A DNA stretch of 64,000 bases from Hufsiella arboris. Its GTDB lineage: Bacteria; Bacteroidota; Bacteroidia; Sphingobacteriales; Sphingobacteriaceae. Position 1 is the stretch's first letter, and every line of letters starts with the position of its first letter. Where the stretch lies: the NCBI RefSeq assembly GCF_009834875.1, contig NZ_WVHT01000007.1, forward strand, positions 186,001-250,000, given 5' to 3'. Of this stretch, positions 1 through 64,000 are shown piece by piece. Both the position numbers and the translations under genes were made by a program. The notes below the pieces were generated by a model. It had not been told where the DNA came from and did not search any database. It saw only the letters and a list, made by a program, of their open reading frames with translations.

Positions 1-1
1 G

Positions 2-907
2 CTGAGTATTTTAATTAAATATGCAGCAATTATTGCGCTTCCGGTTTTGATTGGAGCTGCGGTTTATCTCACGGTCTTTAATAAAAAGGATGTCCCGAAT
101 TCACAAGCTTTTTCAAATAAGGCTCCGGCAGGCATTGTGCTTTATACATCAACGGGAGAAAAGATCAACCTGGATGATGCAAGTAAAATAGAAAACGGTG
201 TAGTTGTTAAAGATAAGGATACAAAGGAGTTGGTTTATGATGCTACCGCGTCTGTAAAAGATCAGTACCACACAATCATCGTCCCTGCTCAGCGCGACTT
301 TAAGATTCAGCTTGCCGATGGGTCAACCGTTTGGTTAAACGCAGGAACAACTTTCACTTACCCGGTCGCCTTCAACGGAAACATCCGCCAGGTTCAGTTA
401 GATGGTGAGGCTTTCTTCGATATTAAGCACAATGAGAAACAGCCGTTCCTGGTAAAAACAAACGGGATCAATGTAGAAGATATCGGCACCTCGTTCAATG
501 TAAAATCTTATAAAGCAGAATCAAAAACAACCACCACGTTAGTTAGCGGTAAAGCAAAAATGACAGATCCGGCGAACGTGTCGGCTACAGCACTTTTGGA
601 ACCGGGTTTTCAGTCGTCTTACATTACCGGCAGCGGTCAAATGCAGGTAAGGGAAGTTGATGTAAATCCAGCAATAGCGTGGAAAGAAGGCCGATTTGAT
701 TTTGAAGATCAGGCTCTCGGAGAGATCATGTCGGATCTGGGCAGATGGTATGGAGCGGAAGTTGAATTTGAAAATGAACAGCTCAGAAAGGTTCGTTTTA
801 AGGGCTCGGTCAGCAAAACAGATTCTTTTGAACGTATTGCCAATATCCTTGAAGGAACAGGAAAGGTAAAGATCAGCGTAGCTGGCAATAAAATTTATGT
901 AAAATAA
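2..907 (+). CDS. FecR-family anti-sigma factor (5'-truncated by window edge)
   Basis: Inner-membrane anti-sigma/sigma-regulator that relays an outer-membrane signal from a SusC/FecA-type transporter to an ECF sigma factor. The frame is open to the left edge, so the true start lies outside. The first visible residues form a hydrophobic transmembrane stretch (about residues 1-25 here). A FecR domain follows (LADGSTVWLNAGT, then GEAFFDI), and the C-terminal 70 residues look like DUF4974 (FDFEDQALGEIMSDLGRWYG). A TTG at position 47 is not a credible start because it falls inside the membrane segment. The SusC gene begins 97 bp downstream and carries the matching STN domain. A 6-bp hairpin (913-918/925-930) without a T tract lies between them. 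The partner sigma factor should lie just left of the window. Confidence 0.93.
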   Translation: MSILIKYAAIIALPVLIGAAVYLTVFNKKDVPNSQAFSNKAPAGIVLYTSTGEKINLDDASKIENGVVVKDKDTKELVYDATASVKDQYHTIIVPAQRDFKIQLADGSTVWLNAGTTFTYPVAFNGNIRQVQLDGEAFFDIKHNEKQPFLVKTNGINVEDIGTSFNVKSYKAESKTTTTLVSGKAKMTDPANVSATALLEPGFQSSYITGSGQMQVREVDVNPAIAWKEGRFDFEDQALGEIMSDLGRWYGAEVEFENEQLRKVRFKGSVSKTDSFERIANILEGTGKVKISVAGNKIYVK

Positions 908-1004
908 AACGAGAAGTGCGGTCACACTTCCCGTCAATTAGAATGTGTGCGAACGGCGTCGGTCAACGTATTTCGCACTGTTAACTACTTAACTATACGA
1001 AAGT

Positions 1005-4000
1005 ATGAATAAAAAACGAAAACGGTTCTTCCCGGTAACGGGGAGAAGAAAACTTCTATTTCGAACGATGAAATTAACCACCTTGCTGATCCTCGCTGTA
1101 ACCATGCAGCTTTCGGCAACTGTTTACTCTCAGTCAGCTAACGTAAGTTTGAAGGTTAAGCATGCTGATCTGGAAACTGTTTTGCGAAAGCTCGAAAAAA
1201 GTTCGCAGTATAGTTTTTTTTATAGCGTAGATGATGTCGCTTCTGAAAAGAAGATAGATCTGGATATAAAAGACCAGCCCCTTGGCCAGGTATTATCAAC
1301 AGTGCTTAGCGATTACAACCTGGTTTACTCTATCAATAATAACCTGATTGTATTAAAACATGACGCGGAAAAAAGTATTCGTCCGCTGAAAAGCGAAGCA
1401 AGCAGGCCGGTGAAAATCATAAGAGGTACGGTTACCAGTGCGGAAGATCATGCACCGATGCCGGGTGTCAGTGTTTTTGTAAAAGGTAATCCTTCAGCCG
1501 GAACAAGCACTGATGCGAAAGGTAATTTCCAGTTATCGGTATCAGACGATGCAAAAATCCTGACGTTCAGCATGGCAGGATATAAAACCCGAGAGATCGC
1601 TATTACTGATCAGGGCAGCTTTAATGTTGAAATGTCAATTGAGGTAAAAGAGCTGAAAGATGTCGTTGTTACCGGGTATCAAAAAGTAGATAAACGGACG
1701 TTTACAGGTTCTGTAGGAAAGATCGGCGCCGACAAAATTCAGCAGCTTGCATTACCTGATGTTGGGAAAATGTTGCAGGGACAGGTTGCCGGTGTGAGTG
1801 TTGAAATACCTTCATCCACCTTCGGCTCAAAACCTAAAATACGTATCCGCGGCAGCTCATCGATCAGTGGTAACAAGGAGCCCTTATGGGTCGTCGACGG
1901 TGTAGTTCTGGATGAGATTGTGAATATTAACCCTAACCAGTTGTATAGCGGTGATGCCTCCGATCTTTTAAGTTCAGCTATCAGCGGACTAAACCCGAGC
2001 GATATCGCGGATATCCAGGTTTTAAAGGACGCTTCCGCGACAGCGATGTACGGTACACAGGCCGTAAATGGTGTGATCGTTATCACCACAAAAAGGGGTA
2101 GAAAGGGCGCGATGTCCGTTAATTACCGGAATAATTCTACGCTTACTATTAAGCCGACAATCCTGGATTTTAACGTGCTTAATTCTAAGCAGCGAATGGA
2201 ATTTTCTGAGGATTATTACCTGAAAAATCCTGATGCGCTTGTGAATTTTAACAGTTCATATGGTGCTTACGGATCGCTGTATTCGCAGTGGTCGAAAAAA
2301 CAGATCACTGATGACCGATTCGATCAGCTGATGAGAGAAGACAAAATGCAGAATACCGATTGGTTTAAGGAACTGTTTCATAACTCGCTAGCCCAGGAAC
2401 ATAGTTTAAGCCTTTCGGGAGGTACAGACCAGGCGCAATATTATACTTCTGTATCCCTGTATAATGACAACGGTCAAACGGATGGTCAGAATACACACCG
2501 GTATACCGCCAACATGAACGCAACGTTCAATATTAACAAGAGGCTTACAATCAGTCCTACGCTTTACATGTCGGCACGTAATCAGCGTGTTTTCGGAACA
2601 GCCGATGCTTATACGGATAATGGCATCACTTCACGGGAGTTCGACCTGAACCCTTACTCGTATGCGATGAGCACGAGCCGTGCAATGCGGCCGTTTGACA
2701 AAGCGGGTAACTACGAATATTACTTAAACAATTACGTACCGTTCAATGTCCTGCAAGAGCTTCAGAACAATTTTGTCGATATGAAAACGCGTGAGCTCAA
2801 GCTGCAGGCGGATGTGGGATTGAAGCTATCGAAAAATTTAACTTACAGCGGGCTTGTTTCGGGCAGGCTGACAACCGCAGCGAGCGATCATAGTATTACC
2901 GAACGTTCCAATACCGCTCAGGCTTACCGCGAAGTATCAGACAATCTTGAAGTACGGAACGGAAATCCTTATTTATTTAACGATCCAAACGATGTTGATC
3001 AATACCCGATCTCTGTTCTGCCGCGCGGAGGTATTTTGATCATGAATGAAACCCGTGGTACTTTTTATACAGTCCGGAACTCACTGAACTGGAAACCTAC
3101 TATCGGGAAGGACCATGTATTTGATATACTTGCAGGTACTGAACTCCGTCATAAAGACTATGAAAATACCTATACGAAAGGATATGGTTATGAATTTTAT
3201 CGTGGCCGCAGTGCATCGCCAGATTACCGCGCCGTGCAGCGCGACCTGCTTTCGGGTTCGTCGTATTACGGCTTCACAACCTCGGTAAACAACGAGTTCT
3301 CATATTTCGCAAACACAGCCTATACATATCTCGACAGGTATAACTTCTCAGTTTCTCTTCGATCTGACGGCTCAAACCGACTTGGCAAAACACAGCGGTT
3401 TAAGTTCCTCCCAACATGGCAGGCCGGAACAAGCTGGAATCTCGACAGGGAAAATTTTCTTTCAGAGCTGAGCTGGCTTGATATCCTGAAATTACGCGCA
3501 TCGTATGGTTTAAGAGGTAATATCGGTGGTATCGGTAGCTCCGAAATGCTTGTTTATTATGGAAAAACAAACCGCCTTGACGTTGATACAGATGAACCGA
3601 CACTCTACGTAGTTGCTCCCGATAATCCAAACCTGCGTTGGGAAAAGGAACATATTTTAAACGTCGGCCTTGATTTTGGATTTTTCAATAAGCTAAATGG
3701 CTCGATCGAATATTATGACCGTAGAGAGTATGACCAGATCGGCTCAATACCGGCATCAATGGTTACCGGCTTTGCCAATAAAAATGTGAATTGGGCCAGT
3801 ATGAAAAATTCTGGTTTGGAGTTGACGCTTAACTTTACGACACCGGTTGTTAAAAACCTGAGCTGGAACACGGTACTGACCTGGGGCTACAACAAGAACA
3901 CCGTTCTCGATGCATTCTTTAACCAAACTGTTTTACAAGCCACGGGTGACGCCGGCAGCGCCCAGGTGGGACGGCCGCTGAATGGTTTGTATTCTTTCAG

Positions 4001-4634
4001 GTTTGCCGGGCTGGATGGAGAGGGCCTTCCTTTATTTTACGATGAAAAAGGAGAGAAAACATCGCTGATAAATCGCTATTCGACCGATATGAGCCTGTTG
4101 AAATACGAAGGCAGCCGCGACCCGCTTGCGTCGGGTGGTTTTACGAATACTTTCCGATATAAGGCATTTAGTTTGTCGATGCTCCTTACTTACTCTTATG
4201 GAAATAAAATCCGCCTGCTTCCTTTTTACCAGGCTTATTACGATGACGTAAATGCGCTGAGCCAGGACCTGGCAAACCGCTGGACGACACCGGGCGATGA
4301 AATCTACACAAATGTGCCACGTATACTCGACCAGGAAACATATGACAGCTGGAGACTTCAAAACGCGGACCCGGTTACCAGTTACAACCGGAGTACCATC
4401 CGCGTGGCCGACGGCTCGTATGTGCGCTTAAAGAATGTCAGCCTTGGTTATAACCTGCCGAAACGCCTGATTACTAAAGCAGGGATAAAAAACGCGCAAT
4501 TCCAGGTGCAGGGCCAGAACCTCCACGTTTGGGCCGACGCGAAGTTGAACGGACAAGATCCGGAATCATTGCTTGGCGGAACCAATGTGCCTATGACAAA
4601 AACTGTAGCATTTAGTCTTTCTGTAGATTTTTAA
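1005..4634 (+). CDS. SusC/RagA-family TonB-dependent outer-membrane transporter with STN domain
   Basis: Outer-membrane active transporter, probably for a glycan or peptide, working with the downstream SusD. Order of parts in 1209 residues: a long basic N-terminus and signal segment (to about residue 43), STN domain (about 45-118), CarboxypepD_reg-like domain (about 140-212), TonB-box-like DVVVTGYQ (about 219-226), plug domain (about 230-365, with RIRGSSSISG and the ASATAMYGTQAVNGVIVITTK-type end), then a beta barrel ending in an aromatic residue (SLSVDF). The STN domain marks a signalling receptor that contacts a FecR protein, matching the gene upstream. The ATG at 1005 is chosen because it starts the long basic leader typical of these receptors; the later Met at residue 22 is an alternative. 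The substrate cannot be read from sequence. Confidence 0.96.
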   Translation: MNKKRKRFFPVTGRRKLLFRTMKLTTLLILAVTMQLSATVYSQSANVSLKVKHADLETVLRKLEKSSQYSFFYSVDDVASEKKIDLDIKDQPLGQVLSTVLSDYNLVYSINNNLIVLKHDAEKSIRPLKSEASRPVKIIRGTVTSAEDHAPMPGVSVFVKGNPSAGTSTDAKGNFQLSVSDDAKILTFSMAGYKTREIAITDQGSFNVEMSIEVKELKDVVVTGYQKVDKRTFTGSVGKIGADKIQQLALPDVGKMLQGQVAGVSVEIPSSTFGSKPKIRIRGSSSISGNKEPLWVVDGVVLDEIVNINPNQLYSGDASDLLSSAISGLNPSDIADIQVLKDASATAMYGTQAVNGVIVITTKRGRKGAMSVNYRNNSTLTIKPTILDFNVLNSKQRMEFSEDYYLKNPDALVNFNSSYGAYGSLYSQWSKKQITDDRFDQLMREDKMQNTDWFKELFHNSLAQEHSLSLSGGTDQAQYYTSVSLYNDNGQTDGQNTHRYTANMNATFNINKRLTISPTLYMSARNQRVFGTADAYTDNGITSREFDLNPYSYAMSTSRAMRPFDKAGNYEYYLNNYVPFNVLQELQNNFVDMKTRELKLQADVGLKLSKNLTYSGLVSGRLTTAASDHSITERSNTAQAYREVSDNLEVRNGNPYLFNDPNDVDQYPISVLPRGGILIMNETRGTFYTVRNSLNWKPTIGKDHVFDILAGTELRHKDYENTYTKGYGYEFYRGRSASPDYRAVQRDLLSGSSYYGFTTSVNNEFSYFANTAYTYLDRYNFSVSLRSDGSNRLGKTQRFKFLPTWQAGTSWNLDRENFLSELSWLDILKLRASYGLRGNIGGIGSSEMLVYYGKTNRLDVDTDEPTLYVVAPDNPNLRWEKEHILNVGLDFGFFNKLNGSIEYYDRREYDQIGSIPASMVTGFANKNVNWASMKNSGLELTLNFTTPVVKNLSWNTVLTWGYNKNTVLDAFFNQTVLQATGDAGSAQVGRPLNGLYSFRFAGLDGEGLPLFYDEKGEKTSLINRYSTDMSLLKYEGSRDPLASGGFTNTFRYKAFSLSMLLTYSYGNKIRLLPFYQAYYDDVNALSQDLANRWTTPGDEIYTNVPRILDQETYDSWRLQNADPVTSYNRSTIRVADGSYVRLKNVSLGYNLPKRLITKAGIKNAQFQVQGQNLHVWADAKLNGQDPESLLGGTNVPMTKTVAFSLSVDF

Positions 4635-4644
4635 ACGAATAATA

Positions 4645-6060
4645 ATGAATAAGAAAAGCCCATATCTGCTGATTGCTTTATTCCTGCTTACTGCGATTTT
4701 CTCCGGCTGTAAAAAATATTTGAGCGAAGTGCCTGACGCGAGGGTAAGTCCGCAGTCGGTTGAAGATTACCAGGCGATGGTAGTTAACGCGTATCCTGAG
4801 GCATATTACCTGTTTACGGAATTTATGACAGACAACTTCAGATACTATGATTACACCAGTTTCAATCAGCCCAGCCTAGTCAGCTGGATCAAGCCGCTGT
4901 ATACCTGGTCCGACGGCTACGACCAAAATCTGCCTATCGGGCCGGAAAAGGCATGGAATAGCTATTATAATAAGATATATAACGCAAATGTGGTGATCGA
5001 GGGGTTAAGTAAACTTCCGGAAGAGTCAGACTTGAAACGTTCGGTATTGGGTGAAGCTTATTTGATCCGTGCTTATTGCCACTTTATGCTGGTGAATATT
5101 TTTGCAAAACACTATGATCCGGCGACAGCTGCAGCAGATCCGGGGGTTCCATACCAGCTTGGCACAGGTGATGCGCAGCAGGAAAACTTTCCACGTCAGT
5201 CGGTCGCCGATGTTTACAGCAAGATCGAAGCAGATCTGCTAAAAGGAGCAGACATGGTAAACGATAAACTAGTTACGGAGCCTGGATATCATTTTCAGAA
5301 AGCTTCCGCTTACGCATTTTTATCCCGGGTTAAATTATATGAAGGCGACTGGGCCGGCTGTATTGACGCTTCAAACAAAGCGCTTGCGCTAAATTCTTCT
5401 GTCCGTGACCTGATTGCCGACTATAACAACTACATCCCGAATAAAAATGAGTTCTACAACTTTTCGCTGGATTATGGCTCGGTAACCAAATCCAACAACT
5501 TACTGGTTGCGCAATCGGCAACCTACAACGGGTACGCCTCGTCGGGTTTTTACGCGAATGAGTTTAAACAGCTTTACCTTAACCAGGATTACCGCGGAAA
5601 GATTTTCGTGATAAGTTCGAATACATCGCCTAACTGGAAAATGCTTAAGCTTTCAGGGCAGCAGTCATCGAACGTGGTACTTTTCTCAGTAGAGGAGGTG
5701 TTGCTGAACCAAGCGGAAGCATATGTGCGCTCTTTAAAACCTGATTATAATGCCGCTATCACTGATCTGAATAAGATTTTGATCAAGCGTTACAGTCCGT
5801 TTACAGCCTTGACAGCCGCTCAATTCTCAGCCACCGGAACGCTCAGCGACTTGTTGCTGCAAAGAGTTTACACGGAAAGAAGGCTCGAGCTGGCATACGA
5901 AGGTTACCGATGGTTCGATATTAAACGCCTGAAACTACCAGTTACCCACAGCACGGGATCAGGCACTGAAACGCTGTCTTCCGGGGACCTGCGCTACGCC
6001 ATTCAAATTCCATTCAGGGAACTGACTATTAACAAAGCCATTGTTCCTAACCCCAGATAA
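4645..6060 (+). CDS. SusD/RagB-family nutrient-binding outer-membrane lipoprotein
   Basis: Surface lipoprotein that lids the SusC barrel and captures substrate. The gene starts 10 bp after the SusC stop, so the two are co-transcribed. The N-terminus is a lipoprotein signal with a lipobox ending at Cys22 (FSGC), followed by KKYLSEVPDARVSPQS, typical of the family. The conserved SusD C-terminal region is visible (LLQRVYTERRLELAYEGYRWFDIKRL). At 471 residues it is on the short side for SusD (often 480-600) but appears complete. Confidence 0.95.
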   Translation: MNKKSPYLLIALFLLTAIFSGCKKYLSEVPDARVSPQSVEDYQAMVVNAYPEAYYLFTEFMTDNFRYYDYTSFNQPSLVSWIKPLYTWSDGYDQNLPIGPEKAWNSYYNKIYNANVVIEGLSKLPEESDLKRSVLGEAYLIRAYCHFMLVNIFAKHYDPATAAADPGVPYQLGTGDAQQENFPRQSVADVYSKIEADLLKGADMVNDKLVTEPGYHFQKASAYAFLSRVKLYEGDWAGCIDASNKALALNSSVRDLIADYNNYIPNKNEFYNFSLDYGSVTKSNNLLVAQSATYNGYASSGFYANEFKQLYLNQDYRGKIFVISSNTSPNWKMLKLSGQQSSNVVLFSVEEVLLNQAEAYVRSLKPDYNAAITDLNKILIKRYSPFTALTAAQFSATGTLSDLLLQRVYTERRLELAYEGYRWFDIKRLKLPVTHSTGSGTETLSSGDLRYAIQIPFRELTINKAIVPNPR

Positions 6061-6096
6061 GACATGAAATTAATTGAACATTTGATCACAATTTAA

Positions 6097-6969
6097 ATGA
6101 AACAGTTTTTTAAGCTATCCTTCATTCTTGCACTCACGGCGCTGGCATTGCCTGCTTGTAAGACCGAGGATCCAATTGTGCTTGACACACCAGCGCCAAG
6201 GCCGATACCTACCGATCCAACCGACCTTAAGGTTTATGAACTGGAAGGTAAATACCGGTCGAAATTCATTTATAAATGGGACCGCCGGTATTTCGGCAAC
6301 GATGTTGTGATCGCACCGCCCAACTATGATAATGTGCTTTACTACCTGGATTTTTTAGAAAAAATATGGGCTATACCTTATGATATGCAGGTAGATAATT
6401 TCATGCTTAAAAACATGCCAAAAGAAGTGGTACTCGTTGGTACCACAATGAAGTATGAATCTGGTGATGAGGTTGGTTTTAACGCCGCCGGTTTGGCTAT
6501 ATCCTCTTCCCGGATTATCCTGACAGACCTAAACAATTTTAAGCCTACCGACAAAGTTTGGCTAATCAACAGCGGGATGAGCTGGATGAAGGAACAGGCG
6601 AAAACCATGCATCACGAGTTCGCCCACGTTCTGGATAAATTATACGGGCGACCAAAGGGTTTTGATAATGTATCAAAAGGCCTGTATGCCGGAAGCAGCC
6701 GTTTTGACCAATATAGCCTGGCAGAAGCAAATTCCCGTGGTTTTTGGATTCCCTACGGAATGTCAAATGAAGCGGAAGACTTTGCCACGATGGTGGAGGG
6801 TATCCTTTCTATGCAAAAGGCTGACTACCTGGCAACGATAAAAGGAAACGCTTTGCTCGAAAAAAAGTATGCCATGGTTTACGATTATTATAAAGCTCTG
6901 GGAATAGATATACATATACTTCAGGTGAATGTAGATCAGGCGATTACAGGTTATCATATTGGAAATTAA
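6097..6969 (+). CDS. Substrate import-associated zinc metallohydrolase lipoprotein
   Basis: Predicted surface zinc hydrolase, probably a peptidase, associated with a SusCD pair. It has a lipoprotein signal with a lipobox at about residue 21 (LPAC) and a zincin motif HEFAH at residues 173-177. The general layout (about 290 residues, TDPTDLKVYELEGKY near the N-terminus) matches the family often called substrate import-associated zinc metallohydrolase lipoprotein (putative zinc-binding metallopeptidase, Peptidase_Mx1-like). It lies 36 bp after SusD and 6 bp before the next gene, so it is in the operon. Proteolytic activity and a peptide or protein substrate are inferences from the motif and position. 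Confidence 0.85.
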   Translation: MKQFFKLSFILALTALALPACKTEDPIVLDTPAPRPIPTDPTDLKVYELEGKYRSKFIYKWDRRYFGNDVVIAPPNYDNVLYYLDFLEKIWAIPYDMQVDNFMLKNMPKEVVLVGTTMKYESGDEVGFNAAGLAISSSRIILTDLNNFKPTDKVWLINSGMSWMKEQAKTMHHEFAHVLDKLYGRPKGFDNVSKGLYAGSSRFDQYSLAEANSRGFWIPYGMSNEAEDFATMVEGILSMQKADYLATIKGNALLEKKYAMVYDYYKALGIDIHILQVNVDQAITGYHIGN

Positions 6970-6975
6970 TACGTT

Positions 6976-8322
6976 ATGAAAGAAATTAAACACTATATTT
7001 TGTGGCTTCTTTTAGGAGTATTGGCTACTGGATGTCAAAAAGAAGCAGGCAGCTTAATTCCGGATGACTTGCCCCGGATGGACGAAATTTGCGCCAGCTA
7101 CAATAAAACTTTGCAGGAAGCAGACAAGGGCTGGCTAATTGAATACACACCCGCGGTGGGTACAGGGGCTTTCAACATGCACATGACATTTAAGGGTGAT
7201 ACGGTTCATATGGAATCTGATTACTATATAAACAGCACCGAGGACTACCGCCAGCAGTCAAATGTCCATTACAGAGTTTCAGGTGTTGTTTTGCCGGAAA
7301 TTACTTTCGAAACGTATAGCGTTTTTGCAAGGTTATATGAGCGGGCCTCGGGTAATTTTGAATTTGAAATAAAACCGGATAGTTCAGGCGGATTTTGGCT
7401 CAACCCTATTCATTTAGCTGATAAAGGCGTTAGGTTTCATTTGATAAAAGCTACTGATGAAAGTTTAAAGGTTTTCAAAGCAAAGGTTGACATGCAGAGC
7501 GAAATCCGCCAGTTCGTGCTGGATCCGACTATGAAGTATTTCCGCCAGATTGATCTTAAAGATATTGCGAATAATAAGCTCCAGGCAACAGCGGTTTTCC
7601 AGTCACGCACCAACAGTATTTTACTGGTTTACCAGAAAGACGGGCAGACACAAGTAGACTCGTATCCATATAAATTAGCCGCTGACGGGATTGAGTTGAC
7701 AAAACCGATAAATGTAGGTAATCAGCAGTTAAGTGCTTTGCATTTCGGTACCCGGCAAACAAACGGAGTTTACCCAATCGGCGACGCCGCAAAAGGTATT
7801 AGCGGGACACTTACACCTGTAGATACCGCCTTGTATAGTAATAAAGGCGTGGGTGCTGCTTTAATGGACGGCCAGGTGCAATATGAGATCAGCGGGGTAA
7901 GTCAGCTGGTGAGTGATGATTATTATAGAAAGCTACTGTTACTGAACGGATACTACACCACTCAGTTATACTTTAACTGGACAACGCAAAGCGGCGATAT
8001 AAATCAGAATTTATATACGGCAGTGGAAACGTTTGATGGCGGGGCGACCTATGATTTTCATAGTTATTATTTAAAGCCAACGATAAAAGACGAGGATAAA
8101 CTGTTTTATCAATTCCTGACTTTTAAAACCACTGTCGCAAGCGGATTTTCAGGGCCTAAAATTTACACCGATCCTTTCGTAACCAAAGTTCTTTTGGATC
8201 CCAAAGGGCTGACGGTGGTGCCCGCAGCTAGCGGTGTCTTCACACTCATTTCCAGATCTGATAGCCGCTATTGGTTTACAGTCACGTTGAGAAACAGAAA
8301 AGAGAATACAGTAAATGAATAA
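6976..8322 (+). CDS. DUF4302-like lipoprotein of the SusCD locus
   Basis: Secreted lipoprotein of unknown function encoded 6 bp after the zinc metallohydrolase. The signal peptide ends in a lipobox (residues 17-20, ATGC). The early region with SYNKTLQEADKGWLIEYTP resembles DUF4302 proteins, which accompany SusCD loci with metallohydrolases. The rest is beta-rich with no catalytic motif I recognise. It may be a surface accessory that binds substrate; this is inference from position only. The family assignment is from memory of the motif and is less certain than that of the neighbours. Confidence 0.7.
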   Translation: MKEIKHYILWLLLGVLATGCQKEAGSLIPDDLPRMDEICASYNKTLQEADKGWLIEYTPAVGTGAFNMHMTFKGDTVHMESDYYINSTEDYRQQSNVHYRVSGVVLPEITFETYSVFARLYERASGNFEFEIKPDSSGGFWLNPIHLADKGVRFHLIKATDESLKVFKAKVDMQSEIRQFVLDPTMKYFRQIDLKDIANNKLQATAVFQSRTNSILLVYQKDGQTQVDSYPYKLAADGIELTKPINVGNQQLSALHFGTRQTNGVYPIGDAAKGISGTLTPVDTALYSNKGVGAALMDGQVQYEISGVSQLVSDDYYRKLLLLNGYYTTQLYFNWTTQSGDINQNLYTAVETFDGGATYDFHSYYLKPTIKDEDKLFYQFLTFKTTVASGFSGPKIYTDPFVTKVLLDPKGLTVVPAASGVFTLISRSDSRYWFTVTLRNRKENTVNE

Positions 8323-8367
8323 TTAATTCGGCTAGCCGATCATCAATTAAGTTTGATAAAAAGATAT

Positions 8368-9267
8368 ATGATAAAGCGTTTGTTAATGTTAGGGGCTGTC
8401 CTGTGCTCTGCCACTTTAGGTATGGCACAGACAAGCGGCCCAATTTTAAGCTATACTTTTAATGAAGTGGCGGTTAACCCGGCCTACATCGGTGCTTATG
8501 AAGGCTTTACCGCAGGTTTAAATGCCCGAAAACAATCCCTTAACGTGGAGGGAGCTCCCTCAGCGCAGCGAATGAATATCGCCATGCCTCTGGGAAATAC
8601 AAAAGGTTCTGTAGGACTTCTTTTAAATAATAACAGTTTCGGAGTGACCAGCCAGTTAGATGTAATGGCTCAATATTCTTACAAACTGCAGCTCAGTAAC
8701 GGATCCCTTTACTTTGGTTTGCAAGGCGGCGGGGAATCATTGAAAGAAAGCAATGAAGATCTGTTGATAAAAGACCAGGAAACGACCGGCTTGTTTGCTA
8801 ACACCAGCCGGGCATTTGCCTTTAACGCAGGGTTTGGGATGTACTACGATGGTGATAAATATTATATTGGACTATCAGCCCCGCAGTTCTTCTACAATTC
8901 ATTCAAAGGCAATGAAGTAACCTCCCAGCTGTTTGACAAAAATATGTTCCGGACGTATCTGGCAGCTGGATATACCTTTGCAACCAGTCAGGGTATGAAG
9001 CTGCGGCCGTCCGGATTAGTTTGCTACCAGGCAAGCGGTTCAGTAAATGCCGAGGGTGTGTTAACGGCCCTTTTCATGGATGATACGTTCTGGATCGGCG
9101 CCCTTTACCGTACAAGCCAGGAAGCAGGACTGAATATCGGATTTAAGATCCAGAAACTTATCGGCCTTAACTATTCGTTCGGCGCTGGTACGGGCGAGCT
9201 TTCGCAACAAGCCGGCACCACGCATGAACTCGGACTGCGACTCTCCATTCCAGCGAAAAAGAATTAA
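8368..9267 (+). CDS. PorP/SprF-family type IX secretion outer-membrane protein
   Basis: Outer-membrane beta-barrel protein of the PorP/SprF family; members assist secretion or anchoring of T9SS substrates with type-B C-terminal domains. The signal peptide ends near MAQ (residues 19-21), and the mature start PILSYTFNEVAVNPAYIGAY carries the family hallmark NPAYIG. I chose the ATG at 8368 rather than the in-frame TTG at 8353, because it gives a compact signal peptide; 299 residues is normal. It follows the SusCD operon by 45 bp and precedes a CHU_C protein by 24 bp. That pairing is the standard arrangement for a PorP/SprF and its client. Confidence 0.92.
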   Translation: MIKRLLMLGAVLCSATLGMAQTSGPILSYTFNEVAVNPAYIGAYEGFTAGLNARKQSLNVEGAPSAQRMNIAMPLGNTKGSVGLLLNNNSFGVTSQLDVMAQYSYKLQLSNGSLYFGLQGGGESLKESNEDLLIKDQETTGLFANTSRAFAFNAGFGMYYDGDKYYIGLSAPQFFYNSFKGNEVTSQLFDKNMFRTYLAAGYTFATSQGMKLRPSGLVCYQASGSVNAEGVLTALFMDDTFWIGALYRTSQEAGLNIGFKIQKLIGLNYSFGAGTGELSQQAGTTHELGLRLSIPAKKN

Positions 9268-9291
9268 AACACGGCCCAAATCACCACATTA

Positions 9292-11328
9292 ATGAAAATG
9301 AAAAAAATATTCTGCCTGTTAATAATCACCTTTACATCATTCGGAGCATTTGCGCAGTTTACCGACGATAACATTAATAACACGCTTGTATGGAAAGGAC
9401 CCAATCAGCAAACGAGCATTAAAGCCAGTACGCATCCCGACGGGTCGACGTATTTCACCTATATTTCTTTCGAAAATACACCGATTCCTCCGGCGACAGG
9501 AGCGATGCAGGTACTTTATCTTCAGTGTTTAAGCAAAAACGGTGTTCTGAAATGGCCGGGCAAAGGGTTGGTTATCAGCGACAAGCCTACCGGTTCTGCC
9601 AGTGATGATTACTCGATGGCCGGAACGGACGATGATGGCACGCTGGCGATCTTCAAGGATTTTAGAAAGTTCCGTCCACGCCCCGGGGCGATGGGCTATT
9701 ATTTCAGCGATGTTTATGTATACAAATATGCCGCTGACGGCTCGCCAACGTGGGGCGCAGAAGGTAAAAAGTTAAATACCAGCAGGGGAGGTATTGAATG
9801 TTCGGCTCCGAGGCTGGCGCTTTACCCAGGTAACGTAGCCCTGGCAAACTGGACCGATTATAACGAGGCGAAAAATACCGGGGCCATCCTGGTAAAAAAA
9901 GTGTCAGCTACTGACGGGAAGATTCTGGCGGCTGACTCGATCTTTTCATCCTCTGTCGATACCAATTATGTGATCAATAACTTTAAAACAAACCGGTTCT
10001 CTAACGGCAATTACCTGGCGACTTATATGTTTAAGTCAGGCGGAACGGGCTTTAACTTACCATCGCAGTTTCATGCTATGGGCTATGACGCTAACTTAAA
10101 ACGCTTATGGAAAACGCCGATTTTTACAGGTAAAGGGATTAGTATAGGCGGAGATTATATGACAGTGGCCGATGACAAGGGTGGAGTTTATATTCTTTTC
10201 GGGTACCTTTCACCTGTTCTGCAAAAACCAAGTATTCGTGTGCAGCATATCCGGAGTGACGGCAAGTTGAGTTATAAGAAAGATCTGTCTATTTCGACGG
10301 ATACCTTACACCGGCAATTCGGTACCCCGGTGGCTTATTATAATAAAGAAAAGTCGTGCTTATCGGTATATTACGCGTCAGTGGACCTTGCTTATAAAAA
10401 TGAAATGATCGAATTCCAGGAGTTTAACGATCGCGGATACCTCAGAGCAGATACAGGGAAGGTTTTGATAAATGCACCTGCTAATGCATCTATTCTACCG
10501 ACTAAGGCAATCCCGCAACCAGGTGGCCAAACGATTTTGTTTTACCAGGATAACCAAACCAATACCAAAATCAAAGCTATACGTTACACCAATGAGAAAA
10601 AACCTATTTATGAAAAGCTCATTTCCAACTATCATCCTGACCTCGGTAAAACCAGTTTAAAAGGTTCTATCAACGTGGGTGATCCGGTAAACAACCAGGT
10701 CGTAGCTGTCTGGAGCGATACAAGGGTCGGAGCGATTTATTCCGGAGATATCTATGCACAAAACATGCTGCTGGATGGCCGGCTCGGAAACCAGGGGGTG
10801 CTCGACGTAAGTCCCACTAAGTTGACGATGACCGTCGGCGATACTATTACACTCAAAAGCCTCGTGCAGCCGCTGAATTTAGGCCTTCATGCGGTTTATA
10901 AATCAGACTACCCGGGACTGGTTAGCGTTGATCAGTATGGAAATGTGAAAGCTCAGGCTTATGGAAACGCCGTAATAACAGTTACGGCCTTCGAAGGAGC
11001 TCAATCTATTCAAATACCGGTACAAGTGCTTGACACGCCGCACGATAAAAATTCCTTACAAGTTTTTACGGCGTTCTCACCGAATAACGACGGCGCGAAT
11101 GATGTTTTCTATATCCAGAATATCGAAAAGTTTGGCGGTAACCACCTGACTGTGTTTGACGCGTCGGGCCGGAAGCATTATGAGGCAACAGACTATAACA
11201 ACACCTGGGATGCGACGGCAAGTACCGGGCCGTATAAAGGAAGCAAAATACCACAAGGAACTTACTATTATGTATTGGAACTGTCTAACGGAAATTCTCG
11301 AAAAGGATTTGTGGTAATTAAATATTAA
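9292..11328 (+). CDS. T9SS type-B substrate with BIG_2-like Ig domain and gliding-motility (CHU_C) C-terminus
   Basis: Secreted cell-surface protein of 678 residues. It has a cleavable signal (FGAFAQ, ending at residue 22), a long region of beta strands that looks like a repeated-blade fold (about 25-500), a bacterial Ig-like BIG_2-type domain (about 505-582, VSPTKLTMTVGDTITL then VSVDQYGNVKAQAYGNAVITV), and a CHU_C domain (about 588-678; AFSPNNDGANDVF, then PQGTYYYVLELSNG). The CHU_C domain is the T9SS type-B sorting signal. The upstream PorP/SprF gene is the likely helper. A strong terminator follows, so this gene ends a transcription unit. Ligand or enzymatic role is not evident. Confidence 0.92.
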   Translation: MKMKKIFCLLIITFTSFGAFAQFTDDNINNTLVWKGPNQQTSIKASTHPDGSTYFTYISFENTPIPPATGAMQVLYLQCLSKNGVLKWPGKGLVISDKPTGSASDDYSMAGTDDDGTLAIFKDFRKFRPRPGAMGYYFSDVYVYKYAADGSPTWGAEGKKLNTSRGGIECSAPRLALYPGNVALANWTDYNEAKNTGAILVKKVSATDGKILAADSIFSSSVDTNYVINNFKTNRFSNGNYLATYMFKSGGTGFNLPSQFHAMGYDANLKRLWKTPIFTGKGISIGGDYMTVADDKGGVYILFGYLSPVLQKPSIRVQHIRSDGKLSYKKDLSISTDTLHRQFGTPVAYYNKEKSCLSVYYASVDLAYKNEMIEFQEFNDRGYLRADTGKVLINAPANASILPTKAIPQPGGQTILFYQDNQTNTKIKAIRYTNEKKPIYEKLISNYHPDLGKTSLKGSINVGDPVNNQVVAVWSDTRVGAIYSGDIYAQNMLLDGRLGNQGVLDVSPTKLTMTVGDTITLKSLVQPLNLGLHAVYKSDYPGLVSVDQYGNVKAQAYGNAVITVTAFEGAQSIQIPVQVLDTPHDKNSLQVFTAFSPNNDGANDVFYIQNIEKFGGNHLTVFDASGRKHYEATDYNNTWDATASTGPYKGSKIPQGTYYYVLELSNGNSRKGFVVIKY

Positions 11329-11334
11329 CAGTGC

Positions 11335-11367
11335 AAGTCGGAGTAACGGTCATTACTCCGACTTTTT
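11335..11367 (+). terminator. Rho-independent terminator
   Basis: A 12-bp perfect stem (11335-11346 with 11353-11364, AAGTCGGAGTAA/TTACTCCGACTT), a 6-nt loop and a run of T. It closes the PorP/CHU_C unit 7 bp after its stop codon and separates it from the Ig-repeat gene. Confidence 0.93.
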
Positions 11368-11403
11368 GATAATATAAAACCTTAACAACTTAAATTTTAA
11401 ACA

Positions 11404-14400
11404 ATGAGGAAAATTTACTACTTAACGTTCCTTCTGCTTGGTATGGTACTTACGGGGGTTCCTTGGCAACCCTGTTATGCAGTAGAAAAAAATGCAGGAA
11501 AAACAGAAACCAATCGTGCCGCGGATTCGCCGCCAGTAATTACTGCCGATCTACCTTCCAGTCAAACTAATGCAGAGGGCTCAACTTTAATCATAAACGT
11601 CGTTGCATCTGGAAATAATTTGTCGTACCAATGGCAGATTTCCAAAGACGGGGGAACTACTTTTTCTGATATTCCTGGTTTTAATATCAATTCAGTAACC
11701 AAATTTGGATTATCTGCTGCTGACCAGGGAATATGGCGTTGCGTTGTGACTAACAGCGCTGGTATAGCAGTATCAAATGAGCTCAATCTTACTGTTACTC
11801 CTGCAACAGTTACACCAACAATCACAACACAGCCGACATCACAGGCGCTGATCGTTGGTGCAAAACTAACATTAACTGCAAGGTGGGCCTCTGCATCGCG
11901 CGTATCAGAGGTCCAGTGGTATAAGGACGGAACTGCTATAGCCGGCGCAAATGTACTTAGTTCAAATTCAGCGACATTTACAATCAATAACGTAGTTTTA
12001 GGTGACGCTGGAACTTACTATTGTGTTGTTGCTAACAGCTATTCGAAGGCTGCCTCAGACAAAGTACAGTCTTCAGATGCAGTGATAAGTGTCAGCTCCT
12101 CCGCAACCGCGCCTACTGTTTCTCCTGCTACGGATCCGGCAGCGAGAACTACGGCGGAGGGTGGCCCGATCTCTTTGGGGCCGGTTACTACCGTGGGAGG
12201 AATTAGTTTTCAATGGCAGAAATCAACCGACGGAACAACCAATTGGGCGGACATACCAGGCGCAACAACCAGTACTTACTCAAAGCCAAGTGCCGTATAC
12301 GGAGTAGATGACGGCTATTATCGCTGTATTGTGACAGGCACAACGCCGCCGCCGGCTATATCCGGCAGATACCAACTTACTGTATCAATTTCAAAGCCAA
12401 CATTTACCACGCCACCACAAGCTCAGACCTTAGCGGTTGGAGATCCTTTAAAACTCAATGCAGTCGCTACAGGAACGGCTGCTGGAGGCACTATATCATA
12501 TCAGTGGAGAAAGGGAGGCGTTGACATTGCAAGTGCCACCGGGCAAACTTATTCGATAGCAAGCGTTGTAATAGCGGATGCAGGAAGTTATACATGCATA
12601 GCCACAAACAGTGCAGGAAGTACAGCATCGGGAGCAGTCAATATAACCGTTAACGCAACTGCGACATTACCAGTTATAACTACTCAGCCTAAAAATCAGA
12701 CAAGGATTGAAAATCAGTTGATTTCTCTATCAGTAACGGCTTCCGGCAACAACCTGAGCTATCAATGGCAAAAGGATGGAAGTAACATTTCTGGTGCAAC
12801 CACTGCGACCTATGCCAAAACGGCCACATTAGCTGACGCTGGTAATTACACATGTGGTGTATCAAATAGCGCAGGAATTGTAACCTCAGCTACTGCAACG
12901 GTAACGATTAATATCGCACCGCCTGTAATTACAACTAATTTAAAAGATAAGGTTATCCCTGAAGGAAGTAATGCAAAGCTCGAAATTTATGCATCAGGAT
13001 CAAATCTCACTTATCAATGGAAGAAAAATGGAATAGATATCGCCGGTGCCAGCGGTCCTAATTATAACATATATCCAATTTTAGATGCTTCAACTGCGGA
13101 CGCCGGAACTTACACCTGTGTGGTGTCAAACGGTGGCGGAAGCGTAACAACGGCACCCGGTGTAGTAACTATCAGCCAGGCGCTTCCTGGTATCACTACT
13201 CAGCCTCAAAATCAAACAATAGTTGAAAATGGAACACTGACGTTAAATGTTGTAGCTACCGGCTTAGGTTTATCTTATCAATGGCGGAAAGATGGCGCAG
13301 ACATTTCCGGCGCTAATGCTGCCAATTATACTAAAAGCAATATAACGCCAACAGATGCGGGTGCCTATCTTTGTATCGTCACGAACACTGCAGGAAGCGT
13401 CTCATCTGGTTCTGCTACAATAGCTGTTACACTAACTACTCCTGTTATCACAACACAACCGCAAAGCCAAACAGTAAACGAGAAAGGAAACCTTAATTTA
13501 TCCGTTACCTCAACAGGCAGCAATTTAACGTATCAGTGGAAGAAGGACACCCAGGACATTTCTGGAGCAACCGCAGCAACTTTTACAAAGAATAACGTTG
13601 AAAAAAATGATGCCGGAAACTATTCTTGCACAATTTCCAATAGTGCAGGCAGCGTTACGTCTGACGTAGCGAAGATTACCATCAGCCTTGGTGCGCCGGT
13701 TATTACCGCTCACCCGCAAAATCAGTTCGTACTTGAACATACTGCATTAACGGTTTCAATAACTGCCGCTGGAACGGATCTATCCTACCAATGGAAGAAA
13801 GATGGTCAGGATATCGCCGGCGCAGTCTCTTCAACTTATACAAATACGAACGCCGCCATGACGGATGCAGGGAACTACACTGTTGTGGTTTCGAATGCTA
13901 CCGGCTCTGTCACTTCCAATGCGGCTGCTATAACGGTAGCTACTTCAGATGTAATGCCTGTCGTCACCGTTGATCCTCTTGATGTGTCTGTAACGGAAAA
14001 CGGTAATATTACTCTTTCAATATCAGCAACCGGAACCAACCTTAAATACCAGTGGCAGAAAGATGGAGGTGATATTGCCGGGGCGAACACCTCAACCTAT
14101 ACAAAGTCAAAAATTGTAACAGCCGATGCAGGAAAATATTTATGCGTTGTATCAAATGGAAAAGGTTTAGTCAGTTCAGGTCAGGCTATTGTAACCGTTA
14201 ATTTGGCAAAACCGATAATTACCAGCCAACCAACAGATCAAACAGTTATTGAAAAAACTCCGTTGACGCTAAGTGTTGCTGCAACCGGAACCGCAGTTAA
14301 ATATCAATGGAAAAAGAACGGCATTGATATCGCTGGCGCAACTGCGACAACCTATACAAATCCATCTCCGGTAATGAACACAGACAATGGTGACTATACC

Positions 14401-14988
14401 TGTCTTGTGTATAATACGGGCGGCAATGTGTTGTCAAATATCGCTAAAGTGGTTATTTCAACGTCGGATATCGCTCCAAAGATCACTACGCAGCCGAAGG
14501 ACATAACCGTTACAGAAAATGATTCATTAGCCTTAACGATTGCCGCTACAGGTACTCCTTTGAATTATCAGTGGAAAAAAGGTGATAAAGATATTGCAGG
14601 CGCTACAGCTGCTATTTACAAAATCAAGAAGGCAGCTCTGGCAGATTCGGGGGCTTACAAATGTGTAATCTCAAATCTCGCCGGGACAGTTACCTCGGTC
14701 GCTGTTATCGTCGCAGTTAATAAAGCGGAAGTATTGTACATCCCGCTTTTCGACGGGTTGGCCGACGAGTATCAGCAAAAAGCTACAGATAAAGTCGAGC
14801 TGAAAGCAAAAGGCCCGGGCAGTGAATTGCTAATCAACTGGTTTATTGACGGGACTGCCGTGACAGCCGTAGAAAACAAATTTTATTTAGAGTTATCAAT
14901 CGCCGCGGGTAACCACACTGTTAAGGCTGAAACAGCCGACGGCAAATTCAATATTGAGAAACCAGTGATAATTAAAAAGACAAATTAA
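11404..14988 (+). CDS. Secreted protein with 12 tandem immunoglobulin-like domains
   Basis: Large exported protein (1194 residues) with an N-terminal signal (about residues 1-27) and 12 Ig-like domains of about 85-95 residues, recognisable by the C-strand motif YQW.KDG and the F-strand motif DAG.Y.C.VSN.AG. The F-strand Cys is kept in 11 domains and replaced in the ninth (NYTVVVSN), while the B-strand position lacks Cys in all 12, so the canonical Ig disulfide cannot form. The last about 80 residues form a different domain (ITW-type strand LLINWFIDG, then GNHTVKAET) resembling penicillin-binding-protein C-terminal modules. No CHU_C or other T9SS tail is obvious. It has its own transcription start region after a terminator and is followed 22 bp later by a lipoprotein gene. 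Adhesion or scaffold role is inferred. Confidence 0.9.
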   Translation: MRKIYYLTFLLLGMVLTGVPWQPCYAVEKNAGKTETNRAADSPPVITADLPSSQTNAEGSTLIINVVASGNNLSYQWQISKDGGTTFSDIPGFNINSVTKFGLSAADQGIWRCVVTNSAGIAVSNELNLTVTPATVTPTITTQPTSQALIVGAKLTLTARWASASRVSEVQWYKDGTAIAGANVLSSNSATFTINNVVLGDAGTYYCVVANSYSKAASDKVQSSDAVISVSSSATAPTVSPATDPAARTTAEGGPISLGPVTTVGGISFQWQKSTDGTTNWADIPGATTSTYSKPSAVYGVDDGYYRCIVTGTTPPPAISGRYQLTVSISKPTFTTPPQAQTLAVGDPLKLNAVATGTAAGGTISYQWRKGGVDIASATGQTYSIASVVIADAGSYTCIATNSAGSTASGAVNITVNATATLPVITTQPKNQTRIENQLISLSVTASGNNLSYQWQKDGSNISGATTATYAKTATLADAGNYTCGVSNSAGIVTSATATVTINIAPPVITTNLKDKVIPEGSNAKLEIYASGSNLTYQWKKNGIDIAGASGPNYNIYPILDASTADAGTYTCVVSNGGGSVTTAPGVVTISQALPGITTQPQNQTIVENGTLTLNVVATGLGLSYQWRKDGADISGANAANYTKSNITPTDAGAYLCIVTNTAGSVSSGSATIAVTLTTPVITTQPQSQTVNEKGNLNLSVTSTGSNLTYQWKKDTQDISGATAATFTKNNVEKNDAGNYSCTISNSAGSVTSDVAKITISLGAPVITAHPQNQFVLEHTALTVSITAAGTDLSYQWKKDGQDIAGAVSSTYTNTNAAMTDAGNYTVVVSNATGSVTSNAAAITVATSDVMPVVTVDPLDVSVTENGNITLSISATGTNLKYQWQKDGGDIAGANTSTYTKSKIVTADAGKYLCVVSNGKGLVSSGQAIVTVNLAKPIITSQPTDQTVIEKTPLTLSVAATGTAVKYQWKKNGIDIAGATATTYTNPSPVMNTDNGDYTCLVYNTGGNVLSNIAKVVISTSDIAPKITTQPKDITVTENDSLALTIAATGTPLNYQWKKGDKDIAGATAAIYKIKKAALADSGAYKCVISNLAGTVTSVAVIVAVNKAEVLYIPLFDGLADEYQQKATDKVELKAKGPGSELLINWFIDGTAVTAVENKFYLELSIAAGNHTVKAETADGKFNIEKPVIIKKTN

Positions 14989-15010
14989 TCTAACCTTAAA
15001 CAAAGTTCAG

Positions 15011-15478
15011 ATGAAATCAAAAAATATCAACAGATCGCTGGCGTGGCTTTTCGCCGCTGGTTCTTTATTGGCGTCATGTCGCAAGGATATGCCGGAGCAG
15101 CCCAAAGCTGATCCTTACTCGACAGTTAAAGCCGACGCAACCCTGCGATTCGAAGGGGGCTCAAACGGAAGCGTAAAAAATGGTTTAAGCAACCAGGTCA
15201 TTTACCACGATAAGGGCGCACTTTTCGGTAGCAGCAAGCAAAAATTCGGATGGTCGACGCCTGATGGAAAGTCATTTTTCTTTTTAGAGTTTGAAGGTGA
15301 TCCTGCTGTAGCCGGCGCTAAAACCGGTGCCACGATATACAGCAGGTTAAGCGGCGCCGAACCAGCACGCGTCAATTGTGCGAAAGCAGAAGTGATCAAA
15401 GTAGCTGACGGAAAAGCCTGGATACTTTATCAACAGGCGGCGGATAAAGCTGAAGGATATATCGTACAGAAATTATAA
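15011..15478 (+). CDS. Small lipoprotein of unknown function
   Basis: A 155-residue lipoprotein: signal peptide ending in a lipobox (LLASC, Cys at about residue 23), then a charged linker and a compact beta-rich domain (DATLRFEGG to the end). I do not recognise the family. It lies 22 bp after the Ig-repeat gene and ahead of a strong terminator, so the two are probably one transcript; it might help hold or process the Ig protein at the outer membrane, which is inference from adjacency. Confidence 0.8.
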   Translation: MKSKNINRSLAWLFAAGSLLASCRKDMPEQPKADPYSTVKADATLRFEGGSNGSVKNGLSNQVIYHDKGALFGSSKQKFGWSTPDGKSFFFLEFEGDPAVAGAKTGATIYSRLSGAEPARVNCAKAEVIKVADGKAWILYQQAADKAEGYIVQKL

Positions 15479-15573
15479 CGGCAACAGCGAATTGGGTTAA
15501 GTGACCTTCTGTTGCTCATGTCTTCAAAATATAAATCATTGCCCCTCTGATTTATACCTAAACCCAATCACCA

Positions 15574-15605
15574 AGGCCTCACCGAAAGGAGAGGCCTCGT
15601 TTTTT
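15574..15605 (+). terminator. Rho-independent terminator
   Basis: A 7-bp GC-rich stem AGGCCTC/GAGGCCT (15574-15580 and 15591-15597) with a 10-nt loop that can form a further CC/GG pair, followed by CG and a T tract (15600-15605). It ends the Ig protein-lipoprotein unit, 95 bp after the last stop. Confidence 0.9.
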
Positions 15606-15627
15606 ACAAGCCAAATTAATAAATAAA

Positions 15628-15659
15628 TTTGCGCAACTAATCGGTTGCTGGTATATTTG
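15628..15659 (+). promoter_or_regulatory. Bacteroidota promoter of the ArsR-SRPBCC operon
   Basis: A -33 element TTTG (15628-15631) and a perfect -7 element TATATTTG (15652-15659; consensus TAnnTTTG) are separated by 20 bp. The predicted transcription start is near 15665, giving a very short leader before the ATG at 15679. Confidence 0.8.
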
Positions 15660-15674
15660 CAACTGATTAGTTGC
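15633..15674. promoter_or_regulatory. Twin palindromic operator of the ArsR-type repressor
   Basis: Two 16-bp near-palindromes: GCAACTAATCGGTTGC (15633-15648) and GCAACTGATTAGTTGC (15659-15674). Each differs from the reverse complement of the other at one base. The first fills the spacer between the -33 and -7 elements; the second begins at the last base of the -7 element and covers the predicted transcription start. Centre-to-centre distance is 26 bp. The position predicts autorepression by the adjacent ArsR protein. Confidence 0.82.
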
Positions 15675-15678
15675 TAAA

Positions 15679-15999
15679 ATGAAAAGAGATATATTTCAGG
15701 CGATTGCCGATCCAACGCGAAGAGCGATCTTATTACTAATTGCGGCCCAGGCTATGACGCCGAATGCATTAGCCGAACAGTTTCATTCCACCAGGCAGGC
15801 TGTCTCCAAACACATCAAAGTTTTAACCGATAGCGAATTGCTGAAGCAGGAAAAGGTGGGGAGAGAAATCTACTATCACCTCAATGCCGAAAAGATCGGT
15901 GAGATAGACAAATGGCTGCAGCAATTTAAAGCTCTTTTCGAAAAACGATTTAACCAGCTCGACGAAGTATTACATAACCTAAAAACAAACGAAAAATGA
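15679..15999 (+). CDS. ArsR-family winged-helix repressor (SdpR-like autorepressor type)
   Basis: A 106-residue DNA-binding repressor. The protein opens MKRDIFQAIADPTRRAIL, the hallmark of the ArsR subfamily that pairs with SRPBCC/AHSA1 proteins, and has an HTH around residues 35-60 (ALAEQFHSTRQAVSKHIKVL). The metal-binding CxC of classical ArsR is absent, so metal sensing is unlikely. The stop overlaps the next start by 4 bp (ATGA), implying translational coupling with the SRPBCC gene. Its promoter contains two palindromes (15633-15674) that it probably binds. Confidence 0.93.
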   Translation: MKRDIFQAIADPTRRAILLLIAAQAMTPNALAEQFHSTRQAVSKHIKVLTDSELLKQEKVGREIYYHLNAEKIGEIDKWLQQFKALFEKRFNQLDEVLHNLKTNEK

Positions 16000-16490
16000 A
16001 AAACACCCTTTTAATGAACTTTTCCATCGACAAGGAAAACAACACAGTTAAGGTCGAAAGAGAATTTGCTGCACCGCTGCAGAAAGTTTGGGCGGCATGG
16101 ACGGAAAGTGAGATCCTCGACCAATGGTGGGCGCCAAAGCCGTACAAGGCCAAAACGAAATCAATGGATTTCAGGGAAGGCGGCCGCTGGCTTTATGCAA
16201 TGGTTGCCCCGGATGGTGTAGAGCATTGGTGCCGCGCCGACTATCAATCAATTGATCAATTGAAAAGCTATTCGTTAAAGGATGCTTTTTGCGATGAAAA
16301 CGGTACGATCAATAATGAGTTTCCACGGTCGTTCTGGACAAACACATTTAATGACAAACCGGAATCGACGCTTGTAATTATTGAAATAAAGCACGAGAAG
16401 CTTTCAGACCTTGAGAAGATCTTGGAAATGGGCTTCAAGGAAGGATTTACCGCAGGTTTGGAAAATCTTGATGAATATTTAAAAGCCTGA
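15996..16490 (+). CDS. SRPBCC / AHSA1-like domain protein
   Basis: A 164-residue START/AHSA1-type hydrophobic-cavity protein. The motif VEREFAAPLQKVWAAWTESEILDQWWAPK is typical for the N-terminal helix-grip strand and helix, and the tail GFKEGFTAGLENLDEYL is typical for the C-terminal helix. It is coupled to the ArsR gene by a 4-bp overlap, a widely seen pair in which the repressor may respond to conditions linked to the AHSA1 protein. Ligand unknown. A terminator follows 21 bp after the stop. Confidence 0.92.
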   Translation: MKNTLLMNFSIDKENNTVKVEREFAAPLQKVWAAWTESEILDQWWAPKPYKAKTKSMDFREGGRWLYAMVAPDGVEHWCRADYQSIDQLKSYSLKDAFCDENGTINNEFPRSFWTNTFNDKPESTLVIIEIKHEKLSDLEKILEMGFKEGFTAGLENLDEYLKA

Positions 16491-16511
16491 TTTCAAATAT
16501 AACCATCATAA

Positions 16512-16551
16512 AAACGCTCAGCCGCCTGATTTTACCGGTGGTTGAGCGTTT
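16512..16551 (+). terminator. Terminator hairpin after the SRPBCC gene
   Basis: AAACGCTCA (16512-16520) pairs with TGAGCGTTT (16543-16551), extended inward by six further pairs including G-T wobbles, with a T-rich but interrupted tail. It is placed 21 bp after the stop codon. Confidence 0.8.
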
Positions 16552-16615
16552 CTATTTATTGGAAATTCAGCAATAAATTCTCAAGCTGCTCCTGCTTAGA
16601 TCAAAAGGAAAAATA

Positions 16616-16661
16616 TAAATTTGAATTTCTAACATCAAAGCTTCATTTAACGATAAATGAA
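16616..16661 (+). promoter_or_regulatory. -7 element and inverted repeat over the AraC-gene start codon
   Basis: TAAATTTG (16616-16623) matches the TAnnTTTG -7 element; no clear -33 is seen. Downstream, TTCATTTA (16642-16649) and TAAATGAA (16654-16661) form a perfect inverted repeat with a 4-nt spacer, and the second arm contains the ATG at 16657. It could act as an operator, or fold in RNA and hide the start codon. Confidence 0.55.
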
Positions 16662-17415
16662 CGACAGCGACATCACCTATAAAATAACTGCGCCGGAACG
16701 TTCGCTTTCGGATTTTGTGGATAGTTTATGGATGTTGGAAAACCATTCAGATATTGCAAAAGATCTCGTTGTTGTGCCTGACGGACGGATTGATCTGTTC
16801 TTTTCTTTTTCGGACACAAAGCCTTTTCATGCTATGTTGATGGGACTGGAGAGCGAGCCAACCCAGACAACCTTATCTCCCAAAACAGTGATATACGCAG
16901 TAAGCTTCAAACTGCCGGCTATTGAATACATCTTCAATATAAGTATATCGGATATAGTTAACGGAACGCAGTTATTACCTGGCGGTTTTTGGGGAATTGA
17001 GAAAAGCGACCTCATTAAATTTGAAGGCTTTTGCCAAAAGGTATCCGATAAGATTAAAGAGAATTTGCATTTCACTACAGACCTAAGGAAACAGAAATTA
17101 TTTCAACTTATCTATTCATCAAAGGGCGCGCTAAGCGTGGAAGAATTGTCAGAGCAGGTGCATTGGAGCAGCCGCCAGATAAACCGTTATTTTAAAAGCA
17201 GGTTTGGCATGCCGCTTAAGACATATTGTAATATTTTGCGTTTCCGGGCATCGTTCCATCATATTGCTGAAGGCAAACTTTTTCCGGAACATAACTTCGC
17301 CGACCAGGCGCATTTTATCAAAGAGATAAAAAGGCTTTCAGGAGTAAAGCCAAAGGATCTCTACAAAAATAAAAACGACCGATTTCTACAATTATCAGCC
17401 CTAACGAAGAAATAG
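16657..17415 (+). CDS. AraC-family transcriptional regulator with DUF6597-like N-terminal domain
   Basis: A 252-residue regulator. The N-terminal half (YKITAPERSLSDFVDSLWMLEN, then VVVPDGRIDLFFSF) matches the DUF6597-type sensor domain seen in many Bacteroidota AraC proteins; the C-terminal third has the AraC double HTH (SVEELSEQVHWSSRQINRYFKSRFGM, ending with the FADQAHFIKEIKRLSGVKPKDLY signature). A Tet(X)-like monooxygenase starts 27 bp downstream on the same strand, so the regulator may control it and itself. The signal recognised is unknown. Confidence 0.9.
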   Translation: MNDSDITYKITAPERSLSDFVDSLWMLENHSDIAKDLVVVPDGRIDLFFSFSDTKPFHAMLMGLESEPTQTTLSPKTVIYAVSFKLPAIEYIFNISISDIVNGTQLLPGGFWGIEKSDLIKFEGFCQKVSDKIKENLHFTTDLRKQKLFQLIYSSKGALSVEELSEQVHWSSRQINRYFKSRFGMPLKTYCNILRFRASFHHIAEGKLFPEHNFADQAHFIKEIKRLSGVKPKDLYKNKNDRFLQLSALTKK

Positions 17416-17442
17416 TTTTGTATAAAGAAAACTATTTAAAGG

Positions 17443-18600
17443 ATGCTGATTGAAAATAAAAGAATAGCTATTGTTGGTGGTGGTCCGGGCGGACTAACAC
17501 TTGCAAGATTACTGCAAATAAAAGGCGCAGACGTAAAAGTTTATGAAAGAGATCTGAACAGAGATGTCAGGGTTCAGGGAGCAACGCTTGATCTGCACTA
17601 TGAATCAGGTTTGGAAGCTTTACGAAGAGCGGGTTTAATGGGCGAGTTCAAAGCCAATTATCGTCCAGGAGCAGACCGGATCCGTATCGTCGATGGTAAG
17701 GCAGTAGTTTTTTTCGACGAACACAACGGAGAAATCGTTGATGATTTTGAAGATCAATATTTCAGGCCGGAAATAGACCGGGGGCCCTTAAGAAACATCT
17801 TATTGGACTCACTTGAACCCGGCACCGTGATTTGGGACAGCCAGTTTTTATCAATGTCGGCTGAAGGCGAAGGCTGGAAGCTTGACTTTAAAAATGGCAC
17901 TTCTGCCGCAGCCGATCTTGTTATCGGGGCAGATGGCGCAAATTCTAAAATCCGGCCGTTCATTACCCCTGCTAAGCCCTTTTATTCAGGTGTAACCGTG
18001 ATAGAAGGAACGGTATACGACGCTAAAGAGAACACCCCGGACATATTTGAATTACTGAATGATGGCAAAATATTCGCCCTGGCGAATAATAAAACTCTTG
18101 TTGTCAGCTCGAAAGGAGACGGGAGCCTGGCTTTTTATGCCGGATGGAAAACAAACGAAAACTGGATTCGCGAAAGTGGCTTAGATTTTAGTGATAAAAG
18201 CCAGCTTCTTTCCTGGTTTAAGCAGGAATATTCAGACTGGGATTCTTTATGGCATGAATTGTTCTTAAACGATAGTACGCAATTTATGCCGCGACAGATC
18301 AATAGCATGCCGCTTGATCAAAGATGGGAAACAAAACCTAATCTCACATTGCTTGGCGATGCAGCACATTTGATGCCGCCTTACGCCGGCGAAGGAGTGA
18401 ACATGGCCATGCAGGACGCGTTTGAACTTGCTGAAAAACTTACTGAAGGAGATTGTCAGAATTTGCATACGGCGATAGCGAAGTACGAAGTTCAGATGAG
18501 ATGCCGGGCTTCAGAGGTTACTTCGATTTCATTAGAATCGACGAAGAGTTTGCATTCACCTGTTGCGCTGCAGTGGATGCTGGAGATGTTTGCTTTATAA
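17443..18600 (+). CDS. Tet(X)-like FAD-dependent monooxygenase
   Basis: Flavoprotein monooxygenase of 385 residues, close in length to Tet(X) (388). Visible motifs: Rossmann GGGPGG at residues 12-17; the YERD....R..GATLDLH stretch (about 36-54), which closely follows Tet(X); the DG motif (LVIGADGANSKIR, about 160-172); and GDAAHLMPPYAGEGVN from residue 305, nearly identical in form to the Tet(X) FAD-binding segment. A C-terminal helix follows. The family hydroxylates aromatic or polycyclic substrates with NADPH and O2; tetracycline inactivation is possible but not shown by sequence alone. It follows an AraC regulator by 27 bp and is ended by a strong hairpin. Confidence 0.88.
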   Translation: MLIENKRIAIVGGGPGGLTLARLLQIKGADVKVYERDLNRDVRVQGATLDLHYESGLEALRRAGLMGEFKANYRPGADRIRIVDGKAVVFFDEHNGEIVDDFEDQYFRPEIDRGPLRNILLDSLEPGTVIWDSQFLSMSAEGEGWKLDFKNGTSAAADLVIGADGANSKIRPFITPAKPFYSGVTVIEGTVYDAKENTPDIFELLNDGKIFALANNKTLVVSSKGDGSLAFYAGWKTNENWIRESGLDFSDKSQLLSWFKQEYSDWDSLWHELFLNDSTQFMPRQINSMPLDQRWETKPNLTLLGDAAHLMPPYAGEGVNMAMQDAFELAEKLTEGDCQNLHTAIAKYEVQMRCRASEVTSISLESTKSLHSPVALQWMLEMFAL

Positions 18601-18667
18601 GGAAATTAGCTAATAATCTGATCAGTAATTAACTGTTTATCTGTTAACAAATACGGCGAATAAAAAT

Positions 18668-18697
18668 AAATGGATAAGCGCAGGTTTATCCATTTTT
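18668..18697 (+). terminator. Rho-independent terminator
   Basis: A perfect 10-bp stem (AAATGGATAA 18668-18677 with TTATCCATTT 18686-18695), an 8-nt loop and a short T tract, 67 bp after the monooxygenase stop. Confidence 0.85.
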
Positions 18698-18791
18698 CAT
18701 TTCCTAATTTTATGTAGAGCCAGGATATATTAAATTTTGAAGGGCAAAGCCGGCCGGTGTGATCGATAAAATTTACCTGAATAATTGCTTT

Positions 18792-19235
18792 ATGAAAGTT
18801 TTTCTTGTAATCATAATCGCGGTGTGCTTATTTTCCTGTGATAAAGACCGGCCTAAAAAACCAATACAGAAATCAACGAATAAGGAAATAGTAGATCAGT
18901 TTTTCGATCACTTCAATAAGCACGACTGGCAGAAAATGGCTGGTATGTATGCAGACACTGCGGAGATGAAAGATCCCTCGTATGGTAAAAAAGCAATACT
19001 TCAGAGCCGCGCCGATATTTTTAAGAAGTATTCGGAGCTAAACCAGATATTTCCGGATATCAGAGACAGCATAATCGCCAGTTACGAATCAGGAAATCAT
19101 CTGACAGTCGAATTCATATCCACCGGTACAGGTTTTAATAAGAAGAAATTCGAACTACCTATCTGCACGATTTTTACTATCGAAAACGGCCTGATAACAA
19201 AAGATTATACATATTTTGATAACTCGTCTCAATAG
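18792..19235 (+). CDS. NTF2/SnoaL-like lipoprotein
   Basis: A 147-residue lipoprotein with a lipobox LFSC (Cys at about residue 16) and an NTF2/SnoaL-type fold: NKEIVDQFFDHFNKHDWQKMAGMYADTAEMKDPSYG resembles the first helices and strand. I placed the start at ATG 18792; an in-frame GTG at 18759 would add 11 residues and spoil the signal peptide. The gene stands alone between a terminator and the antiporter gene. Ligand or enzymatic role unknown. Confidence 0.82.
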   Translation: MKVFLVIIIAVCLFSCDKDRPKKPIQKSTNKEIVDQFFDHFNKHDWQKMAGMYADTAEMKDPSYGKKAILQSRADIFKKYSELNQIFPDIRDSIIASYESGNHLTVEFISTGTGFNKKKFELPICTIFTIENGLITKDYTYFDNSSQ

Positions 19236-19318
19236 GGCAATCCGCTAAACCCTTGACGAAAACAGTTAAGCTTTTTCAAAGAGGTTATTTGTTTTAATTT
19301 AGTGGCACAGCGTTCATT

Positions 19319-20932
19319 ATGCATAATCTCTTTATCCGGTACACCTGCCTGCTGCTGATTATTTTGTTTATCGTTATGCTGGCGCGAAAAATTAAAATTG
19401 CTTACCCGATTTTACTTGTCATCGCCGGCCTCGCTTTAAGCTTTATTCCTTACCTGGGTAGCATTGAACTGGAACCAGATACGATATTCGTGATATTTTT
19501 ACCACCGCTTTTGTATGAGGCGGCATGGAACACATCCTGGAAAGACTTCTGGAAATGGCGGCGGGTAATCTCGAGTTTTGCGTTTCTGATCGTTATTGTC
19601 ACATCCTGCGTAATAGCCGTAGTATCTGTTTATCTTATTCCCGGATTTACGCTCGCCGCCGGATTTCTCCTTGGCGGCATCATTTCACCTCCCGATGCGG
19701 TTTCGGCAAGCACCATTATGAAGAATTTAAAGGTGCCGAAGAGACTGGTAGCGATCGTAGAAGGTGAAAGCCTTTTGAACGATGCGAGCAGTTTGATTGT
19801 ATTCAGATTTGCGCTCGCAGCCGTAACAACAGGTACGTTCGTGTTCGGCGAAGCGGCCCTTAGCTTTGTTGTTGTGATAGTTGCAGGCGTTTTAACCGGA
19901 CTGGCAGTTGCATGGATATTTTACGCGATACATCGTTGGTTCCCTACTACCACTAACATCGATATTGTCCTCACTTTTCTAACACCGTATGCAATGTACC
20001 TTGTTGCCGAATCATTTCATTTTTCAGGCGTGCTGGCGGTCGTAAGCGGAGGATTGTTTTTATCAGTCAGGCGGCACTCATTTTTAACTCATCGAAGCCG
20101 GTTACAGGGAGTTAATGTTTGGGAAGCTATCGCCTTCGTGCTAAACGGTTTTATTTTTATACTTATCGGACTTGAATTTCCGGTAATTATAAAATCTCTC
20201 GGGCCTGGAGGATTGGCCCCGGCCATTAAATACAGTCTTATTATAACCGGCGTATTGATTGTTACCAGGCTGGCGAGCACGTACGGCGCGCTTTTCTTTA
20301 CTATGTTTATCAGCCGGTATATTAAAACTGCAGATAGCAGTCCGGGATGGAAGGCGCCATTGCTTTTTGGCTGGACTGGAATGCGGGGCGTCGTATCATT
20401 GGCCGCGGCCTTAAGCGTTCCGGTCACTTTACAATCGGGATTGCCTTTTCAACAGCGTAATCTGATCCTTTTTATAACTTTTACCGTCATATTGGTTACA
20501 CTTGTTTTGCAGGGATTGACGTTGCCGGCTCTTGTTAAATGGGTTGACATGGCTGATCCGGATTATACCATATCGCTTGATCAGCAAAGGGAATTAGTTC
20601 GAAATAAACTTTCCAAAAATTCATTACAACTGCTCGAAACGAAATATAAAGAGCAACTGGAAAGTAATGACATGCTGAAATCACTTAAACTAAAATTAAG
20701 TGCCGATATCAAATCAGGCCGCGACCCCGCGTCAGAGAACCAGGACGCTGAAAACAGTTCGCGGCAGATCTACCGTGATACCATGTCGGATCTGTTAAAA
20801 GAACAGCGGAACCTTCTGATAACTTTAAATAAAAAAGAAGGGGTAAGCGACGATATTATAAGACAGCAATTAGAGTTGCTCGATCTGGAGGAAGAAAAAA
20901 TACGTCAGCATTTTGACGCGCAGGAACCATAG
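19319..20932 (+). CDS. Na+/H+ antiporter (CPA1 family)
   Basis: Cytoplasmic-membrane monovalent cation/proton antiporter, 537 residues. About 11-12 hydrophobic segments fill residues 1-415. Conserved features: FLPPLLYEAAW near residue 62, GGIISPPDAVSAS (about 119-131), and GESLLNDASSLIVF (about 147-160) with the ND ion-binding pair. The last about 110 residues are hydrophilic and probably coiled-coil (KYKEQLESNDMLKSLKLKL), a cytoplasmic regulatory tail as in other bacterial NhaP/YjcE-type members. The OsmC gene follows 31 bp later. pH, sodium or osmotic homeostasis is the expected role. Confidence 0.94.
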   Translation: MHNLFIRYTCLLLIILFIVMLARKIKIAYPILLVIAGLALSFIPYLGSIELEPDTIFVIFLPPLLYEAAWNTSWKDFWKWRRVISSFAFLIVIVTSCVIAVVSVYLIPGFTLAAGFLLGGIISPPDAVSASTIMKNLKVPKRLVAIVEGESLLNDASSLIVFRFALAAVTTGTFVFGEAALSFVVVIVAGVLTGLAVAWIFYAIHRWFPTTTNIDIVLTFLTPYAMYLVAESFHFSGVLAVVSGGLFLSVRRHSFLTHRSRLQGVNVWEAIAFVLNGFIFILIGLEFPVIIKSLGPGGLAPAIKYSLIITGVLIVTRLASTYGALFFTMFISRYIKTADSSPGWKAPLLFGWTGMRGVVSLAAALSVPVTLQSGLPFQQRNLILFITFTVILVTLVLQGLTLPALVKWVDMADPDYTISLDQQRELVRNKLSKNSLQLLETKYKEQLESNDMLKSLKLKLSADIKSGRDPASENQDAENSSRQIYRDTMSDLLKEQRNLLITLNKKEGVSDDIIRQQLELLDLEEEKIRQHFDAQEP

Positions 20933-20963
20933 ATTATCAGATTTTAACGGAAGTTTTAACAAA

Positions 20964-21434
20964 ATGACTAAGCAACACGAATATAAAACAACGGTTAAAT
21001 GGACGGGAAATAAGGGTGAGGGAACTGTTAATTACCGGACGTATGAACGCAGCCATACAGTTTCAATTATAAATAAAGCCGACATTCTATGTTCATCAGA
21101 TCCTTCGTTTCGCGGCGATCCAACCAGGTATAATCCTGAGGAACTCTTGGTTGCCTCGCTTTCATCGTGTCATATGCTATGGTATCTGCATCTTTGTTCT
21201 GAAGCCGGGGTTATTGTAACGGCTTATGAAGATAACGCAACCGGAATTATGCTGGAAACGGCAAACGGGGGTGGCCATTTTAAACAGGTGATCCTGCACC
21301 CGCATGTCACTGTTAAAGATCAATCGATGAAAAACAAAGCGAACGAGCTGCATCACCAGGCAAATAAACTGTGTTTTATTGCAAATTCCTGTAATTTTCC
21401 AGTTAAGCACGAACCGGTATGCGATAGCGATTGA
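20964..21434 (+). CDS. OsmC-family peroxide-reductase-like protein
   Basis: A 156-residue OsmC/Ohr-type protein. The two reactive cysteines of the family are visible: one in LSSCHMLWYL, one in NSCNFPVKHEP near the C-terminus. I placed the start at ATG 20964 rather than the longer frame beginning at 20913, which would overlap the antiporter and add 17 unconserved residues. Members detoxify organic hydroperoxides using paired thiols. Position 31 bp after the antiporter suggests co-expression in an envelope or osmotic stress unit. Confidence 0.92.
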   Translation: MTKQHEYKTTVKWTGNKGEGTVNYRTYERSHTVSIINKADILCSSDPSFRGDPTRYNPEELLVASLSSCHMLWYLHLCSEAGVIVTAYEDNATGIMLETANGGGHFKQVILHPHVTVKDQSMKNKANELHHQANKLCFIANSCNFPVKHEPVCDSD

Positions 21435-21623
21435 GCAATCATTACACATCTCAGCCAGAGCCATTTAACTCCAGCTCTTATAAAGGTGGCGTTTGGATTA
21501 TTATTCTGCATGTATCGTGGTAATATGCTAAAATTTAATAAAACGAAATTTGTGCAGAATTCGAGCAATCGACTTTAAAAAAGTTTTGTAAGTTAGTTGT
21601 CTAAACTAAACTAATTTATCATA

Positions 21624-23603
21624 ATGACAAAAATGTTCACTGCTATAGCTTTGCTATTTGCAGGACTGTCTGCCAATGGACAGACTACCTCCGTTCCGGT
21701 TACAGAAACTTTCGGAAAAATCAAAAAGGAAGATCTTGAACTAAAAAATTGCGATTTTGAAAAGGACGCGAGTGCGATGGTGCTTTTCAATAAAGGCAGC
21801 ATGTATTACAACGACGATTTTTCGATTGTTGTTGAACATCACAAGCGAATCAAAATTTTTAGTGAGGCGGGCAAAAAGCAAGGCGATATACGCATTGAAT
21901 ACTACGGTGGAAATCGTTTTGAAACCATCACCGATATACAGGCCCAGGTATTTAATCTTCGTGACGGTGTAACCGAAGTTACCAAACTTGACAAAAAGAC
22001 AATTTTTATCGAAAACATAGATAAGCTTCAAAACGCTGTCGTGTTTTCCTTCCCAAATGTAAAAGCCGGTTCAGTTGTTGAATACAAATACACTGAAACG
22101 ATCAATTCACTCGGAGCGATCCCTGATTGGTTCTTCCAGGAAAAAATACCGGTAAGGTATAGTGAGTTCACGACATTGATACCTGAATATTTTTATTTTT
22201 CTGTTCAGCAACGTGTTTATACACCATTTACAGTTAATGAAAAGAAAGAAAAATCGCGGACGATTCCTTCTATTGGCAGAACACCGATGATGTTTAATGA
22301 AACGCAGCATAAGTTAGCCATGGCTAATGTCGTTTCTGCACCTGACGAGCCTTTCATGACTTCGGTTACAGATAATATGCAGGCTATTTATCACCATCTG
22401 ACAAGATATACGGGACCATCTGGTTTTACGCGAAGTTATTCCGATTCATGGGCGAAAGTAGGCGGAATTTTAGCCGACGACGAAGATTTTGGAATGCAGC
22501 TGAAAAAGAAGTTGTCCGGTGAGGAACTTATTATTGCCAAGGCAAAAGCTTTGAAAACGGAACAGGAGAAGATTATATATCTCTTTAATGAAGTAAAAGC
22601 CAATATGAAATGGAATGGTATTGATCGTTGGTATACAAACGACGGCACAAACAAATCATGGGAAAAGAAAACAGGAAATTCCGCTGAGGTAAATTTGGTT
22701 CTTTATCATCTTCTTAAACAAAGTGGTGTTAAAGCTTATCCGATGGTCGTTAGTACTCGTTCTCACGGTAAGGTAAATCCCGCGTTTAGCTTCTTATACC
22801 AGTTTAATCGCGCCGTGGTTTATATTCCTGTAGACTCAGCCAAAAGCTACATACTGGATGCTACCAGTAAATACAACACTTATTCAACAATTCCTTCCAA
22901 TCTGCTTAATTCTTACGGATTGTTTGTAGATAAAGAAAATAAAATTTACGACCTGGTTTTTCTTAAAAATACGGAACCGGTAAGGAGTGTTGTTATGGTT
23001 ATGGCCGATATCAAGCCGGAAGGTACAATGGAAGGAAAAGTGCAAATAAGCGGCACAAGCTATGCACGTCTGAGCAGTGTAGAAGAGTACAAGGAAAAAG
23101 GCGAAAAGAAATATTTAGAAGACCTGAAAAAAATTACAACCGGGCTAGACATCACATCACTTCAAACCGAGGGATTAGATGTCGACACCGTTCCTTTTGT
23201 CCAAAATATTGATTTTAAAATGGAGCTTTCAGGCTCGGATAAGGAGTATATCTATTTCAACCCAAATTTAATGAGCTCCTTTGGTACCAATCCTTTTTTA
23301 TCCGAAAACAGAACCACAGATATTGATCTTGGCCATAACGACACTTATATAATCAGTGGATTTTATAAACTTCCGGCAGGTTTTAAAACGGAAACCTTGC
23401 CGAAAAGCGTGGTGATGTCATTGCCCGACGATGCAATTTCATTCAAACGATATATAGAGGAAAAAGATGGTTCTGTGGAAATCAGATACCTAATTAACTA
23501 TAAAAAGTCTTTGTTCTTTAAGGAGGACTATGAGTATTTCTATGGATTCTATAAAAAGATGTTTGAATTGATTAACGAACAGATTGTACTCAAAAAATCT
23601 TAG
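21624..23603 (+). CDS. DUF3857 protein with degenerate transglutaminase-like domain
   Basis: A 659-residue exported protein (signal ending SANGQ, about residue 20) with an N-terminal DUF3857 beta domain and a central transglutaminase-like fold. The positions expected for the Cys-His-Asp triad read Ser353, Arg396 and Asp412 (GNSAEVN, FNRAVVY, LDATS), so thiol chemistry is lost. The next gene starts 2 bp later and encodes a related protein with Cys and His intact. The pair probably acts together in the periplasm, with this copy as a structural or regulatory partner; that role is inferred. Confidence 0.88.
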   Translation: MTKMFTAIALLFAGLSANGQTTSVPVTETFGKIKKEDLELKNCDFEKDASAMVLFNKGSMYYNDDFSIVVEHHKRIKIFSEAGKKQGDIRIEYYGGNRFETITDIQAQVFNLRDGVTEVTKLDKKTIFIENIDKLQNAVVFSFPNVKAGSVVEYKYTETINSLGAIPDWFFQEKIPVRYSEFTTLIPEYFYFSVQQRVYTPFTVNEKKEKSRTIPSIGRTPMMFNETQHKLAMANVVSAPDEPFMTSVTDNMQAIYHHLTRYTGPSGFTRSYSDSWAKVGGILADDEDFGMQLKKKLSGEELIIAKAKALKTEQEKIIYLFNEVKANMKWNGIDRWYTNDGTNKSWEKKTGNSAEVNLVLYHLLKQSGVKAYPMVVSTRSHGKVNPAFSFLYQFNRAVVYIPVDSAKSYILDATSKYNTYSTIPSNLLNSYGLFVDKENKIYDLVFLKNTEPVRSVVMVMADIKPEGTMEGKVQISGTSYARLSSVEEYKEKGEKKYLEDLKKITTGLDITSLQTEGLDVDTVPFVQNIDFKMELSGSDKEYIYFNPNLMSSFGTNPFLSENRTTDIDLGHNDTYIISGFYKLPAGFKTETLPKSVVMSLPDDAISFKRYIEEKDGSVEIRYLINYKKSLFFKEDYEYFYGFYKKMFELINEQIVLKKS

Positions 23604-23605
23604 TA

Positions 23606-25540
23606 ATGCTTTCATTTTTTAAAAGAATAATAAGCCTGGTTTTCGTTTTTGCCAGCTGCTTCATCCATACCTTTTGCCAGGAAAAAAATAAAAACACTGC
23701 ATTATTCCAGGCTTCCGTTATTCCCGATTCCCTGAAAACAGATGCTGATAAAGTTGTCAGGTTTTCGGAGAGTGAAATGGTAATAACAGAACCAGGACAT
23801 GTTGTCCGGAAACATCATAGCATTGTTACGGTATTAAATGATAAGGCTGAAGATGCCGCTGAATTGGTTTTGTTTTACAGCAAGAAATATCAAAGCGTCA
23901 ATGCTATGCAAATGCTTATATATGACGCACAGGGGAAATTGATTAAAAAGTACAATAAGAGTGACGCCTACGACAGGTCCGCGACAGACGGATTTTCCGT
24001 AATAACAGATGAGCGCTTACTCGCCCTGCATCATACAATTGCCAGCTTTCCCACAACCGTCGAAATCAGTTATGAAATGTCCTCAAACAGTTACCTTGAT
24101 CTGGGCGAATGGAATATACAGCCGGAAAAAACCGCCATACAATCTTCACAATACAGAGTTAAGGCAGTTTCGTCAGTAGGGTTTCGGTTTAAAAACAGAA
24201 ACACAACGATAGAACCCAGGAAAACAGTCGAAGAAAAGTTCAGTGTTTACACATGGCAGGTCGCCAATCTAAAGGCTGTAATTCCTGAGGATGATATTCC
24301 CCGATGGTGCGTCGACCAACGGGTTGTTTTCGCCGCCGATAAGTTTGAGTTTAACGGAATTCCCGGCGATATCAGCTCATGGAACAGTTACGGAAAATGG
24401 TATACAGCTTTGAATGCTGACGTGAATACATTAAGTCTGCAACGCGGCGACGAGCTGAAGCGGATGACTGCTAATTTGAAAAGTGATAGGGAGAAAGCCG
24501 AATTTTTATATCATTATTTACAGCAAAACGTTCGATATGTGAGTATCCAGTTAGGCCTCGGAGGGCTCAAGCCATTTCCTGCAGATTTCGTCGATCAAAA
24601 GAAATACGGCGATTGTAAGGCGCTGGTAAATTACATGTATGCGATGCTGAAAGCCGTTAATATTCCTTCGTACTACGCGCTGGTAAATGCAGGCACAAAT
24701 AACGAACCGGCGCTGGCGGATTTCCCTGCCGATCCTTTTAACCATATCATCTTATGTATTCCGTTTAAATCAGATACTACCTGGCTGGAGTGCACAAGTA
24801 ATACACAGCCTTTTGGTAAACTGGGTTCTTTTACAGAGAATCGTAATGCGCTGTTGATAACTGAGGAAGGCGGCAAATTAGTTAATACGCCGCAAAGTTC
24901 GATCACTGACAATCAGTTTAACAGCGAAGTTCATATGAACATTAAAGCAGATGGAAGTGCTGATGCAACGGTCAAACTTTTGTGCAAGGGCGGATATCGC
25001 GATTTATTCGTTAGTGAGTTGCCTCGTATCAGTCAAGATAAACAAAAGGAGTACCTCATCCGGACATTAAATTTTAAACAGCCGGCAGAATTCAATTTTG
25101 CGAGCACAGCTGATAAATCGGATATAAAGGAGGTGAACTTTAACTTGCAGTACGACACGTTTTCGGATATCTCGACCGGCAACAGGAAGTTTTACCGGCC
25201 AAGGGTTTTTGATCTGTGGAATTATACATTGTCAGGAACTGGGAAAAGAAAAACGGATTATTATTTCCAGCATCCTATGCAAAAAAGCTGTTTAACAGTA
25301 ATTGATCTGCCAAGTGGATTTAAGTTAGAATCATTGCCGGAAAATGTAGATCTTAAATTTAAATACGGAAGCTACACTATTTCATACGAGTATCTTGTAG
25401 CTAAAAATGAAGTTATAAGTAAAGCGGAATTTATAATCAAAAACCAGGTTATACCCGCAAGCGAGTATGCGGGTATGAAGTTGTTTATGGACAATATTCA
25501 AAAAGCCCAAAATAAGAAATTTGTTGTCCGTAGTTTGTAA
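23606..25540 (+). CDS. DUF3857 / transglutaminase-like protein with intact Cys-His
   Basis: A 644-residue exported protein, start 2 bp after the previous stop. Signal peptide about residues 1-24 (FCQ), a DUF3857 domain over roughly residues 50-230, and a transglutaminase-like core with Cys337 (YGDCKALVNYM), His380 (FNHIILC) and Glu395 at the usual Asp position (LECTS). The Cys and His are consistent with amide or peptide-bond chemistry in the periplasm. It is the likely active partner of the upstream degenerate paralogue. Substrate unknown. Confidence 0.9.
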   Translation: MLSFFKRIISLVFVFASCFIHTFCQEKNKNTALFQASVIPDSLKTDADKVVRFSESEMVITEPGHVVRKHHSIVTVLNDKAEDAAELVLFYSKKYQSVNAMQMLIYDAQGKLIKKYNKSDAYDRSATDGFSVITDERLLALHHTIASFPTTVEISYEMSSNSYLDLGEWNIQPEKTAIQSSQYRVKAVSSVGFRFKNRNTTIEPRKTVEEKFSVYTWQVANLKAVIPEDDIPRWCVDQRVVFAADKFEFNGIPGDISSWNSYGKWYTALNADVNTLSLQRGDELKRMTANLKSDREKAEFLYHYLQQNVRYVSIQLGLGGLKPFPADFVDQKKYGDCKALVNYMYAMLKAVNIPSYYALVNAGTNNEPALADFPADPFNHIILCIPFKSDTTWLECTSNTQPFGKLGSFTENRNALLITEEGGKLVNTPQSSITDNQFNSEVHMNIKADGSADATVKLLCKGGYRDLFVSELPRISQDKQKEYLIRTLNFKQPAEFNFASTADKSDIKEVNFNLQYDTFSDISTGNRKFYRPRVFDLWNYTLSGTGKRKTDYYFQHPMQKSCLTVIDLPSGFKLESLPENVDLKFKYGSYTISYEYLVAKNEVISKAEFIIKNQVIPASEYAGMKLFMDNIQKAQNKKFVVRSL

Positions 25541-25604
25541 TTGCAACTATACAGGTTTATGAATTTTTGGTTAATGTATAGTAAATTAGTACAGCAGCTA
25601 ACCG

Positions 25605-26015
25605 ATGGAACAATCAAATCAAAAATTTCAAGCCTCTGCTATTGCGCCATGGCTTACTGTTAAGGATGGTGATCAGGCTTCGCAATTTTATCAGTCTGCT
25701 TTCAATGCGATAGAAACTTACCGGTTGGAAGATCCGGAAGGCGGAGTTGTAGTGAGATTGTCCGTCAACGGCGCGGAATTTTGGGTAAGTAGTGATCCGG
25801 GGAAAAGTGATGAACCTGTGGGAGGCGACTCTGTCAGGATGGTGTTAACGGTGTCAAATCCCGACGAACTTTTCCAGCAAGCGATAACAGCGGGAGCAAA
25901 AGAGATTTTTCCGGTGGGCGAGGGGCATGGCTGGAGGCTTGGCCGACTCGAAGATCCTTTCGGCTTACATTGGGAGATTGGCTATCAGCTGGCCGAAAGT
26001 AAAGCAATTAATTAA
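25605..26015 (+). CDS. VOC-family (glyoxalase/PhnB-like) protein
   Basis: A 136-residue vicinal-oxygen-chelate fold protein: APWLTVKDGDQASQFYQSAFNA at the start of the first module and GRLEDPFGLHWEIGYQ at the end of the second are typical of PhnB-like members. It is a single-gene unit ending at a bidirectional hairpin shared with the convergent regulator. Substrate unknown; members include glyoxalases, dioxygenases and antibiotic-binding proteins. Confidence 0.9.
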   Translation: MEQSNQKFQASAIAPWLTVKDGDQASQFYQSAFNAIETYRLEDPEGGVVVRLSVNGAEFWVSSDPGKSDEPVGGDSVRMVLTVSNPDELFQQAITAGAKEIFPVGEGHGWRLGRLEDPFGLHWEIGYQLAESKAIN

Positions 26016-26045
26016 GCGTTTTTAAACTGCAGAGAATGACTATTA

Positions 26046-26079
26046 AAAGAGCTGATCGTTAAGCGACGATCAGCTCTTT
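26046..26079. terminator. Bidirectional terminator between convergent genes
   Basis: A 14-bp perfect stem (AAAGAGCTGATCGT 26046-26059 with ACGATCAGCTCTTT 26066-26079) and a 6-nt loop. It serves the VOC gene on the plus strand and the regulator gene on the minus strand, overlapping the stop codon and last codons of the regulator. Confidence 0.9.
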
Positions 26080-27039
26080 GTTGTATTTACTCCGGTAATC
26101 GGTAGGTGAGAGGCCGGTAATTTTTTTAAAGATCGTTCTGAAAGCTTTTACATCTGAGTAGCCAACGTCATACATCACTTCATTGATATTCTTTTTGCTG
26201 GTTTCAAAGTTCTTCTTAGCAGCTTCTACTTTAACACGCTGAATATATTCCATCACCGTATTTGAGGTGGCCTTTTTGAAGCGTCGCTCAAGATTGCGCC
26301 TGCCTATTGCGAACGTATCCGCAAGCTGATCAACAGTTATTTTGTCGCGGAAGTTGCTTTCAATAAATTCCTGGGCTTTCCGGATCGAATCGTCTTCATG
26401 TTCTTTTTGGCCCTGGAAAATAATAAACGGCGACTGACTCTCCCGGTCGATTTCAATTGCAAACACTTTAGCGCACAGAATGGAAATATCTCTTCCGGCA
26501 TATTTTTCTATCAGATACAGAATAAGGTTGAGATATGAAAAAGCGCCGCCGCTTGAGTATAAGCCCTTTTCATCAGTAATTAATCGTTCCGGTATGAGAT
26601 TGACATCGGGAAACATTCTTCTGAATTCGTTAGCAGCCATCCAATGTGTTGCGCATTTTTTTCCGTCCAGCAGACCAGTCGAAGCCAGTATAAACGCTCC
26701 CATACATAAGCTGGCAACCTCGGCGCCATTGTGATATTGCTTGCTTATCCATGGAATAAAATCCTTGTTAATTTCAAGCAGGCTTTGAAACTCACCGTCA
26801 ATCGCTGGTATGATTATAAGGTCGGTATGTTTGACTTCTTTTAAAAGTATATCCGAATGTATCGTGTAAATTCCACCGCTTACGACCGTTTCACTTTTCA
26901 GTCCAACCAGTTGGATATCAAACAGAGGTTCCTTGCCCCTGGCTGTGAAGAATTGATTTACTTGTGTAAATAGCTGTCGTGGACCCTCGATGCTTCCCAT
27001 GATCGCCCTTTCAGGTACCAGAATCGATATGTGTTTCAT
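26059..27039 (-). CDS. GlxA-family AraC regulator (DJ-1/PfpI-like domain plus HTH)
   Basis: A 326-residue transcription factor. The N-terminal about 190 residues are DJ-1/PfpI-like (ISILVPERAIMGSIEGPRQLF, and the nucleophile-elbow-like ASLCMGAFILASTGLLDGK, about residues 107-125), used in this family for ligand sensing. The C-terminal about 100 residues hold the AraC double HTH (TVDQLADTFAIGRRNLERRFK and VMYDVGYSDVKAFRTIFKKITGLSPTDYR). It is convergent with the VOC gene and divergent from the 94-aa gene. The regulated targets cannot be told from sequence. Confidence 0.93.
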   Translation of the reverse strand: MKHISILVPERAIMGSIEGPRQLFTQVNQFFTARGKEPLFDIQLVGLKSETVVSGGIYTIHSDILLKEVKHTDLIIIPAIDGEFQSLLEINKDFIPWISKQYHNGAEVASLCMGAFILASTGLLDGKKCATHWMAANEFRRMFPDVNLIPERLITDEKGLYSSGGAFSYLNLILYLIEKYAGRDISILCAKVFAIEIDRESQSPFIIFQGQKEHEDDSIRKAQEFIESNFRDKITVDQLADTFAIGRRNLERRFKKATSNTVMEYIQRVKVEAAKKNFETSKKNINEVMYDVGYSDVKAFRTIFKKITGLSPTDYRSKYNKELIVA

Positions 27040-27252
27040 AATTAAAGGTATATAATTGGCTTGTCGTAAACAACCCGTTCATTGGCGCATTTGCACCTGA
27101 TACTTTGATAGTGGTTAGTTAAGTTTGTATTAAACCATATAAAGATGCAAAAAATTATATTTCATAATCATCTATAAATGGTTTTTCTGGAGGCCAGGTA
27201 CAGTGTTGCGATCAAGCCAGCCCGTTTATTACAATATAAAAACTATTTGCAT

Positions 27253-27537
27253 ATGGTTGAGGTTTTTAAAACAAATGTTAAGCGAAGAAGCGATGCGAAT
27301 CGTATTCTTTTTGAGCTTCATCAAATATTCCGGGGCTATCAAGCGAATTTTGACCTGGAAGATTGTGATAATATTTTGCGGGTGCAAAATGTCGCTATTG
27401 TTGAACCTGCCGGAATTATTCTGTTGCTGCAGGCATATGGCTTTCATTGTGAAATTTTAGCTGATATCGTCCCGGGGCACAATAGTTCAATGTTTTATTC
27501 ATTTAATGTATTAAACAAAGGAGTTTATTATGTTTAA
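27253..27537 (+). CDS. Small conserved-type protein of unknown function
   Basis: A 94-residue protein with the start placed at ATG 27253; an in-frame ATG at 27178 would add 25 poorly conserved-looking residues. The opening [25 protein letters not shown], with a middle [13 protein letters not shown] and late HCEIL, has the shape of small Bacteroidota proteins with a ferredoxin-like (betaalphabeta) fold, including a DxxDC motif at about residues 39-43. Function unknown. Its last 8 bp overlap the start of the next VOC gene, indicating translational coupling. A -7-like TAAGTTTG lies at 27120-27127. Confidence 0.72.
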
Positions 27538-27922
27538 AAACACAAAAGCATTCAGCGGATTTTCAGTAAACGATTTCGCAAAAGCCAAAGAATTTTATGG
27601 AAACATCCTGGGATTAACGGTAGAGGAAATTCCCGAAATGGAAGGGTTGCTCCGGTTGAAAGTTGAAGGGGGAAATGATATTCTCGTATATACAAAACCT
27701 AATCATGAACCGGCTACGTTTACGATATTAAATTTCCCTGTAAAGGACGTGGAAAAGGCTGTTGACGAGCTGACAAGCCGCGGCGTAAAATTCGAACACT
27801 ACGATAACGAGTATATAAAAACCAACGAAAAAGGGATTGCGGAAGGCGGCGGCGGACCCAGGATTGCCTGGTTCACTGATCCTGCCGGCAATATTTTGTC
27901 TGTACTGGAAGAGGATAAATAA
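27530..27922 (+). CDS. VOC-family protein
   Basis: A 130-residue vicinal-oxygen-chelate protein with both beta-alpha-beta-beta-beta modules: [25 protein letters not shown], then [21 protein letters not shown] and the end [15 protein letters not shown]. The start codon lies inside the end of the previous small gene (8-bp overlap). It converges on the methionine aminopeptidase gene with a 24-bp gap. Substrate unknown. Confidence 0.92.
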
Positions 27923-27946
27923 AACGGGTCTTATTACAAGCTTTCC

Positions 27947-28711
27947 CTAATTCCAAATACCATTCATCTCTGTCAGAATAATTGGTTTTCCGCCGGTAAC
28001 TACGATGGTATGTTCGTGCTGTGCCATAAAACCGCCTTTATTTCCAACCATTGTCCAGCCATCATTCAATGTTTCGGCGTATGTTGATATTGTTGAGATA
28101 AATGTTTCAATGGCAACAACAGAATTTTTCTTAAATCTTGTCTGATTAGACCGGTCCCTGTAATTCGCTATTTCGCCTGGTTCTTCGTGAAGACTCCTGC
28201 CTATTCCATGTCCTGTTAAATTCTTGATGACATTGTAACCACGTTTCTTAGCTTCCGTTTCTATAAGACGACCGATATCCGAAATGCGCACTCCGCCTTT
28301 TATATTGTTGATCGCTTTATGCAGAATCTGTTTTGAAGCGTCTATAAGTTTTTGGTGTTGGTTGATGTCCTGGCCGAGCACAAATGAGTTTCCGTTGTCC
28401 GACCAAAAGCCACCAAGTTCGGCTGATACGTCAATGTTGATCAGATCGCCCTCTTTTAGTACGTTGTTGCCGGACGGAATACCATGACAAAATTCATTAT
28501 TTACGCTTATGCAAGTCCACCCCGGAAAACCATAGCTTAGGTGTGGCGCTGATTTAGCTCCAAAATCTGAAAGTATTTTCGCTCCAAAGTCGTCTAATTC
28601 CTTGGTTGTCATACCAGGCTGAGCGTAGTTACTCATTTCCTTCAAAGTGTAAGCAACGGCTTCACTCGCCTTTTGCATGCCGATTAATTCGGTTTCTTGT
28701 GTAATTGACAT
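27947..28711 (-). CDS. map: Type I methionine aminopeptidase
   Basis: A 254-residue metallo-aminopeptidase that removes N-terminal Met. Ligand motifs of the pita-bread fold are visible: INIDVSAELGGFWSDNGNSF (two Asp), GHGIGRSLHEEP (His and Glu), AIETF (Glu) and HEHTIVV. The early His in EFCHGIPSG is also as in type I enzymes. It is complete. It sits outside the usual ribosomal-protein context (secY-map-infA), so it may be a second copy rather than the housekeeping gene; this cannot be decided from the window. Confidence 0.93.
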   Translation of the reverse strand: MSITQETELIGMQKASEAVAYTLKEMSNYAQPGMTTKELDDFGAKILSDFGAKSAPHLSYGFPGWTCISVNNEFCHGIPSGNNVLKEGDLINIDVSAELGGFWSDNGNSFVLGQDINQHQKLIDASKQILHKAINNIKGGVRISDIGRLIETEAKKRGYNVIKNLTGHGIGRSLHEEPGEIANYRDRSNQTRFKKNSVVAIETFISTISTYAETLNDGWTMVGNKGGFMAQHEHTIVVTGGKPIILTEMNGIWN

Positions 28712-28763
28712 AGTGGTTTCTTGTTTTTTGATTGGCGTGGATGTTTTTAAATGGCTTGAGTGT

Positions 28764-28843
28764 TAACGTTTTGTAGATTTGCGATGAGCTTGCACAAATG
28801 TGTCTGCGAACACGGAACCCCGCCTATTGCAAATGTGCTGTTA
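28764..28843 (-). repeat. 80-bp imperfect inverted repeat, attC-like in layout
   Basis: On the minus strand the element opens TAAC and closes GTTA. The inner arms ATTTGCGATGAGC (28777-28789) and GCCTATTGCAAAT (28822-28834) pair at 10 of 13 positions, and a nested GTGT/ACAC hairpin is at the centre (28800-28803/28810-28813). It starts 16 bp beyond the stop of the minus-strand gene 28860-29297, the place where an attC site would sit in an integron cassette. The core sites deviate from the GTTRRRY consensus and no integrase gene is in view, so the cassette reading is tentative. Confidence 0.45.
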
Positions 28844-28859
28844 TGTGCTGGCTGTACCA

Positions 28860-29297
28860 TCATTTCACAAGCAATAGTTTGTCTGCCTTAGTTTTCAGTT
28901 TTTCAAGGTCTAAGTCAAGTTTGTTTCTTTTAACTTTTTCTTTGAGTAGTTCAAGCCTTTTTAAAATTGTCGAGTGAAAGAATTTGTGTCTGTCGGTTTC
29001 GGTTAGACTGAAAAAATTCTCTTGGTCAAGTATCACTGGAATTCCAATTGATTTTTCTTTACGTCTGTAATTTCCAATTTCTTTTAATGCGTCTCGCAAA
29101 TACGGAATAGGTTTTACATAGATTTCAAATAATATGAGGTGAAAATCTTGGCCAAATTCTTGCCACTTCAAACTCTTTAGTCGTTCTTTCAAACCAGCGT
29201 CACCCCATAAATATTGTTTTATTAATTCCTGATCAGTTTCACCTGATTGAAAGCTTGCATAAAACCCCAATATATTATTGTCTGCTACTGCTGTCAT
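28860..29297 (-). CDS. Hypothetical protein in accessory patch
   Basis: A 145-residue soluble, charged, mostly helical protein; no signal peptide or membrane segment. Notable stretches are LIKQYLWGDAGLKERLKSLKWQEFG, YRRKEKSIGIPVIL and a Lys/Leu-rich C-terminal helix. I do not recognise the family. It is AT-rich compared with flanking genes and flanked by an attC-like inverted repeat on its 3' side and by apparently decayed sequence on its 5' side, which suggests horizontal acquisition. Its size and context would suit an orphan immunity or cassette protein, but nothing in the sequence shows this. Confidence 0.6.
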   Translation of the reverse strand: MTAVADNNILGFYASFQSGETDQELIKQYLWGDAGLKERLKSLKWQEFGQDFHLILFEIYVKPIPYLRDALKEIGNYRRKEKSIGIPVILDQENFFSLTETDRHKFFHSTILKRLELLKEKVKRNKLDLDLEKLKTKADKLLLVK

Positions 29298-29502
29298 TTT
29301 TGCATTGTTTGTATAATCGAAGTCGATAAAGCTTTAAGAGGAACCTACGCGTCAAGCATAATGAACACAGGCGGCACGCGTGCACTAGCAAGAGCCGGAA
29401 ATAACCCTCTTTTAATAACTTTCTACTATTAGCTAATCTAGTCGAGATTTGTTTGGTCAATTAACTAGTTGATTTATAGTTTTACAAGGTTGGCGTTTTT
29501 TA

Positions 29503-29921
29503 TTATGGTTCATTTCGCAGAGATCTTATTTGTCTTCGGTATTCTCTTAATTCAGCATTATTGATCTTACTGCAACTTGATTGAAGCTTGTCAATCGTAT
29601 CTAAAGCTTTTGCTGTAAATTTCAGGAAGTTTAATTCGCTTAGTGCTTTATTGGCATTGTTTCAATAAACTCAACAATGTCTTTAAGGTATTTAATACTG
29701 CAGTTTGTCTCTAATATGTACCACAAAGGAAATAGGCTATCTGCGTTGTTTATGTCGAGTTTGTTAAGTTCTTGTTGTATGAGTTCATGCAACCATTGCC
29801 CCTCTAATTCTGTCGTTACATTAAAGGTGTAATATTCTCCAGAAAACCCATCTCTCATCATTTGAAATTTGCTGCTAGAATAAGTAAAAAAAATTTCTTT
29901 TGCTCTGGAATAATCAATCAT
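29503..29921 (-). pseudogene. Frameshifted hypothetical gene
   Basis: The minus-strand frame from ATG at 29921 runs 93 residues (MIDYSRAKEIFFTYSSSKF onward) and stops at 29640. Directly where it stops, another minus-strand frame continues with protein-like sequence (NANKALSELNFLKFTAKALD, ending RRQIRSLRNEP) to a stop at 29503-29505. One inserted base near 29655 would join them into one protein of about 138 residues. The gene therefore looks broken by a single indel, or there is a sequencing error. The family is unknown; small soluble accessory protein. Confidence 0.65.
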
Positions 29922-29978
29922 ATTGGAGTCGTTATTGTGAACAAGCTAGGTTTTTACATTTAACACCAACTTGTTTAT

Positions 29979-30038
29979 AGAAGCCACCGGATCTCCCCAA
30001 TCCCGCTGCCGCAGGCAGGATTGGAGCCACGTTTCTAC
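29979..30038. repeat. REP-like palindrome with inverted termini
   Basis: A hairpin CCAATC (29998-30003)/GATTGG (30020-30025) encloses CTGCC/GGCAG (30007-30011/30015-30019) with a 3-nt loop. Outer TAGAA (29979-29983) and TTCTA (30034-30038) are also complementary. The CTGCC..GGCAG core resembles palindromes scattered in Bacteroidota intergenic DNA. It lies in non-coding sequence between the frameshifted gene and the minisatellite. Confidence 0.5.
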
Positions 30039-30203
30039 TTCTATCTCGCTAAGATAATTATTTCAAAACACTCAAAAGCCTTCAAATTTTACAGGTATTT
30101 GGTGTTTTTTCTTGCACTATAAGAGCTCGTTTTAGCTTTGTGACTAAGTATTCTTGCGCGGTAAAAGTTTGTTGTAGTATATTGAAAGTTAGCATTTTCA
30201 TAA

Positions 30204-30434
30204 AGTGTTCTTGTATCCTGAAAAAGTATTTCTGCGTCCCGGTGAAGTGTTCTTGCATCCTGAGAAAGTATATTCGCATCCCGGTGAAGTGTTCTTGCAT
30301 CCCTAAAAGATGTGCCAGCATTCCCAAAGAGTATTCCAGCATCCTCGAAAAGTGTTCTCTTATCCCCGAAATGTATGCTTGCATTCCAGCAAAGTGTTTT
30401 TTTATCCCGACAGAGTATTTTTCCATCATTGATT
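30204..30434. repeat. Minisatellite: 11 tandem copies of a 21-bp unit
   Basis: Eleven contiguous 21-bp units begin at 30204 and end at 30434 without gaps. The consensus is AGTGTTCTTGCATCCCGAAAA, and even- and odd-numbered copies differ in places (AGTATT.. versus AGTGTT..). Because 21 is a multiple of three, both strands stay open in three frames (30082-30453 and 30089-30550 on minus, 30140-30439 on plus), giving heptapeptide-repeat ORFs. None shows mainly third-position variation, so I treat the array as non-coding. It fills most of the 618 bp between the frameshifted gene and the GH92 gene; the rest holds the REP-like hairpin and the GH92 promoter. Confidence 0.9.
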
Positions 30435-30510
30435 CGTAGGCAAACCTCGCCATGACTCCGGCGAAAACCCATGTAAAAGCATTGTTTCATTGTCATACAC
30501 CCGATTGTTC

Positions 30511-30518
30511 TATATTTG
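30511..30518 (+). promoter_or_regulatory. -7 element of the GH92 gene
   Basis: TATATTTG matches TAnnTTTG exactly and lies 21 bp before the ATG, giving a leader of about 15 nt. The upstream -33 is weak (ATTG at 30489-30492). Confidence 0.6.
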
Positions 30519-30539
30519 AAACTCATTACGGTTATTTGA

Positions 30540-32843
30540 ATGAAAAACACATCGATACTTACAGTACTTTTTTGCTCGTCAATTTTAAACGTTTCAGCTC
30601 AGCAAAAACCTTCCGGGAATCTTGTTCAATACGTGAAACCGATAATCGGAACCGCGAAAATGGGCCATACTTTTCCGGGTGCAACGGTGCCGTTTGGCAG
30701 CGTACAGCTAAGTCCGGAAACCGATACGCTTTCGTATGAATTGAACGGAAAGTATAACGGCGATGTTTATAAATATTGCGCCGGATATCAGTATGATGAT
30801 CCTACAATCGTCGGCTTTAGCCATACGCATTTCAGCGGTACGGGCCATTCCGATTTGGGAGATTTCCTGGTCATGCCGACAGTTGGAAAACTTCAGCTTA
30901 ATCCCGGAACAAAGGAACATCCTGAAAATGGTTATCGTTCTGCTTATTCTCATGCAAATGAAACGGCAGAAGCCAACTATTACAAAGTAAAACTTGATGA
31001 AAATAACATACTCGCCGAACTCACAACCACGACGCGGGTTGGATTTCATCAGTACACTTTCCCAAAAACAGATCAGGCACATATTATTCTTGATCTGATG
31101 GCCGGAATCTATAATTATGAAGATAAAGATGTGTGGACCTATGTGCGGGTTGTAAACGACAGCCTGATCACCGGCTACCGGCAGACAAATGGCTGGGCAC
31201 GTACCCGGACCGTATACTTTGCATTGTCATTCTCAAAACCGTTTAACCAATATGGCTGCCAGAACAACTCAAAAAGGCAAGTGTACCGCGGCTTTTGGGG
31301 CAAGTTCGATCAGTCCAAAAATTTCCCTGAGCTAGCCGGAAAACAGCTTCGGATGTATTTCGATTTTAAAACCAATGAGAACGAAAAGATTCAGTTGAAA
31401 ATGGCGCTTTCGCCGGTTAGTATGAGCAACGCTTTGGAAAATATGAAAGCGGAAATACCCGGCTGGGATTTTGAAGCGGTAAAAAAACAAGGCCAGGATC
31501 AGTGGAACAAGGAACTCAACAAGATAGTTGTCAGCACCACGCACAAGGAAGACCTGGTGAACTTCTATACGTCAATGTATCATGCGGCGTTAATGCCAAC
31601 TGTTTATATGGACGTGAACGGGCAATATAAGGGCCTCGACCAGGAAGTGCACATAGCAAAGGGCTTTGTCAATTATACTTCTTTTTCATTGTGGGATACT
31701 TTCCGCGCTTTTCATCCGTACCTGAACATCATTTCGCCGTCCCGCAATGCGGATATCGTTTCGTCTATGATGGCGCATTATGATCAGACTGCTATGCACA
31801 TGCTGCCGATCTGGTCGCATTATGCGAACGAGAACTGGTGTATGAGTGGCTACCACAGCGTTTCGGTGATTTCGGATGCGATCATCAAGGGAACTTATAA
31901 GGGCGATGAAAATGCTGCTCTTGATGCATGCGTAGCCACCGCAAAACACCGATCATTCGAAGGTTTGGGTTACTACATGGATATGGGTTACATACCTTCC
32001 GAGAAAAATGGTGTTTCCGTTTCCTCGACTTTAGAGTATGCCTATGATGACTGGTGTATTGCGCAGCTGGCAAAGAAGCTAAACAGGAAAGATGTTTATG
32101 AAGAGTTCAATAAGCGGTCCGAAAACTGGAAAAATGTGTATGACAAAGCTTCCGGATTCATGCGGCCAAGATTAAGCGACGGCAGCTTCCGCAAGAATTT
32201 TGATGTGTTAAAAACTGACGGACAAGGTTTTATAGAAGGCAACGCCTGGAACTTTAGCCTGTATGTGCCTCAGAATCCTGATGCAATGATTCAGATGATG
32301 GGCGGCAAAAAGAAGTTCGTTACACATCTCGATTCGTTATTTACCATGCATCTGCCGGATGAGTTTTTTGCTGAGACCGAAGACATCACCCGCGACGGCA
32401 TCATTGGAAACTACGTTCATGGAAACGAGCCGGCCCATCACGTAGCTTATTTGTACAATTTTACTGATCAGCCATGGAAAACCCAGTCGACCGTGAGAAT
32501 GATTTTGAACAAGCAATATCATAACGGCGCCGCCGGCCTTGGTGGAAACGATGATTGCGGGCAAATGAGTGCCTGGTATATTTTCAGCTCCTTAGGATTT
32601 TATCCGGTAGCTCCAGGTTCGGATAAGTATTACTTCGGTAGTCCGCTAGTTAAGTCGGCCACTATTACTCTTGAAAATGGAAAGACTTTTAGTATTACCG
32701 CGCAAAATCAAAGTGATAAAAATGTCTATGTTAAGCAGGTGATTTTAAATGGTAAACCGCTCGACAGGCTTTATATCACCCACGATGAGATTATGAATGG
32801 CGGTGTGTTGCAGTTCGTAATGAACGGTAAGCCGATCCGATAA
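30540..32843 (+). CDS. GH92-family exo-alpha-mannosidase
   Basis: Exported glycoside hydrolase family 92, a calcium-dependent inverting alpha-mannosidase family acting on N-glycan or yeast-mannan-type substrates. It has 767 residues with a signal peptide ending near VSAQ (residue 20). Family features: YVKPIIGTAKMGHTFPGATVPFG at the N-terminal domain, FSHTHFSGTGHSDLGD, the catalytic-region GNYVHGNEPAHHVAYLYN, and GNDDCGQMSAWYIFSSLGFYPV near the C-terminus. Size and motif order are complete. No SusCD pair is adjacent, so it is not in an obvious polysaccharide utilisation locus. Confidence 0.95.
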   Translation: MKNTSILTVLFCSSILNVSAQQKPSGNLVQYVKPIIGTAKMGHTFPGATVPFGSVQLSPETDTLSYELNGKYNGDVYKYCAGYQYDDPTIVGFSHTHFSGTGHSDLGDFLVMPTVGKLQLNPGTKEHPENGYRSAYSHANETAEANYYKVKLDENNILAELTTTTRVGFHQYTFPKTDQAHIILDLMAGIYNYEDKDVWTYVRVVNDSLITGYRQTNGWARTRTVYFALSFSKPFNQYGCQNNSKRQVYRGFWGKFDQSKNFPELAGKQLRMYFDFKTNENEKIQLKMALSPVSMSNALENMKAEIPGWDFEAVKKQGQDQWNKELNKIVVSTTHKEDLVNFYTSMYHAALMPTVYMDVNGQYKGLDQEVHIAKGFVNYTSFSLWDTFRAFHPYLNIISPSRNADIVSSMMAHYDQTAMHMLPIWSHYANENWCMSGYHSVSVISDAIIKGTYKGDENAALDACVATAKHRSFEGLGYYMDMGYIPSEKNGVSVSSTLEYAYDDWCIAQLAKKLNRKDVYEEFNKRSENWKNVYDKASGFMRPRLSDGSFRKNFDVLKTDGQGFIEGNAWNFSLYVPQNPDAMIQMMGGKKKFVTHLDSLFTMHLPDEFFAETEDITRDGIIGNYVHGNEPAHHVAYLYNFTDQPWKTQSTVRMILNKQYHNGAAGLGGNDDCGQMSAWYIFSSLGFYPVAPGSDKYYFGSPLVKSATITLENGKTFSITAQNQSDKNVYVKQVILNGKPLDRLYITHDEIMNGGVLQFVMNGKPIR

Positions 32844-32943
32844 TTGCCAGAATGAAGTAGGGTTTTTAAAAATTTGTGCAGGAGTTCACAGAGCTTCCAG
32901 GATTTATTGAAAAGCAAGGCCTTTCCATCCTTCGGCTGGTTCA

Positions 32944-33032
32944 GTCCCACTCTCCACTATAGTTTTTGCCATCAATGTGACTACTGTATGAAAGACAGGA
33001 TAAGCAAAAAGCTGCCGTTTCGATTGGGTTTA
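32944..33032. repeat. 89-bp dispersed repeat, copy A (structured)
   Basis: Aligns without gaps to 42590-42678 over 89 bp (about 56 identities), with conserved blocks GTCCC, TAGTTTTT, AAAAAGCTGCCG and GGGTTTA. TTTTTGC (pos 20-26 of the element) can pair with GCAAAAA (61-67). It lies in the 572-bp gap 32844-33415 between the 3' ends of two convergent genes. Otherwise that gap shows only a weak minus-strand ORF (33068-33310) with no recognisable domain. Confidence 0.72.
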
Positions 33033-33415
33033 AACAACTTCAGTCTATGCTTCTGGCAACATCCTGCTTAGTCGGAAGGACCGTTCGAATATATTCGGTA
33101 GTACCTCGTTGCACAATCCCAATCGACCGATGAAAAGCAAACCATTCGGCAGTAAACCCGACAGTAGGTAAAGCCCACAGCGAAGCGCTGGCTAGTAGTG
33201 TGCTGGTGCGAGGACTTGGACTGCATGGCGGGGCTGCAAATGCAAAACGTGATGAACGGCCGTTTCCAGTGTTCGCCAGAGCTTTTTAAGTTAACCGAAA
33301 TGCTGCTCACACTGATTTAATAAATATGAAGGTCAAAACACACAACTAATGAAAATCTACTAGATTATAAATTCATTGCGCTTCTAATAATTGATACTCT
33401 TTTTAAGGATCGTCT

Positions 33416-35965
33416 TCAATAAATCAACGCCACGTAACCTGATCTTACAACCGGATTTCCGCCCAGGTCTTTGGCCTTGATTACGTAATAATAAGTTCCC
33501 GTCGGGAGCGGCTGATTATTATAAGTTCCCTTCCAGTTATCGAAAATATTGCCGGTTTGGAACATTTCTACTCCGTAACGATTGAATATGCTGATGTGAT
33601 AATTGGCCAGATTTGTGACGTTTATAACAAATTCATCATTTACTCCATCGCCGTTTGGTGTAAATGTATTTGGAATAAATGTGGTGTTGTCGGCTCTTAT
33701 CACGAATTTTCCCTGGATAATAGAAGCAAAACATACGTTACTTTTAAATGCGGTAAGCGTTACTTCATATTCTCCGTTTATCTGGAATAAATGCTGCGGA
33801 TTTATTTCGGTGGAAGTACTACCATCTCCAAAGTCCCATAGATATGAATCGGCTTCGGTTGACTGGTTGAAGAATTGAATTAAGGCTGGGTTAGATAGCT
33901 TCGCCGGCAAAGCGGGGGATGAGGTAAATGAAGCAACCGGATTTTTGTAGATGGGAGGGACGGTTACGCTGACAATCTCACTGCTGCAGTTACCCTGTTT
34001 GATGAAAAGGTTATAAACGCCTGCTACACTTTCACTCGTAACCGGAATCGCAGGTGAAGGCTGATCGCTGACAAAATTATTAGGTCCTGTCCAGGTGTAT
34101 GTGGTGTTGGGGAGTAAATCTGTACTCAGGTGAATCGTGTCTTTCAAACAAAAATCAGGCTTATTAATAACAATTTTAGGCGTAGGAGGAACAAGGTCGA
34201 CATGCAGTATTTTCGTTAACACAACGGGACAGTTTCCGTTATTTTGCATCGTCAAGGTTATAACCTTATCTCCCGCTATCGTATAAGTAAGGTTAAAAGG
34301 GCCGTTTGTACGTGCCGTTCGTGTGCTTGCTCCCTCACCAAAATCCCAGTCTATCGAAGTAAAATCAACCGAATTATTGTTTATCTGGAAGCTTTGAGAG
34401 TTTGTACAGGGATTTAACGTGTTAATTTCAAAATTCGGAACTGGGGTAGTTAACGCCACAGGAACCACAATTGATGCTGCGTCGCTTACGCAGTTACCAA
34501 CGGCAACAGTTAAAGTATATGTGCCGGCTATCTGGTACGAGCTAACCGGAATAACGGGCGATTGCTGCGCGGAGGTAAAGTTGTTCGGGCCGGTCCAGTT
34601 GTAAACTGCGCCGGTAACCGCATTTGTGCTTAAAACAATGGAATCGCCGAGACAAAAGCGGGTTTTATTCAATGAGATTTGAGGTGTTGGCGGCTTTAAG
34701 CCTACTTCAAAAGTTTTGGATGCGATAGTAAAGCAGGATAGGTCGTTATGAGCTTCGAGAACGACTGTTTTTGTTCCGAGTGTATTATAGTGTACCGTCT
34801 CAGTGCCATTGGCGGAAGTTTGTATATCAGCCCCTTCGCCGAAGTTCCACACCAGGCGGGTTGTATTGGTAGACGTGCTTGTGAATGTATAACTTTGGTT
34901 AGGCAAACATTCGTTGTTAACAGCCATGTCAAATGACGCGTTAGGTCCTAAAAATTCCCCGGTACCTGCTTTACCGCTGGGATCTGTAAAGTCTATTGAG
35001 AAACCATTGTCGTTTCCCTGGAAGATATTTACCAAAAGCGCGTAAACATGGCCCGCCTGCATATCAACAGCTTTTAAAAACCCATTTTGCGTTGGAGAGC
35101 AACCAGATTGTTCATTCAGATCGTTCTCTGAAAAACTGAGCCCCGTCAAGTAATAAAAAGGTGTACAACCGACACCCCAGCCGGCAGCGCAACGGATGGC
35201 GTGTGCAGCATTCAGGTTTGCGCAGTTATCGGAAGTTCCAAGGTCATAAAGCACCCAGTCTATATCGCCGGTTTTTGAATCAAAAGGTGTTATCGTAAAA
35301 ACCAGCGAGCCGTCGTTCGCAGCAGTCCACTTATAAAAGGCTGAATTGATTTCGGCATTGCCGCCTGCCACGTCCAGGCAAGTTCCTGATCCTTCGTTAA
35401 TATTAGTTCCTATGCCGTGGATATTTATTCCTTTTACCTGCTCCTTACTGCATAAATAAGTAGCTGTGGAGCAATCGTGGCCCGGCTCGGGATTTGGCAC
35501 TGAGTTAGTAACGCATACCGAAAAAGATCCGGAATTCGCCCCGCTGACAGATATAAGATATCGCTGTCCGATAATTAAACCTCCGCGGTAAAATGTAGTT
35601 GAATTATTTTGTGTTGAAGTTGTGCCGAGTAAACCATTGGAAAGCGTACAGTCGCTGAACAAGCTGATTTTAGGCGATTGAAGTGTTCCGCCATCACCTG
35701 CTCCGGCCACGGTAATGTATAAATCATATCCATCGCGCGGAACAAACGAAAACCAAACGTCATTACCACTTCCGATAAAGCTCTCAGTGGCTCCATCTGT
35801 GCTGTAGGCGCCGTTTGCTGAACAAAATTGTTTGCCGCTTGGAATAGAAGTCGCTTGTGCACAATCATCATTTGCCGGCTGGGCAAACGCGGCTTGCAGA
35901 CTAATACATAAGACGGCGCTTAGAATCAATAAGTATTTAGCAAAGCATCGATAAGGCACAGGCAA
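33416..35965 (-). CDS. Large T9SS type-B substrate with PKD and Ig-like domains (CHU_C C-terminus)
   Basis: An 849-residue exported protein: signal peptide ending AFAQ (about residue 29), an N-terminal domain with ANDDCAQATSIPSGKQFC, an extended beta domain to about residue 340, alternating PKD domains (LVWNFGEGADIQTSANG; IDWDFGEGASTRTA; SYLWDFGDGSTSTEINP) and Ig-like modules (YNWTGPNNFTSAQQSPVIPV type), and a CHU_C domain (TPNGDGVNDEF to the end). The start is uncertain: frame starts are TTG at 35965 and GTG at 35959, with no ATG before the signal peptide. A perfect 18-bp palindrome lies just upstream. Secreted by T9SS and retained on the cell surface; ligand unknown. Confidence 0.9.
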   Translation of the reverse strand: MPVPYRCFAKYLLILSAVLCISLQAAFAQPANDDCAQATSIPSGKQFCSANGAYSTDGATESFIGSGNDVWFSFVPRDGYDLYITVAGAGDGGTLQSPKISLFSDCTLSNGLLGTTSTQNNSTTFYRGGLIIGQRYLISVSGANSGSFSVCVTNSVPNPEPGHDCSTATYLCSKEQVKGINIHGIGTNINEGSGTCLDVAGGNAEINSAFYKWTAANDGSLVFTITPFDSKTGDIDWVLYDLGTSDNCANLNAAHAIRCAAGWGVGCTPFYYLTGLSFSENDLNEQSGCSPTQNGFLKAVDMQAGHVYALLVNIFQGNDNGFSIDFTDPSGKAGTGEFLGPNASFDMAVNNECLPNQSYTFTSTSTNTTRLVWNFGEGADIQTSANGTETVHYNTLGTKTVVLEAHNDLSCFTIASKTFEVGLKPPTPQISLNKTRFCLGDSIVLSTNAVTGAVYNWTGPNNFTSAQQSPVIPVSSYQIAGTYTLTVAVGNCVSDAASIVVPVALTTPVPNFEINTLNPCTNSQSFQINNNSVDFTSIDWDFGEGASTRTARTNGPFNLTYTIAGDKVITLTMQNNGNCPVVLTKILHVDLVPPTPKIVINKPDFCLKDTIHLSTDLLPNTTYTWTGPNNFVSDQPSPAIPVTSESVAGVYNLFIKQGNCSSEIVSVTVPPIYKNPVASFTSSPALPAKLSNPALIQFFNQSTEADSYLWDFGDGSTSTEINPQHLFQINGEYEVTLTAFKSNVCFASIIQGKFVIRADNTTFIPNTFTPNGDGVNDEFVINVTNLANYHISIFNRYGVEMFQTGNIFDNWKGTYNNQPLPTGTYYYVIKAKDLGGNPVVRSGYVALIY

Positions 35966-35978
35966 TTAATGTGTTAAC

Positions 35979-35996
35979 TATCATAAATTTATGATA
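35979..35996. promoter_or_regulatory. Perfect 18-bp palindrome upstream of the CHU_C gene
   Basis: TATCATAAA followed by TTTATGATA forms an uninterrupted palindrome 14 bp before the start codon of the minus-strand CHU_C gene. It lacks a T tract on either strand, so it looks more like an operator than a terminator. It lies in the 59-bp gap to the upstream reductase gene. Confidence 0.55.
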
Positions 35997-36024
35997 TTTT
36001 TCAATTAAAGCCTTTCACGAAACA

Positions 36025-36996
36025 CTACTCAATTTTCAGAATAATTTTTCCGATATGTTTGCTTGATTCCATAAGTTTATGCGCCTCTGCCGCCTCATTG
36101 AACGGAAACGTCTGGTAAATAATCGGCTTAAACAAACCTTGTTCTATGAGCGGCCAGACATGTTCTACAGCCTCTGAAGCCAGTGCTTTTTTAAAGTCAT
36201 TGTCGCGATTGCGAAGAGTACTTCCGGTTATTGTCAGCCTTTTTTGCATGATCTGTAATATGTCTGCATTCATTTCAGATCCTTTTTTGGAGTTAATAAA
36301 AACCAGCCGCCCATCATTATTTAAAATTGCAATGTTCTTTGGTGTATAATCTCCGCCGACCATATCGAGAATGACGTCCACTTTTGTGTTTTTCAAAACA
36401 TCTTCGAAGTCCTGCTCTTTATAATTAATGGCTATATCGGCCCCAAGGCCGGTGCAAACCATACACTTTTCCGGACTGCCGGCGGTGCTGAAAACTACCG
36501 ATTTAAAAGCCCTGGCAAGTTGGATAGCAGTTGTTCCGATTCCGCTTGAGCCGCCATGTACCAGGAACCGCTCGCCTTTTTTTAACTGGCCGCGCTGGAA
36601 AACATTGTGCCATACCGTCAAAACAGCTTCAGGCAAACCTGCTGTTTCCACGAAATTTAAGTTTCCCGGCATTGGCATGCAGGAGCCTTCATGAGCCTGT
36701 ACATATTCAGCGTATCCACCACCTGGAATCAATGCACAAACCCGATCCCCGGGCTTCCAGTTCCTAACGGACGCTCCGCATTCATAAACATAGCCGGACA
36801 CTTCCATTCCTAAAATATCCTGGGGTGTTCCTGGTGGCGCCGGGTATTTTCCTTTACGCTGTGCTATATCGGCGCCGTTCAGGCCGGCGGCTTCTACTTT
36901 TATTAAAATCTCGTCGGCTTTTATTTTTGGTAGCGGCCGCTCGGCAATTTGTAAAACTTCTGGCCCGCCGGGTTGGGTAATGATGGCTGCTCGCAT
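36025..36996 (-). CDS. Quinone oxidoreductase-like NADPH reductase (MDR superfamily, PIG3-like)
   Basis: A 323-residue zinc-free medium-chain reductase. The N-terminal GroES-like domain has MEVSGYVYECGASVRNWKPGDRV, and the nucleotide-binding domain has ERFLVHGGSSGIGTTAIQLAR (about residues 141-161). The overall layout and the AGLNGADIAQRKGKYPAPPG segment match the TP53I3/PIG3-like NAD(P)H quinone oxidoreductase group. No zinc-ligand cysteines are present. It is on the minus strand upstream of the CHU_C gene, 59 bp away, but with no functional connection visible. Confidence 0.93.
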   Translation of the reverse strand: MRAAIITQPGGPEVLQIAERPLPKIKADEILIKVEAAGLNGADIAQRKGKYPAPPGTPQDILGMEVSGYVYECGASVRNWKPGDRVCALIPGGGYAEYVQAHEGSCMPMPGNLNFVETAGLPEAVLTVWHNVFQRGQLKKGERFLVHGGSSGIGTTAIQLARAFKSVVFSTAGSPEKCMVCTGLGADIAINYKEQDFEDVLKNTKVDVILDMVGGDYTPKNIAILNNDGRLVFINSKKGSEMNADILQIMQKRLTITGSTLRNRDNDFKKALASEAVEHVWPLIEQGLFKPIIYQTFPFNEAAEAHKLMESSKHIGKIILKIE

Positions 36997-37149
36997 AGTT
37001 AAGTAAAGTGCTTTTTTCGGGTTAATGTTTTGTTACCAATTTGAAATATAACGTAAAAACGGATGCCTTAAATCTGGCTTGTAAAATAAGTGAACGGCAT
37101 CGTGACATTATGTTTCACAATTTATTCACGAAAATTTTCCTAGGCTTTT

Positions 37150-37168
37150 GCCTGTAAAATTTACAGGC
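37150..37168. promoter_or_regulatory. Palindrome GCCTGTAAA-A-TTTACAGGC in a 374-bp intergenic region
   Basis: Perfect 9-bp inverted repeat around one central base, roughly 220 bp before the start of the next plus-strand gene. A second hairpin AAAGCGG/CCGCTTT (37237-37243/37253-37259) follows. Apart from these, 36997-37370 (between divergent genes) shows only AT-rich sequence; no further gene or RNA was recognised. Confidence 0.5.
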
Positions 37169-37370
37169 GTATTGAATTGGAATCTTCAATTTAGTATTGA
37201 TTTAACGGAAACAAAGTTTTTCAATTTTTTTAAGCTAAAGCGGTTCCAGTCTCCGCTTTTCAGTCTGCGAAATTTTTTCTCATTAAGTGATCTGAAAAAG
37301 ATAATTGAATCAATTTCCACGATGTTGTCAATTTGTCATTTGCCTAATTATCTGTTACTTAGGTAGATTC

Positions 37371-40036
37371 ATGGCCTTTCATAATTTGTGCAGGTTCCTT
37401 CTTGCTTCTGTTTTCTGTTTTATTTTTTTTCTCTCCTGTAGTGCGCAGGACGTGGATTTTCATATCAGTAAGATTTTCCTTCAGAACAAAAATATACTAA
37501 AGGCAAAGCGCGATTTTGGAGATCCGTACCTCTGGGTACTTGCCAAAAACAACGAAGTTTACCGCATTAACAGTATTACAAATGTATTAGAGGATTATAC
37601 CGCCAGGTTTAGTGCTTACGGAAATCTTAATTTCATTGATATCGCGGGACACAACAAGGATTCAGTTTATATCGCAACCAGCTCAACCAACGTAATTTTG
37701 TACCTAAACGGGCTTACAAAGGTTATCGGCTCACAAGAGGGCATTCCGGGTACAGTAAATTCTATTGGAATGGATTATCCGGGAGGCTACGTTTATGACT
37801 TCATTGACGGAGATCTTAGAGGCCGTGAGGGAGATGCATTTTTCATAGCGACAGACCACGGCATGTGTCTCTACGATTATAAACTGGGAAAAATCCTGCC
37901 AAACGCTACAAAAAAACCTGCGAAAGTATTTGAGGCAACTTACCGCTCTGAGATGTTTAGCAATCTTGATTTTGGAGGATTCTTCAGTTTGATACCCCAA
38001 TATTCCACTATTCAACTTAATAAAGGCACAAGCGGTGGTTATGGAGGAACCTTATATTATGGAGCCGATGATTATGGCAATAACATATATACCGCTTATT
38101 ATACTTATGGGATGGTTGGCAACGATCCGGCTGACTTGTCTGTGTATGAAAGTGGCTTCCTTATGAATATTTACTGGGGATCTGAAAATGGCTTGTTTCA
38201 AAAGGATCGCAACTATTCTTCAAATTATACCAGTCCTCACAAACATTATCTGCATGGACTTAAGGTTAATAAAATCACATCTATTTATGGCCTACGAGCT
38301 TTCGGTAGCGGTGGTTTTTTTAATCCCGGGCTAATTAAAGAGAACCTTCTTGTGGGTACCGATAAAGGTTTTTACTTCAGTACCTCAGGATATGAAGAAC
38401 TAGATGAGAATCGGATGAATAAATATTCCTTTTTCAAACATCCTGGATTTGGTGATAAAGTTATAAACGACATCTGTGTTAACGCTACCTCTTATCAGCG
38501 ACCGGTTTGTGAAGATGGAGTATGGGTTTCAACCGAAAGCGGACTTTATTTGCTTAAGCCAGATTACGCGCCATATATAGATTTTAAAAAGAGACTTAAA
38601 GCTATCTATTTCGGTGGCGAATATTCCGGCGATACCGTAATCCAGGTATGTCAGGGAGTGAATACAGTAGCTATTAATCCTCTTTTTTCGTCTGTCGGCA
38701 GCCTTGCGCAATGGTACAGAAATGGAATTGAGCTTTCGGGTGAGAGCGACGGTAATCTCAAGATAAATAGTTCCGGTGAGTATTATGCTATTTTGTATGA
38801 CCCTTGTTCCGGCTTTCATATCGAAACAAATCATTTAAAAGTATCAGTGCTCCAGTCGCCTGTTTTTTCTTTTGAGTACCCTGATACACTAAAATATTGC
38901 AAAGGTTCTTTAGCAACTCTTAAGACAGAAAACAACCCGGCATACAGATATCGATGGTATCGTGATAATGTTCTGATTAATCAAACCAACGCCCGGCTGG
39001 ATATTTCAGAAAGCGGACGTTACAGAATAGAAGTAAGCGCATGTAAAGGGAGTTGGGTTTCTTCAAAAAGTGTCAGAATCAACTTTGTGGAGTTGCCCGA
39101 GCCCGTTATTAGTTCTGCTAAGCCATCTTATTGTGAGGGTGAAACGGCGCAATTAAGTATAAATGTAAATGCAGATTCAGCAAATAACATCGACTGGTTG
39201 CGTGATGGCAAAGTAGTAAAAGATTTACATGGAAAGATAACAATCAGTACTACCGAGCCCGGGCTTTACTCAGTCGAATTGAAAGACAGTGTTTCGGGAT
39301 GCAAACGATTATCGGAAGGTTTTTCACTTTCTTTTATTCCGTTCCCGGAGCTGACGATTAGCAAACAGAATATTTCCGATTTGTGTGCCGGCCAGCCCGT
39401 CGTGTTAACGGCGACTCATTCTCCCGGTACTTTTTCTTGGTCGACCGGCGAAACTAAAGATTCGATTCGTGTTTATTCGAGTGGCATGTACTATGCCACA
39501 ATTAAACCGACCAGCGGATGCAGTGTAACTCTTGGTATGGGTATAAAGTTTTTCGCTAACCCGGTATTGAACTTATCCGACACCTCTGTTTGTTCATTCA
39601 GCGGAGAGAAAATTACTCTTTCCGCACCGCCAGGTTTCAAAAAGTATGAGTGGAACGGCAGGGAAGGAACAGATAAGTTTACAACCGCCGAGCCAGGCCC
39701 CGTTATATTACTGTAACGGATCGTAATGGCTGTACAGCGTCACAACACCTGATGATTAATAATCGCTGTTCCGATGTGCTATTTGCAAATACTTTTACCC
39801 CGAACGGGGATGGAATAAACGACACGTGGTCGATCATGGGTGTCGAAAATGATGTTACCGTTACTGTTCGAATATATAACCGTTATGGGAAAATTGTTTT
39901 CAGCAGCAAAGGTTATCCGATCCCATGGAACGGATTAAAAAATGGCGAAAGATTGCCTTCGGGAACTTATTATTACCTTATCGCTTTAAAGAACGACAGT
40001 CAGGTTTTACGCGGACCCGTGACGATAATTTATTGA
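37371..40036 (+). pseudogene. T9SS type-B surface protein, frameshifted before the CHU_C domain
   Basis: The frame from ATG 37371 (signal peptide through SCSAQ) runs 781 residues: an N-terminal region resembling repeated propeller blades, then Ig-like modules (about 430-780). It ends early at 39714-39716. A second frame, shifted by one base at the run CCCC (39698-39701), continues as RYITVTDRNGCTASQHLM and then the CHU_C domain (FTPNGDGINDTWSIMG to VTIIY) to 40036. Adding one C to the run joins the two, so this is one gene with a single-base deletion or a sequencing error. An earlier TTG start (37305) is less likely. Without the CHU_C tail the protein would lose its T9SS sorting signal. Confidence 0.85.
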
Positions 40037-40048
40037 TTATTCCGCTAG

Positions 40049-41287
40049 TTAGCCAAAAAACAAATATGAGATAAAAATCGCCGCAATAACACCCGCCAGA
40101 TCAGCAATTAGCCCCGCGGTAATCGCATAACGCGACTTTTTAATACCGACCGACCCGAAATACAACGCGACAATATAAAAAGTGGTATCAGCCGAACCAT
40201 TGAAAATACTTCCCAACCTGCCGGCGAATGAATCAGGGCCAAAGGTTTTCATCGTATCGATCATCATCGCTTTTGAGCCCGAGCCGCTCAATGGTTTCAT
40301 TAACGCGACCGGCAAGGCGTCAGTAAATCGCGTATCAACGTTCAGTTTCGTAAAAGCAAATTTGAACCCATCAACGATATAATCCAGCGCACCGCAGTTT
40401 CTGAAAACGCTGATCGCTGCCAGCATCGCCACCAGGTAAGGGATGATTTTTACAGTGGTTTCAAATCCGCCTTTTGCGCCTTCAATAAATGAATCGAATA
40501 CGTTGACCTTTTTCTTCAGCGCCCCAATGATAAAGATGACCGGAATTGCCAGCAGCATCATATTGCTGAAAACCTTCGAAACTTCGCTGATCTGGTTTTT
40601 GCTGAGCTGCGTAGCGAAATACCAAACGATCAATCCTACAAAAGCAGTTAGTCCGCCAAGCCATGCGATTACGACTTTGTCAAACAGGTTGATTTTTTGA
40701 CGGATGGCGCAGGCGATCAGTCCGACAATTGTTGCAACATAAGTTGCGATGACACAGGGTAAAAAAACGTCTGAAGGATCGGCGGCTCCAAGTATGGCCC
40801 TTTGAGCAATAATAGTTACCGGCAATATTTGTAAACCAGAGGTATGCAAAACAAGAAACATGATCTGCGCGTTAGAAGCAGTTTCTTTATGCGGATTTAG
40901 TTCCTGCAAACTTCCCATTGCTTTTAATCCGAGCGGCGTAGCAGCATTATCCAGTCCTAAAAGATTAGCCGAAAAGTTCATCATCATTTGGCCTGTTGCG
41001 GGATGATTTTTCGGTACCTCTGGAAAAAGGCGATTAAAGAACGGCCCCACAATACGAGAGAGGAAATTGATAGCTCCGGCGCGTTCACCGATATTTAAAA
41101 TACCCAGCCACAATGCCATTGTGCCCATTAATGGCAAGGCGATATCCATCACCGCTGACTTTGACGTATCAAACAAACCTTCTATCAGATGTTGAAATAT
41201 CTCGGTGTCACCAAAAAAAATCAGCTTTATGAGAGCAACTACAAAAGCGATAATGAAAAATGCGATCCAGATATAATTTAATGCCAT
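40049..41287 (-). CDS. Nucleoside-recognition/SpmA-SpmB fusion membrane protein
   Basis: A 412-residue inner-membrane protein with about ten hydrophobic segments. It joins two homologous halves: an SpmA-like half (MDIALPLMGTMALWLGILNIGE, then FSANLLGLDNAATPLGLKAMG) and an SpmB-like half (about residue 210 on, FDSFIEGAKGGFETTVKIIPYLVAMLAAISVFR, then LMKPLSGSGSKAMMIDT). In Bacillus these are separate spore-maturation proteins; in non-sporing Bacteroidota the fusion has an unknown transport-related function. It lies 27 bp after the M14 peptidase gene on the same strand. Confidence 0.92.
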   Translation of the reverse strand: MALNYIWIAFFIIAFVVALIKLIFFGDTEIFQHLIEGLFDTSKSAVMDIALPLMGTMALWLGILNIGERAGAINFLSRIVGPFFNRLFPEVPKNHPATGQMMMNFSANLLGLDNAATPLGLKAMGSLQELNPHKETASNAQIMFLVLHTSGLQILPVTIIAQRAILGAADPSDVFLPCVIATYVATIVGLIACAIRQKINLFDKVVIAWLGGLTAFVGLIVWYFATQLSKNQISEVSKVFSNMMLLAIPVIFIIGALKKKVNVFDSFIEGAKGGFETTVKIIPYLVAMLAAISVFRNCGALDYIVDGFKFAFTKLNVDTRFTDALPVALMKPLSGSGSKAMMIDTMKTFGPDSFAGRLGSIFNGSADTTFYIVALYFGSVGIKKSRYAITAGLIADLAGVIAAIFISYLFFG

Positions 41288-41314
41288 CCTCTTTTGTTAA
41301 TCAAGCCGTTGAAA

Positions 41315-42505
41315 TTATATTTTTTTAGCAGTAATCCTTCCATTGTTGAAAGATAAAATTTCGTTTTCGCTGTCTTTGATAATGAAATTTGCCGGTTGTT
41401 CAATCGCCAGGGGTGTTTCAGTGACTATATTTAAAGCGGAAATATCGTACTCCTCATATCCGAAAAAACCCGATAAGTCACCCATATCTTCAATCCGGTA
41501 AACATAAGAAATAGCTGAATTGCTGATTATTCGTTCAGCAACCAGTCCGATATCTATAACTGCGTTATTTATCCGGCAATTTTTCAGAAGAATAGAGAAG
41601 TGCCTTTTTTCGTTAACCGGCAACTGCTCATAGCTTGAAACATCAGGTTCGCCAAAATCGGCGCCAGCTATCGAATAAACACCTGTCAGCATAGCAATAA
41701 ATACAATTTTGCGCACGAACTGCCGGTCAAAGTCGTCTTTGTATCCGCCTGATTCGACAAGCAGGGTGCTGCTGCCCGCTGCCTGGCAATTGTCGCCAAA
41801 AGCCCGGGGTTCAAATTCATCGAACCATTTGCCGATATATTTGGGGATATAAGTTTGCAGAACATCATTAATGTTTGTAGCAAGTTGCATCGCCTTTAAG
41901 CGCGTATCGTTAACAGAGCATGCATCATCGTATGGCGGAGCTAAAAGCGAGATCGTTGCCGGATTTCCCGATTTCCCTGCGCTCCACTGAATGCTTTGGT
42001 CATGCAGGTTGAATGAAAAGTCTGGCTTGATATTCTCGTGAAACAAGCGCAAAATTCTCCCTTCCGGAGATTGCTGGGCCAGATAATCACGATTGATGTC
42101 GATACCTTGTGCATTTCGACGGGTATTCAACTCAGCGCCGTCCGGGTTTAAAAAAGGCAGGATATAAAATGTACAGTTGTTAAGTATAAGATGCCTGACT
42201 TTGTTGAATTCGTCGTCTGCTGAAAAGAAGTTAAGTAAATCAAATAAAGCCATTGTCGCGGTCGGCTCATCGCCATGCATCTGGCTCCAGAGCATAACGC
42301 TTTTTGATCCGGAGCCGGCCTGGATGGAATAGATGGGCCTTTGCAAAAAGGAACTGCCGACTTCCCCGATTTTGAATAACGGATTTTCCCAAAGCTTTTT
42401 TATTTCCGCTTCAAATTGCGAAAATTGAATATAGTTCGAACCAAACGAAGTATTAAGAAAATCGGATTCATAGTTATCTATTATGGGCTTAAGCTTATGC
42501 GGCAT
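41315..42505 (-). CDS. M14-family zinc carboxypeptidase
   Basis: A 396-residue metallo-carboxypeptidase. Zn-ligand motif H-x-x-E is in SQMHGDEPTATMALFDLL (His/Glu), the second His in FSFNLHDQS, and the active-site Glu in LLVESGGYKDD. No signal peptide is obvious, so it may act in the cytoplasm or have a non-classical export. RNAQGIDINRDYLAQQSPEGR fits the family arginine/aspartate substrate-anchoring segment. The C-terminal about 100 residues are an extra beta domain. It is upstream of the SpmAB gene by 27 bp. The ATG at 42505 is used. Confidence 0.9.
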   Translation of the reverse strand: MPHKLKPIIDNYESDFLNTSFGSNYIQFSQFEAEIKKLWENPLFKIGEVGSSFLQRPIYSIQAGSGSKSVMLWSQMHGDEPTATMALFDLLNFFSADDEFNKVRHLILNNCTFYILPFLNPDGAELNTRRNAQGIDINRDYLAQQSPEGRILRLFHENIKPDFSFNLHDQSIQWSAGKSGNPATISLLAPPYDDACSVNDTRLKAMQLATNINDVLQTYIPKYIGKWFDEFEPRAFGDNCQAAGSSTLLVESGGYKDDFDRQFVRKIVFIAMLTGVYSIAGADFGEPDVSSYEQLPVNEKRHFSILLKNCRINNAVIDIGLVAERIISNSAISYVYRIEDMGDLSGFFGYEEYDISALNIVTETPLAIEQPANFIIKDSENEILSFNNGRITAKKI

Positions 42506-42589
42506 AAATAGCCAAAGTAATAAATTCGCGAATACTTCTCAAAACTGACAAATTTTGGAAAGCATGTTTCTTCGTTATCGGTTTCGATA

Positions 42590-42678
42590 GTCCCTTGTTC
42601 CGCTGTAGTTTTTACCGTTAGCGGCATCGCTAAAATAAAATCTGCACCGGTAAAAAGCTGCCGCTTCACCAGGGTTTA
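42590..42678. repeat. 89-bp dispersed repeat, copy B (structured)
   Basis: Same length and order of conserved blocks as 32944-33032. In this copy TTTTTACCG (element positions 20-28) pairs fully with CGGTAAAAA (59-67), whereas copy A pairs TTTTTGC with GCAAAAA; the change at element positions 25/62 from G-C to A-T keeps pairing. It is located between the M14 gene start and the 3' end of yidC; the remaining 384-bp gap also holds a terminator (42840-42869) and no gene. Confidence 0.72.
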
Positions 42679-42839
42679 TTGTACGCGGGGCAAACTTTCA
42701 TGGTAAAGGAACCGGTCCAACGTTGAAAGTTGAGCAATGACCGTCCGGCCTAAACCGGATCGAAATGGACATCTTTTAATAAATGAACATTTAAAATCGA
42801 CAAGCAGAAAACTGCCTTTTACGCTAAATAACCGCAAAA

Positions 42840-42869
42840 AAAAATGCTTACCATTCGATAAGCATTTTT
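42840..42869. terminator. Terminator of yidC (bidirectional-looking)
   Basis: An 11-bp stem (AAAAATGCTTA 42840-42850 with TAAGCATTTTT 42859-42869) and an 8-nt loop. On the minus strand the stem is followed by a long T tract (complement of A run 42836-42844). It lies 20 bp beyond the yidC stop. Confidence 0.9.
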
Positions 42870-42888
42870 CAATAATAACATATAAATT

Positions 42889-44736
42889 TTACTTCTTTTT
42901 CGCCGGAGTCGTCTTTGTCGGAGTTGTTTTCGCAGTTTGCTGCTGTTGTCTCATGTAATCTTCCATACGTTTCTGGAAGCCGGATTTTTTCTTTTCCGCA
43001 GCGGGTTTTTTCTTGTTTTCCTGTATCTGCGCATGGATTTTATCATCGTTCACAAAACTACGGATGATAAATTGCTGCCCGAATGTAAGCATGTTGGCAA
43101 GGAAATAATAATAATTCAGGCCGGAAGGGTAGCTATTCAATACGCCGAAGAAGATGATCGGAGAAATATACCCGATATATTTCATCTGGCCTGTAGCGCC
43201 CGAAACCTGGTTGTTAAAATATGTATAGATCAGCGTCGAAATTGTCATCAGGATACACATTAAACTTATGTGATCCATGTTTAACAACGGAATTTTAGGG
43301 AAAGTGATCAACGCGTCATACGTCGAAAGGTCCTTCATCCATAAAAAGTTTTCCTGGCGCAGTTCAAACAGGTTAGGGAAGAAGAAGAAGAACGCCATTA
43401 CAATCGGAAGCTGCAACAACATGGGTATACAGCCGCCAAGCGGATTTACGCCGGCCTTTTTGTATAATTTTAGATATTCCTGTTGTAATAAAGTAGGATT
43501 ATCTTCGCCAACTTTGCCTTTAATTTCATCCATCTCCGGCTTCAATACTTTCATTTTCGCCATCGACAGGTACGATTTGTACGTCAGCGGCGAAAGTGCC
43601 AGTTTCAGAAGAATAGTGAGAACAAGAATAATAAGACCATAATTCCAGCCAAAACCGTTCAATAAATTAAACACAGGAAGTACTATGAACCTATTTACAT
43701 ATTTCAGAGGCCAGTAGCCCATATCAATCTGCTGTTCAAGATCAAAGCCTTGGTCCTTAAGTGTGCTGTACTTGTTCGGTCCGAAATAAAATTCCAGCGG
43801 ATAAGCGCTTACATCGCTACGGCTAAAAGGAAGCTGCATGTTAGCAGCATATGATTTAACCATACCGGGTATTGTCAGTACATTATTTGCGATAGTTCCT
43901 TTTTCGAAACCATTTTTAGCGATCAATACGTTTGAGAAAAAGTGCTGTTTGAATGATATCCACTGCACTTTTCCGTCCTCGCCAAGATCTTTTTTATCAT
44001 CCTTGCTAACGCTTAAGTGGTCAACCTCTCCATCGCCGTGTTTGAAATAGGCGGAAGAATAACGCTCTTCGTATTTAATATCCTTTTCTTTTTGCGGAAG
44101 AACGGTTTCCCAGTTTAGCACAAGGTTTTGCTGCGTGGCCGCTACGACATCCTGCATGCCTTTGGTGGCGATCGTCAGGCCAACTTTATAGCTGTTGCCT
44201 TTAAGAGAATAGATGTAATCGATATATTTTCCTTCGGCATAGGTTAAACGCATGGTTACCGACGAGGAATCATTTTTAGAAACGTTTACAGATCCTGATG
44301 AAGGAGTGAAATACAAATCGTTTGTAGAAATGTTAACGCCGGCCGAGTTGAATAATAAGCCGAATTTATTAGCATCGCCGCTGAACATAATCAGCGGTTT
44401 TTTGTCGTAAGTTTTAAATTCTTTCAGTTCAACCGATTCGATGCGGCCGCCTTTTGAACTTAAATTAACCTTAATAAGTTCGTTTTCAAGCGTTATATTT
44501 TGATTGGTTCCAGCATGTGCAGCTCCAAAAGGACCCTTTAGAACCGAAGAATCAACAACTGCCGGTTTGCTGGCCACCTGGCTTTTGACAGCTGGTTTGC
44601 CTTGCTGAACCCGTGCAATTGAGTCTTGCACAAATTTTTCACGCTTTATCTCCTGCTCATTGGGCTTTAAAAAGAACGTAGAGGCAACAATAATAACAAG
44701 GATCAAGAAAAGACCCGTAAATGTATTTTTATCCAT
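42889..44736 (-). CDS. yidC: Membrane protein insertase YidC
   Basis: A 615-residue inner-membrane insertase. The N-terminal signal-anchor (TFTGLFLILVIIVASTFFL) is followed by the periplasmic domain (about residues 60-345), typical of Gram-negative YidC. The C-terminal conserved five-helix core contains YGLIILVLTILLKLALSPLTYKSY, LLQQEYLKLYKKAGVNPLGGC and PIVMAFFFFFPNL. The C-terminal tail is Lys-rich (KKPAAEKKKSG, KTTPAKKK). It follows pyrG by 11 bp, a usual Bacteroidota pairing. Confidence 0.97.
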   Translation of the reverse strand: MDKNTFTGLFLILVIIVASTFFLKPNEQEIKREKFVQDSIARVQQGKPAVKSQVASKPAVVDSSVLKGPFGAAHAGTNQNITLENELIKVNLSSKGGRIESVELKEFKTYDKKPLIMFSGDANKFGLLFNSAGVNISTNDLYFTPSSGSVNVSKNDSSSVTMRLTYAEGKYIDYIYSLKGNSYKVGLTIATKGMQDVVAATQQNLVLNWETVLPQKEKDIKYEERYSSAYFKHGDGEVDHLSVSKDDKKDLGEDGKVQWISFKQHFFSNVLIAKNGFEKGTIANNVLTIPGMVKSYAANMQLPFSRSDVSAYPLEFYFGPNKYSTLKDQGFDLEQQIDMGYWPLKYVNRFIVLPVFNLLNGFGWNYGLIILVLTILLKLALSPLTYKSYLSMAKMKVLKPEMDEIKGKVGEDNPTLLQQEYLKLYKKAGVNPLGGCIPMLLQLPIVMAFFFFFPNLFELRQENFLWMKDLSTYDALITFPKIPLLNMDHISLMCILMTISTLIYTYFNNQVSGATGQMKYIGYISPIIFFGVLNSYPSGLNYYYFLANMLTFGQQFIIRSFVNDDKIHAQIQENKKKPAAEKKKSGFQKRMEDYMRQQQQTAKTTPTKTTPAKKK

Positions 44737-44747
44737 TATATTTTATA

Positions 44748-46361
44748 TCACTTACTTCTTTTGGCATGAGCCAGCGAAGCGGCGACAAAGTTAACAAAAA
44801 GTGGGTGAGGATTAGCAACTGTTGATTTTAATTCCGGGTGAAATTGCCCGCCAATAAAAAATGGATGATTTTTCAGTTCTACGATTTCAACGAGGTTGTT
44901 TTCAGGATTAATTCCAGAGGCAATTAAACCGGCATCTTCAAATTCTTTCAGGTATTTACTATTAAACTCGTAACGGTGGCGGTGACGTTCGGAAATATGT
45001 GCTTTGCCGTAAATAGAGGCGGCTTTACTTCCTTTTTTTAGATCGCAGGCATAAGCGCCGAGGCGCATGGTTCCACCTTTATTTTTGATTTTCTTTTGTT
45101 CTTCCATCATGGAAATTACCGGGTGTTTGGTATGATCATCCATTTCGGTGCTGTGAGCATCTTTCCAGCCGATGACATTACGAGCGTATTCGATAACCGC
45201 GCATTGCATGCCAAGGCAGATCCCAAAAAACGGAATGTTATTTTCACGAACATACCTGATCGCTTCAATTTTACCTTCAATCCCGCGGCTGCCGAAACCT
45301 GGAGCGACTAATACGCCATGCATACCCGCTAATTTTTCCGCGGCATTTTCCGGCGTTAAGCCTTCAGAATGAATATGCTTTAATCTGACCTTGCATTCAT
45401 TTTTAGCTCCCGCATGCACAAAAGCTTCATTGATCGATTTGTAAGCATCAGGCAATTCAACATATTTTCCGATAATACCGATGTTGATTTCCGCTGTTGG
45501 ATTTTTTAGCCTTCCCAGGAAATCCTTCCAGTTATCAAGTACAGGGTCACTTTTTAACGGAAGTTTTAGTTTGGTAAGAACGGTCTTGTCGAGCTGCTCC
45601 TTCAGCATTAGTAAGGGCACATCGTAAATTGACGGAGCGTCAATAGATTCTACTACCGCGTTGATGTTTACGTTACAAAATAATGCGATTTTTTTGCGGA
45701 GTTCCAGGTTGATATGATGCTCTGCACGGCAAACCAGGATATCTGGCTGTATACCGTATTCCAAAAGCATTTTAACGGAGTGCTGCGTTGGTTTGGTTTT
45801 TAACTCGCCGGCAGCAGCCAGATAAGGAATAAGTGTCAGGTGAATAACCAGTGAGTTGCTTGAACCGGCCTCCCAGCGAAACTGGCGAACAGCTTCGATA
45901 AACGGCAACGACTCAATATCCCCAACTGTGCCGCCAAGCTCTGTGATCACGATGTCGTATTCACCGCTGTCACCCAGTAAACGCATATTGCGCTTAATTT
46001 CATCTGTAATATGCGGAACAACCTGCACGGTTTTACCGAGGTAGGCACCTTCACGTTCCTTGCTTATTACATTCTGATAAATACGACCCGTGGTGATATT
46101 ATTGGCCTTTGATGTCGGAACATTTAAGAAACGCTCGTAATGTCCCAGATCGAGGTCGGTTTCTGCGCCGTCTTCTGTGACATAGCATTCGCCGTGTTCG
46201 TATGGATTAAGCGTCCCCGGGTCAATGTTAATGTAAGGGTCAAATTTCTGGATTGTTACGCGGTAGCCACGCGACTGGAGAAGTTTTGCAAGAGATGCGG
46301 AAATAATACCTTTCCCTAACGACGAAGTAACGCCGCCCGTAACAAAAATGTATTTAGTCAT
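44748..46361 (-). CDS. pyrG: CTP synthase
   Basis: Cytosolic enzyme converting UTP, ATP and glutamine to CTP. All 537 residues are present, with the P-loop-like synthetase start ([20 protein letters not shown]), [38 protein letters not shown], and the glutamine-amidotransferase domain ([14 protein letters not shown], then [17 protein letters not shown] with the nucleophile Cys). It is transcribed from a minus-strand promoter at about 46432 and is followed by yidC 11 bp later. Confidence 0.98.
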
Positions 46362-46390
46362 GATTTCTGAAGGATTTAACTCGAATTTGC

Positions 46391-46439
46391 CTGGCTGAAA
46401 AGAGCCAGATAAATTGTTTTTGTACGGGATACAAAAGTA
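46391..46439 (-). promoter_or_regulatory. pyrG promoter and leader hairpin
   Basis: On the minus strand TACTTTTG (46432-46439) matches TAnnTTTG, with no clear -33. The leader then contains hairpin CTGGCT/AGCCAG (46391-46396/46403-46408), not followed by T residues, so it does not look like an attenuator. The 385-bp gap 46362-46746 between the divergent genes shows nothing else recognisable. Confidence 0.5.
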
Positions 46440-46746
46440 TGAAAATTTTTGGATGCGCGGAAGTTTGTTGAGAATTGTATGTGGAGAAGTGCCGCTGGAA
46501 AAATAAACAGGTTAATTTGAATAGCTGACCACCTGGCCGATCTAAAGAATTATAACAGGTTCACGGTTAATGTAAGCTTGGTAGTCATTGCACGTATTTT
46601 ATTACCAAATATACGTGCTTAGAATAATAGTTTCAGAATCTCTCTTACCTGAGGTTTGATGGACGCGACAACGTTGATAACTGGAATTTACATGAATATT
46701 TTATCCGGCCAAACAACTCAACCGCATGATTTGTCATACTTCATCT

Positions 46747-47652
46747 ATGCCGGCTTCAAAAATCCCTTTATACAGCGCTTTAGTTGCCAATTTGCTGATA
46801 GCAATTACAAAATTCTTTGCCGCTGGTATAACCGGAAGTTCGGCGATGGTTTCTGAAGGTATTCACTCGCTGGTTGATACAGCGAATGAGGTTTTGTTGC
46901 TGCTTGGCATTGAGAAAAGTAAAAAACCTGCCGATAAGCAAAGGCCGTTCGGCTATGGAAAAGAGCTTTATTTTTGGGCCTTTGTTGTTTCGGTTTTAAT
47001 TTTTGGTGTAGGAGGCGGCATCTCTTTTTATGAAGGGGTAACCCATCTGATTCATCCGACCGAGATTCAAGATCCGAAATGGAACTACATAGTTTTGGGA
47101 ATCGCGTTTTTATTCGACGGCATTTCTTTTCTTACGGCAAGGAAGGAATTCAGGCGGCAGCGCGGAAAGACTCCGTTTTGGCAAGCTGTAAAAAGCAGTA
47201 AAGACCCGTCTACATTTGTTGTTTTATTTGAAGATGCAGCTGATCTGCTGGGGTTAATCACTGCTTTCCTGGGAGTATTTCTTGGCCATCACTATAATAA
47301 TCCTGTTTTTGATGCTTTAGCTTCGATGGTTATCGGATGTATTTTAACATTTATCTCTATCATTTTGCTTCGTGAAAGCAGAAGCTTATTGATGGGAGAA
47401 GCTATAGATGAAGAGGCACTTCAACAGATCATAAAAATTATCGAAGGTGATGAGTCCGTTAAATCCGTACTTCACCACCGTTCAATGTATCAATCGCCCG
47501 AAGAGATTATTCTTGCTCTGAATATCATATTTGAAAAAGAACTTACCACCACGCAAATAACTACCTCAATCACCCGAATCAGGGAACTTATCCAAACAGA
47601 ATATCCTTCGATAAAACATATTCTTGTTGAACCTGATTCTGTCGCTACTTAG
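46747..47652 (+). CDS. Cation diffusion facilitator (CDF) metal transporter
   Basis: A 301-residue inner-membrane metal/proton antiporter. It has six hydrophobic segments over residues 10-210 and a cytoplasmic C-terminal domain (EEALQQIIKIIEGDESVKSVL). The first metal site motif is SEGIHSLVDTANE (His/Asp) and the partner site is FEDAADLLGL (Asp/Asp). ATG 46747 was chosen because it gives the usual short N-terminus (PASKIPLYSALVANLLIAIT); ATG 46726 is 7 codons earlier. Metal ion cannot be determined. It converges on the VOC gene with a 5-bp gap. Confidence 0.93.
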   Translation: MPASKIPLYSALVANLLIAITKFFAAGITGSSAMVSEGIHSLVDTANEVLLLLGIEKSKKPADKQRPFGYGKELYFWAFVVSVLIFGVGGGISFYEGVTHLIHPTEIQDPKWNYIVLGIAFLFDGISFLTARKEFRRQRGKTPFWQAVKSSKDPSTFVVLFEDAADLLGLITAFLGVFLGHHYNNPVFDALASMVIGCILTFISIILLRESRSLLMGEAIDEEALQQIIKIIEGDESVKSVLHHRSMYQSPEEIILALNIIFEKELTTTQITTSITRIRELIQTEYPSIKHILVEPDSVAT

Positions 47653-47657
47653 CAAAT

Positions 47658-48038
47658 CTACTTGTCGCTTACTGAAGTGATCCACCAGGTATTTCCAGAT
47701 GGGTCGATAACGCCGCATGTTCTTCCGTAATCCTGGTCGGAAAGTTCCATGACGCTTTTGCCTTCACACTGGAGAGCTTTTTCGTAGCTATTATCCGCGC
47801 TTTCAACATATACAAAGAAGTTGCAGGTTTGCTCGCGGAATTTATCTGTGGCATCACAAAACATGATCGTGCTTCCGTTAACATTTATTTCAGAGTGCAT
47901 GATTGTTTTTTCGTCTTCTCTCATTCTCTTAAATGTTACTTCGGCTCCAAAAACTTTTTGAGTGAAATCAATAAATTTTGCCGAATCAGCTAACATTAAA
48001 TACGGCATAACAGCCTGATGTCCTGTTGGAATTTCCAT
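47658..48038 (-). CDS. VOC-family (PhnB-like) protein
   Basis: A 126-residue vicinal-oxygen-chelate protein: QAVMPYLMLADSAKFIDFTQKVFGAEVTFKRM, then MHSEINVNGSTIMFCDA and CGVIDPSGNTWWITSV, as in the PhnB/glyoxalase-like group. It belongs to a minus-strand cluster with an AraC regulator and a DUF1569 protein. Substrate unknown. Confidence 0.92.
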   Translation of the reverse strand: MEIPTGHQAVMPYLMLADSAKFIDFTQKVFGAEVTFKRMREDEKTIMHSEINVNGSTIMFCDATDKFREQTCNFFVYVESADNSYEKALQCEGKSVMELSDQDYGRTCGVIDPSGNTWWITSVSDK

Positions 48039-48114
48039 AATCTTAAATTTTTAATTGTTTAACATGATTCGAAATTACAGCAGTTAGTAACAGCGAAATT
48101 GGAAATAAACGACA

Positions 48115-48921
48115 TTATTGTTTCCACTTATTTGCTTCGACTATGCGGTTGAAATAATGATTAGGATTATGACCCGAAAACTTTTTGAAATCGTGGATAA
48201 AGTGCGACTGATCATAATAACCGCAGTCATATGCAATTTCTGTTAGGGAAGAAAAGGGTTTCGAGTAGGTTCCGAGTGCTTGCTGAAACCTGCTTATCCT
48301 GGAAAAGGTTTTGGGACTGAATCCTGAAAATTGCTTGAATTTTCGCTCAAACTGGCGTTGCGAAAGGCAGTAATCGTCTGCTAGTTCTTTAACAGTTTGT
48401 CTGCTCCTGGAATGTATAATTTCACTGATCGCGGAAAATATTTCTGCAGGTTGCTGCTTGTTGTTTTGCAACCTTTTTTTGAAAAACTCAACCAGGATAT
48501 CAATCCGCCCAGAGTTGTTTTTGGAGAACATCAACTTTTCGACAAGTTCGCTACCTTCGGCGCCGATAATGGTTTGAATGTCCACCATCTCGTTATTCAG
48601 CTCATCGGCCGGAATATTGAAAATCAATGGAACGGCGAATGGATAAAGATAAACGCCGAAAATTCCAAAATCCTGGTCAATACTAAACCGGTTATATCGA
48701 TCTGACTGCCCCGCCAGGCAAGCGGCAAATGTTTTTCCAGACTTGCCGTTTTCGATCAGGTCATCGAATAAACCTTTGTAATGAAATACCATTTCAGGAC
48801 AGCAGTCGGCTAATGTACGGTGAACATACCGCTGTCCTTTATCAACAGATCCTTCTAAAACCCAAAAATACCTGATAATGGAGGCAAGTTCTACAGGCGG
48901 CTGTATGATCTGATACTTCAT
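48115..48921 (-). CDS. AraC-family regulator with DUF6597-like N-terminal domain
   Basis: A 268-residue transcription factor. The N-terminal domain (IIQPPVELASIIRYFWVLEG, then CCPEMVFHYKG) is the DUF6597-type module also found at 16657. The C-terminal double HTH is clear (VKELADDYCLSQRQFERKFKQFSGFSPKTFSR and LTEIAYDCGYYDQSHFIHDFKKFSGHNPNHY). It lies 76 bp upstream of the VOC gene on the same strand, so it may regulate that gene. Confidence 0.92.
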   Translation of the reverse strand: MKYQIIQPPVELASIIRYFWVLEGSVDKGQRYVHRTLADCCPEMVFHYKGLFDDLIENGKSGKTFAACLAGQSDRYNRFSIDQDFGIFGVYLYPFAVPLIFNIPADELNNEMVDIQTIIGAEGSELVEKLMFSKNNSGRIDILVEFFKKRLQNNKQQPAEIFSAISEIIHSRSRQTVKELADDYCLSQRQFERKFKQFSGFSPKTFSRISRFQQALGTYSKPFSSLTEIAYDCGYYDQSHFIHDFKKFSGHNPNHYFNRIVEANKWKQ

Positions 48922-48980
48922 TATTTAAATTTACTACTATTTGTCGATTAGCGTCATACTTAACGAGTTGCCGTCATATC

Positions 48981-49427
48981 TTAACTCCCAAATTGCCGTA
49001 AATGATGGTCTAAATGTTTCCACTGAAGTTTGTCCCATTCTTCTAAGGTCAGCTTACCGAAAAAAGGATGAGGCAATTTTGTTATTTGATCCTGGCCGTT
49101 TGAATAACGGCTTACTTGCTTAATAAGTTCCTGCTTCTCTGTTTCAAAATCGGGTGTATGTTTAATTACGAACTGCTTTACAGTTGGCAAGCCTTTAGAA
49201 AGAGGCTGATCACTCATTAATTTCTTTTTAGCCATTTTTCCAAATAAAAATCCCAGCAATCCGCCTTTTAAGTTTAGTTCGCCGAAGGATACTTTGACCG
49301 GCTGCTGGCAATGGGCAAGCATTTGGCTGACGTTCATTTTCCCCCATAAAGCTTGTGAATCAATTGTTAAATTCTGTATTCTATTGATCATATCCGCATT
49401 GTCTGCAGGGTTATAAATACTTTTCAT
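48981..49427 (-). CDS. DUF1569 (DinB-like) domain protein
   Basis: A 148-residue protein of the DUF1569 group, related to DinB four-helix metalloproteins. The motifs ALWGKMNVSQMLAHCQQPVKV and HPFFGKLTLEEWDKLQWKHLDHHLRQFG fit the family, with histidines at the usual metal positions (LAHC, KHLDHH). It lies 59 bp upstream of the AraC gene on the minus strand. Biochemical role unknown; DinB relatives often transfer thiols. Confidence 0.88.
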   Translation of the reverse strand: MKSIYNPADNADMINRIQNLTIDSQALWGKMNVSQMLAHCQQPVKVSFGELNLKGGLLGFLFGKMAKKKLMSDQPLSKGLPTVKQFVIKHTPDFETEKQELIKQVSRYSNGQDQITKLPHPFFGKLTLEEWDKLQWKHLDHHLRQFGS

Positions 49428-49529
49428 ATCGTTAGTAATTGAGTTAATAGCGAATTACGGCTGTGGAGCCAATAAAAAATTAATTTAGTTTCACTCTAAA
49501 CTACCAATCAAATTTCCAACTTTCACTTA

Positions 49530-49564
49530 TTTGTTACAAAGCACTTATTTTTACGAGTAACAAA
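49530..49564. promoter_or_regulatory. Inverted repeat upstream of cydAB
   Basis: TTTGTTAC (49530-49537) and GTAACAAA (49557-49564) are perfect inverted 8-mers 19 bp apart. The left arm also forms an 11-bp palindrome TTTGTTACAAA. The element ends 10 bp before the cydA start, so bound protein could block or activate the promoter. CRP/FNR-type half-sites have this kind of shape, but the regulator is not identified. Confidence 0.5.
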
Positions 49565-49574
49565 AATCCGCAGC

Positions 49575-50954
49575 ATGAACGTCGAAATCCTGGCTCGAAT
49601 TCAATTCGCATTTACCATTTCGTTTCATTACATCTATCCTCCTTTAAGTATTGGCCTTGGTCTTGTTATGGTGGCAATGGAAGGTCTTTATCTCAAAACC
49701 GGCAATAAAATGTATGAAGACATGACCCGGTTTTACACGAAGATCTTCGCGCTGATCTTTGGCATCGGCGTAGCAACCGGAATCGTTATGGAATTTGAAT
49801 TTGGAACCAATTGGGCAACTTATTCTAAATATGTCGGTGATGTGTTTGGCTCGGCGCTGGCCGCAGAGGGAATTTTCGCTTTTGCGCTTGAATCGGGATT
49901 TTTAGGTGTGCTGCTTTTTGGCTGGAATAAGGTTAGTCCACGGGTGCACTTTTTCGCCACGGTTATGGTAACGCTTGGTTCGATGTTTTCTGCAATATGG
50001 ATTGTAGTAGCAAATTCCTGGCAGCAAACGCCGGCCGGATACCATATTGTAGGTTCCGGTTTGCAGGCCCGGGCAGAGATAACGGATTTTTGGGCAATGG
50101 TGTTTAACCCTTCGTCGGTAACGAGGGTATGGCATGTATGGATCGGGTCGTTTTTGTCGGGATCCTTTCTTGTGTTAAGTATCAGCGCCTGGTACATCGT
50201 TAAAAATAAGTATTTGCAGTTCGCGAAATCAGCATTTAAGATCGCCTTGGTTATAGCAACCATCTCGTCCGTTTCTCAATTGTTTTTTGGCCACCGCTCT
50301 GCAGAGATTGTGTCTGAATATCAGCCTGCTAAACTTGCTGCGCTGGAAGGGCATTTTGAAAAATCCGCCCCAGCAGACATGTACCTGTTTGGCTATGTAG
50401 ATAAAAAGAATGAAAAAACCGTCGGCCTTAAAATTCCAAAAGGACTTTCGTTTTTAACGCATGGTGATTTTAATGCCCCGGTGCGCGGACTAAAAAGTTT
50501 TGCTCCGGCTGACAGACCACAGGCGCCGAATTTCGTGTTTCAGAGTTATCACATAATGATCGCGATCGGAAGCTTTTTGATCGTGCTTACGTTATTTTCC
50601 TGCTGGCTATGGTGGAAGAACGCTTTATTCAATAAACGGTGGCTGATGATTTTATTTACCTTTTCGGTATTTCTGCCGCAACTTGCCAACCAGGTCGGTT
50701 GGTATGCCGCCGAAACGGGCCGCCAACCATGGGTGGTGTATGGACTGCTGCGGACCAGTGATGCCCTTAGTAAAGCTGTAACGGCAAACCAGGTAATATT
50801 CTCATTGATTTTGTTTACCCTGGTTTATGCGTTGCTATTTGCCTTGTTTATCTACCTGCTTAATAAAAAGATCAAGTATGGTCCGTATGGAAAAGGCGAT
50901 ATAGATCACAGTCCTCAGCATAAAATAATGGCAGAAGAAATTGGAACACTTTAA
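49575..50954 (+). CDS. cydA: Cytochrome bd ubiquinol oxidase subunit I
   Basis: Inner-membrane quinol oxidase subunit carrying hemes b558, b595 and d. Of 459 residues, the key ones are visible: His18 (SFHYIYPP), the acid pair Glu98 and Glu106 (AAEGIFAFALESGFLG) and QVGWYAAETGRQPWVVYGLL near the C-terminus. About nine membrane helices are present. The quinol-binding Q-loop (about 250-320) is short, which fits the length. The CydB gene starts 1 bp after the stop. High-affinity oxygen respiration under low oxygen. Confidence 0.97.
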   Translation: MNVEILARIQFAFTISFHYIYPPLSIGLGLVMVAMEGLYLKTGNKMYEDMTRFYTKIFALIFGIGVATGIVMEFEFGTNWATYSKYVGDVFGSALAAEGIFAFALESGFLGVLLFGWNKVSPRVHFFATVMVTLGSMFSAIWIVVANSWQQTPAGYHIVGSGLQARAEITDFWAMVFNPSSVTRVWHVWIGSFLSGSFLVLSISAWYIVKNKYLQFAKSAFKIALVIATISSVSQLFFGHRSAEIVSEYQPAKLAALEGHFEKSAPADMYLFGYVDKKNEKTVGLKIPKGLSFLTHGDFNAPVRGLKSFAPADRPQAPNFVFQSYHIMIAIGSFLIVLTLFSCWLWWKNALFNKRWLMILFTFSVFLPQLANQVGWYAAETGRQPWVVYGLLRTSDALSKAVTANQVIFSLILFTLVYALLFALFIYLLNKKIKYGPYGKGDIDHSPQHKIMAEEIGTL

Positions 50955-50955
50955 T

Positions 50956-51990
50956 ATGGCAACATTTTTAGGCATCGATTACGCTACCTGGTGGTTTATG
51001 ATCCTGGGTGCGGTTTTTACGGGGTACGCGATACTTGACGGTTTTGATCTGGGAGCGGGCGCTTTACATTTATTCTTTAACAAAGAGTCGAGCCGCAGGA
51101 TAGCTTTGAACGCCATCGGCCCGGTTTGGGATGGAAATGAAGTTTGGCTGGTGATAGGAGGAGGAGCTTTGTTCGCTGGATTTCCGCCGGTTTATGCAGC
51201 CGTTTTTTCAGCATTTTATGTGCCTTTTATGTTGTTCCTTACGGTTTTAATTTTCCGGGCGATTTCTATCGAGTTCAGAAGTAAGGAACCGATGGCTTGG
51301 TGGCGCCGGATGTGGGACATATCCTACTGTATCTCCAGCGCAACAATTGCTTTTTTACTTGGCGTTGTTCTCGGAAACATCCTCCTAGGTATTCCGATTG
51401 ACAAGGATGGCAATTTTACCGGCGATCTGATCTATTTTCTTAATCCTTACGCCTTAATGGTCGGTGTTACAACTTTGGCGCTATTCATGATGCACGGCGC
51501 CATTTATCTGGTAATGAAAACAGAGGACAGACTTTATACTAAATTGACGATCCTGGTAAGAAACACAACCATCTTTTTCTCGATCTGCATCTTGCTTTTG
51601 AGCTTTTATACCATTTTATATATTCCGCATCTTACAAATACCATTCGCCATCACAACTGGATGTTTCTCATACCGGTGGGCATGGTATTCAGCATTGCCA
51701 ATATCACCAGACAAATTGCCAGGCATAAATTCATTTACGCTTTTATTTCGTCTTGTGTAACGGTGAGTTTGTTGTTAATTATCGTAGCGGTCGAACTTTA
51801 TCCTAATATGGTAATATCAACGGTCAATCCAGCCTATAATATAACAGTACACAATGGATCATCATCGGAAAAGTCATTAATGATTATGCTCATCGTTGCC
51901 GCAATTGGCGTACCGCTGGTGGTAGCGTATACTTCTTTCGTTTTCTGGACCTTTAAGGGCAAGGTAAAACTCGACGAAATGAGTTACTAG
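50956..51990 (+). CDS. cydB: Cytochrome bd ubiquinol oxidase subunit II
   Basis: Second subunit of the bd oxidase, 344 residues with about eight membrane helices. The start segment LGIDYATWWFMILGAVFTGYAILDGFDLGAGAL carries the family signature, and GPVWDGNEVWLVIGGGALFAGFPPVYA follows. ATG 50956 lies 1 bp after the cydA stop and gives the usual N-terminus; an in-frame TTG at 50941 would overlap cydA and is not needed. No cydX-like small ORF or cydDC genes are seen nearby. It converges on the MFS gene with a 12-bp gap. Confidence 0.96.
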   Translation: MATFLGIDYATWWFMILGAVFTGYAILDGFDLGAGALHLFFNKESSRRIALNAIGPVWDGNEVWLVIGGGALFAGFPPVYAAVFSAFYVPFMLFLTVLIFRAISIEFRSKEPMAWWRRMWDISYCISSATIAFLLGVVLGNILLGIPIDKDGNFTGDLIYFLNPYALMVGVTTLALFMMHGAIYLVMKTEDRLYTKLTILVRNTTIFFSICILLLSFYTILYIPHLTNTIRHHNWMFLIPVGMVFSIANITRQIARHKFIYAFISSCVTVSLLLIIVAVELYPNMVISTVNPAYNITVHNGSSSEKSLMIMLIVAAIGVPLVVAYTSFVFWTFKGKVKLDEMSY

Positions 51991-52002
51991 GGATGGTATA
52001 CG

Positions 52003-53244
52003 CTAGTTATGCCGGTAAATCCGGACGATGAACAAGCGCTTCCAATGATAGTAGTTTTTGTATAAAGCAAAACAGCTGATCAATAAAATGCCGGCAATTC
52101 CTTCCATCAGAATAACGTCCCGGGTTCCAAGTTTTTCGGCCATGATACCCGTTAGCAAACTGCCGATAGGTAAGATGCCCTGATAGGCCATTAGATAGTA
52201 ACTGATTGCCCGGCCGCGCATATTCGGCAGCGTATGTGTTTGTATGTAGGTATTAATTGAAGCAGTCTGCATCATCATACCCATTGTGGCAAGCGTGACG
52301 CAGATCAGCGAGAAAACTAAAGCAGGGGAATATGCTAAAAAGATAAGCCCCAATCCAAGTAAACTCGAAGCGGCAACGGTTATTTTAGTGAGATACTTAT
52401 GATCTTTTAGCGACGCCATATAAATAGCACCGATCATGGCGCCCAAGCCGCCGGCGCTTTCGAACCAGCTGAATGTTACAGCGTTTCCATGGAAAATGTC
52501 TTTAGCTAAAACGGGTAGTAGGGTAGTGAATGGAATAACCAGCAAGCTTGAAATAGCAAGTGTCAGGATAAGTGAAGACAAATCCGGAGCCGATCGTAAA
52601 TAAGAATAGCCGTTTTTCAGCTCAACCCAAATATTTTCGGTGCTTTTAGTTAAGGGCGTTGTGTTGATTTTCATGGTAACCAAGCAGAAAATCACAGCGA
52701 CGAAGCTCAGAAAATTGATAATAAAGCAGGCGTCTTCTCCGATCGTACTTAAAACAATTCCAGCTAAGGCCGGGCCAATCAATCGGGCAGCGTTAAATGC
52801 TGATGAGTTTAGTGCCAGGGCATTTGAAAGGTCTTCTTTTTTTTCAACCAGATCGACCATCATTGATTGCCGGGCATTGGTTTCAAAAGCCGCTAAAACT
52901 CCCTGGGTCATGCTCAGAAATCCGATCCAGAAAATATTGTACCACTGGAACCAGACGAGCAAAGCCATAAATCCGGCCTGGATCATCATACCAATCTGCA
53001 TGAAAAGCACAATTTTATACCGGTTATTCCTGTCGACAAAACTGCCGATATAAGGCGCCAGAACTAGTGAAGGAATCAATCCAAGGAAGGTAACAAGCCC
53101 AAGCAGATAAGCTGAGTTTGTTAAACGATACACCAGCCAGCTAACTGCTACCCGCTGCATCCATGTACCGATCAGAGAAATCGATTGACCGGTAAAATGT
53201 AGTCTGTAATTACGTGAATTTAATGCTCTGAATATTGATGACAT
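52003..53244 (-). CDS. MFS exporter (MFS_3 / EntS-like)
   Basis: A 413-residue major-facilitator transporter with about 12 helices. Opening SRNYRLHFTGQSISLIGTWMQRVAVSWLVYRLT and FVDRNNRYKIVLFMQIGMM (loop 2-3 motif) match the EntS-like MFS_3 group. Downstream of a MarR gene by 5 bp and likely co-transcribed, it is probably a drug or metabolite exporter controlled by that regulator. Confidence 0.93.
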   Translation of the reverse strand: MSSIFRALNSRNYRLHFTGQSISLIGTWMQRVAVSWLVYRLTNSAYLLGLVTFLGLIPSLVLAPYIGSFVDRNNRYKIVLFMQIGMMIQAGFMALLVWFQWYNIFWIGFLSMTQGVLAAFETNARQSMMVDLVEKKEDLSNALALNSSAFNAARLIGPALAGIVLSTIGEDACFIINFLSFVAVIFCLVTMKINTTPLTKSTENIWVELKNGYSYLRSAPDLSSLILTLAISSLLVIPFTTLLPVLAKDIFHGNAVTFSWFESAGGLGAMIGAIYMASLKDHKYLTKITVAASSLLGLGLIFLAYSPALVFSLICVTLATMGMMMQTASINTYIQTHTLPNMRGRAISYYLMAYQGILPIGSLLTGIMAEKLGTRDVILMEGIAGILLISCFALYKNYYHWKRLFIVRIYRHN

Positions 53245-53249
53245 TTAAC

Positions 53250-53684
53250 TTAATTAGATGCTGATATTTTTTCAATTAATGGAACCGCTGCTTCTAAAAC
53301 GGCGAATTCCTCTTCTGTTAATTTGTTTTGTATCGATGCGGTAAGCCATTCTACCCGGCTATGCCATATTTCAGATAGGTGACCGCGCCCCGCATCCGTA
53401 AGTGCAATCTTACTTTTACGTTTATCTTCCTCCGGCGTGATTTTCGTTATACATCCCAGCTCGCAAAGACGGTTTAGCTGCTGCGAAATAGCCTGTGCTG
53501 TTACTTTTTCCATTTCCGCAAGTTCCGAAGGCAACAAAGTCCCGTATTGGTCAAGCAGGCCCATCGTCATCATTTCAGAGTGGGAGAAAGTCGAGTTAGT
53601 ATCCTGTTTTCGTAATTGCCTGATTAACCGGGTGATTGCAGCTCTAAGAAGTGCGGCGGTTTGGTAAGCGTTATTCTCATTCAT
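53250..53684 (-). CDS. MarR-family transcriptional regulator
   Basis: A 144-residue winged-helix regulator: AAITRLIRQLRKQDTNSTFSHSEMMTMGLLDQYG leads into the HTH (LPSELAEMEKVTAQAISQQLNRLCELGCI, then TKITPEEDKRKSKIALTDAGRGHL). It is followed by an MFS exporter 5 bp downstream. A perfect 13-bp palindrome (53702-53714) overlaps its predicted transcription start, so it is probably autoregulated. Confidence 0.94.
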   Translation of the reverse strand: MNENNAYQTAALLRAAITRLIRQLRKQDTNSTFSHSEMMTMGLLDQYGTLLPSELAEMEKVTAQAISQQLNRLCELGCITKITPEEDKRKSKIALTDAGRGHLSEIWHSRVEWLTASIQNKLTEEEFAVLEAAVPLIEKISASN

Positions 53685-53701
53685 TTACTAAAGCTATTTA
53701 A

Positions 53702-53743
53702 TAAAGTAACTTTACAAAAATACAAAAATTGCTTTTTATTCAA
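53702..53743 (-). promoter_or_regulatory. marR-mfs promoter with palindromic operator
   Basis: On the minus strand TATTTTTG (53715-53722) is an exact TAnnTTTG -7 element, with a TTG -33-like site (53741-53743) 18 bp upstream. The palindrome TAAAGT-A-ACTTTA (53702-53714) lies immediately downstream of the -7 and spans the predicted start. The divergent FAD oxidoreductase gene shares this 123-bp region. Confidence 0.65.
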
Positions 53744-53807
53744 TGGCGTTTGGGATGCTTAGATATTTTATGTATTTAAGATGATAATTGAGGTTCGATA
53801 AACATAT

Positions 53808-55250
53808 ATGACATCGAAAAATGTTGACGCAGTTGTTATCGGTGCTGGCCCAAACGGGCTTGCAGCAGCTATCACGCTGCAACTAGCCGGGATATCGGTG
53901 TTGGTAATCGAACGAAATGAAAAGGTTGGCGGAGGGCTCAGAACCGCAGAACTGACCTTGCCAGGCTTTAAGCATGACGTTTGTTCAGCTGTACATCCTT
54001 TAGCAATCGCATCGCCTTTTTTTAAGAAATTGCCTTTGTCTGATTACGGATTAGAGTTTATTCAACCAACAATTTCTGCCGCTCACCCTTTTGATGACGG
54101 TAAAGCTGTTACATTAGAGCGATCTTTAATTGATACCGCTGATTCGTTGGGGCATGATCGTGATGCGTATCTGAATCTTATGAGTCCGACTGTGGGAAAT
54201 TGGGATGAATTGATAAAGGATATTCTCTCACCACTCAAAATGCCAGGTCATCCAATTGAACTGTTACGGTTTGGATTGACGGCTTTAAGATCTGCCCAAG
54301 ATGTTTCCGGGAAATTTACAACCCAAAAGGCCCGGGGCTTATGGGCGGGAATGGCTGCTCATTCGATACAACCATTTCAAAAATTGACAACTTCCGCAGC
54401 TGCTATGGTGCTGCTGGCAGCAGGGCATAAAGGTGGCTGGCCAATTGCAAAAGGTGGATCGCAATCGATAGCTGACGCACTTGCCGGTCATTTCATAGCA
54501 TTAGGCGGGAAGATCGAGACCGGCATTGAAATAAAAAGCCTGGCTGATATTCCTCCAACGAAGGTTGTTTTATTTGATCTGACGCCCCGGCAGATATTGA
54601 ATATCGCTGGCGAAGATCTTTCGGCGTTTTACAAATGGCAGTTAAACCGGTACCAATCCGGGAGCGGGGTTTTTAAAATTGACTGGGCACTGTCGGAACC
54701 GGCGCCATTTACTGCACCGGCCTGCAAAAGTGCCGGAACTATACATTTAGGAAACAGTTTTGAGGAAATCTCCTTATCTGAAGAACAGGTTTCAAAAGGA
54801 ATATATCCCGCAAAGCCGTTCGTTTTATTCACACAGCCAAGTGTTTTTGATTGCTCGAGAGCACCGGTTTCAAAGCACACAGCATGGGCCTATTGTCACG
54901 TTCCATTTGGTTCAACTATTGATATGACTGCTCAAATTGAAAACCAGGTTGAACGGTTCGCGCCTGGCTTTAAAGAAGTGATTCTGGCTAAAAGCACCAT
55001 GAATACACTGCAACTGGAGCAGTACAATCCTAATTATATCGGTGGTGACATTAACGGCGGAGCATTTGATATTACCCAGCTATTTAGCCGTCCGGCCTTG
55101 CGCTTTTCTCCGTACAGAACGTCTTCAAGGAAATTTTATATTTGTTCCTCATCAACTCCTCCCGGAGGTGGAGTCCATGGAATGTGTGGTTATTATGCGG
55201 CTAAACGAGCTCTAAAAGATATTTTTGGCTTACAAGCCATTGCTATTTAA
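53808..55250 (+). CDS. FAD-dependent oxidoreductase (phytoene-desaturase/PYROXD2-like)
   Basis: A 480-residue flavoprotein with the dinucleotide-binding GAGPNGLAAAI (about residues 12-22), ERNEKVGGGLRTAELTLPGFKHDVCSAVHPLA (about 35-66), and a C-terminal FAD-binding segment YICSSSTPPGGGVHGMCGYYAAKRAL (about 445-470). These fit the CrtI/PYROXD2-like group. No carotenoid pathway genes are adjacent, so the substrate is open. It is convergent with the M28 gene by an 8-bp overlap of the stops. Confidence 0.93.
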   Translation: MTSKNVDAVVIGAGPNGLAAAITLQLAGISVLVIERNEKVGGGLRTAELTLPGFKHDVCSAVHPLAIASPFFKKLPLSDYGLEFIQPTISAAHPFDDGKAVTLERSLIDTADSLGHDRDAYLNLMSPTVGNWDELIKDILSPLKMPGHPIELLRFGLTALRSAQDVSGKFTTQKARGLWAGMAAHSIQPFQKLTTSAAAMVLLAAGHKGGWPIAKGGSQSIADALAGHFIALGGKIETGIEIKSLADIPPTKVVLFDLTPRQILNIAGEDLSAFYKWQLNRYQSGSGVFKIDWALSEPAPFTAPACKSAGTIHLGNSFEEISLSEEQVSKGIYPAKPFVLFTQPSVFDCSRAPVSKHTAWAYCHVPFGSTIDMTAQIENQVERFAPGFKEVILAKSTMNTLQLEQYNPNYIGGDINGGAFDITQLFSRPALRFSPYRTSSRKFYICSSSTPPGGGVHGMCGYYAAKRALKDIFGLQAIAI

Positions 55251-56589
55251 CCGGCTTGGGAATTACAACAATACTTTCATGTCCTTCAGCGTCTACCGAT
55301 TGAATTCCGAAAAAGTAATTATCCTTTGAGTAGTTAAGATTGGCCTTTGTGTCGCTGGTGTATAGTTTCCGTTCCCAAACAGGACTGGTCGTTTCCCTCA
55401 TCACTACATAATATCCGGCTGGTTTTTCGCCTTTGGGGGTTTCCCATTTCAAACTGGTTTTATTGGTCAGTCCGGAAGTGACAACGCCGGGATTTACCGG
55501 TTCTAACGGCGCTAAAGCCAGATTAGCGAGCGTCGAAAGATTCATTCGGGCAACTTTTTGAACATAATTGTAATCTACAAAATCGGGTGTATCACCATAA
55601 TCAATTCCGTTTTCGTTGCGGACATTCTGGTGCTGACGTTCAAAGTTTTCATTCATCTCGGTAACCCGGATTGCGGCGAACCCTTGCTGTGAAAATGGTG
55701 TGTGATCGCCTCCTCTCAGATACCTGTCGCGACGGTATATAAGCTTAACCTCAAGCTGATCCACATAACGTTCGCCTATCTCTTTCATATACCGGGCAAA
55801 TTGCCGTGCAGGTTCGTCATTTTCTAACCCTGTACTCATGCGTAAGCCAGCCTGCTGTTGCGTTTCGCCAGCCGGAACACCTTCACTGAAAACCCGCACG
55901 CTGCGATTATCTTTTAAATCGGTTTCCATACCATAGGTATTGCCAACAATATCATTAGTGATCATGCCGGCTACGTTCCAACCAAGGTCTTTTGCTTTTT
56001 TAGCAAGATTGGTCGCACCATTCAATCCTTGTTCTTCGCCGACCATCGCGACGAATACCAGAGTTGCGTTGAACCGTTGTTTACTCATTACCCGCGCCAG
56101 TTCCATGGATGTTGCCGTTCCGGATGCGTCGTCATTAGCGCCGGGAGCAAACGATTTCGCATCCATCACGTCAGTAGCTCTTGAATCATAATGGCCGGAG
56201 ATTATAAAAATACGGTTGTCATTTGGATCGGTTCCGGGTAAGGTCGCCACTACATTTTTCATGATGGTCGGGTTCGGAACCCGCCCGCCCGCGGTCTGCG
56301 TAAATGTGTCAAACTCAACTTTCAGTCTTCCGCCAGAAGCTTTTGAGTAATTCTCAAATTCAGATTTTATCCAGTTTCTCGCCGCTCCGATGCCGGTTTT
56401 TGTACTTGTGGTATCACTAAGAGTATGCCTCGTTTGAAAGCTTACGAGCTTACGGATAGTCTTCTCTATATTTTGGGATGAAACTTCATCGACCATTTGT
56501 TTTATAACCGGATCTTGTTTTTCGATAGTTTGAGCAAATCCGGAAGCAATCAGCATGGAAAGGGTTATAATTGAAAGTACGATTTTCAT
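55243..56589 (-). CDS. M28-family zinc peptidase with fibronectin-like C-terminal domain
   Basis: A 448-residue exported metallopeptidase. The start at ATG 56589 gives a signal peptide ending SGFAQ; the longer frame to 56616 adds nine residues. Motifs: ISGHYDSRATDVMDAKSFAPGANDDASGT (Zn ligands His and Asp), VGEEQGLNGAT (catalytic Glu), and HTPFSQQGFAAIRVTE (later His). The C-terminal about 85 residues form an FnIII-like domain (TNKTSLKWETPKGEKPAGYYVV). It diverges from another M28 gene 126 bp away. Stops overlap the FAD oxidoreductase by 8 bp. Confidence 0.93.
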   Translation of the reverse strand: MKIVLSIITLSMLIASGFAQTIEKQDPVIKQMVDEVSSQNIEKTIRKLVSFQTRHTLSDTTSTKTGIGAARNWIKSEFENYSKASGGRLKVEFDTFTQTAGGRVPNPTIMKNVVATLPGTDPNDNRIFIISGHYDSRATDVMDAKSFAPGANDDASGTATSMELARVMSKQRFNATLVFVAMVGEEQGLNGATNLAKKAKDLGWNVAGMITNDIVGNTYGMETDLKDNRSVRVFSEGVPAGETQQQAGLRMSTGLENDEPARQFARYMKEIGERYVDQLEVKLIYRRDRYLRGGDHTPFSQQGFAAIRVTEMNENFERQHQNVRNENGIDYGDTPDFVDYNYVQKVARMNLSTLANLALAPLEPVNPGVVTSGLTNKTSLKWETPKGEKPAGYYVVMRETTSPVWERKLYTSDTKANLNYSKDNYFFGIQSVDAEGHESIVVIPKPVK

Positions 56590-56680
56590 TTTACCAAAAT
56601 AAATAAAGATTATCATCCGTAATTATTTGCCTGTAACAAATTTGTTAGTACAATCACATGATAGTAAGTCTGCTATTTGA

Positions 56681-56688
56681 TAGGTTTG
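56681..56688 (+). promoter_or_regulatory. -7 element of the M28 gene at 56716
   Basis: TAGGTTTG matches TAnnTTTG exactly, 27 bp before the ATG. No strong -33 is visible. The following AGACTAAACTAAA also occurs in similar form upstream of the gene at 21624. Confidence 0.5.
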
Positions 56689-56715
56689 TAATTAGACTAA
56701 ACTAAAAACAATACA

Positions 56716-58281
56716 ATGAAAAGAAATTTACTGCTTACAACGATGCTCGGCGTTTACTTGAGCGCTGGGTTTGCCCAAACCGAATCGTTTGATGCCGCTG
56801 CAATTCAAAAAATCCGTGACGAGGGTTTAAAGAATTCAAAGGTTATGCAAACAGCGTTTTATCTTACTGACGTATCGGGACCGCGTTTATCCGGATCGCC
56901 TGGTTTAAAAAACGCGCAGGAATGGGCGGCAGGCCAACTTAAAGCGCTCGGCTTACAAAATGTTAAGCTTGAGCCCTGGGGAAAGTTTGGTAAAGGCTGG
57001 CAGGTTGATAAATACTATGCCGCTATGACGGCGCCATATTACCATGCATTGATTGCTTCCCCGAAAGCATGGACACCCGGAACCAACGGTCCCGTTAAAT
57101 CGGAGGTTGTCCTGTTAATTGCCGACAGCGTTGCGCAACTCGATCAATATAAGGGCAAACTGGCCGGAAAGATTGTCATTTTTGACTCGAAAACCTTAAC
57201 AACTGCAACCAACTTTAATGCTGATGCCAGGCGCCTTGCAGATTCTGACCTGGTAAAAATGGAAAATGCGGCACCTCAGCAGGCAGGACAGCGAAGGAAT
57301 TTTGCCGACAGTCCGCAATTTCGTGAAATGATGAAAATGCGCACAATGCGCCAGCAAATCAGCGCATTTTTAACAGACGAAAAGGTAGGATGTATTTTAA
57401 CTCTTGCCCGTGGTAACGATGGCACGTTTTTTACATCTAACGGAGCTTCGTATGCAGAAGACGCCAAGCCGGTTGCACCGGAACTCGAAATGTCTGGTGA
57501 AGACTATCTGCGCTTACTTCGTTTAGTGAAGGGCGGAATCAAAGTTCAAATGGAGGTTGATACCAAAACAAGTTTTTATGATCAGGATCTTAATGGTTAC
57601 AACGTTATTGGTGAAATTCCGGGAACAGATAAAAAGTTAAAAAATGAAGTAGTGATGATTGGCGCTCACTTTGATTCATGGCATGCTGCAACAGGAGCTA
57701 CCGACAATGCCGCAGGAAGCGCTGTGATGATGGAGGCAATTCGGATTATTAAGGCGGTGGGCCTGAAACCGAAAAGAACAATCCGCATCGCTTTGTGGAG
57801 CTCGGAAGAACAGGGATTGTTCGGATCAAAAGGATATGTTACTGAACATTTGGGCGATGCGAAAACAATGGTTCTGAAACCTGAACAGCAAACTATTTCA
57901 GCTTATTATAACCTGGATAACGGAACTGGCAAAATCCGGGGAGTTTATATGCAGGGAAATCCGCAGGTAAAACCAATATTCCAAAGCTGGCTGCAACCAT
58001 TCAATGACCTGGGTGCTAAAACATTGACGATTAATAACACAGGAGGTACCGATCACTTGTCATTTGACGCCGTTGGTGTACCGGGCTTCCAATTCATCCA
58101 GGACGGAATTGACTATGGCACTCGTACTCACCATAGCAACCAGGATACTTATGATCGCCTGATTGAAGATGATTTAAAACAGGCAGCTACGATTGTAGCC
58201 GCGTTTGCTTATAACACCGCGCAGCGTGCCGATAAGCTTCCGCGAAAAGAACTTCCGAAAGCAGTATCAGATTCCAAATAA
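56716..58281 (+). CDS. M28-family zinc metallopeptidase with PA-like insert
   Basis: A 521-residue exported peptidase. Signal peptide ends SAGFAQ (about residue 21). An N-terminal region with GPRLSGSPGLKNAQEWAAGQL is followed by a protease-associated-like insert (about 120-270), then the peptidase core: IGAHFDSWHAATGATDNAAGSAV (Zn-binding His and Asp), WSSEEQGLFGSKGYV (catalytic Glu), and the later GGTDHLSFDAVGVPGFQFI and HHSNQDTYD (His). It is complete. It starts 126 bp from the divergent M28 gene, and a strong terminator follows its stop. Confidence 0.94.
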   Translation: MKRNLLLTTMLGVYLSAGFAQTESFDAAAIQKIRDEGLKNSKVMQTAFYLTDVSGPRLSGSPGLKNAQEWAAGQLKALGLQNVKLEPWGKFGKGWQVDKYYAAMTAPYYHALIASPKAWTPGTNGPVKSEVVLLIADSVAQLDQYKGKLAGKIVIFDSKTLTTATNFNADARRLADSDLVKMENAAPQQAGQRRNFADSPQFREMMKMRTMRQQISAFLTDEKVGCILTLARGNDGTFFTSNGASYAEDAKPVAPELEMSGEDYLRLLRLVKGGIKVQMEVDTKTSFYDQDLNGYNVIGEIPGTDKKLKNEVVMIGAHFDSWHAATGATDNAAGSAVMMEAIRIIKAVGLKPKRTIRIALWSSEEQGLFGSKGYVTEHLGDAKTMVLKPEQQTISAYYNLDNGTGKIRGVYMQGNPQVKPIFQSWLQPFNDLGAKTLTINNTGGTDHLSFDAVGVPGFQFIQDGIDYGTRTHHSNQDTYDRLIEDDLKQAATIVAAFAYNTAQRADKLPRKELPKAVSDSK

Positions 58282-58294
58282 TCAATATATTGCC

Positions 58295-58340
58295 ATGAGC
58301 ATAATCAGTGGGTTTTAGCCGCTGATTATGCTCATTTTTT
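58295..58340 (+). terminator. Strong rho-independent terminator
   Basis: A 17-bp stem (58295-58311 with 58319-58335, one T-G wobble), 7-nt loop and a T tract (58335-58340). Only 12 bp separate the end of the T run from the response-regulator ATG at 58353. Confidence 0.94.
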
Positions 58341-58352
58341 AAAAGCCAGTAG

Positions 58353-59036
58353 ATGATATTAATAATTGAAGATGAACCTAATGTAGCATCCGCAATAAAG
58401 CGCGGGCTTGAAGACATTGGTTTTGAAACAAGTATTGCATCAAACGGACTTACGGGCCTGCAAATGGCAACGGATTATCCGTTTGAACTTATCATTCTGG
58501 ATTTGATGCTTCCGTTAATGGACGGCATCCAGATTTGTCAGCTGATCAGGGAGAAAAAGCAATCAGTTCCTATCCTTATGCTCACCGCTCTTGATTCAAC
58601 CGAAAATATCGTAACCGGACTTGACAGCGGGGCCGACGATTATATGGTGAAGCCGTTCAAAATGATTGAACTTGCGGCACGCATCCGTACCTTAATGAGG
58701 CGGCAAAATGGGAAAATGCCAATGCCGGCTAACATCAGCAAAATCGCCGATCTCGAAATTGATACCGAAGCTAAGTTGGTAACGATAAAAGGCGCTTCAC
58801 TCAATTTAACGCCTACAGAATATCGCCTGCTGGAGTATTTTGTAAAAAATCAGCGGAAAGTATTATCTCGTATACAAATTTTAGAAAACGTTTGGGACAT
58901 CGATTTTAACCTGGGAACAAATGTGGTGGACGTTTACGTAAACTATCTAAGGAAGAAGATTGATAAGGAAAATCCGAATAAACTCATCCACACGGTTTTT
59001 GGAATGGGATATATCATGAAAGAAAGTGATGCATGA
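58353..59036 (+). CDS. OmpR-family response regulator
   Basis: A 227-residue two-component regulator. The receiver has acidic pocket E6/D7, phospho-acceptor Asp50 (ILDLMLP), Thr78 (MLTALD) and Lys100 (MVKPFK). The C-terminal winged helix (about 130-225) shows LNLTPTEYRLLEYFVKNQRKVLSRIQILENVW and NVVDVYVNYLRKKID, of the OmpR/CusR type. It overlaps its kinase by 4 bp. No promoter fits between the upstream terminator and this ATG, so transcription must start inside the previous gene or read through. Confidence 0.95.
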   Translation: MILIIEDEPNVASAIKRGLEDIGFETSIASNGLTGLQMATDYPFELIILDLMLPLMDGIQICQLIREKKQSVPILMLTALDSTENIVTGLDSGADDYMVKPFKMIELAARIRTLMRRQNGKMPMPANISKIADLEIDTEAKLVTIKGASLNLTPTEYRLLEYFVKNQRKVLSRIQILENVWDIDFNLGTNVVDVYVNYLRKKIDKENPNKLIHTVFGMGYIMKESDA

Positions 59037-60388
59037 AGATTCAAACCAAAATAAGCCTGCTGTTTCTCACTCTGTCAACCGGGATACTCATTTTGCTGAA
59101 TGCGTTCATCTTATATTTTGAGTATCAATTCAATTACGCGGACTTTTTTAAACGGCTTGAAACCAGGGTAAACCTAACAGCTCAGATCAGGCTTTTTCCC
59201 GGCGAAAAAAGTACCGCTTACTCAGAAGTACGAAACAGGTACCTGGAGAAACTTGATTCGGAAAAAGAGCAGCTTATAAAAGCGGATTCTTCCGGAAGTT
59301 TCAAAAATACTACGCTGCCCAATGAATTTTTTTTCGAAGTGACGAAGCTGGGCACGGCGCAATACAGAACCAACAACCAATTTTTCGCTGGCAAGATATT
59401 TTCAAAAGCCAATCAAAAATACCTGGTGGTTGTATCGGCACTAAATCCTTATGGTTTAAGTGAAATCCAGGAATTACAACGTATACTTTTTATTGGGTTC
59501 CTTGGCTCGCTGATCATCGCGTTTTTTGTAGGGAAGATGTTTTCTTCATACACGTTTAATCCGGTCCGAAAACTAACGGATCAGGTAAAGATCATCACCT
59601 CAAATAATTTACACCTTCGTTTAGATGAGCCTGCAGGGAAGGACGAAATAGCGGAATTAACGCATACGTTTAACAATATGCTTAACAGGCTCGAAACGGC
59701 CTTCGCAACGCAGAATAACTTCGTCAGCAATGCATCGCATGAATTGAGAACGCCACTGACGATAATTAACAGTGAGCTCGAATTTGCGTTGTCTAAAGAT
59801 GATTTAACAGTCACCACAAAAGAGACGCTGAATCTTATCCATAGCGAAACGGACAAACTGACGCAGATACTAAATAGCCTGCTGCTCTTGGCTCAATCAG
59901 GGTTTGACGGGAAAAAGCAAAACTGGCAAAAGATCAGGATTGACGAACTGCTCTGGCTGTCCGTTGAGGCGGTAAGAAAAATAAATATTGACAGTAAGAT
60001 ACAGGTTGATTTTAATGATCTGCCGGAAAATGAGAACATGCTTCATGTGAACGGTAATAATAATTTGCTGCGCCTGGCGATTACAAACATCATTAATAAT
60101 GCATGTAAATACTCGCAAAATAAACTTGTTTCGATTAAGCTATACGTTGAGCATAAGAAAATCATCATCTCGGTGACGGATGATGGAATTGGTATTCCGT
60201 TAAACGAACAGCAATATATTTTCGATCCTTTTTTCCGGGCTTCGAATACGCATGAATTTCAAGGGCACGGCGTAGGCTTACCGCTTACCCTTAATATTAT
60301 TCGACTTCACAAAGGCACGATCGCCATCCGCTCCGAGGAAAATGCAGGAACCGAAATACAGGTTCTGCTGCCAGTTGCCGAAGCGTAA
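59033..60388 (+). CDS. Sensor histidine kinase
   Basis: A 451-residue membrane sensor. Two membrane segments (about residues 8-30 and 148-170) enclose a periplasmic domain of about 118 residues; a HAMP domain follows (about 172-225). The phosphorylation site is His236 (NASHELRTPLTII), followed by the N box (NIINNACKYS), G1 (DDGIGIP), F box (FDPFFRASN) and G2 (GHGVGLPLTLNII). It is translationally coupled to the response regulator (4-bp overlap). The domain order is that of CusS/HprS-type kinases. Signal unknown. Confidence 0.95.
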   Translation: MKIQTKISLLFLTLSTGILILLNAFILYFEYQFNYADFFKRLETRVNLTAQIRLFPGEKSTAYSEVRNRYLEKLDSEKEQLIKADSSGSFKNTTLPNEFFFEVTKLGTAQYRTNNQFFAGKIFSKANQKYLVVVSALNPYGLSEIQELQRILFIGFLGSLIIAFFVGKMFSSYTFNPVRKLTDQVKIITSNNLHLRLDEPAGKDEIAELTHTFNNMLNRLETAFATQNNFVSNASHELRTPLTIINSELEFALSKDDLTVTTKETLNLIHSETDKLTQILNSLLLLAQSGFDGKKQNWQKIRIDELLWLSVEAVRKINIDSKIQVDFNDLPENENMLHVNGNNNLLRLAITNIINNACKYSQNKLVSIKLYVEHKKIIISVTDDGIGIPLNEQQYIFDPFFRASNTHEFQGHGVGLPLTLNIIRLHKGTIAIRSEENAGTEIQVLLPVAEA

Positions 60389-60389
60389 A

Positions 60390-60447
60390 TTCTAATCAAA
60401 TTCTAATAAGTTTCTTAGGTGCCGTTAATTACTGCTAGCTACAATTG
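60390..60447 (+). promoter_or_regulatory. Direct-repeat operator and promoter before the USP-bestrophin genes
   Basis: TTCTAAT at 60390 and 60401, plus TTCTTAG at 60412, form three direct repeats spaced exactly 11 bp, the pattern bound by OmpR/PhoB-type regulators. A -7-like TACAATTG (60440-60447; one mismatch to TAnnTTTG) lies 21 bp after the last repeat, so the third repeat covers the -33 region. Position predicts activation of the downstream genes by the neighbouring response regulator. Confidence 0.7.
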
Positions 60448-60483
60448 TGTATAAACAATTTAATCAGCTAAATAATTAATGCC

Positions 60484-60951
60484 ATGAAAACGATTTTAAT
60501 TCCAACAGATTTTACACTTAAATCTCTTGATTGTATCCCATCCATTGTGGCGTGCAATCCATCGAAAAAGCTCAAACTGGTTTTGGTACACGTTATGAAA
60601 GTAACCGATTCAATGCAGGATCTGTTGATGCTTTCCAGGAGATCCGCCGAATACAAAAATATATCTGAAGATTTTTATAACACGTGCGCGGTTTTAAAAA
60701 GGACATTTACTGAAAATATCGTTTCAATAGAAATTGAATTTTTTTACGGAAGTACAGTCGCTGTTTTTAAAGATTTTCTGGAAACACACGAGGTCGATGA
60801 AATTATCAAGCCCGATCAATCTTACCAGCTTGTACACAAGATGAGCATCGATCCTGCCGCGCTTCTTGGCCGTTGCGGGTATAGGGTTGTCAATGTCCGT
60901 AATTACAAAACACCGGTTGCTGAACATTCGCAGCTAGAAGAATTGGTGTAA
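60484..60951 (+). CDS. Universal stress protein-like protein
   Basis: A 155-residue single-domain protein. It starts MKTILIPTDFTLKSLDCIPSI, the first-strand pattern of the USP fold, followed by KLVLVHVMKV and a middle IEIEFFYGSTVAVFKDFLETHEVDEII. The ATP-binding GxxGxxx loop of classical USPs is not evident (LLGRCGYRVV is a loose match), so this may be an ATP-independent member. The bestrophin gene starts 23 bp downstream. It has OmpR-type repeats upstream (60390-60418). Confidence 0.78.
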   Translation: MKTILIPTDFTLKSLDCIPSIVACNPSKKLKLVLVHVMKVTDSMQDLLMLSRRSAEYKNISEDFYNTCAVLKRTFTENIVSIEIEFFYGSTVAVFKDFLETHEVDEIIKPDQSYQLVHKMSIDPAALLGRCGYRVVNVRNYKTPVAEHSQLEELV

Positions 60952-60974
60952 TGACTAACCCCTAAAAAATTGTT

Positions 60975-61904
60975 ATGCTACTTAAAGATAATATACCGGT
61001 AAGCTACGTTTTCGGTAAGATCAGGAAGGAAATCGCCGTCCTCACTATTTATTCGATTGCCGTTTATGCCGCTCATACCTACTATGGATTTCCCGGCGTT
61101 TCGATTCCTATTGCGGTTCCGGCGATTTTGGGAACTATCATATCGTTATTGCTTGCCTTCCGGTCAAACCAGGCGTACGACCGTTGGTGGGAAGCAAGAA
61201 CCCTTTGGGGAGCGATTGTGAATGATTCGCGTTCATTCGCCCGGCAGGTCTTGTCGTTTATCGATAACTCTTATGATGAAGAGAATAAGCACGCAATGAA
61301 AGAGCGCTTGATTAAAAGACAAATCGCCTGGTGCTATAGCCTTAGTCAGCAATTGCGCGGGCAAAATGCTCATCAAAGTTTAAAAAACTACATTTCAGAA
61401 GAAGAGAATTCAGCGCTTAAGAAATTAAAAAATGTACCGCTGGCATTGATGGAACAGCATGCTAATGACCTGCGTCTGCTGCTTCGCATGAACTGGATCA
61501 ATGAATATCAGCAGGTAGCTATGGATGAAACGCTTACACGTTTCTCGAATGCAATGGGCGGTTGTGAGCGGATAAAAAATACGGTGTTCCCTGCGACATA
61601 CAGCGTTTATATTCACTTTTTAGTTATACTTTTTGTGATGCTTTTACCTTTCGGGCTGATCGAATCTTTTGGTGTATTTCAAGTTCCGCTGGTTGTGGCC
61701 ATTTCATCGTCCTTCTTTTTGATTGAAAAGATGGCCATTCATCTCCAGGATCCATTCGAAAATAAGCCTACAGATACGCCAACTACGACGATCAGCCGGA
61801 AGATCGAGGAAGATTTAAGAGAATTGCTTAAGGATGAGTACGCCAGGGACGTTGAAGTGCCTTCAGCATCATCCAGGAAACAAGTTATGTTTTATATTTT
61901 GTAA
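60975..61904 (+). CDS. Bestrophin-family anion channel
   Basis: A 309-residue inner-membrane protein of the bestrophin family (bacterial homologues form pentameric ion channels). The FRSNQAYDRWWEARTLWGAIVNDSRSFARQVL segment (about residues 56-87) is the family signature, and PFGLIESFGVFQVPLVVAISSSFFLIEKMAIHLQDPFENKPTD (about 220-262) follows. Four hydrophobic stretches are visible. It is likely co-transcribed with the USP-like gene and ended by a strong hairpin. Role in ion homeostasis under stress is inferred from its partner genes. Confidence 0.93.
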   Translation: MLLKDNIPVSYVFGKIRKEIAVLTIYSIAVYAAHTYYGFPGVSIPIAVPAILGTIISLLLAFRSNQAYDRWWEARTLWGAIVNDSRSFARQVLSFIDNSYDEENKHAMKERLIKRQIAWCYSLSQQLRGQNAHQSLKNYISEEENSALKKLKNVPLALMEQHANDLRLLLRMNWINEYQQVAMDETLTRFSNAMGGCERIKNTVFPATYSVYIHFLVILFVMLLPFGLIESFGVFQVPLVVAISSSFFLIEKMAIHLQDPFENKPTDTPTTTISRKIEEDLRELLKDEYARDVEVPSASSRKQVMFYIL

Positions 61905-61927
61905 GGTTGATTTAGTTAGTTAGTGTT

Positions 61928-61956
61928 CCCGGCAAATCTGATTTGCCGGGTTTTTT
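61928..61956. terminator. Terminator between convergent genes
   Basis: A 10-bp perfect stem (CCCGGCAAAT 61928-61937 with ATTTGCCGGG 61941-61950), a 3-nt loop and six T residues (61951-61956). It serves the bestrophin gene; the minus-strand haloperoxidase gene stops at its T run. Confidence 0.92.
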
Positions 61957-63298
61957 ATTTTAATACCGCGATGTCCGTATTTCGACTTCTGGTATTTAAG
62001 CGTTGCGAAATATAAAGTCCGATTTCATTGCCTTCAGATAATCCGTTCCTGATCGACGACATATAGTGTATGCCGCCGTAAAAGCGACTGATAGCAGCTT
62101 CCTGCGCGGCATGATCAAAGGATTTAAATTTCCTCGGCGGCAGTTTAAATTCGGTTTCTGTTGAATCAGTAAAAGCAAAATTATTACCGAATAATTTTGC
62201 TAAAACAACCGCCGATGCAGCCGAAATAACACTGTGGCCACTTGTGTATTCGGGAAATGGCGGTGTTTGAAGAAGCGGTGCCCATTTTTGATCGATGTAC
62301 TGATTAATTACGGTTTCAGGTCTGATGGCCTTACTGCGGTACTTTTCATGCCAGCAGCCGATGAATGCATCGGCCAAAGTTATCGACAACCTGGCGTAAG
62401 CCTCTGCGGAACGCACAAAATCCGCATTTTGCCGCTTGCAGGCCAGTCGGGTAATATTAATCCAATGACCGCCGGGAGAGATTTTTTTCGAAGCGTACAT
62501 CACATGTCCGTTGATATTTAGCTTAAACGGGTTACAATCCCAGAAATTGGCTATTTCGGTTTGCAGGGACGTTGCTTGTGCCACTACATGGTACACGTCT
62601 AAAACTTCATGGTAAAATGGGCTGCTTTTATCCATTGAAAAAGGAAACGGCGGCGTAGGCTTAAATTGTTGAGCCGAGTCAATAATGAACGTGCGGATTT
62701 TGTTCCAGTGAGGCTCCACAGCTCGCATATATCCCGGCGGCGTCGGCTTCCAACTCGCTGAATCATCTTTCACCGTGTATTTTGGCAGCGAGCGGGTTTG
62801 CTTATAATTGTCTGATTTTGACCATTTAATTACATGCTGAGCTACCTGGTTTCCAAACTCCAGTGAATTGTTAAATACCTCATCAGGCATTCCGGTTTCT
62901 TTAAACTCATTTAAAATTTGCTCTTTAAATTGGTCAACCCGTCCTTCAGACAAAACCATCGTCTTGCCTACCGTTAAAATTGCGTTGACTGCGGCCAGCT
63001 GAAAAGCATATTTCTTGTTTTTATCGGGCTGTGGAAAAGCCGTTAAGCCATGTGCCTGGCCCGCAAGAGAACGATATGCCGGATTGTCGTGGATTGCTGC
63101 TTCATAGCCGGCAATGTTGATATAAGCGTAAGTACGGCTGGCAACAGGAGGGGAGTAAATGTCGTGTACCATCACATCAGTCATCAACTTAACCGATCTG
63201 TGCAAAAATTCAGGATTGCTTGACTCTTTTTTCCAATCGTTTGTTTTGCAGCAATTCAGACATAAGATGACAAGCAAAAAGAAGGGCGAAAATTTCAT
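61955..63298 (-). CDS. Vanadium-dependent haloperoxidase-like (PAP2 superfamily) lipoprotein
   Basis: A 447-residue exported protein of the PAP2/vanadium haloperoxidase fold. The conserved phosphate/vanadate-binding motifs are PFPEYTSGHSVISAASAVVL (SGH) and AISRFYGGIHYMSSIRNGLSEG (SRFYGGIH-type), about 50 residues apart. The start at ATG 63298 gives a signal peptide with lipobox-like LNCC; the frame runs further to 63430 but that would add 44 unlikely residues. It is divergent from an FG-GAP/VCBS lipoprotein gene, a pairing seen in Bacteroidota. Halogenation or phosphatase activity is not shown by sequence alone. Confidence 0.88.
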   Translation of the reverse strand: MKFSPFFLLVILCLNCCKTNDWKKESSNPEFLHRSVKLMTDVMVHDIYSPPVASRTYAYINIAGYEAAIHDNPAYRSLAGQAHGLTAFPQPDKNKKYAFQLAAVNAILTVGKTMVLSEGRVDQFKEQILNEFKETGMPDEVFNNSLEFGNQVAQHVIKWSKSDNYKQTRSLPKYTVKDDSASWKPTPPGYMRAVEPHWNKIRTFIIDSAQQFKPTPPFPFSMDKSSPFYHEVLDVYHVVAQATSLQTEIANFWDCNPFKLNINGHVMYASKKISPGGHWINITRLACKRQNADFVRSAEAYARLSITLADAFIGCWHEKYRSKAIRPETVINQYIDQKWAPLLQTPPFPEYTSGHSVISAASAVVLAKLFGNNFAFTDSTETEFKLPPRKFKSFDHAAQEAAISRFYGGIHYMSSIRNGLSEGNEIGLYISQRLNTRSRNTDIAVLK

Positions 63299-63327
63299 TA
63301 AGTGGTTTTGATTTCGAGGCTTACCCT

Positions 63328-63361
63328 CAAAATTAAAGAAATCTCTTTTATTTGTCACAAA
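63328..63361 (-). promoter_or_regulatory. Candidate promoter of the haloperoxidase gene
   Basis: On the minus strand TAATTTTG (63328-63335) matches TAnnTTTG, with a TTTG (63358-63361) 22 bp upstream, slightly longer than the usual spacer. Confidence 0.45.
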
Positions 63362-63454
63362 TACCAGTGATATTTCAGGTTTGAAAATTGATCTTAAAGT
63401 TCGCCCCGGTTTTAAGATATTAGAGAACATACTGACAAAACCTAACTAACCGTA

Positions 63455-64000
63455 ATGAATCAAATCTATAACCGAATTAATTTCGCGTGCTTTTTTCTGC
63501 TCGCGTTGATCTGCGGATGCTCAGGTAAAAAGGCAAATACACTTTTTAGATTGCTGCCATCATCAGAAACGGGCGTCACATTTACTAATACTATAACAGA
63601 GAGCGATACAACAAACATCTTAAACCAGGCAAATCTTTACAATGGCGGCGGCGTTGGTATCGGCGATTTCAATAATGATGGTTTGCCCGACATGTATTTC
63701 GCCGGCAATATGGTTTCAAATAAACTATATCTTAACAAGGGTTCGCTGAAATTTGACGATGTTACAGATGCCGCCGGTGTTGGCGGTGAGGGCAGATGGT
63801 GTACCGGTGTTTCAGTGGTCGATATAAATGCTGATGGATTACTGGATATTTATGTGTGTACATCGTTTCGTAAAGATGTAAAAAGACGAACCAATCTTCT
63901 GTATATTAACCAGGGCGTTAATAAAGAAGGGGTGCCAGCCTTTAAGGAATCCGCTCAAAGCTATGGGCTTGCAGATACGGGTTACAGCACACAGGCTGAA
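63455..64000 (+). CDS. FG-GAP/VCBS-repeat lipoprotein (3'-truncated by window edge)
   Basis: Open to the right edge: 182 codons from ATG 63455. A signal peptide ends in a lipobox-like ICGC (Cys at about residue 22). Then LPSSETGVTFTNTITESD and the FG-GAP/VCBS calcium-binding motifs GGGVGIGDFNNDGLPDMYFAGN and GVSVVDINADGLLDIYV, with LYLNKGSLKFDDVTDAAGV between them. This matches the N-terminus of CRTAC1/ASPIC-type surface proteins, usually about 1,100 residues. Divergent from the haloperoxidase gene. No stop seen, so the end and domain set are unknown. Confidence 0.9.
   Translation, partial: MNQIYNRINFACFFLLALICGCSGKKANTLFRLLPSSETGVTFTNTITESDTTNILNQANLYNGGGVGIGDFNNDGLPDMYFAGNMVSNKLYLNKGSLKFDDVTDAAGVGGEGRWCTGVSVVDINADGLLDIYVCTSFRKDVKRRTNLLYINQGVNKEGVPAFKESAQSYGLADTGYSTQAE

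Follow-up and report, generated by a model that had tools for sequence, protein, structure and literature searches.

The window, a 64,000-nucleotide stretch of the Hufsiella arboris genome (contig NZ_WVHT01000007.1, positions 186,001 to 250,000), contains two non-coding sequences of 89 bases each, at 32944-33032 and 42590-42678, which align without a gap and are identical at 56 of 89 positions. Two convergent ORFs (30540-32843 on the plus strand and 33416-35965 on the minus strand) flank copy 1 with their 3' ends. Copy 2 has yidC (42889-44736, minus) on one side and, on the other, the start of an M14-type peptidase gene (41315-42505, minus), both gene names being read from the translations alone. 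When both strands of the window are scanned, copy 2 is the top ungapped match to copy 1, with the runner-up at 41 identities. The best window matches of 300 first-order Markov surrogates of copy 1 average 42.1 and never exceed 48, so that a chance similarity of the two copies can be rejected. The ungapped 89-bp similarity described in the initial annotation is thereby confirmed, and the four conserved blocks that it named are all present in the alignment. The weaker TTCGG-type similarity that it reported upstream is present too, but it is part of the same repeat, which extends outward to about 32904 and 42552. Elsewhere in the window, open frames at 30082-30453 repeat a GMQEHFTGM-like peptide, which suggests that a short tandem repeat lies upstream of a mannosidase-like gene.

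Both copies are Flavo-1 hairpins (Rfam RF01705) on the minus strand, and each of them is an arm of an intergenic inverted-repeat element; the initial annotation, otherwise partly supported, had missed the known family as well as the larger element. Copy 1 corresponds to an RF01705 match at 32939-33035 (minus) of 45.8 bits, which passes the cut-off of 42. Copy 2 alone stays under this cut-off (minus strand, E 1.1e-5 for 301 bases searched), yet it resembles the other arms. The consensus stems and purine-rich internal loops that mark Flavo-1 membership are found in the alignments and in the pair and loop counts. The complete element is an inverted repeat of 263-381 bp, composed of a TTTTGAAA-type end, a linker, the Flavo-1 hairpin, a spacer and a second, facing arm. 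At the two loci, the following features can be distinguished, with R1 denoting a model of the arms:

32904..33033, minus strand: first arm of copy 1, with terminal TTGAAAAGC motif, linker and Flavo-1 hairpin (RF01705, arm HMM; R1 81.4 bits, the arm being in the R1 training set)
33034..33151, no strand: inter-arm spacer of copy 1, between two R1 matches
33152..33272, plus strand: second arm of copy 1, inverted and more degenerate (R1 38.7 bits, E 2e-5, the arm being absent from the R1 training set)
42552..42679, minus strand: arm of copy 2, with terminal TTTTGGAAAGC motif, linker and Flavo-1 hairpin (RF01705 33.8 bits; R1 73 bits, the arm being in the R1 training set)
42751..42776, plus strand: possible, weak remnant of a partner arm for copy 2, TAAACCGGATCGAAATGG (matching arm HMM positions 95-120 with E 0.28 for the whole window)
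42843..42868, minus strand: hairpin and T-run behind yidC, in the interval from this gene to the copy 2 element, judged by eye to be a terminator

With both arms, the copy 1 element spans 32904-33272 (369 bp), and its G/A-rich strand, the one displaying the G.A mismatches, is the minus strand. Its second arm is also detected by the arm HMM, at 33153-33265 (E 0.018 for the whole window). The same model places the arm of copy 2 at 42554-42678; the putative remnant of its second arm is not among the R1 matches at E<=10 in the window. The hairpin behind yidC was not listed by the terminator scan, which listed another minus-strand site at 42817-42802, with 0.8 such sites expected by chance for the region.

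The host genome harbors many further arms. In its 4.8 Mb (G000), at least 58 Flavo-1 matches reach E<=1 and at least 35 lie above the cut-off, both numbers being floors, as scoring covered 150 of 961 candidates and the resulting list lacks the two copies of the window. Beyond the hairpin, the similarity of these copies continues outward through their flanks to a terminal TTTTGAAAACGAA, TTTTGGAAAGCA or TTTTGAAGCGCAA motif. A sequence-only arm profile was seeded from stretches that Rfam and BLAST hits had supplied, and it was run on such stretches as well; in 168 kb of them it gives 101 hits, of which 92 are near-full, setting a minimum of 92 near-full arms for the genome. The hits form 29 facing pairs, most of them with gaps of 57-95 bp (a stricter rule, with three loci added, again gives 29), and solo arms are also common. 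Searching with the terminal motif yields 35 hits versus 8 for the reversed control; 15 of the 35 have no locus and do not enter the scan. Among the 13 further loci scanned, five carry well-formed arms (L376, L378, L380, L381, L388), and three of these five have facing pairs; the facing pairs measure 285-361 bp. L377, which was already among the arm-profile hits, shows weak partial arms, and the remaining seven loci, all of them two-mismatch hits, have no arm. Arms in this genome often come as facing pairs with a common terminal motif. A different inverted repeat (AATGTCATTAAGTAAAG ... CTTTACTTAATGACATT) interrupts an arm at L377.

The equal length of the two copies, which had been taken, together with the conserved blocks, as an argument for selection on a structure or for a mobile unit, carries little weight, since the 92 near-full arms of the genome span 94 to 138 nt, owing to a variable hairpin top. 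Across L001-L071 and the arm alignment (A2), this top takes the form of a small number of interchangeable modules (TTTTTTG..CAAAAAA, CCGGCC..GGCC, CCCC..GTGAGGAG), as though copies had exchanged their apical parts.

Arms lie between genes of every relative orientation. According to crude ORF calls, 59 arm blocks are distributed over 35 tandem, 12 divergent and 9 convergent ORF pairs, with 3 undecided; none of the 59 lies inside an ORF of at least 250 codons, under a rule that dropped shorter ORFs overlapping the blocks. Within the family, arms occur in at least 54 of 121 sampled genomes and at least 13 of 25 genera (up to 28 candidates scored per genome). Across the phylum, Flavo-1 is found in at least 44 of 296 genomes and at least 23 of 140 genera (up to 15 candidates scored per genome). 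The search for further copies in the host genome and its relatives, proposed in the initial annotation, was thus run and successful in both, and the suggested many-copy intergenic family is real.

Comparison of the individual arms allows for a closer look at what is conserved. The alignment comprises 86 arms, that is the 92 near-full ones minus six, mostly look-alike tandem neighbours. RNAalifold predicts 11 pairs in this alignment, 10 of them with changes on both sides. Of 943 cells, 95.2% are paired, compared to 69.0% in shuffles, and slid versions of the alignment likewise fall far below the real pairing. Changes on both sides of a pair are seen in 234 cells (62 in shuffles), and one-side changes in 4. 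These counts strongly support selection on a structure, which had been offered earlier as one of two explanations. Standard pairs are almost exclusively Watson-Crick (892, with 6 G-U among the total of 898, read on the G/A strand). A.C mismatches number 23, of which 12 fall in the weakest pair; a reading on the other strand gives 2.5% wobble.

In addition to the pairs, three G.A mismatches are kept, in 73, 83 and 84 of the 86 arms (the last as 63 A.G and 21 G.A), and two further loop positions are less conserved, with A.G in 55 and 32 arms. The pairs neighbouring the kept mismatches take up to four Watson-Crick types, and the outer unpaired motifs TAAAC, GGGACT and TTTTCAAAA are conserved as well. 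A second set, 60 of the 71 profile hits from the phylum-wide search, comprises 54 copies from family f4, one from f3 and five that were not traced, with most f4 genomes in one genus, probably Flavobacterium. In this set, 658 of 660 cells are Watson-Crick and 2 are G-U, in copies taken from the top of a covariance ranking and hence biased to perfect pairs. Its mismatch positions are kept in 60, 59, 56, 60 and 34 of the 60 copies, the lowest value belonging to the last loop position. At 19 phylum-wide loci inspected, the hairpin is present without the terminal motif. The hairpin is conserved by base pairing, and fixed purine (G.A) mismatches between short Watson-Crick stems mark one of its strands.

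Such a conserved fold could reside in a transcript or in the DNA itself. Rfam files Flavo-1 as 'Gene; sRNA', the table of Weinberg et al. 2010 enters the Flavo-1 RNA motif as RNA 'y' and cis-regulatory 'n' (PMC2864571), and a review counts it among the most abundant sRNA families (PMC9029176). According to the accessible part of an F. psychrophilum transcriptome study, several 5' transcribed regions coincide with Flavo-1 hits; the hits are sense or antisense alike with no consistent strand, many lie outside transcribed regions, and the paper drew no function from them (PMC9723704). The accessible parts of the literature naming Flavo-1 contain no treatment of it as DNA and no function since 2010. 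The Flavo-1 family is known, and its paired architecture and its reading as DNA are, as far as our searches show, new. The arms share the stems, the purine internal loops and the end sequences of the described motif. They differ from it in belonging, in this genome, to a paired inverted-repeat element that ends in a terminal motif, and in pairing nearly without G-U; copy 2, moreover, stays under the cut-off.

To put the rarity of G-U into perspective, we counted pairs in RNA controls, in which wobble amounts to 18 of 174 pairs (stems of 8 tRNAs from related genomes) and 31 of 237 pairs (an intrinsic terminator in 20 of 21 genomes, from a spacer of a genus that is probably Pedobacter, which also carries an arm). 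The samples behind both controls are small; all 20 terminators are orthologous to one another, and minimum-energy folding, from which their pairs were taken, accepts G-U freely. Fisher tests of arms against tRNAs and terminators give 1.5e-10 and 1.1e-16, with cells that are not independent. A positive control of other palindromes, with 5 sequences, is too small. DNA energies favour the fold of the G/A strand over that of its complement in 68 of 86 arms and 58 of 60 copies, RNA energies in 43 of 86 and 46 of 60. As RNA, copy 1 is no stabler than its shuffles (z +0.79 on the plus and +0.24 on the minus strand), and copy 2 is stabler (z -2.84 and -2.43). The pair states are mixed, with 54 combinations of 7 pairs among the 86 arms and 18 combinations of 5 pairs among the 60 copies. 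The scarcity of G-U relative to the RNA controls, the mixed pair states and the preference of DNA energies for the G/A strand make a DNA fold the likelier one, and we consider it more likely than not that the selected fold is DNA and that the element works like REP or MITE repeats.

Extending this to the whole family, we tentatively suggest that Flavo-1 may be a phylum-wide DNA hairpin element rather than an RNA: strand-specific, strictly Watson-Crick, stabilized by sheared G.A motifs, organized in this lineage into facing pairs that have a terminal motif of their own, and served by a putative partner protein for folded single-stranded DNA. The hairpin would be extruded from supercoiled DNA or would form on DNA that is single-stranded during replication or repair. 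A candidate protein would then bind it, reading the stems together with the G.A motifs; this might be an enzyme that resembles a single-strand-DNA transposase and works in trans, much as RAYTs do for REPs, or else a protein with an architectural role. On this view, the element would act like a REP/BIME or MITE repeat, with any transcription through it being incidental. If Flavo-1 is indeed a DNA element, annotations and sRNA counts built on it are misleading, and the question arises which protein binds the fold. Counting G-U pairs costs little and could also be of use in telling RNA from DNA among other orphan 'RNA' motifs.

The opposing view, that Flavo-1 is a structured non-coding RNA (an sRNA or UTR element), as Rfam has it, which spread by duplication, can draw on that filing, on covariation that is real, on the preference for one strand in the arms and on the 5' transcribed regions of F. 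psychrophilum that coincide with hits. RNA commonly has purine-rich internal loops with G.A pairs, which also speaks for it. Low G-U could moreover stem from a protein-bound RNA, in which 2-bp stems beside G.A pairs are intolerant of wobble. It is opposed by the rarity of G-U in the arms, set against 10-13% in the small RNA controls, and it agrees poorly with arms between divergent ORFs, with the Pedobacter spacer, where the arm sits between the intrinsic terminator and the next start codon, and with the inconsistent strand and many untranscribed hits in F. psychrophilum. We regard it as rather unlikely.

A DNA element raises the question of mobility, the second explanation offered in the initial annotation. 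The inverted-repeat architecture and the dispersal fit a mobile unit; against it, target duplications are marginal, no transposase is linked, no two of the 86 arms are 90% alike, and one arm has kept its place in 16 of 21 genomes. For the 29 pairs, the shared flank word averages 3.10, versus 2.59 +- 0.21 in 500 shuffles with a maximum of 3.24. More specifically, the element might be a MITE, a non-autonomous DNA transposon bounded by terminal inverted repeats and mobilised in trans by a putative DDE-type transposase. It resembles MITEs in being short, gene-free and dispersed between genes and in having inverted terminal motifs, that is terminal inverted repeats, and the common motif at the outer ends of facing arms, the number of facing pairs, the excess of terminal-motif hits over the reversed control and the arms at five of the 13 further loci all agree with this. 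It departs from MITEs in that each arm holds a covarying hairpin, with conserved stems and G.A mismatches that DDE ends do not need, in the marginal target duplication, in the lack of a gene-bearing version or autonomous partner at the loci inspected, and in the abundance of solo arms and the seven armless loci. Taken together, we find the MITE explanation quite improbable. A larger transposon with the same ends can be rejected, since no gene lies between arms at the loci inspected and facing pairs of 285-361 bp are too short for a transposase gene.

The arms also resemble REP, REPIN and BIME repeats, which are intergenic, many-copy hairpins with conserved mismatches, often in inverted pairs (PMC3733652). 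The hairpin of the arms is much longer, though, and the GTAG (or CGTC) foot of the 20-40 bp REP/REPIN palindrome is absent, with TAAAC on one foot and GGGACT on the other. Twenty arm-bearing genomes give 80 Y1 transposase matches, and arms lie within ~1.5 kb of Y1/RAYT (PF01797) genes at 4 of the 72 loci inspected (0 of 6, 2 of 28 and 2 of 38), compared to ~3 expected by chance (estimated from 60 arms per 4.5 Mb). The first six are those of G000 and G001, with a best E of 0.3. An arm of G104 (L406, 1193-1309) lies within ~300 bp of a RAYT-like gene, the nearest among the 38 loci, and is compatible with chance. A REP mobilised by RAYT is rejected for lack of linkage at these 72 loci. RAYT-like Y1 genes of this genus carry short palindromes of their own; those of G000 (L159, L161, L163) and G001 (L160) have beside them, for example, GCACTCGTTGCAAACGAGCGC and GCGGATTAAAAATCCGC, which are unlike Flavo-1. 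We file the element as neither REP nor MITE because features that define them either were absent when tested or gave no clear answer.

Integron attC sites, which are imperfect palindromes whose single strand folds strand-specifically, offer a further likeness, and their core motif is GTTRRRY/RYYYAAC. The arms differ from them in having no such core at their ends in the arm alignment and in being dispersed rather than set in a cassette array.

It is highly improbable that the arms are passive palindromes, lacking function or partner, whose perfection is maintained by quasipalindrome correction during replication or repair: this would explain Watson-Crick double changes without intermediates, and local tandem and inverted copying does occur, but such correction would also remove the G.A mismatches, and three of these persist in 85-98% of the 86 arms; the outer unpaired motifs are conserved too.

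The unit is old and retained. Its present mobility is doubtful because there are no recent copies among the 86 arms and one arm was long kept in place, namely that of the Pedobacter spacer (genus g13, assigned by inference), which 16 of 21 genomes show at E<0.01. The other five genomes have no detectable arm, with flanks too changed for a clean empty site, and the same applies to arms upstream of a mannosidase-like gene at some Pedobacter loci. In a comparison of close species for empty sites, 400 kb of G112 contained one arm, common to G083, which has one more partial match, in a non-aligning spacer. One Flavo-1 copy searched against phage and plasmid collections gave no match.

Local copying takes several forms. 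Tandem arrays of arms with a period of 305-331 bp are present in G087 and G060. In G080, an arm-bearing block of ~530 bp (L245:3336-3869 and L245:7033-7564) recurs inverted across a hemA-like gene; its long pieces are 95 and 98% alike, which identifies it, judged by sequence likeness, as a recent local copy. In several genomes, the hairpin top at the Pedobacter spacer is, by eye, another palindromic sequence, with the foot kept. At this spacer, other palindromic repeats (TCATGCTGAGG..., AAACCTATAAGGTTT...) lie inside the Flavo-1 loop in L257, L268, L272 and L243, and in L269 another palindromic repeat takes its place.
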